Positions 1 through 38,704 of a DNA stretch of 38,704 bases are shown here, piece after piece. The DNA lies in NCBI GenBank assembly GCA_938034905.1, contig CALHLF010000046.1, forward strand, positions 1 through 38,704, written 5' to 3'. The position numbers and the translations under genes are program-made. Source of the stretch: an uncultured bacterium (lineage in GTDB: Bacteria; Dictyoglomota; Dictyoglomia; Dictyoglomales; Dictyoglomaceae). Position 1 is the first letter of the stretch. Each line of letters starts with the position of its first letter. Below the pieces are notes generated by a model. The model searched no databases and was not told where the DNA came from. It saw nothing but the letters and a program-made list of their open reading frames with translations.

Positions 1-1
1 A

Positions 2-244
2 AATACAGGTGTAACTATAGATCATGATTGTAAAATAGGGAATTTTGCTCATTTAGCTCCTGGAGTAAATTTGGCTGGTGGGGTTTTAGTGGAAGAAGGA
101 AGTTTTTTAGGTATCAATAGTTCAGTTATTCCTTATAAACGTATAGGGAGATGGTCTATTGTCGGTGCAGGTGGGGTTGTAATTCAAGATGTTCCTGAGT
201 TTACAACTGTGGTTGGAGTACCAGCAAAACCTATCAGATATTAA
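2..244 (+). CDS. Sugar O-acyltransferase, NeuD-like (3' end only)
   Basis: The last 80 codons of a gene that begins upstream of the window, in the frame starting at base 2 and ending at the TAA at 242-244. The protein shows left-handed beta-helix hexapeptide repeats (GNFAHLAPGVNLAGGVLV, then a typical GAGGVVIQDVP turn) and ends in VVGVPAKPIRY, the usual C-terminus of NeuD/PglD-type acetyltransferases. These transfer an acetyl group from acetyl-CoA to an amino sugar such as a sialic acid or bacillosamine precursor. The catalytic His of the family fits the HDC near the start of the fragment. A DegT aminotransferase at 1585 would be a natural partner in nucleotide-sugar synthesis, with toxin-antitoxin genes lying between the two. 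The family is clear; the substrate cannot be told. Confidence 0.8.
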   Translation, partial: NTGVTIDHDCKIGNFAHLAPGVNLAGGVLVEEGSFLGINSSVIPYKRIGRWSIVGAGGVVIQDVPEFTTVVGVPAKPIRY

Positions 245-269
245 AATATTCCTATCTAAATTTGTAGAA

Positions 270-289
270 CTATTTATCTTAGTAAATAG
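270..289 (+). terminator. Small AT-rich hairpin after the acyltransferase gene
   Basis: CTATTTA (270-276) and TAAATAG (283-289) form a 7-bp stem with a 6-base loop, followed by ATTCTTT. It lies between the acyltransferase stop and the HEPN gene. It could be a weak terminator or a regulatory site for the toxin-antitoxin genes. The stem is all A/T except its outer C-G pair, so support is modest. Confidence 0.25.
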
Positions 290-319
290 ATTCTTTAAAC
301 TTTTAAGGAGTCGTAAAAG

Positions 320-720
320 ATGGGAAATATCGAAGAAGGATTAAGGTGGCTTGATCAGGCCGAAGCTGATGTGAAAACAGCGAAAGATTGTCTTGAAGAT
401 GGTAACTATTATGCTACTACCTTTTTCTCCCAGCAAGCTGCTGAAAAAGCTTTAAAGGGTTTTCTTTATGCCCAAGGATATCGAGCTCTTATAACCTATT
501 CTGTTCTTGAACTTCTTGAAGAATCTTCTAAGATTCAATATGAGTTTAATCGGCTCTTAGATAAAGGAAAAGAGTTAGATAGGCATTATATAGGTTCTAG
601 ATATCCTAATTTTTACCCTTTAGGAGCACCATATAATTTTATACAGAGGAGACTGCTAAAAGGTGCTTAAGCTATGCCGAGTCAATATTGAACGAAGTGA
701 AGAAATATTTGAGAAAATAA
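320..720 (+). pseudogene. HEPN-domain protein, frameshifted near its C-terminus
   Basis: A HEPN-domain protein (PF05168 type), probable toxin partner of the nucleotidyltransferase that follows. The ATG at 320 has AAGGAG at 305-310. Hallmarks are the N-terminal WLDQAEADVKTAKDCL helix, FFSQQAAEKALKGFL, and the late YIGSRYPNFYP. As read, the frame ends at 670 with an atypical tail (IQRRLLKGA). Shifting by -1 at the T-run at 637-640 restores a typical HEPN ending, beginning YTEETAKRCLSYAESIL, down to a TAA at 718-720. The simplest reading is loss of one T from a five-T run, by mutation or sequencing error. If the shift is real the last helix is lost. Classical HEPN RNases carry an Rx4-6H motif; I do not see a clear one here, so RNase activity is uncertain. 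Confidence 0.75.
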
Positions 721-1028
721 AAATATACACTCAACGGGTAGTTGAGCAATTGAAGCCTCAATTTGTAATTCTCTTTGGTTCTTTTGCTCGCAAGGACATT
801 AATGAGGGATCAGATGTTGACATTTTAGTGGTTGCAGATTTTAAAGAATCTTTTTTAGATAGAATTAAACTTCTTCTTGATTTGAACGATAATATTGGAC
901 TTCCTCTTGAGCCTATAGGTTACACTCCTGAAGAGTTTCAAGAGATGCAAGAAAAGGGGAATCTCTTCATTCAAGAGGTTCTTGGTACAGGTATTCTTCT
1001 TTATATTAATGATAGTAACAAACAATGA
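663..1028 (+). CDS. MNT-type nucleotidyltransferase (antitoxin partner of HEPN)
   Basis: A minimal nucleotidyltransferase of the DNA polymerase beta superfamily, 121 residues. The active-site signature GSFARKDINEGSDVDILV is at about residues 39-56, with the two catalytic Asp in DVD. In HEPN/MNT modules this protein is the antitoxin and, in studied cases, adds AMP to the toxin. GTG at 663 is the only good start that keeps the fold complete. GAGGAG at 646-651, inside the HEPN gene, can serve as its ribosome binding site. The overlap with the repaired HEPN frame (to 720) implies translational coupling. The substrate is an inference from the family. Confidence 0.8.
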   Translation: MLKLCRVNIERSEEIFEKIKIYTQRVVEQLKPQFVILFGSFARKDINEGSDVDILVVADFKESFLDRIKLLLDLNDNIGLPLEPIGYTPEEFQEMQEKGNLFIQEVLGTGILLYINDSNKQ

Positions 1029-1056
1029 TGAGAAAGTAAGAGGGATATACTTAGCC

Positions 1057-1085
1057 TCGTAAAATTAATATTTTAATGATATAAT
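1057..1085 (+). promoter_or_regulatory. Possible promoter before the second nucleotidyltransferase
   Basis: TATAAT at 1080-1085 is a perfect -10. TCGTAA at 1057-1062, 17 bases upstream, is a poor -35. The 95-base gap between the two nucleotidyltransferase genes and the perfect -10 support a separate transcript. Confidence 0.4.
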
Positions 1086-1123
1086 TTAAAAGTAATTAAG
1101 ATCAAAGAGAAGATGATACTAAA

Positions 1124-1555
1124 ATGAGAATCAGAAAATCAGCTCTCCCATTAAAAAATATAAAGAATCTTATTTTAAGAGCTAAAGATATTCTTGAAAG
1201 ATATAATAACATTGTTTTTGCTTATCTCTTTGGAAGCTTAGCTAAGGGAAGAGTCTCACCTATAAGTGATATAGATATGGCTGTGTATCTTAAAGATACA
1301 GAAAATCTATTAGAAGTTAAATTAGAAATTTTTTCTTTACTTAGTGAAGCTTTAAAAACAGATGAAATTGAGTTAGTTATACTTAATTCTGCACCACTAC
1401 CTTTAAAGGCAAAAGTAATACAGAGTGAGAAAGTGCTTGTTGATAAAGATCCTCCTTTGAGGTATTCTTTTGAATCCTTAACACTAAGAGAATATTTTGA
1501 TTTTTCTATAAAGGAAAGGGAAATTTTTAATAGGAGATACAATCTTGGTAGATAA
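1124..1555 (+). CDS. MntA-type nucleotidyltransferase, without adjacent HepT
   Basis: A 143-residue minimal nucleotidyltransferase of the MntA type. The motif GSLAKGRVSPISDIDMAVYL holds the GS and DxD catalytic residues. The middle ELVILNSAPLPLKAKVI and the C-terminal SLTLREYFDFS are typical of the longer MntA branch, whose toxin HepT is normally encoded directly downstream. Here the next gene starts 29 bases later and is an aminotransferase, so no HepT is present. It differs from the shorter MNT protein at 663 and is not a recent duplicate of it. The decayed module at 17100-17606 carries a clearly related C-terminal segment. The protein may be an orphan antitoxin. Confidence 0.8.
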   Translation: MRIRKSALPLKNIKNLILRAKDILERYNNIVFAYLFGSLAKGRVSPISDIDMAVYLKDTENLLEVKLEIFSLLSEALKTDEIELVILNSAPLPLKAKVIQSEKVLVDKDPPLRYSFESLTLREYFDFSIKEREIFNRRYNLGR

Positions 1556-1584
1556 AAAATTTGATAATAAGAAGGAGAAAAATT

Positions 1585-2715
1585 ATGAATATGCCAAAAA
1601 TTCCTATGTCCGCACCGGATTTAGATGAGAGGGATTATAAAGAGGTATTAGAGGTTTTAAAATCTGGAAGATTAGCTTTAGGTCCTAAAGCAGAGGAGTT
1701 TGAAAAGTTAATGGCAGAGTATGCTGGAGTAAAACATGCTATTGCCGTAAGTTCTGGAACAGCAGGTTTGCATATTTTAGTTAAAGCTTTAGGGATTGAA
1801 GAAGGGGATGAAGTTTTAGTTCCATCTTTTACCTTTTGTGCCAGTGTAAATGTGATTTTATATGAGAAGGCCAAGCCTGTTTTTGTGGATATAGAGCCAG
1901 AGACTTACAATTTAGATCCTGAGGATTTAGAGAGAAAAATTACTAAAAAAACAAAGGCTATAATGGTTGTGGATGTTTTTGGTCATCCAGCAGAATGGGA
2001 TGAAATATTGCAAATTGCAGAAAAGTATAATTTAAAAATAATTGATGACTCCTGTGAAGCATTGGGGGCAGAGTATAAGAGTAAAAAATTAGGTCAATTT
2101 GGGGATGGGGCATGTTTTGCCTTTTATCCCAATAAACAAATAACTACTGGAGAAGGAGGAATAATAGTAACAAATAATGATGATATAGCAAAGATAGCAA
2201 GAAGTTTAAGAAACCAGGGAAGGGGAGAAATGGGAGCATGGCTTTATCATGAAAGGTTGGGATACAATTACAGGATGGATGAGATGTCAGCTGCCCTTGG
2301 TGTTTCTCAGTTAAAGAAGATAGAAAGCTTTCTTCAGAAGAGAGAAAAAGTTGCTAATATGTATACGGAAAAATTAAAAAAATATCCTTGGGTAAAAACT
2401 CCTGTAGTAAAACCATATGTAAGAATGAGTTGGTTTGTGTATGTTATTACCCTTGAAGAGGGACTTGATAGAGATAAAGTAATTGAAGAGATGGAAAAAA
2501 GAGGAATTCCTGCAAGAGGATATTTCTCTCCTATTCATTTACAGCCTTATATCAGAGAGATGTTTGGGACAAAGGAAGGAATGCTTCCTGTAACAGAGAG
2601 TATTTCAAAATGTACCCTTGCCCTTCCTTTTCATAATAATTTAAAAGAAGAAGAGATCGATGAAGTTGTTAGGGTTTTAAGAGAGGTTGTGGAGGGGAAT
2701 TTATTAAAATTATGA
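1585..2715 (+). CDS. DegT/DnrJ/EryC1/StrS-family sugar aminotransferase
   Basis: A PLP-dependent aminotransferase of about 376 residues that aminates a keto-sugar nucleotide. I chose the ATG at 1585 because GAAGGAG lies at 1571-1577; the frame is open to 1561 but has no better start. Family marks are SSGTAGLH (cofactor phosphate contact, about residues 56-63), VLVPSFTF, the Asp in IIDDSCEALGA and the PLP lysine in YPNKQITTGEGG (about K184). An acyltransferase of the NeuD type ends 1.3 kb upstream, so both probably served one amino-sugar pathway. Its stop overlaps the start of nikR by four bases (ATGA). The family is certain; the sugar is unknown. Confidence 0.9.
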   Translation: MNMPKIPMSAPDLDERDYKEVLEVLKSGRLALGPKAEEFEKLMAEYAGVKHAIAVSSGTAGLHILVKALGIEEGDEVLVPSFTFCASVNVILYEKAKPVFVDIEPETYNLDPEDLERKITKKTKAIMVVDVFGHPAEWDEILQIAEKYNLKIIDDSCEALGAEYKSKKLGQFGDGACFAFYPNKQITTGEGGIIVTNNDDIAKIARSLRNQGRGEMGAWLYHERLGYNYRMDEMSAALGVSQLKKIESFLQKREKVANMYTEKLKKYPWVKTPVVKPYVRMSWFVYVITLEEGLDRDKVIEEMEKRGIPARGYFSPIHLQPYIREMFGTKEGMLPVTESISKCTLALPFHNNLKEEEIDEVVRVLREVVEGNLLKL

Positions 2716-3119
2716 ACAATATAAAACGTTTTGGGGTTTCTATTGAAGAGGAATTATTGAAAAAATTTGATGAGCTAATTGAAAAGCGAGGATATAATAG
2801 TAGATCTGAGGCAATAAGAGATCTTATAAGGGATTATCTTGTTAAAGAGAAGTGGGAAGTAAAAAGGGAAAAAATCATAGGTAGTATAAGTATTATTTAT
2901 GAGCATGATATTTATGATCTTTCAAATAAATTAACAGATATTCAACATCATTATCACGAGGTAATAATCTCTACATTGCATGTTCATTTTGATGAGAAAA
3001 ATTGCTTAGAGGTAATATTGGTTAAGGGAAAAGTGGAAAAGATTAAAAAACTTTATGATGAAATTTCCTCTTTAAAATGGGTAAAACATACCAGTATTTC
3101 TGTAACTGATATTATTTAG
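2712..3119 (+). CDS. nikR: Nickel-responsive transcriptional regulator NikR
   Basis: A 135-residue ribbon-helix-helix regulator. The N-terminal 45 residues (RFGVSIEEELLKKFDEL...NSRSEAIRDLIRDYL) are the DNA-binding domain. The C-terminal ACT-like half carries the nickel site: a His in the HHYHEV stretch (about residues 78-81), HVH at about 91-93 and the Cys in NCLEVILVKG at about 98. These match the three His and one Cys that bind Ni in NikR. It normally represses nickel uptake when nickel is plentiful. The start ATG overlaps the aminotransferase stop, so translation is coupled to that gene. A [NiFe] hydrogenase operon at 26813-34295 gives the cell a clear nickel demand. Confidence 0.93.
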   Translation: MNNIKRFGVSIEEELLKKFDELIEKRGYNSRSEAIRDLIRDYLVKEKWEVKREKIIGSISIIYEHDIYDLSNKLTDIQHHYHEVIISTLHVHFDEKNCLEVILVKGKVEKIKKLYDEISSLKWVKHTSISVTDII

Positions 3120-3122
3120 TTT

Positions 3123-3145
3123 GGGGGAGTTTTGCTCCCCCTTTA
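3123..3145 (+). terminator. Rho-independent terminator after nikR
   Basis: GGGGGAG (3123-3129) pairs perfectly with CTCCCCC (3135-3141) around a TTTTG loop, followed by TTTATT. It directly follows the nikR stop codon and sits between two convergent genes. On the other strand it is followed by AAACTAAA, so it is convincing only for the plus strand. Confidence 0.85.
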
Positions 3146-5194
3146 TTCTTCTAATATTAAAACCTCTCTTGGATGTAACTTGATTTCTCCCTCTAATATT
3201 CTTCCAGAAAGAAGGTCTTTTTTCCCTTTTCCAATATTTATTTTTTTAATCTCTTCAGTGTGATTTAGGATAAAGGTGAAGGTTTTTTTATTTTTTACCC
3301 TCTGAGTTATTTCGATACCATAGGGTACATCTTTAAATAATGGCTCAATTCCATGGGCTTTCATAATATATTTAATAAGTTCCTTTAAGAATTTTTGAGA
3401 GGGAAAAGTTCCAATATAGTAACTATATCCATTACCAAATTTATTTACTGTTACACAAGGATATCCTTTATAATAATCCTTTTTATAAACTCCTATAGCC
3501 TTCACCTCATTACCTTCTAAATGAATCACATCAAAAACTAAATTACATTCATAACTTTCCTCGGAGAATTCTTTTCTAAACTCATCTTTAATAATAATCT
3601 CATTTTTCATATCTGGGGGGAGGGCATCAAATTCTTCCACCCATATTCCCAAGATTTTTCTTAAAAAGCCAGGATATCCTCCTAAGATAACTAAATCATT
3701 TTCATCTACTATTCCACTTAAGGTAGTAGTAATAAGTATTCCTCCATTTTTCACATAATCTTCTATTTTCCTTGCCACCTCTTCCTTGGTCATATATAAA
3801 AGGGGTGCAGAAATTAGTTTATATTTCTCAAAATTATCCTCAATTCCTATAACATCAACTCCTAATTGATTTTCATATAAGGCTCTATAATAATCTTCTA
3901 CTCCTTTTGCATAATTTATATCCGTACTTGGACCCTGAGAGTTTTCAAGAGCCCACCAGTTTTCCCAATCAAATAGGACTGCAGATTGAGACTTTACTTT
4001 ACTATCTAAAATCTTATCTCCAAGATTTTTCAGTTCCTCTCCCAGTTCTTTTACTTCTTGAAATACCCTTGTATTTTCATGTCCTGCATGAGATATGATA
4101 GCTCCATGGAATTTTTCAGGACCACCCCTTGATTGCCTAAGCTGGAAGAACATTACTGTATCTGCTCCTTGAGCTATTGCCTGATAACTTAATAATCTCA
4201 TTACCTTTGGTCTTTTAATATAGCAGTAGGGTTGCCAGTTTGTTTGGCTCGGAGTCTGTTCCATAAGCATAAAGGGTTCTCCCTTTTTAAGTCCTCTCAT
4301 AAGGGAATGTCTAAAGGCAATACTTATATAGTCATCGGTAATATATGGATAGCTATCCCAAGATACCACATCCATATGCTTTGCCCACTCAAAATAATTT
4401 AGAGGTTTAAATACTGCCATTAAATTTGTGGTTACAGGAATATTAGGATTATACTTTTTAATGATATTATATTCATTAAGATAGCATTCTAAGATACTTT
4501 CTGACATAAACCTATAATAATCAAGCACCATTCCTTGGGCTACATTAGATAATTTTCCCGTCCACCAGTGATGGAAAAGGACATTTCTTAGGGTTGGGGC
4601 AGATATTTCATCCCAATCATAGAAGGTTTGTCCCCAAAAGGTAGTGTACCATCTTTTATTTAGTTCTTCCAAGGTACCATATTTCTTTTTAAGCCATTCC
4701 CTAAAGGCTTTTTCACAATTTTCACAATAGCAATAGGTTCCATATTCATTGGCAATATGCCAAATTAAAACTGCCTCATGGTTTGCATATTTTTCTGCTA
4801 ATTTTTCCACAAGTTTTTTAGAAAACTCCCTATATACTTTACTATTGGGACAAAAATTAACTCTTCCTCCATGGGATCTTTTGAGTCCATTTATATCCGT
4901 TGGTAATACTTCTTTGTATTTTACTGACATCCAATGGGGTTGAGATGCGGTGGATGTTGCAAGACAAATATATATTCCATTATTCCATAACATATTGATA
5001 ATTTCGTCTAATTGAGAGAAATCATATCTATCCTCTGCTGGCTGAAGCAAGGACCAACTAAAAACATTGACAGTAGCAATATTAATGTTTGCTAATTTGA
5101 AAAGTCTTATATCTTCTTTCCATACTTCCCTATCCCATTGTTCAGGATTGTAATCTCCACCATACCAGATAAATGGGAGTTTTGTGTTTATCAT
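3143..5194 (-). CDS. Beta-galactosidase, glycoside hydrolase family 42
   Basis: A 683-residue GH42 enzyme that releases terminal beta-D-galactose from oligosaccharides. The N-terminal TIM barrel begins with IWYGGDYNPEQW. The acid/base Glu is in WHIANEYG (E150) and the nucleophile Glu in FMLMEQTPS (E312). Four cysteines, C115, C155, C157 and C160 (TYCYCENC), match the zinc-binding set of thermophilic GH42 enzymes. The trimerisation domain and a small C-terminal beta domain follow. There is no signal peptide, so it acts in the cytoplasm on imported sugars. GGAGG precedes the ATG, and the start overlaps the stop of the upstream DegT gene by four bases, so the two form an operon. Confidence 0.95.
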   Translation of the reverse strand: MINTKLPFIWYGGDYNPEQWDREVWKEDIRLFKLANINIATVNVFSWSLLQPAEDRYDFSQLDEIINMLWNNGIYICLATSTASQPHWMSVKYKEVLPTDINGLKRSHGGRVNFCPNSKVYREFSKKLVEKLAEKYANHEAVLIWHIANEYGTYCYCENCEKAFREWLKKKYGTLEELNKRWYTTFWGQTFYDWDEISAPTLRNVLFHHWWTGKLSNVAQGMVLDYYRFMSESILECYLNEYNIIKKYNPNIPVTTNLMAVFKPLNYFEWAKHMDVVSWDSYPYITDDYISIAFRHSLMRGLKKGEPFMLMEQTPSQTNWQPYCYIKRPKVMRLLSYQAIAQGADTVMFFQLRQSRGGPEKFHGAIISHAGHENTRVFQEVKELGEELKNLGDKILDSKVKSQSAVLFDWENWWALENSQGPSTDINYAKGVEDYYRALYENQLGVDVIGIEDNFEKYKLISAPLLYMTKEEVARKIEDYVKNGGILITTTLSGIVDENDLVILGGYPGFLRKILGIWVEEFDALPPDMKNEIIIKDEFRKEFSEESYECNLVFDVIHLEGNEVKAIGVYKKDYYKGYPCVTVNKFGNGYSYYIGTFPSQKFLKELIKYIMKAHGIEPLFKDVPYGIEITQRVKNKKTFTFILNHTEEIKKINIGKGKKDLLSGRILEGEIKLHPREVLILEE

Positions 5195-6411
5195 TTCTTA
5201 ACCTCCAATCTTTCTAAAATTTCATCAACATTTTCTTGAATCTTCTTAATAGCTAAGATTATATCATCCATATCTTCCTTTGTTCCTAAAAGAACATTTT
5301 GGGATAACCAAACTCCTTCTTCTCTACATGCCCTTTCTGTTTCAGGAAGATAAAGATCCTTATATCGATCATCCTTTAAATTATCTGCTATAGCAGGAAT
5401 TCTATATAATGGAAGAGTATATCCAGGCTTTAGAGGAATACCTTCTGCATTCATTGCCTTAACAAATTCCATTTTGGGCAATCCCTTAAAATGGGAAGAT
5501 TTGTATTTAAAAATATAAAGATGATAGGCATGTCTTGTTACCCCTTCATCAGGATTTAAAACTTCTATTCCTTCTATTTTCTTTAAGTTTTCTGTTAGAT
5601 ATCTTGCATTTTCCTCTCTTTTTCTCATTAATTCTTCTATTCTTTCCATTTGAGCTAATAATATTCCTGCCTGAAATTCTGTCATTCTATAATTACCAGA
5701 AAGAATGTAATGCATATACCATTCACCCTTTTTTGATCTTCCCACATTCATTAAGGACCATGCCCTTTCCGCAAGCTCTTCATTATTGGTTAGAATGATT
5801 CCGCCCTCTCCTGCATTTATATTCTTTGAAGATTGAAAACTAAATATTCCCATATCTCCTAATGCTCCAACTTTTCTTCCCCTCCATTCTGCTCCATGGG
5901 CTTGGGCAGCATCCTCTAAAACCTTTAGACTATATTTTTTTGCAATTTCTAATATTTTATCCATATTAGCAGGACAGCCTCCAATATGGACAGGGATTAT
6001 GGCCTTTGTTTTAGAAGTTATCGCAGACTCAATTTTATTAGGATCAATATTATAGGTTTTAGGATCGATATCTACAAAAATTGGCTTTGCTCCAACCATA
6101 AGGACAGAGCTGGCAGTGGCAATAAAAGTATAAGGAGGAACAATAACTTCATCCCCTGCTCCAATTCCTAATGCCCTTAGGGAGAGCTCTAAGGCAACAG
6201 TCCCATTTACACAGGTGATTCCATATTTTGCAGAATGATAATTTGCAAATTTGTTTTCAAATTCCTCATTCTTTTTTCCATTAATCCTTCCCCATTTTCC
6301 GCTTCTTAATATCTCAATTAATATTTTTTCTTCTCTCTCATCAAATATAGGCCAAGAGGGATATGGTTTCTCTCTTATAGGCTTTCCTCCACAGATGGCT
6401 AATTTTGCCAT
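5191..6411 (-). CDS. DegT/DnrJ/EryC1/StrS-family aminotransferase
   Basis: A 406-residue PLP-dependent sugar aminotransferase. It opens with LAICGGKP, common in one DegT branch. VNGTVALELSLRALG, VIVPPYTFIA, the Asp in LEDAAQAHGAEW (D167) and the PLP lysine in SSKNINAGEGG (K196) follow. It is only distantly similar to the other DegT protein at 1585 and is not a duplicate. A good promoter (6448-6475) and GGGAGGA before the ATG show it is the first gene of a two-gene operon with the GH42 beta-galactosidase. Pairing with a glycosidase suggests a role in amino-sugar or cyclitol metabolism rather than envelope synthesis, but that is an inference. Confidence 0.9.
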   Translation of the reverse strand: MAKLAICGGKPIREKPYPSWPIFDEREEKILIEILRSGKWGRINGKKNEEFENKFANYHSAKYGITCVNGTVALELSLRALGIGAGDEVIVPPYTFIATASSVLMVGAKPIFVDIDPKTYNIDPNKIESAITSKTKAIIPVHIGGCPANMDKILEIAKKYSLKVLEDAAQAHGAEWRGRKVGALGDMGIFSFQSSKNINAGEGGIILTNNEELAERAWSLMNVGRSKKGEWYMHYILSGNYRMTEFQAGILLAQMERIEELMRKREENARYLTENLKKIEGIEVLNPDEGVTRHAYHLYIFKYKSSHFKGLPKMEFVKAMNAEGIPLKPGYTLPLYRIPAIADNLKDDRYKDLYLPETERACREEGVWLSQNVLLGTKEDMDDIILAIKKIQENVDEILERLEVKK

Positions 6412-6447
6412 GACTTCCTCCCTTATCTTTCATAAAATCGCTATTTA

Positions 6448-6475
6448 ATTATACAGAAAAAGAAGGCGAATTCAA
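6448..6475 (-). promoter_or_regulatory. Promoter of the aminotransferase/beta-galactosidase operon
   Basis: On the minus strand TTGAAT (6475-6470), a 16-base spacer and TATAAT (6453-6448) form a near-consensus sigma-A-type promoter. It lies about 36 bases ahead of the ATG at 6411. Confidence 0.75.
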
Positions 6476-6506
6476 AAAGAAAAATAAATATATTTTAATA
6501 CTAATC

Positions 6507-6535
6507 TTGACCAAAATAGAGTTACAATATATTCT
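6507..6535 (+). promoter_or_regulatory. Promoter of the radical SAM/SPASM gene
   Basis: TTGACC (6507-6512), a 17-base spacer and TATTCT (6530-6535). It would start transcription near 6542 and leave a leader of about 70 bases that contains the palindrome at 6566-6588. Confidence 0.6.
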
Positions 6536-6565
6536 TAAATTAGTGTATACTTGTTACTTCAATCC

Positions 6566-6588
6566 TTAAGAATTTTTAAAAATCTTAA
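6566..6588 (+). repeat. AT-rich near-palindrome in the radical SAM leader
   Basis: TTAAGA at one end is mirrored by TCTTAA at the other, with TTTTT facing AAAAA inside. This makes a 23-base near-palindrome between the promoter and the Shine-Dalgarno site. It could be an operator for a dimeric regulator or a weak hairpin. AT-rich palindromes arise easily in such DNA, so the role is uncertain. Confidence 0.4.
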
Positions 6589-6610
6589 AACAACTTTGAG
6601 AGGTGATTCG

Positions 6611-7594
6611 ATGCATTTTCTTGATATTGTAGAGGTTGAGATAACTTTGCAATGTAATTTTAGGTGTATTCATTGTTATTGTAATGCAGGTGGAAGAAAC
6701 AAAGAAGAATTGTCCTTTGAGGAAATTAAGAATTTAATTATTCAGGCAAAGGAGATAGGTATAGAAAATTTAGATTTAGTAGGTGGAGAGCCCTTTATGC
6801 ATCCCAAGATATTAGACATTATATCCTTTGCCCAAAATATTGGTCAGAAGGTTTTGATAAATACTAATGGTTCCTTAATAACAGAGGATTTAGCAAAATA
6901 TCTTAAGAAGATTGCTCCCAATTTGATTATAGGGGTCTCCTTAGAAGGTCCAGATTCTGAAACTAATGATTTTGTGAGGGGAAAGGGAAATTTTGAGAAA
7001 GCAATAAGGGGAATAGAGATTTTAGTAAAAAATGGTTTTTCAGTCTCAATTTTAAATATCATAAATAAAAGAAATTGGAAGAAATTTAAAGAAATTATAA
7101 TACTTGCCAAAAACATTGGAGTAAGAAATATTTATGTAGATAGATTTATCCCTGTAGGAAGGGGAAAAATTTTTGAAAAATATTTAGATATGGAAGATCA
7201 TGAATGGGTTTCTGCACTAAAATACGTTAAAGAGACTATTAAAAAATATGAGAAGGAAATAGATTTCTATGTTGAGGAGTCAATTTCTGGAGAACCATGC
7301 CCTGCAGGAATTAAGCATGTATCTATTCTTTCCAATGGATTTGTAGTGCCCTGTGGACATTTAAGATTTGATAATAAATATTATTTGGGGAATATAAAGG
7401 AAAAGAGCTTAAAAGATATATTAAGCTCCATCAGGATTGATAATATTTTTAAATCATCAAGTTTATGTAAAAATTGCAATTTAAATTATTGCAATAGTGG
7501 ATGTAGAGCTTATCAGATAGTAAAAAATAAAGAGATGGATATTCCTATATGTTTAATAAATAGAGAACTTGGTAGCATATATGCTGTGGATTAG
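6611..7594 (+). CDS. Radical SAM/SPASM domain protein
   Basis: About 327 residues from the ATG at 6611, chosen because GAGAGGTG lies at 6598-6605; the frame is open upstream to 6551 with no comparable site. CNFRCIHC (C15, C19, C22) binds the radical-SAM [4Fe-4S] cluster, and GGEP contacts SAM. The C-terminal part has the SPASM pattern: C-P-A-G followed by VPCGH, then CKNC, CNSGC, which would hold auxiliary iron-sulfur clusters. SPASM enzymes modify peptides or mature other enzymes (PqqE, AlbA, anSME types). No short precursor peptide or sulfatase gene is visible nearby, so the substrate is unknown. It appears to be transcribed alone. Confidence 0.88.
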   Translation: MHFLDIVEVEITLQCNFRCIHCYCNAGGRNKEELSFEEIKNLIIQAKEIGIENLDLVGGEPFMHPKILDIISFAQNIGQKVLINTNGSLITEDLAKYLKKIAPNLIIGVSLEGPDSETNDFVRGKGNFEKAIRGIEILVKNGFSVSILNIINKRNWKKFKEIIILAKNIGVRNIYVDRFIPVGRGKIFEKYLDMEDHEWVSALKYVKETIKKYEKEIDFYVEESISGEPCPAGIKHVSILSNGFVVPCGHLRFDNKYYLGNIKEKSLKDILSSIRIDNIFKSSSLCKNCNLNYCNSGCRAYQIVKNKEMDIPICLINRELGSIYAVD

Positions 7595-7643
7595 TATATT
7601 ATATCTCTCATCCTCCCTTTAAAAATTTTTTTAATTATACAAC

Positions 7644-7672
7644 GCAACCTTCTTTTTAGAAAATCTGTATTA
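7644..7672 (+). promoter_or_regulatory. Possible ECF-type promoter (autoregulation)
   Basis: GCAACCTT (7644-7651) resembles the AAC-containing -35 of ECF sigma factors. GTATTA (7667-7672) could be the -10, with 17 bases between AACC and GTAT. The start point would fall at or next to the ATG at 7677, giving a leaderless message. No Shine-Dalgarno is visible. Inferred from pattern only. Confidence 0.35.
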
Positions 7673-7676
7673 TATA

Positions 7677-8132
7677 ATGGATTATGGCTATATTTCTTAT
7701 TATTTTAAAATCTATGGAAAGGAGATATATTCCTACTTAAGGAGGCTAATTGGGAAAGAAGAAACTGCAAAGGATCTTCTTCAAGAAACCTTTTTAAGGG
7801 CTATGAAAATTTCATTGGAAGAAAAGACTGCAAAGTCATATTTATATAAAATAGCTCATAACTTGGCCATAGATTACTTTAGAAAAAATAATCCTTTTGC
7901 TGATATAGATTTTTACGAAAGAGTAGAAGAAAATCCTGAGAGAATATTAGAAAATCAAGAGATTTGGAAAATTTTAAGTCCTATGGAAAGAAGTGTTCTC
8001 ATACTTTATTATCAACAAGGATATTCATATAGGGAAATTAGTAAAAAGCTTGGCATTCCTTTAAATACAATAAAAAGTTATGCTTTTCGTGGAAAGAAAA
8101 AGATTTATAATTATATAAAAGGAGATGAATAG
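7677..8132 (+). CDS. ECF-family RNA polymerase sigma factor
   Basis: A 151-residue extracytoplasmic-function sigma factor. Region 2 covers about residues 5-70, with the core-binding EETAKDLLQETFLRAM and the -10-reading YLYKIAHNLAIDYFRK. Region 4 covers about 95-150, with the helix-turn-helix GYSYREISKKLGIPLNTIKSY that reads the -35. The linker is short and there is no region 1.1 or 3, as expected. The anti-sigma gene follows at once, so the pair is likely a membrane-coupled stress switch. No Shine-Dalgarno precedes the ATG; see the promoter at 7644. The target genes probably include those downstream in the same operon. Confidence 0.92.
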   Translation: MDYGYISYYFKIYGKEIYSYLRRLIGKEETAKDLLQETFLRAMKISLEEKTAKSYLYKIAHNLAIDYFRKNNPFADIDFYERVEENPERILENQEIWKILSPMERSVLILYYQQGYSYREISKKLGIPLNTIKSYAFRGKKKIYNYIKGDE

Positions 8133-8133
8133 A

Positions 8134-8586
8134 TTGGATTGTAAAGATTTTAAAGAAAAAATATTTCTTTATCCTGATATAGATGAGAGTCTCTATAAGC
8201 ATCTTGAAGAATGTCCCTCATGTAGAAAGGTCTTTGAAGATTGGATAAAAATAGAAGAAATTTTAAAAATTCCAGTATTGGAAAAGGAGATAAATCAAGA
8301 GTGGAAAATAATCTCAAAGGATATTGAAAAAAGGATAAATTTAGAAAGATATAAAGGGATTTTACTTATCCTTATTCTTACCTTTACTGGAACTCTTTCA
8401 ACCTTTATCTTTTATAGATTTCTCTTTACGTCTTTAAATATCCCTTTAATCCTCTGGGCATTTGGCATTATAATTAAAAGAATTTCTAATTTATTTTATC
8501 CTTTTTTTATTTTGGGAATAATATTTTTAGCAGTTAAAAATGAATTGGATTTTAAAAAGATAAATGGAAATAGAAAAAGAGCGTAA
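8134..8586 (+). CDS. Zinc-binding anti-sigma factor with membrane segments
   Basis: About 150 residues. From the TTG at 8134 the protein reads MDCKDFKEKI, and C3, H23, C27 and C30 (HLEECPSC) form the zinc-binding anti-sigma (ZAS) pattern. AAAGGAG at 8118-8124 is nine bases from this TTG; the ATG at 8125 directly abuts the Shine-Dalgarno and would add MNR. Three hydrophobic stretches follow (about residues 70-95, 100-115 and 120-140), so the C-terminal half sits in the membrane. It should hold the ECF sigma factor inactive until a signal arrives. ZAS cysteines can sense oxidation in some family members. The 3' end overlaps the next gene by 23 bases. Confidence 0.85.
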   Translation: MDCKDFKEKIFLYPDIDESLYKHLEECPSCRKVFEDWIKIEEILKIPVLEKEINQEWKIISKDIEKRINLERYKGILLILILTFTGTLSTFIFYRFLFTSLNIPLILWAFGIIIKRISNLFYPFFILGIIFLAVKNELDFKKINGNRKRA

Positions 8587-9448
8587 AAGGATTGTAAGGT
8601 TCTTGCGGGAAAAATTAGAGGAAGAAGGGAAAGATGGTTATATTTTAGGAGTAAGTGGTGGAATTGATTCTGCAGTGGTAGCTTACCTTTTAAAGGAAGC
8701 AGTGGGAAAGGAAAAATTATTTGCCCTTATCATGCCTGAAATGGATTCGGAACCTTCTTCTCTAAAAGATGCATTGTTTATAGTTAAAAATCTTGGAATT
8801 CCCTATAAGATCTTTTCATTAACTAAAGCCTTATGGATATTGGGAGTATATAGAAGTATACCTTTATTTTGGCTTTTATTTAAATCTTTAAAGAGAAGGG
8901 CGGTAAGATATTTATACAAGGAATATAGTAAAATTCTGGGAAAACCTGTATTTTTTGCCCAAAAGGAGAAGTTAAGTATTAAACTAAATTGGTTTTATGA
9001 GGGAATAGCATATTATCGAATAAAGCATAGATTAAGGATGGCTCTTTTATATTTTTTTGCAGAAATGAAAAATTATTTAGTTGTGGGATGTAATAATCTT
9101 ACAGAAGAATTAATTGGATATTATGTAAAATATGGGGATGATTCTTCGGATATTGCTCCTATCTCTCATCTTTATAAGACAGAGGTTAGGGAACTTGCTA
9201 AAATCTTAGGTGTTCCTAAAAAAATAATAGATAAACCACCATCTCCCGATCTTTTTCCGGGAATTCTTGATGAATTTTCCTTAGGAATAGATTATACTAC
9301 TTTAGATATTATTCTTAGATATTTTGAGGAGGGGAAGGAGCCTTCTCACCTAAAGGAATTCGATGAAAGTTTAGTGAAATTAATATATGAGCAATATATT
9401 TGGGGAAAAGAACAAAGAAGGAAACCCCTAAGATTATTAAGGGCATAA
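8564..9448 (+). CDS. Divergent NadE-like NAD+ synthase
   Basis: A 294-residue protein with the N-type ATP pyrophosphatase loop SGGIDS (residues 31-36) and the late NadE segments ELIGYYVKYGD, DIAPISHLYKTEVRELAKILG and KPPSPDLFPG. NH3-dependent NadE joins ammonia to nicotinate adenine dinucleotide. Several NadE-typical positions differ: GTGNKSE is GCNNLTE, PSADLWPGQTDE is PSPDLFPGILDE. The protein has an unusual Trp/Tyr/Lys-rich stretch at about residues 90-150 that makes it longer than a typical NadE of about 250-275. No glutaminase domain is present. It could be a true NAD+ synthase or a relative with a different acceptor. It overlaps the anti-sigma gene and is followed by sfsA. Confidence 0.75.
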   Translation: MEIEKERKRIVRFLREKLEEEGKDGYILGVSGGIDSAVVAYLLKEAVGKEKLFALIMPEMDSEPSSLKDALFIVKNLGIPYKIFSLTKALWILGVYRSIPLFWLLFKSLKRRAVRYLYKEYSKILGKPVFFAQKEKLSIKLNWFYEGIAYYRIKHRLRMALLYFFAEMKNYLVVGCNNLTEELIGYYVKYGDDSSDIAPISHLYKTEVRELAKILGVPKKIIDKPPSPDLFPGILDEFSLGIDYTTLDIILRYFEEGKEPSHLKEFDESLVKLIYEQYIWGKEQRRKPLRLLRA

Positions 9449-9457
9449 AATCTCTAA

Positions 9458-10114
9458 ATGTTATTTGGAATCTTACAAGAGGCAGAGGTTATAAGAAGAG
9501 AAAAGAGATTTAGACTATATATTTCTTATAAAGGGAAAGAAGAGATAGCATATCTTCCCAATCCGGGAAGGCTTAAAGAATTAATTTATCCAGGAGCAAA
9601 AATATTTGTGGAAAATAAAATGAATGGATGGAGAAAAACAAATTGGGAGGCTGTTTTAGGTCTTGAAAATAATACTTATGTTTCCCTAAATGCAGGATTA
9701 GCTAATAAGATATTTTATGAAAATCTTAGGTTTTTCCCTGTTAAAGTTAAAGATTTAAGGAGAGAGTTTAATTTTGGAAGTAGTAGGTTTGATTTTTTGA
9801 TAAATTATAGAATATTAGTTGAAGTAAAATCTATAACATTAGTGAAAAACAATATTGGTTTGTTTCCCGATGCTCCTACAAAAAGGGGAGCAAGACATAT
9901 GGAGGATATGATAAATTGGGATTTTGAGAAATGGATAGTTTTTGTGGTTCAAAGAAATGATGCAAGATTAGTTATGCCTTATAAAGATATGGATAAAGAC
10001 TTCTTTAAAAGTATCAATCAACTAAAGGAAAAGGGAGGAACCTTTTTTGCCTTTTATTGTGATGTAAGTCCGAAGGGGATATTTTTTGGAGATTTTATAG
10101 ATGTCAAAATATAA
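9458..10114 (+). CDS. sfsA: SfsA family protein
   Basis: A 218-residue SfsA homologue. Typical segments are LPNPGRLKELIYPGAK near residue 36, SRFDFLI and LVEVKSITLV in the middle, and LFPDAPTKRGARHM. The family has an OB-like N-terminal domain and a nuclease-like fold with the E-V-K motif. In E. coli it was named for effects on maltose use and for DNA binding; its biochemical role is still debated. No clear Shine-Dalgarno lies close to the ATG, and the gap to the upstream stop is only nine bases, so it is probably translated by coupling. It overlaps the DNA glycosylase gene by 14 bases, which hints at a DNA-related job. Confidence 0.93.
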   Translation: MLFGILQEAEVIRREKRFRLYISYKGKEEIAYLPNPGRLKELIYPGAKIFVENKMNGWRKTNWEAVLGLENNTYVSLNAGLANKIFYENLRFFPVKVKDLRREFNFGSSRFDFLINYRILVEVKSITLVKNNIGLFPDAPTKRGARHMEDMINWDFEKWIVFVVQRNDARLVMPYKDMDKDFFKSINQLKEKGGTFFAFYCDVSPKGIFFGDFIDVKI

Positions 10115-10736
10115 AAATTTGGTGGAGAAATTAAGAGAAATTGAGGAAGAAGCAAAGATTTTAGTAGAGGAAAGAATAAAAGAGTTTAAGAATCTTGGAC
10201 TTTATGGTACAGAATTAGACCTATTCTCTGAATTATCTTTTTGTGTTTTGACTGCAAATTGGTCTGCTCAAGGGGGAATAAAGGCTCAAAATATTATTGG
10301 AAAAAATAAATTTGCAAACCTACCCTTGGAAAAATTGGTTGAAGAATTAAAGGGGATAGGACATAGATATGCAATAAAAAGGAGCGAATATATAGTGGAG
10401 AATAGAAAGCTTATAGGAAAATTAAGGAGTATATTGGAGCTTCCTTCAACTGAAGGAAGAAAAATTTTGGTTAGATCTGCTAAGGGTATAGGATGGAAGG
10501 AAGCGAGTCATTTTCTAAGAAACACTGGAAAATTAGATGTATCAATATTAGATAAACATGTATTAAGAATTTTATACAATGAAAAAATAATAGAAGAGAT
10601 TCCAAAGAACTGGAATGAGAAAAAATATTTACATATTGAGAATTTATTTTTTAATCTTTCTTATGAATTTGGAAAAGCCCCAGGAGAGACAGATTTGTAT
10701 CTTTGGTATTTAATCAAAGGAAAAGTTGAAAAATAA
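10101..10736 (+). CDS. 8-oxoguanine DNA glycosylase/AP lyase, Ogg2 type
   Basis: A 211-residue helix-hairpin-helix glycosylase of the archaeal Ogg2 (MjaOgg) type. It removes 8-oxoguanine from DNA and cuts the abasic site. The hairpin is AKGIGWKEASHFLRNTG with the catalytic Lys K133, and the catalytic Asp is D151 in SILDKH. The C-terminal lysine, which helps Ogg2 read the base, is present (KVEK). GGAG precedes the ATG, and the gene overlaps the end of sfsA. It is the last gene of the ECF operon, so base-excision repair may be under that sigma factor. The Ogg2 family is mainly archaeal and thermophilic. Confidence 0.9.
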   Translation: MSKYKNLVEKLREIEEEAKILVEERIKEFKNLGLYGTELDLFSELSFCVLTANWSAQGGIKAQNIIGKNKFANLPLEKLVEELKGIGHRYAIKRSEYIVENRKLIGKLRSILELPSTEGRKILVRSAKGIGWKEASHFLRNTGKLDVSILDKHVLRILYNEKIIEEIPKNWNEKKYLHIENLFFNLSYEFGKAPGETDLYLWYLIKGKVEK

Positions 10737-10748
10737 AAGAACAAAATA

Positions 10749-10777
10749 TTGTAATTGAAACAAACTTGTGCTATTAT
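10749..10777 (+). promoter_or_regulatory. Promoter of the SAM synthetase/LysRS operon
   Basis: TTGTAA (10749-10754), a 17-base spacer and TATTAT (10772-10777). The 5' leader to the ATG at 10820 would be about 37 bases, with AAGGAGG at 10805-10811. Confidence 0.6.
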
Positions 10778-10819
10778 TTTTTGAGTTTTTAAAAATATCC
10801 TTCTAAGGAGGAAGAGGAA

Positions 10820-12034
10820 ATGAGAAATATATTTGTAGAAAAATTGAATTCTCTACCTGTGGAGGAACATGGAGTAGAGTTGGTAGAAAGAAAGGGTGTA
10901 GGACATCCTGATTCTATATGTGATGCTATAATGGATCAAATTTCTGTTAATCTATCTCAGGAATATATAAGGGTGGCTGGGAATGTTCTTCATCATAATA
11001 TTGATAAGAGTCTTCTTGTTGCAGGAGAGGTGGAAAGAAAAATCGGTGTTGGTGGAAGAGTAATAAAACCAATGCTTTTGGTTATTGGGGATAGGGCAAC
11101 ATCAGAAGTAGATGGAATAAAAATTCCAGTGGAAGAGATTGCTATTGAGACTGCAAAGGATTGGATAAGAAAAAACTTAAGATTTGTAGATCCTGAGAAA
11201 CATATTAAGTTTCAGGTGGAATTGAAACCTGGATCCCCTGAATTGACAGATATATTTAGAAGGAGAAAGGGATTACTTCCTGCTAATGATACTTCTGCCT
11301 CTGTGGGATATGCTCCCCTTACTGCCACCGAAAGGTTAATAATAGATCTTGAAAGATATTTAAATTCTCCTGAATTTAAGGCTATCCATCCTGAAGTGGG
11401 AGAAGATATTAAAATAATGGGATTTAGAAGAAAAAGAATTTTACAGCTTACTATTGCTCTTCCATTAATTGACAGATTTGTAAATAGTGTTAAGGATTAT
11501 TTTGACAAAAAAGAGATAATAAAGAATGAGATTGAGAAATTTGTTCAAGAGAAGAATCAATCCTTTGAGAAAATAATTATTGATATTAATACCTTAGATG
11601 ATCCAGAAAGGGGATTAGATGGAATATATCTTAGTGTTTTGGGGACTTCTGCAGAGGATGGAGATTCAGGACAGGTAGGAAGGGGAAATAGGGTTAATGG
11701 AGTAATTGCATTAAATCGACCTATGGGAACGGAGGCTGCTGCAGGAAAAAATCCTGTAAGCCATGTGGGTAAAATATATAATATTCTTACTCATAAATTA
11801 GCTAATGAGATTTATCAAAATGTCTCTGGTATCAAGGAAGTCTACGTATGGTTATGTAGTCAAATTGGAAAAACTATTGATCAACCTATGATAGCTACTG
11901 CACAATTAATATTGGAAGATGGAGTTTCAATTTATGATGTGGCAAAACCTGTAGAAGATATAATTAATCAGGAATTAGAGAATATAGGGAGTTTCTGTGA
12001 GGATCTCGCAAAGGGGAAATATTCTGTATGGTAG
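10820..12034 (+). CDS. mat: Methionine adenosyltransferase, archaeal type
   Basis: A 404-residue S-adenosylmethionine synthetase of the archaeal family (PF01941), which has almost no sequence in common with bacterial MetK. It makes SAM from methionine and ATP. Marks are VERKGVGHPDSICD near residue 22, a LPANDTSASVGYAPLT segment, the glycine-rich GTSAEDGDSGQVGRGNRVNG and RPMGTEAAAGKNPVSHVGK. The length is normal for the family and the Shine-Dalgarno (AAGGAGG) is strong. The last seven bases overlap the start of the class I LysRS gene, itself of archaeal type, so the two may have come in together. The product feeds the methylthioadenosine salvage genes at 22330-25425. Confidence 0.95.
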   Translation: MRNIFVEKLNSLPVEEHGVELVERKGVGHPDSICDAIMDQISVNLSQEYIRVAGNVLHHNIDKSLLVAGEVERKIGVGGRVIKPMLLVIGDRATSEVDGIKIPVEEIAIETAKDWIRKNLRFVDPEKHIKFQVELKPGSPELTDIFRRRKGLLPANDTSASVGYAPLTATERLIIDLERYLNSPEFKAIHPEVGEDIKIMGFRRKRILQLTIALPLIDRFVNSVKDYFDKKEIIKNEIEKFVQEKNQSFEKIIIDINTLDDPERGLDGIYLSVLGTSAEDGDSGQVGRGNRVNGVIALNRPMGTEAAAGKNPVSHVGKIYNILTHKLANEIYQNVSGIKEVYVWLCSQIGKTIDQPMIATAQLILEDGVSIYDVAKPVEDIINQELENIGSFCEDLAKGKYSVW

Positions 12035-13599
12035 AAAAGATTCCCCATTGGTCAGATTTAACTGCTCAGGAAATAATAAAGATTAAGGGAAAGAAGAATG
12101 TAGTTGCAACTGGTATAACCCCTTCTGGTCCTATCCATTTAGGAAACTTAAGAGAGATATTAACTGGGGATGCCATCGCCAGAGCACTAAGGGAACAAGG
12201 ATCAGAGGTTCGATTTATCTACATAGCAGATTCCTTTGATCCATTAAGAAAGGTATATCCCTTTCTACCAGCCTCCTATGAGGAACATGTAGGAAAACCA
12301 ATCTCAGAAATTCCAGATCCTGAAGGATGCCATGAAAATTATTCTGAACATTTTTTAAATCCATTTTTAGAAGCCATAAAAGAATTGGGAATAGAAGTAG
12401 AAGTTATAAAAATTCATGAAGCATATAAAGAAGGGGTTTATACTCCAATTATAGATGCTACATTAGAGAATAATGAGAAAATTACAAAGATTCTTAATGA
12501 AATAGCAGGAAGGAATCTAGAGAAGGATTTTGTTCCTCTTCTTTCAAAATGTGAGAAATGTGGAAAATTAACCACTACTAAGATTATTTCCTTTGATATA
12601 AAAAAGCATCAGGTAGAATATGTTTGTAAATGTGGCCATAGGGGAGTTGCAGATTATAGTAAGGGAGAGGCAAAATTACCTTGGAGATTGGATTGGCCAG
12701 GAAGATGGAAGATTTTTGGGGTGACAGTGGAACCCTTTGGAAAGGATCATGCTACTACTGGTGGCTCTTATGATACGGGAAGGGTGATAGCAGAAGAGAT
12801 ACTTGGTTATCCTCCCCCATATCCCTTTATATATGAATGGATATATTTAAAGGGAAAAGGAGCCATGTCAAGCTCTAAGGGTATAACTATCTCTATAAAT
12901 GAGATTCTAAAAATCCTTCCACCCTCTTTGGTAAGATATCTTATTTTGAGATATAAGCCTGATAAGCATATAGATTTTGATCCTGTAAATGGATATATTC
13001 TTCTTTCAGAGGATTATGAAAGATTGGAAAGAATCTATTATGGTTTAGAAGGCACTCCTGAGGAAAGAAGGGAACTGGCAAGGGTTTTTGAGATATCTCA
13101 GGTAAAGGATATTCCAAAGGAGCCAGGGCCTCAAGTTCCCTTGCGCCATTTAATTACCCTTGCCCAAATCTCCTTAGGAGACGAAGAGATTTTGAAGGAA
13201 ATGTTAGAAAGAAGTGGATATGGGAAGGAATTAGATAAGTTTCCAGAGATTTTAAATAGGATAAATTATGTAAAAAATTGGCTTGAAAATTATGCGCCTT
13301 CCTATCTAAAGTTTAAAGTACAGGAAAAACTTCCAGAAATTACCAAAACCTTTTCTCCCAAGGAAAAAGAATTCTTAAGAACCTTAGGGGAGAAGATTAA
13401 AGAGAAGACATGGGAGGGAGAGGAGCTTCAAACTTATATTTATCAACTTTCTCAGGAGTTTGATATACCTGGAAAAAGAGCTTTTCAGCTTATATATTTT
13501 TCCTTTCTTAATCAAGATTCTGGTCCCCGGGCAGGATATTTCTTAATTTCTCTTCCAAAAGATTTTGTGGTTAAAAGATTAGAGGAAGCGGGAAGTTAA
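12028..13599 (+). CDS. lysK: Lysyl-tRNA synthetase, class I
   Basis: A 523-residue class I LysRS, which charges tRNA-Lys with lysine. The HIGH-like motif is PIHLGN (residues 35-40) and the KMSKS-like motif AMSSSKG (279-285). Four cysteines (C175, C178, C200, C202) form the zinc insertion seen in this family. The C-terminal helical anticodon-binding domain is complete. Most bacteria use the unrelated class II enzyme; class I is usual in Archaea and found in scattered bacteria. The ATG overlaps the SAM synthetase stop by seven bases and AAAGGGG lies upstream, so translation is coupled. No class II LysRS is seen in the window. Confidence 0.96.
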   Translation: MVEKIPHWSDLTAQEIIKIKGKKNVVATGITPSGPIHLGNLREILTGDAIARALREQGSEVRFIYIADSFDPLRKVYPFLPASYEEHVGKPISEIPDPEGCHENYSEHFLNPFLEAIKELGIEVEVIKIHEAYKEGVYTPIIDATLENNEKITKILNEIAGRNLEKDFVPLLSKCEKCGKLTTTKIISFDIKKHQVEYVCKCGHRGVADYSKGEAKLPWRLDWPGRWKIFGVTVEPFGKDHATTGGSYDTGRVIAEEILGYPPPYPFIYEWIYLKGKGAMSSSKGITISINEILKILPPSLVRYLILRYKPDKHIDFDPVNGYILLSEDYERLERIYYGLEGTPEERRELARVFEISQVKDIPKEPGPQVPLRHLITLAQISLGDEEILKEMLERSGYGKELDKFPEILNRINYVKNWLENYAPSYLKFKVQEKLPEITKTFSPKEKEFLRTLGEKIKEKTWEGEELQTYIYQLSQEFDIPGKRAFQLIYFSFLNQDSGPRAGYFLISLPKDFVVKRLEEAGS

Positions 13600-13975
13600 T
13601 CTTTTCTTCCTTCACAATAATTAGGCACTTGGTATGAACATAGGTACCACCCTTAAGAAATAAAGATAAGTTCTTAGTGAATAAGCCATAATAGGTAAGA
13701 AGATCCCCTTAAGCATAACAGGAAAATCATTCCAAAGCTTAGTTTTGCCAAAATTCCATGTATCTTGCTATCTTTGTGCTTTCTCTAAAAAATCCTTCTC
13801 ATTTCTAAATCTTTCCCCATTTATTCCAATGTTTTGCCCCTTTATTGATGGGTAAAGCCTTTTTTCTTTCTATCTTTTTATTCTTATCTCTTTCTATTTC
13901 TCTATAAAAATTTACCTTCTTTATTATACTGGTACCTATCTCCATACCTATCTACTAAAGAGAAGTCTCGTTAAA
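13600..13975. other. Non-coding or decayed stretch
   Basis: No intact gene. The plus strand is pyrimidine-rich from 13755 to 13930. On the minus strand, one frame between about 13820 and 13621 reads as a protein-like run (GINGERFRNEKDFLE, then after an in-frame TAG, LWNDFPVMLKGIFLP and YLYFLRVVPMF). This could be the remains of an inactivated gene. I do not recognise the family, and chance cannot be ruled out. No strong terminator follows lysK. Confidence 0.4.
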
Positions 13976-14004
13976 TTGTATTCTGAGAAATAAAATGATA
14001 TAAT
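13976..14004 (+). promoter_or_regulatory. Promoter of the ABC importer operon
   Basis: TTGTAT (13976-13981), a 17-base spacer and a perfect TATAAT (13999-14004). Transcription would start near 14011, about 34 bases before the ATG at 14045. Confidence 0.75.
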
Positions 14005-14044
14005 TTAAAACAATTGGAAATTCAATCCTAAGGAGGTGTGAAAA

Positions 14045-14062
14045 ATGAGGGTTAGGGGGTGA
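14045..14062 (+). other. Five-codon leader or frameshifted start of the binding protein
   Basis: AAGGAGG at 14030-14036 is ideally placed for the ATG at 14045, but that frame reads only MRVRG and stops at the TGA at 14060-14062. The stop overlaps the GTG (14059) that opens the binding-protein frame. One extra G in the five-G run at 14055-14059 would fuse MRVRG to VIIWILLL and give a standard signal peptide with a basic N-terminus. So this is either a coupling peptide or a one-base deletion. Confidence 0.6.
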
Positions 14063-15375
14063 TTATTTGGATTCTTCTTTTAATCCTTTTAATTCTTTCA
14101 CTACTAGATGTAGCATCAGCTCAAAGAATAACCATAAGCGTTACTAATCGTAAAGGATGGCGCTGTACTGAGGGTATAAAGGCAAATCTTCCAAAATTTG
14201 AAGAAGCTACAGGAATTAAGGTAAATTGGATAGATATTCCTCCGGGGGAATTAACAGCAAAAACCTTAGCTGAATTGGAGGCAAAAACTGGTGCTTTTGA
14301 TGTAATTATGGCCAGTGCTGAGTTTGATCTGGCTGCCTATTATCCTTATTTATTGCCTCTTGATAAATATATAATTAAAAAGTGGGGAAGTGTAGCTAAC
14401 TTTAGAAAGCTTATCAGTGCTCAAGCAGCAAAAGCTGCAGTTTGGGAAGGAAAAACCTATTATATTCCCTTCCATGGAAATGCACAATTTCTTATTTACA
14501 GAAGGGCTCTTTTTGAGGACCCCAAGGAAAGATCAGCTTTTAAGGAAAAATTTGGATATGAGCTTCCTGCTCCGCCTAAAACTTTAAAAGAATTAATAGA
14601 TGTAGCAGTATTCTTTACTCGCCCTGATAAGAATCTTTGGGGATTAGGCATACCTCTTGGAGGAAAATATCCTCAGCATTTCTTAGAACATGTAATGTTG
14701 GGGGCTGGAATTGATGTTATAGACCTTAATACTGGAAAACCAGATTTTGCTACCGGTCTTAAATATAGAAGAGCTATAGAAATTGCTTCTTTCCTTAATG
14801 ATTTAGTAAACAAATATAAAGTTATTCCACCTGGAGCAAAAACCATGGGGCATGTGGAGATGAGAGAAATTTGGAAATTAGGCCAATTGGCTATGGCCTT
14901 CTCTTGGTGGGGAGATCATTGGGATGTTCTGAATTCTCCTGAGTTTGTAAAAGCAGTAGGTCCTGTGGGAAGTGCTCCACTACCTCAATGGCCTGGTAGC
15001 CCTCCATCTAGAAGGGGAGGACGTATGTCTATCTGGAGCTTAGGTATTGTAAACACTTGTAAAAATCCTGATGCTGCATGGAAATTTATTGAATGGTTTA
15101 TCAGTGAAGAAAACCTTGAAACTGAAGCCAAAACTTCAGGAGCAGCCTCTCATTGGATAGAAGTAGATAAGAAATCTGCTGAGAAGGGATTTTTAGCTAA
15201 GGGGTTAGTAGAAAGCTTACCCTATAGTATTCCTCCTCGCTTAGGCTTTGTAAAACAAGGACCTCAACTTATTACAGCCTTTATTGAAGAAGCTCAAAGT
15301 ATGGTGGTAGGAGCTTCTACTCCAAAACAAATGGTAGATAAACTTTTAGCCAGATTTAACGAGATTTTGAAGTAA
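14059..15375 (+). CDS. Extracellular sugar-binding protein of an ABC importer
   Basis: A family 1 solute-binding protein of 438 residues that captures a sugar or oligosaccharide outside the membrane. The N-terminal hydrophobic stretch IIWILLLILLILSLL, then ASA|Q, is a signal peptide with a cleavage site near residue 21. Read from the GTG at 14059 it has no positive charge before the hydrophobic core; see the leader at 14045. The mature part shows the usual two-lobe pattern: FEEATGIKVNWIDIP, FDVIMASAEFDLA, YYIPFHGNAQFLIYRR, LAMAFSWWGDHWDV and a late NPDAAWKFIEWF. No lipobox Cys is present. Two permease genes follow. The ligand cannot be told. Confidence 0.85.
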   Translation: MIIWILLLILLILSLLDVASAQRITISVTNRKGWRCTEGIKANLPKFEEATGIKVNWIDIPPGELTAKTLAELEAKTGAFDVIMASAEFDLAAYYPYLLPLDKYIIKKWGSVANFRKLISAQAAKAAVWEGKTYYIPFHGNAQFLIYRRALFEDPKERSAFKEKFGYELPAPPKTLKELIDVAVFFTRPDKNLWGLGIPLGGKYPQHFLEHVMLGAGIDVIDLNTGKPDFATGLKYRRAIEIASFLNDLVNKYKVIPPGAKTMGHVEMREIWKLGQLAMAFSWWGDHWDVLNSPEFVKAVGPVGSAPLPQWPGSPPSRRGGRMSIWSLGIVNTCKNPDAAWKFIEWFISEENLETEAKTSGAASHWIEVDKKSAEKGFLAKGLVESLPYSIPPRLGFVKQGPQLITAFIEEAQSMVVGASTPKQMVDKLLARFNEILK

Positions 15376-15395
15376 GAATCTGATGGAGGGCAGTC

Positions 15396-16250
15396 ATGAA
15401 GATCCTTAGGTGGCAATATACATTATTTATATTGCCTGCTCTTCTTATTATGCTTATTTTCTTTGCTTACCCTGTAATTCTTATCTTCTATTTTAGCTTC
15501 TTGGATTATTCCATTGTAAGACATACTAAAGAATTTATAGGTCTTGCCAATTATATAAAGATTCTCCAGAGTAACCTTTTTGCTCAAACTGCTTACAATA
15601 CCTTTATCTGGGTCCTAATTTCTACTCTTTTACCCCTTCTCTTGGCCTTGGTGGCTGCCCTCCTAACCTACGAGAGATTTTTAGGATATTCAATTTTTAG
15701 AGGACTTTTTAGTCTTCCTATGATTTTCATTCCCTCTTCCACAGCTATTCTTTGGGCGTTGATGTATAGTGAGCCCTTTGGTTTAGTAAACCATCTTATG
15801 GATCTTTTAAATCTTCCTCGTCAAATATGGTTAGCTAATCCTTCAACGGTTCTTCCTGCAGTGTCTATAGCGAATGCTTGGTATGGAACTCCCATGTCCT
15901 ATCTCATGATCTTAGCAGGATTGGAGAGTTTGTCGACAGAAGTTCTCGAGGCTTCTGAAGTAGATGGAGCTTCCTATTGGCAAAAAGTAAGATATGTAAT
16001 TTTGCCCATGGTATATCCTGTAATATTATTGGTGGGTCTATTAAGACTTATAGATGTTATAAGGAGCTTTGCTCTTATTTGGATTATGACCCAAGGGGGA
16101 CCTGGTACTGCTTCTACCACTCTTCCAGTGGCTACTTTTAAAGTTTCTTTCCTTCAATATGATTACGGAATAGGTTCTGCTTGGGGAGTTATTAATGTGG
16201 TTATTACCTTGATTATAAGTATATTTATTTTAAGGAGACAAAGAGTATGA
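15396..16250 (+). CDS. ABC sugar importer permease, MalF/UgpA type
   Basis: A 284-residue inner-membrane permease with six hydrophobic segments. The cytoplasmic EAA loop is VLEASEVDGASYWQKVRYVI with the conserved G, which docks the ATPase. The start ATG at 15396 is preceded by GGAGGG (15385-15390). It lies 20 bases after the binding-protein gene and overlaps the second permease by four bases (ATGA). It should form the transmembrane channel together with the next gene product. No ATPase gene is in the operon, so the importer must borrow a shared MsmK/MalK-like ATPase encoded elsewhere, as is common in such systems. Confidence 0.92.
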   Translation: MKILRWQYTLFILPALLIMLIFFAYPVILIFYFSFLDYSIVRHTKEFIGLANYIKILQSNLFAQTAYNTFIWVLISTLLPLLLALVAALLTYERFLGYSIFRGLFSLPMIFIPSSTAILWALMYSEPFGLVNHLMDLLNLPRQIWLANPSTVLPAVSIANAWYGTPMSYLMILAGLESLSTEVLEASEVDGASYWQKVRYVILPMVYPVILLVGLLRLIDVIRSFALIWIMTQGGPGTASTTLPVATFKVSFLQYDYGIGSAWGVINVVITLIISIFILRRQRV

Positions 16251-17065
16251 AGTTTAATTCTATTAAGACTCTTCTCATTATTATATTGATTATTGGCTTA
16301 TTATCATGGGCTCTTTTCCCTATATTTTATTCTCTAATTATTTCCCTGTCAGGATTTGAGCTTCCCACAAAATTTGGGTTTCCCAAGGAAATTACTCTTT
16401 CCAATTATATAGAAGCTTTAAAAGATAAAGAAGTTTGGAATGCTGCTTGGAATTCTGTCCTTATTGGCTTTGGGGCCACCTTTATATCGATTTTTACCTC
16501 TATACCTGCAGCTTATGCTTTTTCCCGATCTAATAATAAGCTTTCAAATTTTCTTCTTTACTTATTTTTATTCTTTCGTTTATTCCCTTGGGTTGCTTTA
16601 GCTTTTCCTATTTTTTATCTTATGGCAAGATTTCGCTTGGTAGATACCTATTGGGGAGTAAGTATTAGCCATTCTGTTTGGATAATCCCCACTAGCATTT
16701 GGTATCTTAAGGGTTTCTTTGATATGGCTCCTTTAGAATTAGAGGAATCAGCTCTTGTAGATGGAGCTAATCCCATTCAGGTTTTGACAAGAGTGGTACT
16801 TCCCTTAGTAGTTCCTGGGCTTATTGCAGTATCTATTTTAGCTTTTATTGCCAGTTATACAGAGTATTTATATTCTCTAATTCTTACTCGAACCCATACC
16901 ACTACTTTGCCTGTCCTTATGGCTGGATATCTTTCAGAGTTTAAAGTAGAGTGGAGAAAGATATCTGCCATATCTATACTTTCCTCTATACCTATGATTC
17001 TTTTTTACTCCTATACCTTAAGTTTCATGAAAAGGGGAACTTTAACAGGGGTAATCAAAGGATAA
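16247..17065 (+). CDS. ABC sugar importer permease, MalG/UgpE type
   Basis: A 272-residue permease, partner of the MalF-type protein. It has six membrane segments, an early SLSGFELPTKFGFPKE periplasmic loop and the EAA loop LELEESALVDGANPIQVLTR, which contacts the ATPase. The C-terminus (KRGTLTGVIKG) is the typical MalG-type ending that reaches the ATPase region. It overlaps the upstream permease gene by four bases, so the two proteins are made together. It is the last gene of the operon; I see no strong terminator after it, only decayed toxin-antitoxin sequence on the other strand. Confidence 0.92.
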   Translation: MKFNSIKTLLIIILIIGLLSWALFPIFYSLIISLSGFELPTKFGFPKEITLSNYIEALKDKEVWNAAWNSVLIGFGATFISIFTSIPAAYAFSRSNNKLSNFLLYLFLFFRLFPWVALAFPIFYLMARFRLVDTYWGVSISHSVWIIPTSIWYLKGFFDMAPLELEESALVDGANPIQVLTRVVLPLVVPGLIAVSILAFIASYTEYLYSLILTRTHTTTLPVLMAGYLSEFKVEWRKISAISILSSIPMILFYSYTLSFMKRGTLTGVIKG

Positions 17066-17099
17066 ACTTCTTAGAGCTAACTTAATTTTTTCGAATAAG

Positions 17100-17606
17100 G
17101 GATTAGAATTACAAAATATTAGTTTTTTGTCTAAAAATTTTTTAAGATCTTTAATATTGTTCTTAATATTAGATAAATCTCTTTGCTATCAACTTTCTAA
17201 GTATATATGGCCTAAATTTTACCATATTCCTTAATGGAGTTAGAAATTCATCCTCAAAGATCCCTTGTTCTGTAAGTACTTTAAAAGTATTCGCATAGCC
17301 TTGGGGAGGTCTAAAACTATTCTAAGATATTATATGAAATATTGATAATCAAAATACTTTCTGAAAATTAAGCTCTCAAAATCTGACCTTAAGAGGCTGT
17401 CTCTTTCTATAAATATTTTATATAAGCCCAAGAGGCGCTTTGTTTATAATTCTTACATCAAAAGATTTGTGAATTTTATCTTCTAAAGTTCTTTATAATT
17501 CGAATTCTAAATCTAAAGCCTTATCTATATCTTTTTAAATAGTTAAATAATATATTTCTTCCTTTTCTAATTCATTTTTTATTTCTTCAATAATTTTCTC
17601 TTTCAT
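17100..17606 (-). pseudogene. Decayed MntA-HepT toxin-antitoxin module
   Basis: Read on the minus strand from the ATG at 17606-17604, broken pieces of both genes appear in order, with stops and frame changes between them. First comes a nucleotidyltransferase remnant: KDIDKALDLEFEL (about 17534-17500) and DVRIINKAP. Then, in another frame, RDSLLRSDFESLIFRKYFDY (near 17404-17340) resembles PPLRYSFESLTLREYFDF of the intact MntA at 1124-1555. A HepT remnant follows: GYANTFKVLTEQGIF (near 17303-17260), RNMVKFR and NNIKDLKKFLDKK (near 17150). The GSx(n) nucleotidyltransferase loop, the first part of HepT and the RNxxVH end of its active site are missing or altered. The locus cannot make either protein. 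It fills the stretch between the ABC operon and pyrE. Confidence 0.75.
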
Positions 17607-17622
17607 AACAAAGAAGATCTCT

Positions 17623-18192
17623 TTACTTTAGATTTCTACTTCCTGGTTTTATTAAAGGCATTCCCTTTTTACATAAGGGACAATCTTCAGGATGGTAAGT
17701 ATCTAATTTAAGTTGTATTAAAGAATATAAATCTTTATCAAAGATTGCCTTTCCACCACTTCTATCTACAATACATGCATATCCACAAATTTCTCCTCCT
17801 AAATCCTTAGCAAGTTTTGCTACTTCAAGGGCAGATCCTCCAGTAGTTATTACATCTTCACAAATAAGTATTTTTTCTCCTGGAGAGATAGAGAATCCTC
17901 TTCTTAAGGTCATTTTTCCCTCTTCTCTTTCTGCAAAGATTCCCCTTACCTTTAAAACTCGAGCTAATTCATAGGCAATAATGATCCCTCCTAATGCAGG
18001 CCCTATCACAGTCTCTATTTTTAAATCCTTGGGAATTTTTTCCGCTATTTCCCTTGCGATTTTTTCTGCAATGTCAGGATATTGAAGAATAAGGGCACAT
18101 TGAAGATAATTTGGGCTGTGGAGTCCCGAAGATAATAAGAAATGTCCTTCTAAAAAGGCATTTTTTTCTTTAAAAACTTTTAGCCAATCCAT
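17623..18192 (-). CDS. pyrE: Orotate phosphoribosyltransferase
   Basis: A 189-residue PyrE, which joins orotate to PRPP to give orotidine 5'-monophosphate in pyrimidine synthesis. The PRPP-binding motif is ILICEDVITTGGSALE (about residues 108-123). HFLLSSGLHSPNYLQC at the N-terminus and VIGPALGGIIIAYELA are also typical. The C-terminal CPLCKKG is found in the longer thermophile-type PyrE proteins. No other pyr gene is nearby. TATAAT ends eight bases before the ATG and no Shine-Dalgarno is present, so the message is probably leaderless. Confidence 0.93.
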   Translation of the reverse strand: MDWLKVFKEKNAFLEGHFLLSSGLHSPNYLQCALILQYPDIAEKIAREIAEKIPKDLKIETVIGPALGGIIIAYELARVLKVRGIFAEREEGKMTLRRGFSISPGEKILICEDVITTGGSALEVAKLAKDLGGEICGYACIVDRSGGKAIFDKDLYSLIQLKLDTYHPEDCPLCKKGMPLIKPGSRNLK

Positions 18193-18200
18193 ATGGAAAA

Positions 18201-18206
18201 ATTATA
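18201..18206 (-). promoter_or_regulatory. -10 element of pyrE, probable leaderless start
   Basis: TATAAT on the minus strand (18206-18201), eight bases before the pyrE ATG, which places the transcription start at or next to the start codon. No good -35 is seen 17 bases upstream (TACTAT). Confidence 0.5.
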
Positions 18207-18227
18207 TCATAAACTGAGGAAATATAG

Positions 18228-18233
18228 TATAAA
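18228..18233 (+). promoter_or_regulatory. -10 element of the radical SAM gene, probable leaderless start
   Basis: TATAAA at 18228-18233 is eight bases before the ATG at 18242. A GAGG at 18215-18218 is too far from the ATG to act as a Shine-Dalgarno. The -35 region is poor. Confidence 0.45.
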
Positions 18234-18241
18234 ATAAAATT

Positions 18242-19297
18242 ATGGATTTTCTAAGGGAAGGAAAGTGTGAAATATGTGGTAAAAAATCTATTTTAATTTC
18301 CTCCTTCTTAGGAGTATGTAGGGATTGTATTTTAAATAGGTTTGAAGAAGCTTTGCCAATTATTGAGTCTTCTCATAAAAAAGCAAGAAATTATTTTGGA
18401 CTCTTTTATCCTTCTGAATCTAAAAAACCTTATTGTGACCTATGTATTCACAAATGTTCCCTTGATTCTGAAAAAAGTTTTTGTGGACTTATAGAAGATA
18501 AGAAAAGATGGGCAGGAAGTTCAGAAAGAGGTCTCTTAGAGTGGTATTATGATCCTCTTCCCACAAATTGTGTTGCAAGCTTTATTTGTCCTGAGAAGGA
18601 TCATTATGGTTATAAAAACTTAGCAGTTTTTTATGCCAGTTGTAATTTTAATTGTCTTTTCTGTCAAAATTGGCACTTTCATAATTATTTAAAGAAAAAA
18701 TCTCCTCTTTATTCTGTAGATGATTTAGTTGAAAAAATAGATAATAAAACCTCTTGCATATGTTTCTTTGGAGGGGATCCTACTCCTCAAATTTCTCATG
18801 CCTTAGCTTTAGCTAAGAAAGTTAAAAATAGGGTAAGAATATGCTGGGAAACTAATGGTTCTATGAATTCTAAGATCTTAAAAGAGATGTTTTATATTTC
18901 TGGAGAGAGCGGAGGGATAATAAAGTTTGACTTGAAAGCTTTTGACGAAAGGATTCATATTGCATTAACAGGAGTGTCTAATAAAAGAACCTTAGAAAAT
19001 TTCCAGTGGGCAGGGGAGGAAAGTAGAAGAATTAAAGATAGAATAGTTTTAGTCGCCAGTACCTTGCTGGTCCCAGGATATATAAATGAAGAGGAGGTGG
19101 AGAAAATTGTAGACTTTATTGTAAAAATTAATTCTAATATACCCTATTCCCTTCTTGGATTTTCTCCTAATTTTTTCTTTGATAATCTTCCCACCACTTC
19201 AAAGGCCCATGCTGAAAAATGCTTTAGGATTGCAAAGGAGAAGGGGTTAAAATATGTAAATATAGGTAATTTGTTTTTGCTTTCTAATTACTATTAA
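18242..19297 (+). CDS. Radical SAM protein related to PFL-activating enzymes
   Basis: A 351-residue radical SAM enzyme. The cluster motif is CNFNCLFC (C134, C138, C141), and FFGGDPTPQ and CWETNGS contact SAM. Before it lies a cysteine-rich N-terminus: CEIC...CRDC (C9, C12, C26, C29), probably a zinc ribbon, and C65, C68, C72, C81, possibly a further metal site. The layout resembles the PflA-like COG1180 group, in which the substrate is mostly unknown. No glycyl-radical enzyme is visible nearby. The 49-base gap to the divergent pyrE holds both -10 elements. The next gene starts 23 bases downstream behind a strong GGAGGG site. Confidence 0.85.
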   Translation: MDFLREGKCEICGKKSILISSFLGVCRDCILNRFEEALPIIESSHKKARNYFGLFYPSESKKPYCDLCIHKCSLDSEKSFCGLIEDKKRWAGSSERGLLEWYYDPLPTNCVASFICPEKDHYGYKNLAVFYASCNFNCLFCQNWHFHNYLKKKSPLYSVDDLVEKIDNKTSCICFFGGDPTPQISHALALAKKVKNRVRICWETNGSMNSKILKEMFYISGESGGIIKFDLKAFDERIHIALTGVSNKRTLENFQWAGEESRRIKDRIVLVASTLLVPGYINEEEVEKIVDFIVKINSNIPYSLLGFSPNFFFDNLPTTSKAHAEKCFRIAKEKGLKYVNIGNLFLLSNYY

Positions 19298-19319
19298 TTT
19301 TAATAAGGAGGGAAAGAGA

Positions 19320-19964
19320 ATGATCCTTTGGGATAAACCTATTGATGTAAGTCTCCTAATACATGAAGAGATGGTATTTTGGCCCTCTGATCCAAAGTTT
19401 ATTTTAGAAAGAGTTTCTGAAATTTCTAAGGGAAGTAATGCTAATCTTTCAAGGGTATCCATGGGGCTTCATACAGGAACCCATATCGATACCCCCTATC
19501 ACTTCTTAGAAGAAGGAAAGACCTTAGAAAAAATTGATATTTCAAGGTTTTATGGTATTGCAAAAGTATTTGAGGTAAGAAGTGAAGAGAAGATCCTATT
19601 AAAGGATATTGAAGATTTAAATATAGAACGAGATGATATAATTTTGTTTAAGACAAAAAACTCTCTTTTTCTCCAAGAAAAAATATTTCATGAGAATTAT
19701 GTGGGGCTCTCCTTAGAGGGGGCAGAATATTTAGTAAGTAAAGAAATAAAAGCAGTTGGGATTGATTATTTATCTATCGGTCCCAAGGGTGAGGAAGGGA
19801 GAAAGGTCCATAAAACGTTACTTAGTAAGGAAATAGGAATAATTGAAGGTTTAGATCTTAGTAATGTTTCTTCTGGTAAATATTTTTTAATTGCATTACC
19901 CTTGAAAATTAAAGGAGGAGAAGGATCACCAGTAAGAGCCTTACTCTTTCCCATAAAAGAATAA
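19320..19964 (+). CDS. Cyclase-family metal hydrolase (kynurenine formamidase-like)
   Basis: A 214-residue member of the cyclase family (PF04199). The metal-binding signature HTGTHIDTPYHF is at residues 51-62. The DVSLLIHEEMVFWPSDP start and the late VGIDYLSIGPKG and HKTLLSKEIGIIEGLDL are typical. Related enzymes hydrolyse N-formylkynurenine, isatin or other amides; the residue pattern does not let me pick one. No tryptophan-breakdown gene is close by. GGAGGG precedes the ATG. It lies in a run of closely spaced plus-strand genes, with only 13 bases to the glycosyltransferase. Confidence 0.88.
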   Translation: MILWDKPIDVSLLIHEEMVFWPSDPKFILERVSEISKGSNANLSRVSMGLHTGTHIDTPYHFLEEGKTLEKIDISRFYGIAKVFEVRSEEKILLKDIEDLNIERDDIILFKTKNSLFLQEKIFHENYVGLSLEGAEYLVSKEIKAVGIDYLSIGPKGEEGRKVHKTLLSKEIGIIEGLDLSNVSSGKYFLIALPLKIKGGEGSPVRALLFPIKE

Positions 19965-19977
19965 TGAGGTTTTACTT

Positions 19978-21078
19978 ATGAAAGTAGCGATAGTCCATGA
20001 TTGGTTAATTAACATAGGTGGAGCAGAAAAGGTCTTAGAGTCAATTTTAGAAATCTTTCCTAATGCTCATTTATATACCTTAATATGCTCTAAAAAAGTT
20101 TTTGAGGAGTTATCTCAGAAGCCAAAGAAAATTTTTACCTCATTTTTGCAAAAAATTCCTAAGATTGAGATATTATATCCAAAACTGTTATTTCTTATGC
20201 CCTATGCTATAGAGCAATTTGATCTTTCAGATTATGATTTGGTAATATCCAGTAGTCATTGTGTGGCAAAGGGGGTATTGACAAAATCCTATCAAAAACA
20301 TGTTTGCTATTGTCATACTCCTTTAAGATATGCGTGGGATTTATATTTCCCATATATTAAAGATCATGGATATTATTATGGTTTTAAAGGAGTCTTAGCA
20401 AGGTCTTTATTACATTATATAAGAATATGGGATGTTATTAGTTCTAATAGGGTGGATTATTTTATTGCTAATTCGGAAAATGTTGCAAAAAGAATATGGA
20501 GGATATATAGAAGAAAAGCAAAGGTGATTTATCCTCCTGTGGATCTCTCAAAATGTAAACCCTTAGATATTAGAGAAAAGAAAGATTTCTTTGTATCAGT
20601 ATCCCGATTAGTTCCCTATAAAAAGGTAGATTTAATAGTTAAAACCTTTAATAAACTTAATCTTCCATTAATTGTTATTGGAGGTGGAAGCGAAGAAAAA
20701 AAGCTAAAAAGGATGGCAAAAGATAATGTAAAAATATTAGGATGGCTACCTGATTATCAGGTTTATAACTATATGGCAGAGGCTCAGGGATTAATTTTTT
20801 CCGCCGAGGAAGATTTTGGAATTGTTCCTGTAGAGGCTCAGGCATGTGGAACCCCAGTTATTGCCTATAAGAGAGGTGGAGCTTTAGAAAGTGTAATAGA
20901 AGGAAAGACAGGAATATTTTTTGAGGAACAGAAGGAAGAGAGCCTTAGTAATGCAATATTGAGATTTTTGGAGTTGAAGAAAAGTTTTAATACAGAGGAG
21001 ATTATTAATAATGCAAAAAGATTTTCTAAAGAAAGATTTATGAATGAATTTTCAGAGTTTATTTCTAAAATAATGTGA
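19978..21078 (+). CDS. Glycosyltransferase family 4 protein
   Basis: A 366-residue GT-B fold glycosyltransferase. The N-terminal half starts MKVAIVHDWLINIGGAEKVLE, the acceptor domain of GT4 enzymes. The C-terminal half carries SVSRLVPYKKVDLIV, LIVIGGGSEEKKL and the nucleotide-sugar site FSAEEDFGIVPVEAQACGTPVIAYKRGGALE, with the E-x7-E pattern. It likely builds a cell-surface polysaccharide or glycolipid from the cytoplasmic side. No other polysaccharide gene adjoins it, although a LytR-CpsA-Psr protein lies at 34974. The donor and acceptor are unknown. Confidence 0.9.
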   Translation: MKVAIVHDWLINIGGAEKVLESILEIFPNAHLYTLICSKKVFEELSQKPKKIFTSFLQKIPKIEILYPKLLFLMPYAIEQFDLSDYDLVISSSHCVAKGVLTKSYQKHVCYCHTPLRYAWDLYFPYIKDHGYYYGFKGVLARSLLHYIRIWDVISSNRVDYFIANSENVAKRIWRIYRRKAKVIYPPVDLSKCKPLDIREKKDFFVSVSRLVPYKKVDLIVKTFNKLNLPLIVIGGGSEEKKLKRMAKDNVKILGWLPDYQVYNYMAEAQGLIFSAEEDFGIVPVEAQACGTPVIAYKRGGALESVIEGKTGIFFEEQKEESLSNAILRFLELKKSFNTEEIINNAKRFSKERFMNEFSEFISKIM

Positions 21079-21157
21079 TTTATATCACTGACAATAGGAA
21101 AATTTTTAAAGAAAATATTTGTGTAAGATTTACCATAAAAAGAGAGGAGTGCTGGTG

Positions 21158-21505
21158 ATGAGATTAGAGGGAAGTTTAGATAGAATAGAATTTTTATCCC
21201 TTATTAACTTTTTATATTTACAAAAAAGAACAGGAATATTCTTAATAAAGAGTAATGATGGTAAATCTGCAACAGTTTTTCTTAGAGATGGAGATGTAAT
21301 AGATGTGGAGTATTTAGGGGAAAGAGGAGATTCGGCTTTTTTGAAACTCCTTACCATTCCCGAGATAAATTTTGTCTTTACTGAAACCTCTGTAAAGATA
21401 GAAAGGAAAATAAATTTATCTCCTGAGAGTTTAATCCTTGAAGCTATAAAAAAAATAGATGAAGAGAAGGAATTGTATATTCCTTCTTCATTAGAGGCTT
21501 TTTAA
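21158..21505 (+). CDS. DUF4388 domain protein
   Basis: About 116 residues from the ATG at 21158. I prefer it to earlier starts because GAGAGGAG lies at 21142-21149 and MRLEGSLDRIEFLSLINFL is the normal opening of DUF4388 (PatA N-terminal-like) proteins. The domain continues with RTGIFLIKSNDGKSATVFLRDGDVIDVEY and ends with an SPESLILEAIKKIDE helix. Such domains are found alone or with response regulators in signalling proteins of many bacteria; their function is not known. No receiver or effector domain is attached here. It may report a signal through a partner encoded elsewhere. Confidence 0.8.
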   Translation: MRLEGSLDRIEFLSLINFLYLQKRTGIFLIKSNDGKSATVFLRDGDVIDVEYLGERGDSAFLKLLTIPEINFVFTETSVKIERKINLSPESLILEAIKKIDEEKELYIPSSLEAF

Positions 21506-21592
21506 TTCTTCTATTGATTCTAATCTAAATTTGTGATAATAATACTCAAGATAATCCATTTAATTAAAAACTTTGTTCTTTAAGAGGGTTTT

Positions 21593-22330
21593 ATGAAAAG
21601 GGTTTTATTATTTTTAATTATAATTACTTTGTTTTCTTCTCCTATTTGGAGTTGGAGTGGAAAAACCCACCAAAGAATAGTAGAGAATGCTTTGAATTAT
21701 ATGCCTCGAGAATTCCAAAAACGAATTATACCTTACAAAAATGAGATTCTTGAAGGAAGTGTAGCGCCAGATAGAGTTTATAGAGATTTTCAGAATCATG
21801 TATATGATTTTGGAACAAGAAAAGGAGGAGGAATTGAAAAGGTTAGAGGGAAATATTATCAAATTATTTCCCTTATAAGGGAGAAAAAACCTTGGAGATT
21901 AATTGCCTTTGAGCTGGGAGTTTTATCTCACTATATAGCAGATTTAAATCAACCTTTACATACATCCTCAGATTATGAAGAAAAGCAATTCCATAGTAAA
22001 TATGAAAAGGATGCAGAACAAATTGTTCCGAAAAAGATTAAAAATTTAAATTTTATTTCAAAACCAGCTTATTATATATTTAATAGTGCAAAAATTGCCC
22101 ACTCCTATTATTATGATATTAAAAGAGCTTATAATAATAAAAATGGATGGAGGTCTATTTACAATTTAACTCAAAAGCAAATTGATAAATCAGTAGAGGA
22201 TGTAGCAAACTACTGGTATAGTATCTGGATAAGAGCCAATAGAATTCCCACCTTAGGGGATTTATGGAATGATTTTCTTGACTTTTTATTTCTTTTTATA
22301 AATAAAATTTTTGTCGTTGAGGTGAGATAA
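21593..22330 (+). CDS. Secreted zinc-dependent phospholipase C/P1 nuclease-like protein
   Basis: A 245-residue protein with a signal peptide (MKRVLLFLIIITLFSSPIWS) cut before W21. In this family the new N-terminal Trp itself binds zinc. H26 in WSGKTHQRI, the Asp of SVAPDRVYRDF, a His in the HVYDF segment and ELGVLSHYIADLNQPLH, with the H-x3-D motif and a final His, supply the rest of a three-zinc site. The family includes bacterial phosphatidylcholine phospholipase C and S1/P1 nucleases; the choice between them cannot be made from the motifs. The C-terminus is hydrophobic (FLDFLFLFINKIFVV) and may anchor it. The stop overlaps the mtnP-like start by one base (TAATG). Confidence 0.83.
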   Translation: MKRVLLFLIIITLFSSPIWSWSGKTHQRIVENALNYMPREFQKRIIPYKNEILEGSVAPDRVYRDFQNHVYDFGTRKGGGIEKVRGKYYQIISLIREKKPWRLIAFELGVLSHYIADLNQPLHTSSDYEEKQFHSKYEKDAEQIVPKKIKNLNFISKPAYYIFNSAKIAHSYYYDIKRAYNNKNGWRSIYNLTQKQIDKSVEDVANYWYSIWIRANRIPTLGDLWNDFLDFLFLFINKIFVVEVR

Positions 22331-23118
22331 TGAGAATAGCAATTATTGGTGGCACAGGAGTTTATGATCCAAAATTTTTGGAAAATCCTGAAGAAGTAAT
22401 TATATCAACCCCTTATGGAGATGCTAAAATCATAAAGGGAATTTATTCTGGGGAGGAAGTAGGATTTTTAGCAAGACATGGTGTGAAGCATTCAGTACCT
22501 CCTCATAAGATCAATTATAAAGCAAATATGTGGGCATTAAAAAGTTTAGGGGTAGAGAGGATAATGGCTACCACAGCAGTAGGTAGTTTAAGGATGAATT
22601 TAGCTCCAGGAGATTTAGTTTTATTAGATCAGTTTATTGATTTTACTAAGGGAAGAGATTATACATTTTATGATGGAAAAGATGGAAAAGTAATACATAT
22701 AGATTTTTCTGAGCCATATTGTCCAGAACTTAGAAATATCTTGATAGAAGAAGCAAAGAACTTAGGTATTAAACTTCATCCATATGGAACTTATATTTGT
22801 ACAGAGGGTCCAAGATTTGAAACTCCTGCTGAAATAAAAATGTTTGCTAATTTTGGGGATGTAGTAGGAATGACTAATGTTCCTGAAGTCGTTTTAGCAA
22901 GGGAATTAGAAATGTGCTATGCTACTGTTTCTCTTGTTACTAATTATGCTGCAGGGATATCTAAAACTCCCTTAACTCATCAGGAGGTACTTTCTGTTAT
23001 GGCAGAAAATATAGAGAAAGTTAGAAGTCTTTTCTCTTCAGTGATACCTAAAATACCAAGAGAGAGAAGTTGTCCTTGTAAATTTGCTTTGAGGGAGTAT
23101 AGGGGGAATAATAAATGA
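22330..23118 (+). CDS. mtnP: 5'-methylthioadenosine/methylthioinosine phosphorylase
   Basis: A 262-residue phosphorylase of the PNP/MTAP family. It splits a methylthio-nucleoside with phosphate to give methylthioribose 1-phosphate. Family marks are GGTGVYD, RHGVKHSVPPHKINY, TTAVGSLR and EGPRFETPAEIK. MTNVPEV holds the methylthio-ribose contacts. Where human MTAP has Asp-Tyr-Asp that binds the adenine amino group, this protein has N205-Y206-A207 (TNYAAG), the pattern I recall from bacterial methylthioinosine phosphorylase. The next two genes encode MTR-1-P isomerase and MTA deaminase, so a deaminate-first route fits. It overlaps mtnA by four bases. Confidence 0.9.
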   Translation: MRIAIIGGTGVYDPKFLENPEEVIISTPYGDAKIIKGIYSGEEVGFLARHGVKHSVPPHKINYKANMWALKSLGVERIMATTAVGSLRMNLAPGDLVLLDQFIDFTKGRDYTFYDGKDGKVIHIDFSEPYCPELRNILIEEAKNLGIKLHPYGTYICTEGPRFETPAEIKMFANFGDVVGMTNVPEVVLARELEMCYATVSLVTNYAAGISKTPLTHQEVLSVMAENIEKVRSLFSSVIPKIPRERSCPCKFALREYRGNNK

Positions 23119-24164
23119 AGATTTTAGAGTGGAAGAATAATTCCCTTTTTATCTTAGATCAGACAAAATTGCCTTGGAAAGAGGAGTGGATTCAATGTCA
23201 GAAATATCAACAGGTGATTGATGCTATTAAGAAATTAAAAGTAAGGGGTGCTCCTGCTATAGGTGTTGCAGCGGGATATGGTGTAGCTTTGGCAGCAATT
23301 AAATATACAGGATATAATCTTCCTGAATATATTAATGGGGTTATAAGTGAATTTGCATTATCTCGTCCCACCGCTGTAAATTTATTTATGGTTTTAAAAA
23401 GACAGGGAGAGATTGTTTTAAAAAATAAGCAGAAATCTTCTGTAGAGCTTAAGTTAATGCTTCTTGAAGAAGCTCAAAGGATAGAAGAAGAGGAGAGAGA
23501 AAGATCCTATGCTATAGCAAATTATGGTGTGGATTTAATACCTGATAAGGCAAATGTCCTCACCCATTGTAATACTGGAAGTTTAGCTACTATTGGTTTA
23601 GGAACTGCCTTAGGAATAATAAAGGAAGCTTGGTATAGGAGAAGAAATATAAATATGGTTTATTTTACAGAAACAAGACCATTACTCCAGGGAAGTAGAC
23701 TTACAGGATGGGAACTCACTCGAGAAAATATTCCTTCTACGCTTATAACTGATAACATGGTGGGATATCTTATGTCAAAAAAGAATATTGATTTAGTCAT
23801 AGTGGGAGCAGATAGAATTGCTTTAAATGGGGATACTGCAAATAAAATCGGAACTTACACCTTAGCTGTTTTAGCAAAGTATCACAATATTCCCTTTTAT
23901 GTAGCAGCTCCTCTTTCATCCTTCGATTTTCAATTGGAAAATGGAAGTAATATTGTCATAGAAGAAAGAGATCCCGAAGAGGTACTTTCTGTTGCGGGTA
24001 AAAAGATTGCTCCTGATGGAATTAATGCAATGAATCCTGCCTTTGATATCACTCCTAATGAATTAATAACTGCAATAATTACTGAGAAGGGAATAATTTT
24101 TCCTCCTTTTCGGGAAAATTTAGAGAAGATAAGGAGGGCAATAGAGAATGAAGATTCTAATTAA
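23115..24164 (+). CDS. mtnA: S-methyl-5-thioribose-1-phosphate isomerase
   Basis: A 349-residue MtnA, which turns methylthioribose 1-phosphate into methylthioribulose 1-phosphate. It is a paralogue of eIF2B subunits. KVRGAPAIGVAAGYGVALA (residues 42-60) is a family signature. The catalytic Cys is C152 in HCNTGSLATIG and the catalytic Asp D232 in VGADRIALNGD. ETRPLLQGSRLTGWEL is also diagnostic. The start overlaps mtnP (ATGA) and the end overlaps mtaD by 17 bases, so the three salvage genes are translated together. No later methionine-salvage gene (mtnB, mtnD, mtnK) is in the window. Confidence 0.95.
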   Translation: MKILEWKNNSLFILDQTKLPWKEEWIQCQKYQQVIDAIKKLKVRGAPAIGVAAGYGVALAAIKYTGYNLPEYINGVISEFALSRPTAVNLFMVLKRQGEIVLKNKQKSSVELKLMLLEEAQRIEEEERERSYAIANYGVDLIPDKANVLTHCNTGSLATIGLGTALGIIKEAWYRRRNINMVYFTETRPLLQGSRLTGWELTRENIPSTLITDNMVGYLMSKKNIDLVIVGADRIALNGDTANKIGTYTLAVLAKYHNIPFYVAAPLSSFDFQLENGSNIVIEERDPEEVLSVAGKKIAPDGINAMNPAFDITPNELITAIITEKGIIFPPFRENLEKIRRAIENEDSN

Positions 24165-25425
24165 AAAAGTCTCTTTGTTAAAAGACCATCAGATTATTCC
24201 AGAGGTTAATATACTTATTAAGGATGATATTATCGATTATGTGGGAAGTGAAATTCCAAAGGAATATGATTATGAGATTGATGGAAAGGAAAAATTGGCG
24301 ATGCCGGGATTAGTAAATGCCCATACTCATTTAGCAATGACTTTATTTAGAGGTTTTGCTGATGATTTACCTTTAAGGGAATGGCTGGAAACAAAAATTT
24401 GGCCTCATGAGGCAAAGTTGAGAGAAGAAGATGTTTATTGGGGGAGTCTATTGGGTGCTTTGGAGATGATTAAAGGAGGAACTATTGCCTTTGCAGATAT
24501 GTATTTTTATATGGATAAGGTCGCTGAAGTGGTTGAGGAAAGTGGTCTTAGGGGAAATCTTTCCTGGGGGATGATTGCAACCCTTGGAGATGAGAATAAA
24601 AGCTTAGAAAATAGTTTAAAATTTGCTGAAAGATGGCATAACTCTTGTAATGGAAGAATATTAGTAAGTCTTGCTCCCCACGCTCCTTATACCTGTCCTC
24701 CAAGTTTTTTAGAAAAAGTGATTGACAAGGCAGTTCAATATAATTTAAGTATTCACACTCATCTTTCTGAAACAGAAGAAGAGGTTAGAGAGATAAAAGA
24801 GAAGTATGGAGAGACTCCTGTAAGGTTAATGGATAAGATTGGGCTTTTTAATGTCTCTACCATTTCTGCTCATTGTGTTTTTGTTGATTCAGAGGAGATA
24901 GAAATTTTAGCGAGAAAAAAAGTAGGGGTTGTCCATAATCCTCAAAGTAATCTAAAGCTTGCATCGGGAATTGCTCCTATTAAGGAAATGGTAGATAAAG
25001 GGGTAAAAGTTGGACTTGGAACTGATGGTCCATCAAGTAATAATAATTTAGATATGTGGGAGGAAATCAGACTTTCTGCTATTTTACATAAGGGGTATAA
25101 AAAGGATCCTACTGCTATTCCTGCTTCCTTGGCTTTAGAAATGGCAACAAAAAGGGGAATGGAGATTCTTGGATGGAAAAATTCAGGGATTATAGAGCCA
25201 GGTAAAAAGGCAGATTTGATTTTAGTTGACTTAAAAAAGCCTCATTTTTTCCCAAGATTTAATCTAATATCCCACCTGGTTTATAGTGCTAACTCTTCTG
25301 ATGTGGATACTGTTATTGTTGATGGAAAGATTCTTATGGAAAAAAGAGAAGTGAAGACCTTAGATGAGGAAAAAATTCTTTATGAGACGGAAAAAAGAGC
25401 TTTTTTATTAGTAGAAAAAGAATAG
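24148..25425 (+). CDS. mtaD: 5-methylthioadenosine/S-adenosylhomocysteine deaminase
   Basis: A 425-residue amidohydrolase. It deaminates methylthioadenosine to methylthioinosine and S-adenosylhomocysteine to inosylhomocysteine. The metal-binding HTH is in LVNAHTHLAMTLFRG. The third His is in SIHTHLSETEEEV, with the adjacent catalytic Glu. A further His lies in SAHCVFV and the metal-binding Asp in GTDGPSSNNNLDMWEE. These segments together are diagnostic for the MtaD/SAH deaminase group. It overlaps mtnA. With a phosphorylase that appears to prefer inosine-type bases, it would make the first step of salvage. Confidence 0.95.
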   Translation: MKILIKKVSLLKDHQIIPEVNILIKDDIIDYVGSEIPKEYDYEIDGKEKLAMPGLVNAHTHLAMTLFRGFADDLPLREWLETKIWPHEAKLREEDVYWGSLLGALEMIKGGTIAFADMYFYMDKVAEVVEESGLRGNLSWGMIATLGDENKSLENSLKFAERWHNSCNGRILVSLAPHAPYTCPPSFLEKVIDKAVQYNLSIHTHLSETEEEVREIKEKYGETPVRLMDKIGLFNVSTISAHCVFVDSEEIEILARKKVGVVHNPQSNLKLASGIAPIKEMVDKGVKVGLGTDGPSSNNNLDMWEEIRLSAILHKGYKKDPTAIPASLALEMATKRGMEILGWKNSGIIEPGKKADLILVDLKKPHFFPRFNLISHLVYSANSSDVDTVIVDGKILMEKREVKTLDEEKILYETEKRAFLLVEKE

Positions 25426-25438
25426 GAGGAAATAAATT

Positions 25439-26740
25439 ATGGCTATACCTTGGATATATATTGAAGATATACCCAAAACAAAAAAAGAGGAAATAGAATT
25501 AAGGGGTTGGCTTGCCAATAAAAGATCCAGTGGGAAAATTGTTTTTTTAATAATAAGGGATGGTACAGGATTTATTCAAGGAGTTGCAGATCTAAATAAT
25601 TTTACCCAAGAAGAATTAGAGAAAATAGAGAAAATTCCTTTAGAATCATCAATTATTGTTCAGGGTAAAGTAAGAGAAGAACCTCGAGCCCCAACAGGAT
25701 GGGAAATCTACTTAAGTAAAGTAGAAGTTATTTATATATCTCAAGAATATCCTATCCAGAAAAAAGATCATTCTATAGAGTTTTTAATGGAACATAGACA
25801 TCTTTGGATTAGATCTAGAAAACAGCAAGCAATATTACGAATTAGAAGTGAAATAATAAAAGCAATTAGGGACTTTTTGGACGAGAGGGGTTTTGTCTTA
25901 GTGGATGCCCCAATTTTAACTCCATCCTCTTGTGAAGGGACAACGACCCTTTTTGAATTGGATTATTTTGATCTTGGAAAAGCATATTTATCTCAAAGTG
26001 GACAACTATATATGGAAGCAGCCTGCATGGCATTGGGAAAGGTTTATTGTTTTGGGCCTGCTTTTCGAGCAGAGAAATCAAAGACAAGGAGACATTTAAC
26101 AGAATTTTGGATGGTGGAGCCAGAAATGGCCTATTGGGATTGGCAAGATAATATGAGACTTCAGGAAGAGTTAATAAGTTATGTTGTTCAAAGGATTTTA
26201 GAGAGAAAAAGAAGAGAACTTGAAATTCTTGAAAGAGATATAAAACCATTAGAGGGAATTCTTCCGCCATTTCCAAGAATTACCTATAGAGAAGCTGTTG
26301 AATTGCTGAACAGAAAAGGAATTCCCTTTCAATATGGAGATGATTTTGGTGGAGACGAAGAAACGATAATATCTCAAGAGTTTGATAAGCCAGTTTTTAT
26401 CCATCATTATCCTGCTAAGATAAAACCATTTTATATGCAACCAGATCCTGAAAATCCAGATTTGGTTCTCAACAATGATCTTTTGGCTCCCGAAGGATAT
26501 GGAGAAATAATTGGAGGAAGCCAGAGAATTCATGATTTAAATCTTTTAGAAGAAAAAATCAAGGAGAATAATTTACCCCGAGAGGCTTTTGAGTGGTACA
26601 TTGATTTAAGAAGATATGGCTCGGTTCCCCATTCAGGATTTGGACTGGGAATAGAAAGGACCACTGCTTGGATTTGTGGATTGAAACATGTAAGAGAGGC
26701 AATACCTTTCCCAAGACAGATTTATAGGATATATCCTTAA
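25439..26740 (+). CDS. asnS: Asparaginyl-tRNA synthetase
   Basis: A 433-residue class IIb aminoacyl-tRNA synthetase. The N-terminal OB-fold anticodon domain (ELRGWLANKRSSGKIVFLIIRDG) is followed by the catalytic domain. Motif 2 reads FRAEKSKTRRHLTEFWMVEPEM, where the EFWMVEPE form points to AsnRS rather than AspRS. Motif 3 is GFGLGIERTTAWICG. The length matches AsnRS and there is no GAD insertion as in bacterial AspRS. A good GGAGG lies before the ATG, 13 bases after mtaD. It is the last gene of the long plus-strand run. Confidence 0.92.
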   Translation: MAIPWIYIEDIPKTKKEEIELRGWLANKRSSGKIVFLIIRDGTGFIQGVADLNNFTQEELEKIEKIPLESSIIVQGKVREEPRAPTGWEIYLSKVEVIYISQEYPIQKKDHSIEFLMEHRHLWIRSRKQQAILRIRSEIIKAIRDFLDERGFVLVDAPILTPSSCEGTTTLFELDYFDLGKAYLSQSGQLYMEAACMALGKVYCFGPAFRAEKSKTRRHLTEFWMVEPEMAYWDWQDNMRLQEELISYVVQRILERKRRELEILERDIKPLEGILPPFPRITYREAVELLNRKGIPFQYGDDFGGDEETIISQEFDKPVFIHHYPAKIKPFYMQPDPENPDLVLNNDLLAPEGYGEIIGGSQRIHDLNLLEEKIKENNLPREAFEWYIDLRRYGSVPHSGFGLGIERTTAWICGLKHVREAIPFPRQIYRIYP

Positions 26741-26765
26741 AATTATTTTTATTCTTATTAAAATC

Positions 26766-26794
26766 TTGATTTTTTACCTTTATTATTTTAAACT
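26766..26794 (+). promoter_or_regulatory. Possible promoter of the hydrogenase operon
   Basis: TTGATT (26766-26771), a 17-base spacer and TAAACT (26789-26794), each matching four of six consensus bases. The leader to the hypA ATG would be short. I see no NikR-like operator here. Confidence 0.35.
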
Positions 26795-26812
26795 AATTAA
26801 GGTTTTCTAAAT

Positions 26813-27211
26813 ATGCATGAGTGGGCATTAGCAGAAGCAATTGTAAATTCTGTTATAAAGGAAGCTCAGGATAAAAATCTGAGAAAGGTAGATTTATTAT
26901 CTATAAAAGTAGGAGAAATACAACAAATCGATTTAGAGGTTTTTGATTTTGCTTTGAAGGAATTATCCAAGGATACAATTCTTGATGGTGCAAAGGTAAA
27001 ATACAAGGATTATCCTGCTATTTTATTCTGCAATGTTTGTGGTAATGAATGGAGTTATAGGGAAAGTTTCGAGAAATTAAAAGATGAGGAGAAAGAGGCT
27101 ATCCACTTTATTCCAGAAACAATTCATGTTTATATTCGATGTCCAAAATGTAAAAGTGTAGATTTTGAAATCAAAGAAGGAAGAGGAATATGGATTGAGG
27201 AAATATTATGA
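26813..27211 (+). CDS. hypA: Hydrogenase nickel metallochaperone HypA (archaeal type)
   Basis: A 132-residue HypA that brings nickel to the hydrogenase large subunit. The nickel site is the N-terminal MHEW (His2, Glu3). The zinc site has C73, C76 and C110, C113 (CNVC, CPKC). The 33 residues between the two CxxC motifs are far more than in E. coli HypA and match the layout of archaeal (Thermococcus) HypA. The following gene encodes a Mrp-type ATPase, as in those archaea, rather than the GTPase HypB. It overlaps that gene by four bases. It starts the hydrogenase operon; a short weak AAGG site precedes the ATG. Confidence 0.93.
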   Translation: MHEWALAEAIVNSVIKEAQDKNLRKVDLLSIKVGEIQQIDLEVFDFALKELSKDTILDGAKVKYKDYPAILFCNVCGNEWSYRESFEKLKDEEKEAIHFIPETIHVYIRCPKCKSVDFEIKEGRGIWIEEIL

Positions 27212-27939
27212 ATTTAATTGATCCCAGAATTTGTGCTATTAATGAGAGAATAAAAAATATAAAAAGAATATGGGTAGTTGGTAGTGGGAAAGGAGGTGTT
27301 GGGAAGAGCACTTTATCTGCTTTTATTTCTCTTATCTTAAATAAAAAAGGATATAAGGTGGGGCTTTTAGATTTAGATTTTTATGGTCCCTCTTCTCATA
27401 TTATATTAGGTGTGAAAGATTCAAAGCCTGAAGAAGAATATGGAATAAAACCCATAAATGTTGATGGAATAGAATTTATGTCCATTATATATTTTACTGA
27501 GAATAAACCATTATTAATGAGGGGAAAAGATGCTTCAGAAGCTCTCATAGAGATTTTAACTATAACCCGTTGGGGTAATTTGGATTTTTTAATCATTGAT
27601 ATGCCCCCTGGAATGGGGGAAATTTTGTTAGATATGATAAGATTTGTAGCAAATATAGAATTTTTAATTATTTCTAACTCTTCAATAATATCTATGGGGA
27701 CTGTGGAGAAATTAGTAAAATTTTTAAAAGATCAAAACTTTTTTATATTAGGGCTTATCGAAAATATGAAATTTTCTTCTTCAGATTTTGTCCAGAATAG
27801 ATGTAGTGAGCTTGGAGTTAAATATTTAGGAGAAATTTCCTTCCATTCAGAATTGGAAGGTTTTTATGGTAGTCCTCAAAGTCTTTTAAGTTCTAAAATT
27901 TCTAAAGAACTTGATAATATTCTTTCCCTTCTTACATGA
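27208..27939 (+). CDS. Mrp/MinD-type ATPase, probable HypB functional counterpart
   Basis: A 243-residue deviant-Walker ATPase. GSGKGGVGKST (about residues 25-35) is the P-loop with the signature lysine, LLDLDFYGPSSH follows, and the second Walker-type motif is LDFLIIDMPPGMGE. In Thermococcus an ATPase of this type, called HypB there, partners with HypA for nickel insertion. The four-base overlap with hypA and the following hydrogenase genes point to the same job here. The GTPase HypB with its His-rich nickel store is absent from the window. It could instead be a general Mrp iron-sulfur carrier, but the location argues against that. Confidence 0.82.
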   Translation: MNLIDPRICAINERIKNIKRIWVVGSGKGGVGKSTLSAFISLILNKKGYKVGLLDLDFYGPSSHIILGVKDSKPEEEYGIKPINVDGIEFMSIIYFTENKPLLMRGKDASEALIEILTITRWGNLDFLIIDMPPGMGEILLDMIRFVANIEFLIISNSSIISMGTVEKLVKFLKDQNFFILGLIENMKFSSSDFVQNRCSELGVKYLGEISFHSELEGFYGSPQSLLSSKISKELDNILSLLT

Positions 27940-27965
27940 AAAAATTTTAAAAGAGAGGGTGAACT

Positions 27966-29645
27966 ATGGAAAAAATCAGGATTAGAGTTAATGGTAACGA
28001 GGTGGAGGTATCTCCAGACAAGACAGTTCTCCAGGTTCTGAAGGAATTAGGGATTCATGTACCTGTACTCTGCCATTACGAGCCTCTTATGCCTCAGGGA
28101 TCTTGCAGAATTTGTGTAATAGAGGATAGAGGGGTATTAAAAACTGCTTGTACAACTCCTGTGGAACCCAATATGGATATAAAAACTGATACACCAAGTG
28201 TTATTAATTCAAGAAAGTTAGTATTAAAGCTACTCTTTTCAGAAAGAAACCATTATTGCATGTATTGCGAAGTAACAGGAGAATGTGAACTACAGGATTT
28301 AGGCTACGAATTTGGCTTGGATCATTTTGAATTTCCTACTTATGAAAGAAGATTCCCTGTAGATAATTCCCATGATTTCATAATGATAGATCATAATCGC
28401 TGTGTACTTTGTAGAAGATGCGTAAGGGCTTGTTCAGAGATTGCAGGACATTATGTTCTTGGAGAAATGGAAAGAGGAATTGATACTATGATTATTGCAG
28501 ATATGAATTTGCCTCTTGGAAGTTCCTCTTGTGTGTCCTGTGGTCTATGTGCCCAAGTATGTCCCACAGGAACAATTATAGATAAAAGAGCCTCTTATCT
28601 TGGAAGAGAACTACAATCGGATATAATTTATTCTAATTGTGATTTATGTCCTGTGGGATGTGGGTTAGAGATTTACAAGAAGAAGGGAGCTAATTTTATA
28701 ATAAAGATATATGGAGACTGGAATTCGGATGTTTCTTATGGGGTGCTATGTAAAGTTGGAAGATTTTTGTCTTTATATGATAATAAAGAGAGGGTAAAAG
28801 GGATAAGATTAAAAGACGAATTTGGATATAGAAGAATTCATGAGGACGATCTACTATCCCTAATAAAATCTAAATTGAATAATGCAATAGCATATGTAGA
28901 TGGCTCTCTTTTTAATGAAGAACTGGAACTTATAAGAGAACTATTTAAAGATAAAGTTTATTCTATATATCCTACGGAATCACCTATTCCCACAAATATT
29001 AATTTAAAAGACTTAGATAATGGAAGTTTCTTTGTAGTTATTGGGGTGGATTTGAATAGGGAATATGGTACTGTGGGATCTTTTGTCAAAAGGAATGTTA
29101 TAGGTAAGAAGGCAAAACTTATGGTTGTGGATAAGGGATTCAATAGTCTTGCAAAGATAGCAGATTATGTTTTTAACATAAAGGATCTCGGTTTGGCTTT
29201 GGATATATTGAAGAAGGAAAAGGAGATTATTGTTATTTATAAATCCCTCTCTAAGGATGAAGGGAAAATATTAGAATCTCTATCCAATGCTAGATTCTTA
29301 CATCTTCCCTTAGAGACTAATACCGTAGGATTACAAAAACTTAGAATTAAGCATGATAAAGTGTCAGCAGAGAATGTTTTTATATTTGGTAGAAATTTAG
29401 AGGGTATAAGAGATTTACCAATAGAAAATTCATTTACTTTGATCTTTACCCCATATGAAAATAATCAGCTTTATAAAGGAGATGTCATTGTAGGTGTAAA
29501 TGATGGTTTTGAAAGGGAAGGAACCTTCTATAATTTGGAAGGTAAGAAACTAAGGAAAGAAAAAGTCTTAAAACCAGCCTATGATGTAATTGATTTAAAA
29601 ACTTTTCTTTCTTATGTTTTAGGCAAAACTGAAAAAGTATCCTAA
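27966..29645 (+). CDS. HoxU/NuoG-like iron-sulfur subunit of a [NiFe] hydrogenase
   Basis: A 559-residue electron-transfer subunit. The N-terminal ferredoxin-like domain has C36, C47, C50, C62 for a [2Fe-2S] cluster. H96, C98, C101, C107 is the His-ligated cluster motif. C146/C149/C152/C156 and C189/C192/C195/C199 hold two [4Fe-4S] clusters, and C225/C228/C232 begins a further cluster site. The C-terminal half of about 310 residues resembles a shortened molybdopterin-oxidoreductase-type domain as in NuoG. HoxU alone is about 240 residues, so this is a longer NuoG-like form. It lies just before hoxY and hoxH. The flavin-bearing HoxF partner is not in the window. Confidence 0.85.
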   Translation: MEKIRIRVNGNEVEVSPDKTVLQVLKELGIHVPVLCHYEPLMPQGSCRICVIEDRGVLKTACTTPVEPNMDIKTDTPSVINSRKLVLKLLFSERNHYCMYCEVTGECELQDLGYEFGLDHFEFPTYERRFPVDNSHDFIMIDHNRCVLCRRCVRACSEIAGHYVLGEMERGIDTMIIADMNLPLGSSSCVSCGLCAQVCPTGTIIDKRASYLGRELQSDIIYSNCDLCPVGCGLEIYKKKGANFIIKIYGDWNSDVSYGVLCKVGRFLSLYDNKERVKGIRLKDEFGYRRIHEDDLLSLIKSKLNNAIAYVDGSLFNEELELIRELFKDKVYSIYPTESPIPTNINLKDLDNGSFFVVIGVDLNREYGTVGSFVKRNVIGKKAKLMVVDKGFNSLAKIADYVFNIKDLGLALDILKKEKEIIVIYKSLSKDEGKILESLSNARFLHLPLETNTVGLQKLRIKHDKVSAENVFIFGRNLEGIRDLPIENSFTLIFTPYENNQLYKGDVIVGVNDGFEREGTFYNLEGKKLRKEKVLKPAYDVIDLKTFLSYVLGKTEKVS

Positions 29646-29663
29646 TTTGAGAGGTGGAAAAAT

Positions 29664-30206
29664 ATGGGAAAGATAAAGGTTGCTTCAATTTGGTGCGAAG
29701 GATGTTCCGGATGCCATATGTCCTTTCTTGATATGGATGAAAGATTGGTAGAACTTATCAATAAGGGATTGGAAATAAATGCTACTCCAATTACAGATTT
29801 AAAGGTTCCTGATGAAGATACAGATGTAGGTATTATAGAGGGAGCAGTTGCAACTAATCACCATGAAGAAGAAGTAAAGATGATGAGGGAAAGATGCAAA
29901 TTTATTGTAGCTCTTGGAGATTGTGCAGTTTTTGGTGGTATCCCCACTATGAGGAATTACTTCTCAAAAGAGGAATTATTGGAAAGGGGATATATTACTA
30001 CTGAGAGTACTGTGGAGGGTAAAATTCCAACCTCAGAAGAGATTGGAAAACATTTACCAAAAACGAAGGCTGTTAATGAGGTAATAAAGGTAGATTTTTA
30101 TATTCCAGGATGTCCTCCATCTGCTGATGCAATATACTATGTTTTAAGAGAAGTATTAGAAGGTAGAGTACCTAAATTAGAAGGCGAACTTCTTAAGTAT
30201 GAATAA
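29664..30206 (+). CDS. hoxY: [NiFe] hydrogenase small subunit, HoxY-type
   Basis: A 180-residue small subunit of a cytoplasmic group 3 hydrogenase. WCEGCSGCHMSF near residue 10 gives the first cysteines of the proximal [4Fe-4S] cluster; LGDCAVFGG and PGCPPSAD supply the others. There is no Tat signal, so it works in the cytoplasm. It passes electrons from the active site in HoxH to the HoxU-like subunit encoded just before. It lacks the medial and distal cluster domains of respiratory small subunits, as expected for HoxY. GAGAGGTGG precedes the ATG. Confidence 0.93.
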   Translation: MGKIKVASIWCEGCSGCHMSFLDMDERLVELINKGLEINATPITDLKVPDEDTDVGIIEGAVATNHHEEEVKMMRERCKFIVALGDCAVFGGIPTMRNYFSKEELLERGYITTESTVEGKIPTSEEIGKHLPKTKAVNEVIKVDFYIPGCPPSADAIYYVLREVLEGRVPKLEGELLKYE

Positions 30207-30218
30207 GGGGTGAGAGTT

Positions 30219-31643
30219 ATGGAGAAAAAGATTACTATAAGTCCAATTACAAGAATAGAAGGACATGCAAGGGTGACCATACATTTAGATGATAATGGAA
30301 AAGTAGAAAAAGCGTTCTTCCATGTAGACCAATTTAGAGGATTTGAGAAATTTTCTGAAGGAAGACATTTTTCTGAGATGCCTGTTATTACAGAGAGAAT
30401 ATGTGGTATCTGTCCCATAAGCCATCATCTTGCCTCTGCGAAGGCTTGTGATGAAATTATTGGGATAGAGATACCAAAAACAGCAAAACTTTTAAGGGAA
30501 CTTATTCATATGGGGCAAATTATACAGTCTCATTCAATGCACTTTTTTGAATTGGCAGGGCCCGATTTACTTTTAGGCTGGGATGCAGATCCAAGAATTA
30601 GAAATGTTGTAGGTCTTATACAAGAAAATCCTGAATTAGCCTTAAAAGCTGTAAGACTTAGAAAATTTGGCCAAAGGATTATTGAACTTGTAGCAGGAAG
30701 AAGAATACATCCTTCTTTTGCAATACCAGGTGGAGTAAATAGTTCTCTGTCTCCTTCTGCAAGGGATGAAATTCTAAAGGGTATTGATGAAATGATATCT
30801 TACATTCAAGAGGGAATAAAGCTTGCAGAAGAGTTCATAGATAAAAACAAGGAAGAATGTGGGAAATTTGCATCTTTTTCTACAGGATATTTAGGGCTTG
30901 TAAAGGATGATGGATCTTTGGAACTTTATGATGGAAAATTAAGATTTATGGATAAAGAGGGAAATATAGTAAGGGAATTTAGACCTCAATATTATTTAAG
31001 ATATATAGGGGAAAGGGTTGAGGATTGGAGCTACCTAAAATTCCCATATTATAAACCCTTTGGATATCCAGAAGGAGTTTATAGGGTAGGTCCTTTAGCA
31101 AGATTAAATATAGCAGACAAGATAAGTACACCTATTGCTAATAATGAATTTAAAAAGTTTAAATCTATCAGGAATGGAAAACCTGTAGAAGGATCTCTTT
31201 ATTATCACTATGCAAGATTAATTGAAACAATTTATGCGTTAGAAAGAGCAAGAGAAATCTTAGAAGATCCTGAAGCTATGAGTCAAGATGTGTTGAGACT
31301 TGGCGAAGTAAAAAATAAAGAAGGTATTGGTGTAATTGAGGCACCACGGGGTACTCTAATTCATCACTATTGGGTAGATGAAAAGGGAACAATAGAAAAA
31401 GTAAATTTAATAGTTTCTACAGGTCATAATAATTGGGCGATGAGTAAAGCAGTAGAACAGGTTGCAAAGGCTTATGTAGATGGTAAAAATTTGAAAGAGG
31501 GTATGTTAAATAGAGTAGAAGGAGCTATAAGATGTTATGATCCTTGTCTTTCCTGTTCCACCCACGCTATAGGGAAAATGCCATTAATTATAGAATTATA
31601 TGATAAAGATGGTAATTTAATTAGTGGTTTAAAAAGAGATTGA
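30219..31643 (+). CDS. hoxH: [NiFe] hydrogenase large subunit, HoxH-type
   Basis: About 474 residues from the ATG at 30219, chosen because AAGGGG lies eight bases upstream; a GTG at 30210 is possible. The nickel-iron site is bound by C62 and C65 in RICGICPISHH and by C443 and C446 in DPCLSCSTH. A 25-residue C-terminal tail after H449 (AIGKMPLIIELY...) should be cut off by the protease encoded next. SPITRIEGHARV at the start is a family signature. The operon context (hoxU-like, hoxY, protease, hypF) fits a bidirectional cytoplasmic hydrogenase of group 3. The electron partner cannot be fixed without the flavin subunit. Confidence 0.95.
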   Translation: MEKKITISPITRIEGHARVTIHLDDNGKVEKAFFHVDQFRGFEKFSEGRHFSEMPVITERICGICPISHHLASAKACDEIIGIEIPKTAKLLRELIHMGQIIQSHSMHFFELAGPDLLLGWDADPRIRNVVGLIQENPELALKAVRLRKFGQRIIELVAGRRIHPSFAIPGGVNSSLSPSARDEILKGIDEMISYIQEGIKLAEEFIDKNKEECGKFASFSTGYLGLVKDDGSLELYDGKLRFMDKEGNIVREFRPQYYLRYIGERVEDWSYLKFPYYKPFGYPEGVYRVGPLARLNIADKISTPIANNEFKKFKSIRNGKPVEGSLYYHYARLIETIYALERAREILEDPEAMSQDVLRLGEVKNKEGIGVIEAPRGTLIHHYWVDEKGTIEKVNLIVSTGHNNWAMSKAVEQVAKAYVDGKNLKEGMLNRVEGAIRCYDPCLSCSTHAIGKMPLIIELYDKDGNLISGLKRD

Positions 31644-32077
31644 GAAAAATACTTTTAATTGGATTTGGAAATGAATATAGAAGAGATGATGGATTAGGAA
31701 TAAAGCTCCTGGACCTAATAAATGGAGATATTGAAAAGATAAAGGTTCAGGAGCTTACTTTTGATGTAGCTGAAGTTTTAAAAGACTACGATGTAGTAAT
31801 TTTTATTGATGCTTCCATAGATGGGGAGGAAGTTATTATTAGAAAAATAGAAGAAAAAAAGATTTTTTCTCCTTTTACTCATCATACATCCTGTGAAGAG
31901 CTCCTATCTTGGACAAGAACTCTTTATGGAAAAAACCCAGATTTTTATTTATTATCCCTTAGAGGATATGATTTTGATTTTGGGGAGGAACTTTCAGAAA
32001 AAGCAAAGGAAAATCTTAAAAAGGGATTAGATTTCTTAGAGAAGTTTTTAGAAAATATTCATGCACAAGACATATAA
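31640..32077 (+). CDS. Hydrogenase maturation protease (HybD/HoxW family)
   Basis: A 145-residue peptidase of family M52. It removes the C-terminal tail of the large subunit once nickel is inserted. GFGNEYRRDDGLG holds the first metal ligand (D16). D57 in FIDAS and a His of the THHTS segment (H81 or H82) complete the nickel-sensing site. The TTG start at 31640 overlaps the hoxH stop, so the protease is made with its substrate. It overlaps hypF by 17 bases. The symbol hoxW would be natural by context, but the sequence alone gives only the family. Confidence 0.9.
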   Translation: MRKILLIGFGNEYRRDDGLGIKLLDLINGDIEKIKVQELTFDVAEVLKDYDVVIFIDASIDGEEVIIRKIEEKKIFSPFTHHTSCEELLSWTRTLYGKNPDFYLLSLRGYDFDFGEELSEKAKENLKKGLDFLEKFLENIHAQDI

Positions 32078-34295
32078 GATAAAAATATATGGAATAGTCC
32101 AAGGAGTAGGATTTAGACCCTTTATATTTAAGCTTGCTAAAGACCTTAATTTAACAGGATGGATTTTTAATTCTACCGGATCAGTGCATATTTTAGTTCA
32201 AGGTCAAGAAGAAAGAATAAAACTTTTTATAGATAATATACTAAAAGATCCTCCTCCATTATCAAGAATTGAAAAAATTGAAAAGGAAAGAATTTTTACA
32301 GAGGAGATTTTTAATGAATTTTCAATTATAGAAAGTAAAGAAGATCAAGGATTTAATTTTATATCTCCAGACATTGCTGTATGTGATGATTGTCTCTCGG
32401 AGATGAGAGATCCAAGGGATAGAAGATATAAATATCCATTTATAAATTGTACAAATTGTGGTCCCAGGTATACTATAATATTAGATCTACCCTATGATAG
32501 AGACAAAACCACCATGAAAATCTTTGAAATGTGTAGTGAATGTGAAAGGGAATATACTGATCCTTCCTCAAGAAGATTTCATGCCCAACCCATTTCTTGT
32601 TATGATTGTGGTCCTTCTATATGGATAGAGGGGGAAAGAACAGATATTTTTGAAAAAATAGCTGATTATTTAAAAGATGGAAAGATCTTAGCTATAAAGG
32701 GGATTGGGGGATTTCATCTCGCATGTGATGCCACAAACCATAAGACCGTGATAAAACTTAGGGAAAGGAAGAAAAGACCCTCAAAGCCCTTTGCTATAAT
32801 GATGAAGGATTTGGATATGATTAAAAAATATTGTTATGTTAATGAAGAGGAGGAAAAAATATTAATCTCAAAGGAAAGACCCATTGTATTACTTAGAATA
32901 AAAAACCTTTATGACATTTCCCCATTGGTATCTCCTAATAATGAATACTTAGGAGTTATGTTGCCATATGCTCCTTATCATTATCTTATCTTTGATCACT
33001 TTGATAAACCTATAATTATGACCAGTGGAAATCTAAGTGATGAACCTATAGTAAAAGACAATCATGAGGCAAAAGAGAAACTGAAGAATATTGCAGATAT
33101 TTTCGTATTTCATAATAGAGAGATATCTCACAGGATTGATGATAGTGTAGTATTTATAGAAAACAAGGAGGTAAATATTATAAGAAGGGCAAGGGGATAT
33201 GCTCCTGAGCCCATAAAGATACCTATCAAAATAAAGCCAAGTCTTGCTCTTGGTGGAGAATTAAAAAATACCTTCTCCCTTGGAAAAGAAAATTATGTAT
33301 TTATGAGTCCCCATATAGGAGATCTTAAGGACAAGGATACTTTAACAGCATATGAAGAAACAATAAATGAGTTTATTAGATTATTAAAAATTGAACCTGA
33401 AATTCTAATACATGATTTACATCCTCAATATCTTTCAACGGACTTTGCAGAAAAATTTAAAAGATATATGGAAGTAAAATCTATTCAACATCACAAAGCA
33501 CACTTTTTCTCCCTCCTTCTTGATAGAGAGATTAAAGATGAAATAATTTGTTTCTCCTTTGATGGCACAGGATATGGAGAAGATGGGAATATATGGGGAG
33601 GAGAAGTATTTGTAGGAAGCATAGATAAAGTTGAAAGAGTGGGACATTTTAAATATTTTCCTATAGCAGGAGGAAATTATGCTATAGAAAGTCCTAAAAA
33701 AATTGCTATTTCATATCTTATTAAATATTTTCCAGAAAAATTGGAAAAATTATTTCCTAATATAGATCCCTTTGAAAAGGAGATAATGGAGAAAATGATT
33801 AACAAAGGGGAAAATATATTTTATACCTCCTCTTGTGGAAGAATTTTTGATCTTGTATCTTGTCTTCTAAAAATAAGAGAACATATTGAATATGAGGGGC
33901 AAGCAGCAATAGAGCTTGAAATGACTGCTATGAGAAGTGAAAATCAGAAATACTATAACTTTAGAATATTTGAAGAGAATAATAAATTTGTTATTGATAC
34001 ATATCCCATTATTGAAGAGATTCTTTATGAAATTGAAAAGAAGGAAAAACCAGATATAGCAAGGAAATTTCATAATACAATATCTCAAATAATATTGGTT
34101 ATTTCTGAAATGTTAAGAGAGATATTTAAAATTAAAAAAATAGGTTTTTCGGGGGGAGTTTTTCAAAATAGACTTCTTCTCACCCTTACAACACTAAAAC
34201 TTAACGAAAGAGGGTTTCAAGTTTATACTCATAAAAAAGTTCCCACTAATGATGGTGGTATCTCTCTTGGGCAAATGATTTTAGGGAAGGAATAA
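32061..34295 (+). CDS. hypF: Carbamoyltransferase HypF
   Basis: A 744-residue enzyme that makes the CN ligand precursor of the [NiFe] site from carbamoyl phosphate, working with HypE. Domains in order: acylphosphatase (IYGIVQGVGFRPFIF near residue 9); zinc fingers (CDDC, CTNCGP, CSEC, CYDCGP); YrdC-like (LAIKGIGGFHLACDA, RPSKPFAIM); Kae1/TobZ-like C-terminal domain (HDLHPQYLSTDFA, QHHKAHFFS, SFDGTGYGEDG, SGGVFQNRLL). The length is normal. It ends the hydrogenase operon. HypC, HypD and HypE are not in this window and must be encoded elsewhere. Confidence 0.96.
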   Translation: MHKTYKIKIYGIVQGVGFRPFIFKLAKDLNLTGWIFNSTGSVHILVQGQEERIKLFIDNILKDPPPLSRIEKIEKERIFTEEIFNEFSIIESKEDQGFNFISPDIAVCDDCLSEMRDPRDRRYKYPFINCTNCGPRYTIILDLPYDRDKTTMKIFEMCSECEREYTDPSSRRFHAQPISCYDCGPSIWIEGERTDIFEKIADYLKDGKILAIKGIGGFHLACDATNHKTVIKLRERKKRPSKPFAIMMKDLDMIKKYCYVNEEEEKILISKERPIVLLRIKNLYDISPLVSPNNEYLGVMLPYAPYHYLIFDHFDKPIIMTSGNLSDEPIVKDNHEAKEKLKNIADIFVFHNREISHRIDDSVVFIENKEVNIIRRARGYAPEPIKIPIKIKPSLALGGELKNTFSLGKENYVFMSPHIGDLKDKDTLTAYEETINEFIRLLKIEPEILIHDLHPQYLSTDFAEKFKRYMEVKSIQHHKAHFFSLLLDREIKDEIICFSFDGTGYGEDGNIWGGEVFVGSIDKVERVGHFKYFPIAGGNYAIESPKKIAISYLIKYFPEKLEKLFPNIDPFEKEIMEKMINKGENIFYTSSCGRIFDLVSCLLKIREHIEYEGQAAIELEMTAMRSENQKYYNFRIFEENNKFVIDTYPIIEEILYEIEKKEKPDIARKFHNTISQIILVISEMLREIFKIKKIGFSGGVFQNRLLLTLTTLKLNERGFQVYTHKKVPTNDGGISLGQMILGKE

Positions 34296-34336
34296 TATTA
34301 AACAAATTTTTATTCTTGATTTAATCTCTATTTTTT

Positions 34337-34365
34337 TTGACAGCAAAGCTAAATTATGCTAAAAT
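34337..34365 (+). promoter_or_regulatory. Strong promoter of the RRM protein gene
   Basis: A perfect TTGACA (34337-34342), a 17-base spacer and TAAAAT (34360-34365). Transcription would start near 34372 and make a leader of about 217 bases before the ATG at 34589. Confidence 0.85.
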
Positions 34366-34424
34366 TCTTTTCAGTTGAAAATGTTGAAGGGTTTTTATTT
34401 TTTTAAGGAAGAAGTTTGGGAGAA

Positions 34425-34474
34425 AGAACCTAAGGTTTCTGAGATTTTAGGAATCTTAGGTTCTTTTATTTTTC
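34425..34474 (+). terminator. Intrinsic terminator inside the RRM leader (attenuator)
   Basis: AGAACCTAAG (34425-34434) pairs perfectly with CTTAGGTTCT (34455-34464). The stem extends inward by about six more pairs including wobbles, and TTTATTTTT follows. It lies about 55 bases after the predicted start point and 115 bases before the ATG, so it would stop most transcripts unless it is prevented from folding. Confidence 0.8.
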
Positions 34475-34533
34475 AGAGAAAGAGAGGTGAAGTGTACCGG
34501 GGAACCAATTTAATTTTTCAGAATCTTTTTAGG

Positions 34534-34563
34534 GTTTTAAGAGTTTCCCTTAAAACTCTTAAA
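34534..34563 (+). promoter_or_regulatory. Two mutually exclusive hairpins before the RRM gene
   Basis: TTTAAGAGTTT (34536-34546) can pair with AAACTCTTAAA (34553-34563). GTTTTAAG (34534-34541) can instead pair with CTTAAAAC (34549-34556). The two folds share bases and cannot coexist. They sit 26 bases before the ATG, close to the Shine-Dalgarno (GAGGTGAG), so the fold could set translation. Visible pairing; the switch is inferred. Confidence 0.5.
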
Positions 34564-34588
34564 TCTAAAAAATTTCCTGAGGTGAGAA

Positions 34589-34867
34589 ATGAGTAAGACT
34601 TTGTACGTGGGAAATCTTCCTTGGTCTACTACCGAGGAAGAGTTAAAAAATGTATTTTCAAATTATGGAAATGTAATTTCTGCAAGAATTATCTCGGACA
34701 AAAACACCGGAAGGTCTCGAGGTTTTGGATTTGTGGAGGTTGATGAAAGTTCTGCAGAGAAGATGATTAATGCTTTAAATGGATCAGAATTAAAGGGAAG
34801 AAAAATAATAGTCAATGAGGCAAAACCAAGGGAAGAAAAACCGAGAGAAAGAAGATCTCGGTCTTAA
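34589..34867 (+). CDS. RRM-domain RNA-binding protein
   Basis: A 92-residue protein with one RNA recognition motif. RNP2 is LYVGNL (residues 5-10) and RNP1 is RGFGFVEV (44-51), both with the aromatic residues that stack on RNA bases. A short basic tail (KPREEKPRERRSRS) follows, similar to the glycine/arginine tails of cyanobacterial and thermophile Rbp proteins. Such proteins often act in cold response or RNA stability. The gene has its own strong promoter, a leader of about 217 bases with an attenuator, and a strong terminator, so it is a tightly controlled single-gene unit. Autoregulation by binding its own leader is possible. Confidence 0.93.
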   Translation: MSKTLYVGNLPWSTTEEELKNVFSNYGNVISARIISDKNTGRSRGFGFVEVDESSAEKMINALNGSELKGRKIIVNEAKPREEKPRERRSRS

Positions 34868-34915
34868 ATATATTTGAAACTTTTTGCTACTTATTTATAC
34901 TTTAAATATAATTAT

Positions 34916-34947
34916 TATGGACCCCTAATATTAGGGGTCCATATTTT
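34916..34947 (+). terminator. Rho-independent terminator after the RRM gene
   Basis: A perfect inverted repeat, TATGGACCCCTAAT (34916-34929) against ATTAGGGGTCCATA (34930-34943), followed by TTTT. The GGACCCC/GGGGTCC core makes it stable. Confidence 0.85.
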
Positions 34948-34973
34948 AAAGTGTCTAATGGAGGTAATAGGAA

Positions 34974-35885
34974 TTGAGAAAATTAAAGGTTCTATTAGTT
35001 GGTATAGGGATCTTTTTACTACTCATAATTTTAGTGGGTATAGGAGGATATTTTTATATACAGAATAGCTATTACTATGTTCCCAGTAGTTCCTTTCCCT
35101 CCCTTAATCCCATAGACTTTTCAGAAATGATTTTAGGAAAGATGGATAGAATAAATATATTATTTTTAGGGGTTGACGAAAGAAAAGAAGATAGGGGAAG
35201 GAGTGATACTCTTATTTTTGTTTCTTTAGATTTAATAGACAAAAAAATAGATATTCTTTCTATTCCTCGAGATACAAGGGTTTTAATTCCAGGATTTGGT
35301 TATGATAAGATAAATCATGCATATCACTATGGAGGAGTAGATCTTGCAGTAAGGACAGTGGAAGAATTTTTAGGAATTCCTATAAATTATTATGCAAAAA
35401 TGAATTTTCAACAATTTGAAAAATTAATTGATGCTATAGGAGGAGTTGATATTGAAGTTGAGAAGCCTATGTATTATAGAGATCGAACTGATAAACTTTA
35501 TATAAGATTAACTCCTGGAAAGCATCATCTTAATGGGAAAGATGCTCTTGGATATGTAAGATTTAGGTATGATCCCTTGGGAGATTTTGGAAGAATAGAG
35601 AGACAACAAAAGTTTTTAAGAGCTTTATATGATCAAATGAAGAACAAGATTTCTTTAACAAACCTTCCTCAATATATAAACTTGGTAGGTTCTACTATAG
35701 AAACAAATGTTTCCTTCTACGAGGCTTTATTTTTAGCATCAAAATTTATAAATATTGAGGAAAAAGATATTAATATGAGTATGATGCCAGGAATTCCTGA
35801 AAATATCAATGGAATTAGTTATGTTATACCTGATATTGACAAGATTAGAGAATGGAAAAAATCTATTTTTAATAGAATAGAATAA
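34974..35885 (+). CDS. LytR-CpsA-Psr (LCP) family protein
   Basis: A 303-residue membrane-anchored enzyme of the LCP family, which attaches polymers carried on undecaprenyl phosphate to the cell wall or surface. One membrane helix (residues 5-28) is followed by an extracellular catalytic domain. Marks are INILFLGVDERKEDRGRSDTLIFVSLD, SIPRDTRVLIPG, KINHAYHYGG, the DAIGGVDIEV turn and GYVRFRYDPLGDFGRIERQQKFL with the pyrophosphate-binding Arg residues. The start is the TTG at 34974 with GGAGGT upstream. RsfS follows after 24 bases. The polymer is unknown; the GT4 protein at 19978 might help make one. Confidence 0.92.
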   Translation: MRKLKVLLVGIGIFLLLIILVGIGGYFYIQNSYYYVPSSSFPSLNPIDFSEMILGKMDRINILFLGVDERKEDRGRSDTLIFVSLDLIDKKIDILSIPRDTRVLIPGFGYDKINHAYHYGGVDLAVRTVEEFLGIPINYYAKMNFQQFEKLIDAIGGVDIEVEKPMYYRDRTDKLYIRLTPGKHHLNGKDALGYVRFRYDPLGDFGRIERQQKFLRALYDQMKNKISLTNLPQYINLVGSTIETNVSFYEALFLASKFINIEEKDINMSMMPGIPENINGISYVIPDIDKIREWKKSIFNRIE

Positions 35886-35909
35886 ATATGATTTGGGGGT
35901 GGAAGCTTT

Positions 35910-36251
35910 TTGAATAGTAAGGAAAAGGTATTTCATGTTGCTCGCTTGATTTTAGATAAAAAAGGAATTGACGTTATAATTTTAGATTTATCCAACATTT
36001 CTGGAATAACAGACTTTTTTGTAATATGTACAGGTATGACTCCCACCCAAAGAAGGGCAATACAGAGAGCAATTGAAGAAGAAATGGATAAATTAGGATA
36101 TAAACCTCGAGGGATAGAAGGGAAAGAAGGAAGTGGATGGTTATTGTTAGATTATAATGATTTTATAGTTCACATATTCTCTCAAAAAGCTCGAGAGTTT
36201 TACAAAATTGAAGAACTTTACAAAAATGCTCCCCAATATACTGAATTTTGA
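35910..36251 (+). CDS. rsfS: Ribosome silencing factor RsfS
   Basis: A 113-residue RsfS (Iojap/DUF143), which binds protein L14 of the large subunit and blocks 30S joining when nutrients are scarce. Typical segments are KGIDVIILDLSNISGITDFFVICTG near residue 18 and GSGWLLLDYNDFIVHIFSQKAREFYKIEELY near the end. The start is the TTG at 35910, with GGGGGTGG just upstream (35894-35901). The TGA stop overlaps the ATG of the Clp1-like kinase, so the two are coupled. Confidence 0.95.
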   Translation: MNSKEKVFHVARLILDKKGIDVIILDLSNISGITDFFVICTGMTPTQRRAIQRAIEEEMDKLGYKPRGIEGKEGSGWLLLDYNDFIVHIFSQKAREFYKIEELYKNAPQYTEF

Positions 36252-37144
36252 TGTTAGATATTCCTAATTCTTGGGAAAAAGTTAAAGATAGCATAATCGA
36301 GAAAAGAGGATTAGTAGTAGTATTAGGACTTCCTGATGTTGGCAAAAGTTCCTTTGTGTATTACTTGTCTAAGGAAGGTTTAAGTAAAAACTTAAAAATT
36401 GGAATAGTAAATAGTGATTTAGGACAAAGTGAATTAGGAATTCCAACAACAGTAAGTCTAAGTATTCCAGAAAAAATTTTTCAAAGTTTTGATGAGCTTT
36501 CCATCTTTGACTGGTACTTTGTAGGATCCATTTCCCCTGCAGGGCATCTTTTACCCCTTTTGGTGGGGGTGAAAAATTTAATAGATAGAGCAAAATCTTT
36601 TGGGTGTGAGTTGATTATTTTAAATACCTGCGGTCTTATCTTGGGAAGATTGGGAAGGGTGCTAAAATATTATAAACTTTCTTTATTAAGACCTGAGCAT
36701 ATCGTCTTTATAAAGAAAGAGAATGAACTGGAAGGTTTTTTAAAGATTATTAAAAGATTTTCATCAGAATTTTATATTATTCCAAGAAGTAATATGGCAA
36801 GAGAAAGATCCTTTGAAGAGAGAAAGGCTTTTAGAGAGAAAAGATTTTTTCAATATTTTACTAAGGGAAGTATTTTAGAGCTTCCTTCTTTTCTCATTCA
36901 CTCCATAAATAAATATATTGATAAAACTAAAGAAGATACTTTAAAGAATAGATTAGTGGGACTTTTAGGAGAAAAAGAGAACCTTCTTGCCCTTGGAATT
37001 TTAGAGAAGGTTGATTTCAAAAATAATATTTTGAGGGTTTTTACCCCTTATCAAGAGAAAGAGAAAATAAAGAGAATCGAATTGGGAGATCTATATCTTT
37101 CTATGAAAGGTGAGGAGCTAAGAAGAGTAGCTCCCCACCTTTAA
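36251..37144 (+). CDS. Clp1/Grc3-type polynucleotide 5'-kinase
   Basis: A 297-residue P-loop protein related to Clp1, Grc3 and Nol9, which phosphorylate 5'-OH ends of RNA or DNA. The Walker A motif is GLPDVGKS (about residues 26-33). NSDLGQSELGIPTTVSL is the family's Walker B-like segment with the GQ motif, and GSISPAGHLLPLLVGV and LILNTCGLILGRLG are further signatures. A C-terminal beta domain of about 80 residues follows. The ATG at 36251 overlaps the rsfS stop. The family is mainly eukaryotic and archaeal, and scattered in thermophilic bacteria. A likely substrate is RNA cleaved to leave a 5'-OH. A terminator overlaps its 3' end. Confidence 0.85.
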   Translation: MLDIPNSWEKVKDSIIEKRGLVVVLGLPDVGKSSFVYYLSKEGLSKNLKIGIVNSDLGQSELGIPTTVSLSIPEKIFQSFDELSIFDWYFVGSISPAGHLLPLLVGVKNLIDRAKSFGCELIILNTCGLILGRLGRVLKYYKLSLLRPEHIVFIKKENELEGFLKIIKRFSSEFYIIPRSNMARERSFEERKAFREKRFFQYFTKGSILELPSFLIHSINKYIDKTKEDTLKNRLVGLLGEKENLLALGILEKVDFKNNILRVFTPYQEKEKIKRIELGDLYLSMKGEELRRVAPHL

Positions 37145-37145
37145 A
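37109..37145 (+). terminator. Terminator overlapping the 3' end of the kinase gene
   Basis: GGTGAGGAGCTA (37109-37120) pairs with TAGCTCCCCACC (37128-37139) with one A-C mismatch, around an AGAAGAG loop, then TTTAAAAATT. The stem encodes the last residues (EELRRVAPHL). It separates convergent genes only three bases apart. Confidence 0.6.
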
Positions 37146-37147
37146 AA

Positions 37148-38503
37148 TTATACTTTTGGTAGATCCTTTAATGCTTCTTCTACTTTTTCTCTTGGATAAG
37201 CAAAATTTTCTAATTTTCCTGCAAAATATTGATCATAGGCAGAGAGGTCAAAAAATCCGTGACCACTAAGATTAAATAATATTACTCTTTTTTCTCCTTT
37301 TTCTTTTGCATCCTTTGCCTCGTCAATCACTGCCTTTATAGCATGGGCAGATTCAGGAGCAGGAACTATTCCTTCGGTTCTTGCGAATATTACTGCAGAG
37401 TCAAAAACATCTAATTGGTGGTATGCCCTTGCAGATATGTAGCCATGATGGTAGAGAGTACTTACAATGGGGGCCATACCATGATATCTTAATCCTCCTG
37501 CATGAATTCCAGGAGGAATGAAATTATGGCCCAATGTATACATTTTAAGAAGAGGAGTAGTTTTTGCAGTATCTCCAAAATCATAGGTATAAATTCCTTT
37601 TGTTAGGCTGGGGCATGATTCTGGTTCCACTGCAATAACTTCTATTTTTTTACCCTTAAATTTTTCTCTTAAAAATGGAAAGGATAATCCTGCAAAATTG
37701 CTTCCTCCTCCCACACAGCCAATTACTACATCTGGGAATTCATCTACCATTTCTAATTGTAATAAAGCCTCTTCTCCAATGATTGTTTGGTGTAAAAGAA
37801 CATGATTTAATACACTCCCCAATGAATACTTTGTATCATCCCTTTTTACCGCATCTTCTACTGCCTCGCTTATTGCAATCCCTAAGGAACCTAAGGATTC
37901 TGGATCTTTTTCTAAGATTTTCCTTCCTGCTTCAGTGTCAGGGCTGGGACTTGGAACAACCTTTGCTCCCCACGTCTCCATTAAAGATCTTCTATATGGC
38001 TTTTGATAATAACTTACCTTTACCATATAAACTTTACACTCTAATCCGAAAAGATTGCAAGCAAAGGCTAAAGCAGAGCCCCATTGTCCTGCCCCTGTTT
38101 CTGTGGTTAATCTCTTAACTCCCTCTAATTTATTAAAGTAGGCTTGAGCTACTGCAGTATTGGGTTTATGACTTCCCGGTGGACTTACTCCCTCATATTT
38201 ATAATATATATGGGCAGGAGTATCCAAATATCTCTCTAAATTTATCGCTCGATATAAGGGGGTAGGTCTCCACATTTTGTAAATTTCTAAAACTTCCTCC
38301 GGTATAGGGATGTATCTTTCGGTACTCACTTCCTGCTGAATAAGAGAAAGAGGAAATATTGGCGCCAAATCTTCAGGAGTTACGGGTTTTCCTGTGGCAG
38401 GATGCAAAACTGGTGGCAGGGGGCAGGGAAGATCTGCTAAAATGTTGTACCACTCCTTTGGAATCTTTTCTTCTTCTAATAAGATTTTTCTTTTGATTCC
38501 CAT
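37148..38503 (-). CDS. trpB: Tryptophan synthase beta chain, TrpB2 type
   Basis: A 451-residue TrpB2, which makes tryptophan from indole and serine. The PLP lysine is in [13 protein letters not shown], the catalytic Glu in [15 protein letters not shown] and the cofactor phosphate is held by [11 protein letters not shown]. TrpB2 is longer than TrpB1 and lacks the usual surface for TrpA, so it often works alone or salvages indole. No trpA or other trp gene adjoins it. The ATG has GGAGGG upstream, and a T-box leader at 38538-38704 indicates control by uncharged tRNA, presumably tRNA-Trp. Confidence 0.94.
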
Positions 38504-38537
38504 AAATAACCCTCCTTTTTAATAGTTTTTAAAAATA

Positions 38538-38704
38538 AAAAAGCCTTCTCGCCCATTAAAGGACGAGAAGGCTAATTCTCGTGGTACCACCTTACTTAGG
38601 CAACATCGCCTCTCTCTTTTTGGGTACGGGAGATCTTCTTTGCTCCGATACCCTTTGCCTTGATAACGGTGGCAACATCCGTTGGAGCCTACTCAAGGAT
38701 TATT
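38538..38704 (-). promoter_or_regulatory. T-box riboswitch leader of trpB2 (5' part outside the window)
   Basis: Minus strand. The T-box sequence AAGGTGGTACCACG (38593-38580) is the antiterminator bulge that pairs with the tRNA acceptor end. A terminator follows: AGCCTTCTCG (38573-38564) with CGAGAAGGCT (38551-38542), then TTTTTTATTTTT. CGAGAA at 38581-38576 can pair with TTCTCG inside the terminator stem, which would be the competing antiterminator. Upstream are a Stem III-like hairpin (GGGTA at 38653-38649 with TACCC at 38626-38622) and a Stem II-like hairpin (CCTTGA at 38698-38693 with TCAAGG at 38663-38658). Stem I with the specifier codon lies beyond the window, so tryptophan is inferred from the gene. 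Confidence 0.85.

Follow-up and report, generated by a model that had tools for sequence, protein, structure and literature searches.

What controls the expression of a 92-residue RNA-binding protein whose coding region is preceded by a leader of some 216 nt? In bacteria that are without other RNA chaperones, RRM proteins are coming to be seen as global regulators of RNA and, to our knowledge, little is known about how their amounts are set. The gene considered here lies in a window of 38,704 nt (the whole stretch of DNA that was analysed), which is contig C46 of a 1.84-Mb genome in 80 contigs, whose close kin comprise only six genomes of a single family, the Dictyoglomaceae, heat-loving bacteria of the Dictyoglomus type.

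The RRM gene and its relatives

34589-34867, plus strand: gene for an RRM-domain RNA-binding protein of 92 aa (PF00076 and NF058537 matches)
34579-34585, plus strand: Shine-Dalgarno sequence of the RRM gene, GAGGTGA
34918-34941, plus strand: terminator-like inverted repeat 3' of the RRM gene, TGGACCCC TAATATTA GGGGTCCA (direct sequence reading)

The protein matches PF00076 with E = 1e-24 and 86.1 bits (cut-off 20.7) and the NCBIfam family NF058537, Rbp_regulator, with 105.8 bits (cut-off 100). With the inverted repeat after the gene, the locus reads as a one-gene unit. Orthologues with 80-91% identity are found in five of the six kin genomes, while the sixth, which is 72% complete, lacks one. 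Comparisons of the leader are thus made among the six Dictyoglomaceae genomes that hold the gene (G000-G005), representing two genera, with G000 being the genome of the window. A literature search returned nothing on the RRM genes of Dictyoglomus.

A conserved leader that starts at the promoter

34337-34365, plus strand: sigma-70-type promoter, with -35 TTGACA (34337-34342), -10 TAAAAT (34360-34365) and an extended TG

A promoter scan assigned 11 of 12 consensus matches and a 17-nt spacer to this site, placing the predicted start of transcription at about 34373 and giving a predicted leader of about 216 nt, in agreement with the consensus promoter and leader of about 217 bases described in the first-pass annotation. 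In the alignment, a promoter occupies the equivalent position in all six genomes. From the promoter onward the leader can be aligned throughout the set, whereas the sequence 5' of the promoter cannot, which assigns the unit to the RRM gene rather than to its hypF-like neighbour. Spacing within the leader is also tightly held in the six genomes: 38-42 nt from the ATG of an upstream open reading frame (uORF) to a hairpin, 8-10 nt from the hairpin to a box complementary to 16S rRNA, and 112-124 nt from the box to the RRM ATG. The leader folds at -61 kcal/mol (z = -2.7), a value equalled by one of 200 shuffles.

The first-pass annotation had proposed a structured leader with an intrinsic-terminator-like hairpin and had named conservation of the pairings in relatives as a check; this was run, and the proposal withstood it, the main pairings being conserved with compensatory changes. 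Its remark that the element belongs to no known riboswitch class agrees with Rfam, which gave no match in the window at the gathering score and, at a relaxed threshold, chance-level matches only, all far below gathering; the corresponding leader loci of the relatives were likewise without a match. The anatomy found here nevertheless differs from, and exceeds, that first drawn, the uORF (34381-34596) and the box (34477-34499) being newly seen. Judged by sequence comparison, the element is a conserved cis-regulatory leader restricted to the family Dictyoglomaceae.

A terminator-like hairpin early in the transcript

34423-34466, plus strand: terminator-like hairpin with conserved arms 34423-34434 and 34455-34466
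34464-34474, plus strand: T-rich tract after the hairpin, TTTTATTTTTC, conserved in six of six genomes

A terminator scan reported a hairpin of 20 pairs at this position, and three terminator-like sites in the region, where 0.5 would be expected. The conserved part is the outer 12 bp. When the two 12-nt arms were aligned, the loop being written as N, pairing held in 72 of 72 cells and changes on both sides were present at five of the 12 pairs across the six genomes; slid controls gave zero double changes. The stem and T-tract noted earlier are accordingly located at 34423-34466, with a tail to 34474, and every pair is kept in six of six genomes.

From promoter to T-tract, the sequence has the makings of a complete small-RNA unit, and a conserved hairpin would also be expected of a small RNA of about 100 nt that ends there, leaving the RRM gene to rely on read-through or on a different start. 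We consider this very unlikely, given that the downstream box and pseudoknot are conserved too, that the six-genome alignment revealed no conserved second promoter, and that the unit is always linked to the RRM gene despite upstream sequence that differs between genomes. An amino-acid-type attenuator with an anti-terminator was also considered; inspection and the leader folds disclosed no upstream complement to the hairpin arms.

An open frame without a conserved peptide

34381-34596, plus strand: uORF of 71 codons that opens at the first ATG 3' of the promoter, spanning the hairpin and the box, with a stop that overlaps the RRM start region (+8)

The frame that opens at the first ATG is 71 codons long in G000, 69 in G001, 43 in G002, 71 in G003, 72 in G004 and 71 in G005. 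Dinucleotide shuffles, a null that carries no constraint from the conserved RNA elements, yielded mean lengths of 12-16 codons; the observed length was reached in 0 of 2000 shuffles (P<0.0005) in four genomes, and in 0.7% and 6% in the other two. In every one of the six genomes the uORF crosses both hairpin and box; the two alternative frames of these leaders hold 3-9 stops. The uORF reaches the RRM start in five of the six, stopping at +8, +4, +4, +4 and -4 of the RRM ATG. Since the RRM gene begins with ATGA, a stop in one frame is partly automatic, so that the position of the stop is not independent evidence. In G002 the uORF stops 85 nt before the RRM gene; hence coupling between the two frames cannot be universal.

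Mismatches in the uORF are spread evenly over the three codon positions (3/3/2, 8/7/7 and 7/7/4), and the box is read in another frame by G002 and G003 than by the remaining four genomes, as would be expected if openness and not the peptide were kept. The third frame of the box, which contains TGA, is used by no genome. It is thus the openness of the frame, and not its peptide, that appears from these alignments to be kept. No Pfam or NCBIfam family matched the uORF peptide. With no codon-position bias, shifted frames among close relatives and no family match, the uORF was rejected as a conserved small protein; the same observations render it highly improbable that this long open frame encodes a functional small protein which merely overlaps the RRM gene. 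A programmed frameshift that would fuse the uORF to the RRM protein was likewise set aside, the relative frames being +2, +1 and 0 across the genomes. Against the transit reading proposed below, no clear Shine-Dalgarno sequence precedes the uORF in the window's genus, where its 5' UTR measures only about 8 nt.

A box complementary to the 3' end of 16S rRNA

34477-34499, plus strand: box AGAAAGAGAGGTGAAG followed by TACCG, complementary to the 16S rRNA 3' end (conservation, duplex energy)

As the 16S 3' end found no match in the window's own assembly, its sequence, GGATCACCTCCTTTCT, was taken from two complete relatives. The box forms 13 pairs with it around one bulged A (AGAAAG-A-GAGGTGA), at a duplex energy of -18.1 kcal/mol compared with -11.5 kcal/mol for the RRM Shine-Dalgarno sequence. 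Similar anti-Shine-Dalgarno energies arise by chance inside genes, and the box ranks fifth in the window; the argument for it is therefore its conservation, not its strength. Among the six genomes it is invariant, save for its first base in G001 (GGAAAG) and two bases before TACCG, and it occurs once per genome with two mismatches allowed. No conserved start codon follows: GTG is present in four of the six genomes and missing in G001 and G002, for which reason a second uORF starting at this GTG was rejected. A search for an antisense partner of the box within the leader gave best duplex targets that differ in place between genomes, and a conserved partner was accordingly rejected.

A strong Shine-Dalgarno sequence that lacks an initiation codon stabilizes mRNA in Bacilli (PMC3997798), and the box shares with such STAB-SD sequences a long pairing with the 16S 3' end and the lack of a conserved start codon. 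A 30S subunit resting on the box could by analogy shield the mRNA beyond it against decay from the 5' end, perhaps once the transcript has been cut in the AU-rich sequence that separates hairpin from box; the conserved 13 pairs and the want of a conserved start codon would suit such a role. We nonetheless judge it unlikely, because the predicted 5' end is about 104 nt away from the box, which makes cleavage a necessary assumption, and because sites of similar strength occur by chance inside genes. The STAB-SD of cryIIIA mRNA is similarly a strong 16S-complementary sequence far 5' of its gene and without a start codon; unlike it, the box stands within an open frame and behind a terminator-like hairpin, instead of at a stable mRNA's mapped 5' end.

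A probable pseudoknot beside the ribosome site

34536-34563, plus strand: hairpin of 11 bp, 34536-34546 with 34553-34563 (covariation)
34539-34543 and 34556-34560, plus strand: pseudoknot stem S2, the conserved part of this hairpin
34531-34550, plus strand: pseudoknot stem S1, AGGG (34531-34534) with CCCT (34547-34550) in the hairpin loop
34526-34571, plus strand: outer helix, TTTTTAG (34526-34532) with CTAAAAA (34565-34571) (read by eye)

Two competing hairpins had been proposed near the ribosome site. The first (34536-34563) is conserved; the second (34534-34541 with 34549-34556) is present in the window and without a counterpart in the relatives, the CCC of the loop pairing more consistently with AGGG at 34531-34534. 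In stem S2, 100% of cells are paired and four of the five pairs show changes on both sides, while in S1 the three inner pairs are kept in all genomes, one with a double change, and the outer pair is mostly broken; the two stems were aligned by hand, with the first loop set as TTTT, one bulge omitted and the other loops given as N, so these counts lean towards structure. In an unguided search the homologous site was the best H-type pseudoknot in five of six genomes, and only two of these beat shuffles (P <= 0.015). We therefore regard an H-type pseudoknot beside the RRM Shine-Dalgarno sequence as likely on comparative grounds, and not as proven. The outer helix can enclose it in the window's genus, where counterparts were read by eye in G001 (TTTTAG/CTAAAA) and G002 (TTTTAA/TTAAAA); the other genus has no clear counterpart. 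Pseudoknots of the preQ1-I kind are alike in their short stems, A-rich third loop and nearness to a Shine-Dalgarno sequence, and differ from the present case, in which there is no Rfam riboswitch match, the Shine-Dalgarno sequence lies outside the stem and no ligand is indicated.

At 50 C the energy model gives the downstream fold about -8 to -15 kcal/mol, at 70 C about -0.5 to -4 kcal/mol, and it places melting near 70-75 C; these figures are suggestive only, and the energy parameters are extrapolated. Such values invite the idea of a temperature-responsive leader, in which structure formed near the ribosome site on cooling would adjust synthesis of an RRM protein that replaces missing cold-shock-domain proteins. 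The search for a cold-shock-domain gene (PF00313) was negative in all seven Dictyoglomaceae genomes (G000-G006) and positive in nine of 14 control genomes, a result that would suit RRM proteins acting in place of cold-shock proteins. The cyanobacterial RRM protein Rbp1 offers a parallel, being required for cold adaptation (PMC9333190). Heat, however, weakens any RNA structure, and folding at low temperature should, if anything, reduce translation, so that we find a temperature response doubtful. The cold-regulated cyanobacterial rbp genes, which have long leaders, likewise encode a single-RRM protein; this likeness is one of gene type only. In Anabaena, rbpA1 has a regulatory 5' UTR.

Ribosome transit as a proposed signal

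The reading that best joins these elements, to which we give a probability of roughly 45%, is an attenuator controlled by ribosome transit and combined with translational coupling. Transcription would begin at the consensus promoter, and translation at the transcript's first ATG (34381). A leading ribosome close behind the polymerase would prevent the hairpin from forming and transcription would continue; with lagging translation, the hairpin would form and transcription would stop near 34470. Ribosomes that continue would cross the box and the pseudoknot, opening the structure beside the RRM Shine-Dalgarno sequence, and would terminate on or close to the RRM start codon, to which they would thereby be delivered. 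The box would serve as a site able to hold the small ribosomal subunit. Translation of the uORF, termination at the hairpin, coupling and the role of the box, that is, every functional step, are what we infer; taken together, they suggest that ribosome traffic probably sets the amount of RRM protein.

In Escherichia coli, a translating ribosome suppresses intrinsic terminators, whereas those located within 100 bp of the start of a coding region are largely insensitive to the ribosome unless special pauses couple it to the polymerase, as in pyrBI (PMC4824070). The hairpin lies 38-42 nt, or 14 codons, into the uORF and hence within this early zone, so that the rate of ribosome loading could influence output; by analogy with those data, the insensitivity of early terminators would count against the transit model. 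As in pyrBI-type attenuation, a hairpin and T-tract are placed inside a leader open frame that ends beyond them (in six of six genomes), a U-rich stretch precedes the hairpin, and the ribosome would serve as the anti-terminator. Unlike pyrBI, the gene specifies an RNA-binding protein and not a function in pyrimidine biosynthesis, a box and a pseudoknot are added, and there is no sign of UTP sensing or of a pause, only the U-rich stretch itself (34392-34403). The leader would thus be a ribosome-controlled attenuator, a variant of the pyrBI kind that is set apart by box, pseudoknot and type of gene. It also recalls ATGA-coupled genes in that, in five of six genomes, the uORF ends on or next to the following start codon, while differing from them in that the uORF has no conserved product and one genome has no overlap.

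If the transit model is true, an open frame without a kept peptide would provide a clean natural case in which ribosome transit, and not a sensed peptide, is the signal. A broader proposition, possible though rather unlikely in our estimate, is that such a frame, under no selection for its peptide, is kept open solely for ribosome transit and lets the cell's general capacity for translation decide whether transcription ends early or the global RNA-binding protein is made. It would hold further, as a wider rule, that RRM genes of several bacterial phyla acquired their structured, feedback-type leaders independently, each of a different design. That conserved leaders of their own precede the RRM genes of Desulfovibrionales, Planctomycetes and Clostridia suggests tight control of such genes as a recurrent feature, one that can be tested.

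A paralogue and the prospect of autoregulation

A second RRM gene, 55-60% identical to the first, is found elsewhere in five of the seven genomes, and the conserved leader of the first gene is absent from its upstream region. In the window's genome (G000:C11:10669-10929, L103) and in its orthologues L104 and L105 this paralogue has a short leader of about 55 nt, which in the window's genus holds a mini-hairpin, CTTAGGTTTCTAAG. In G000 and G002 the paralogue has a terminator with a CCTAAG/CTTAGG stem that resembles the one in the leader of the first RRM gene, and this stem is possibly a recognition sequence common to both genes.

The RRM protein might itself bind the box, the hairpin or the pseudoknot of its own leader and so alter termination or access of ribosomes. 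The leader travels with the RRM gene only (one box per genome), conserved structured leaders stand before RRM genes of unrelated clades as well, and there is precedent in Bacteroides thetaiotaomicron, where the rbpB mRNA carries a CLIP site for RbpB (PMC11697453). The paralogue, however, has a short leader without the conserved hairpin, box or pseudoknot, and we hold autoregulation to be a possibility worth keeping, though not a probable one. Autoregulation, a response to temperature and mRNA stabilization are compatible additions to the ribosome-transit attenuator and not strict alternatives to it.

Leaders of RRM genes in other clades

RRM genes of the Desulfovibrionales (L041, L046, L052, L054, L058 and L074) have a conserved leader in the stretch of about 200 nt before the RRM start; it adopts a branched fold and contains a terminator-like hairpin with a T-run, followed by a hairpin, GCGCACGGGCGC, in which CACGGG is the complement of an upstream CCCGTG. 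Its consensus fold has z of about -7.4, ten pairs carry changes on both sides, and the loci scanned gave no Rfam match. In planctomycetes (L034, L044, L045, L048, L053, L056, L063, L068, L073 and L076), the last 160 nt before the match are conserved and structured (z about -6.3), and the G-rich Shine-Dalgarno region forms part of a stem; the four that were scanned gave no Rfam match. The last 160 nt before the match are also conserved in Clostridia (L019, L021, L027, L028 and L033; z about -5.1), and in some members pairing is possible between GCACTTTCC and the Shine-Dalgarno region GGAAAGTGC. In three of these clostridial loci (L019, L021 and L033), the RRM gene lies downstream of a 5S-tRNA cluster.
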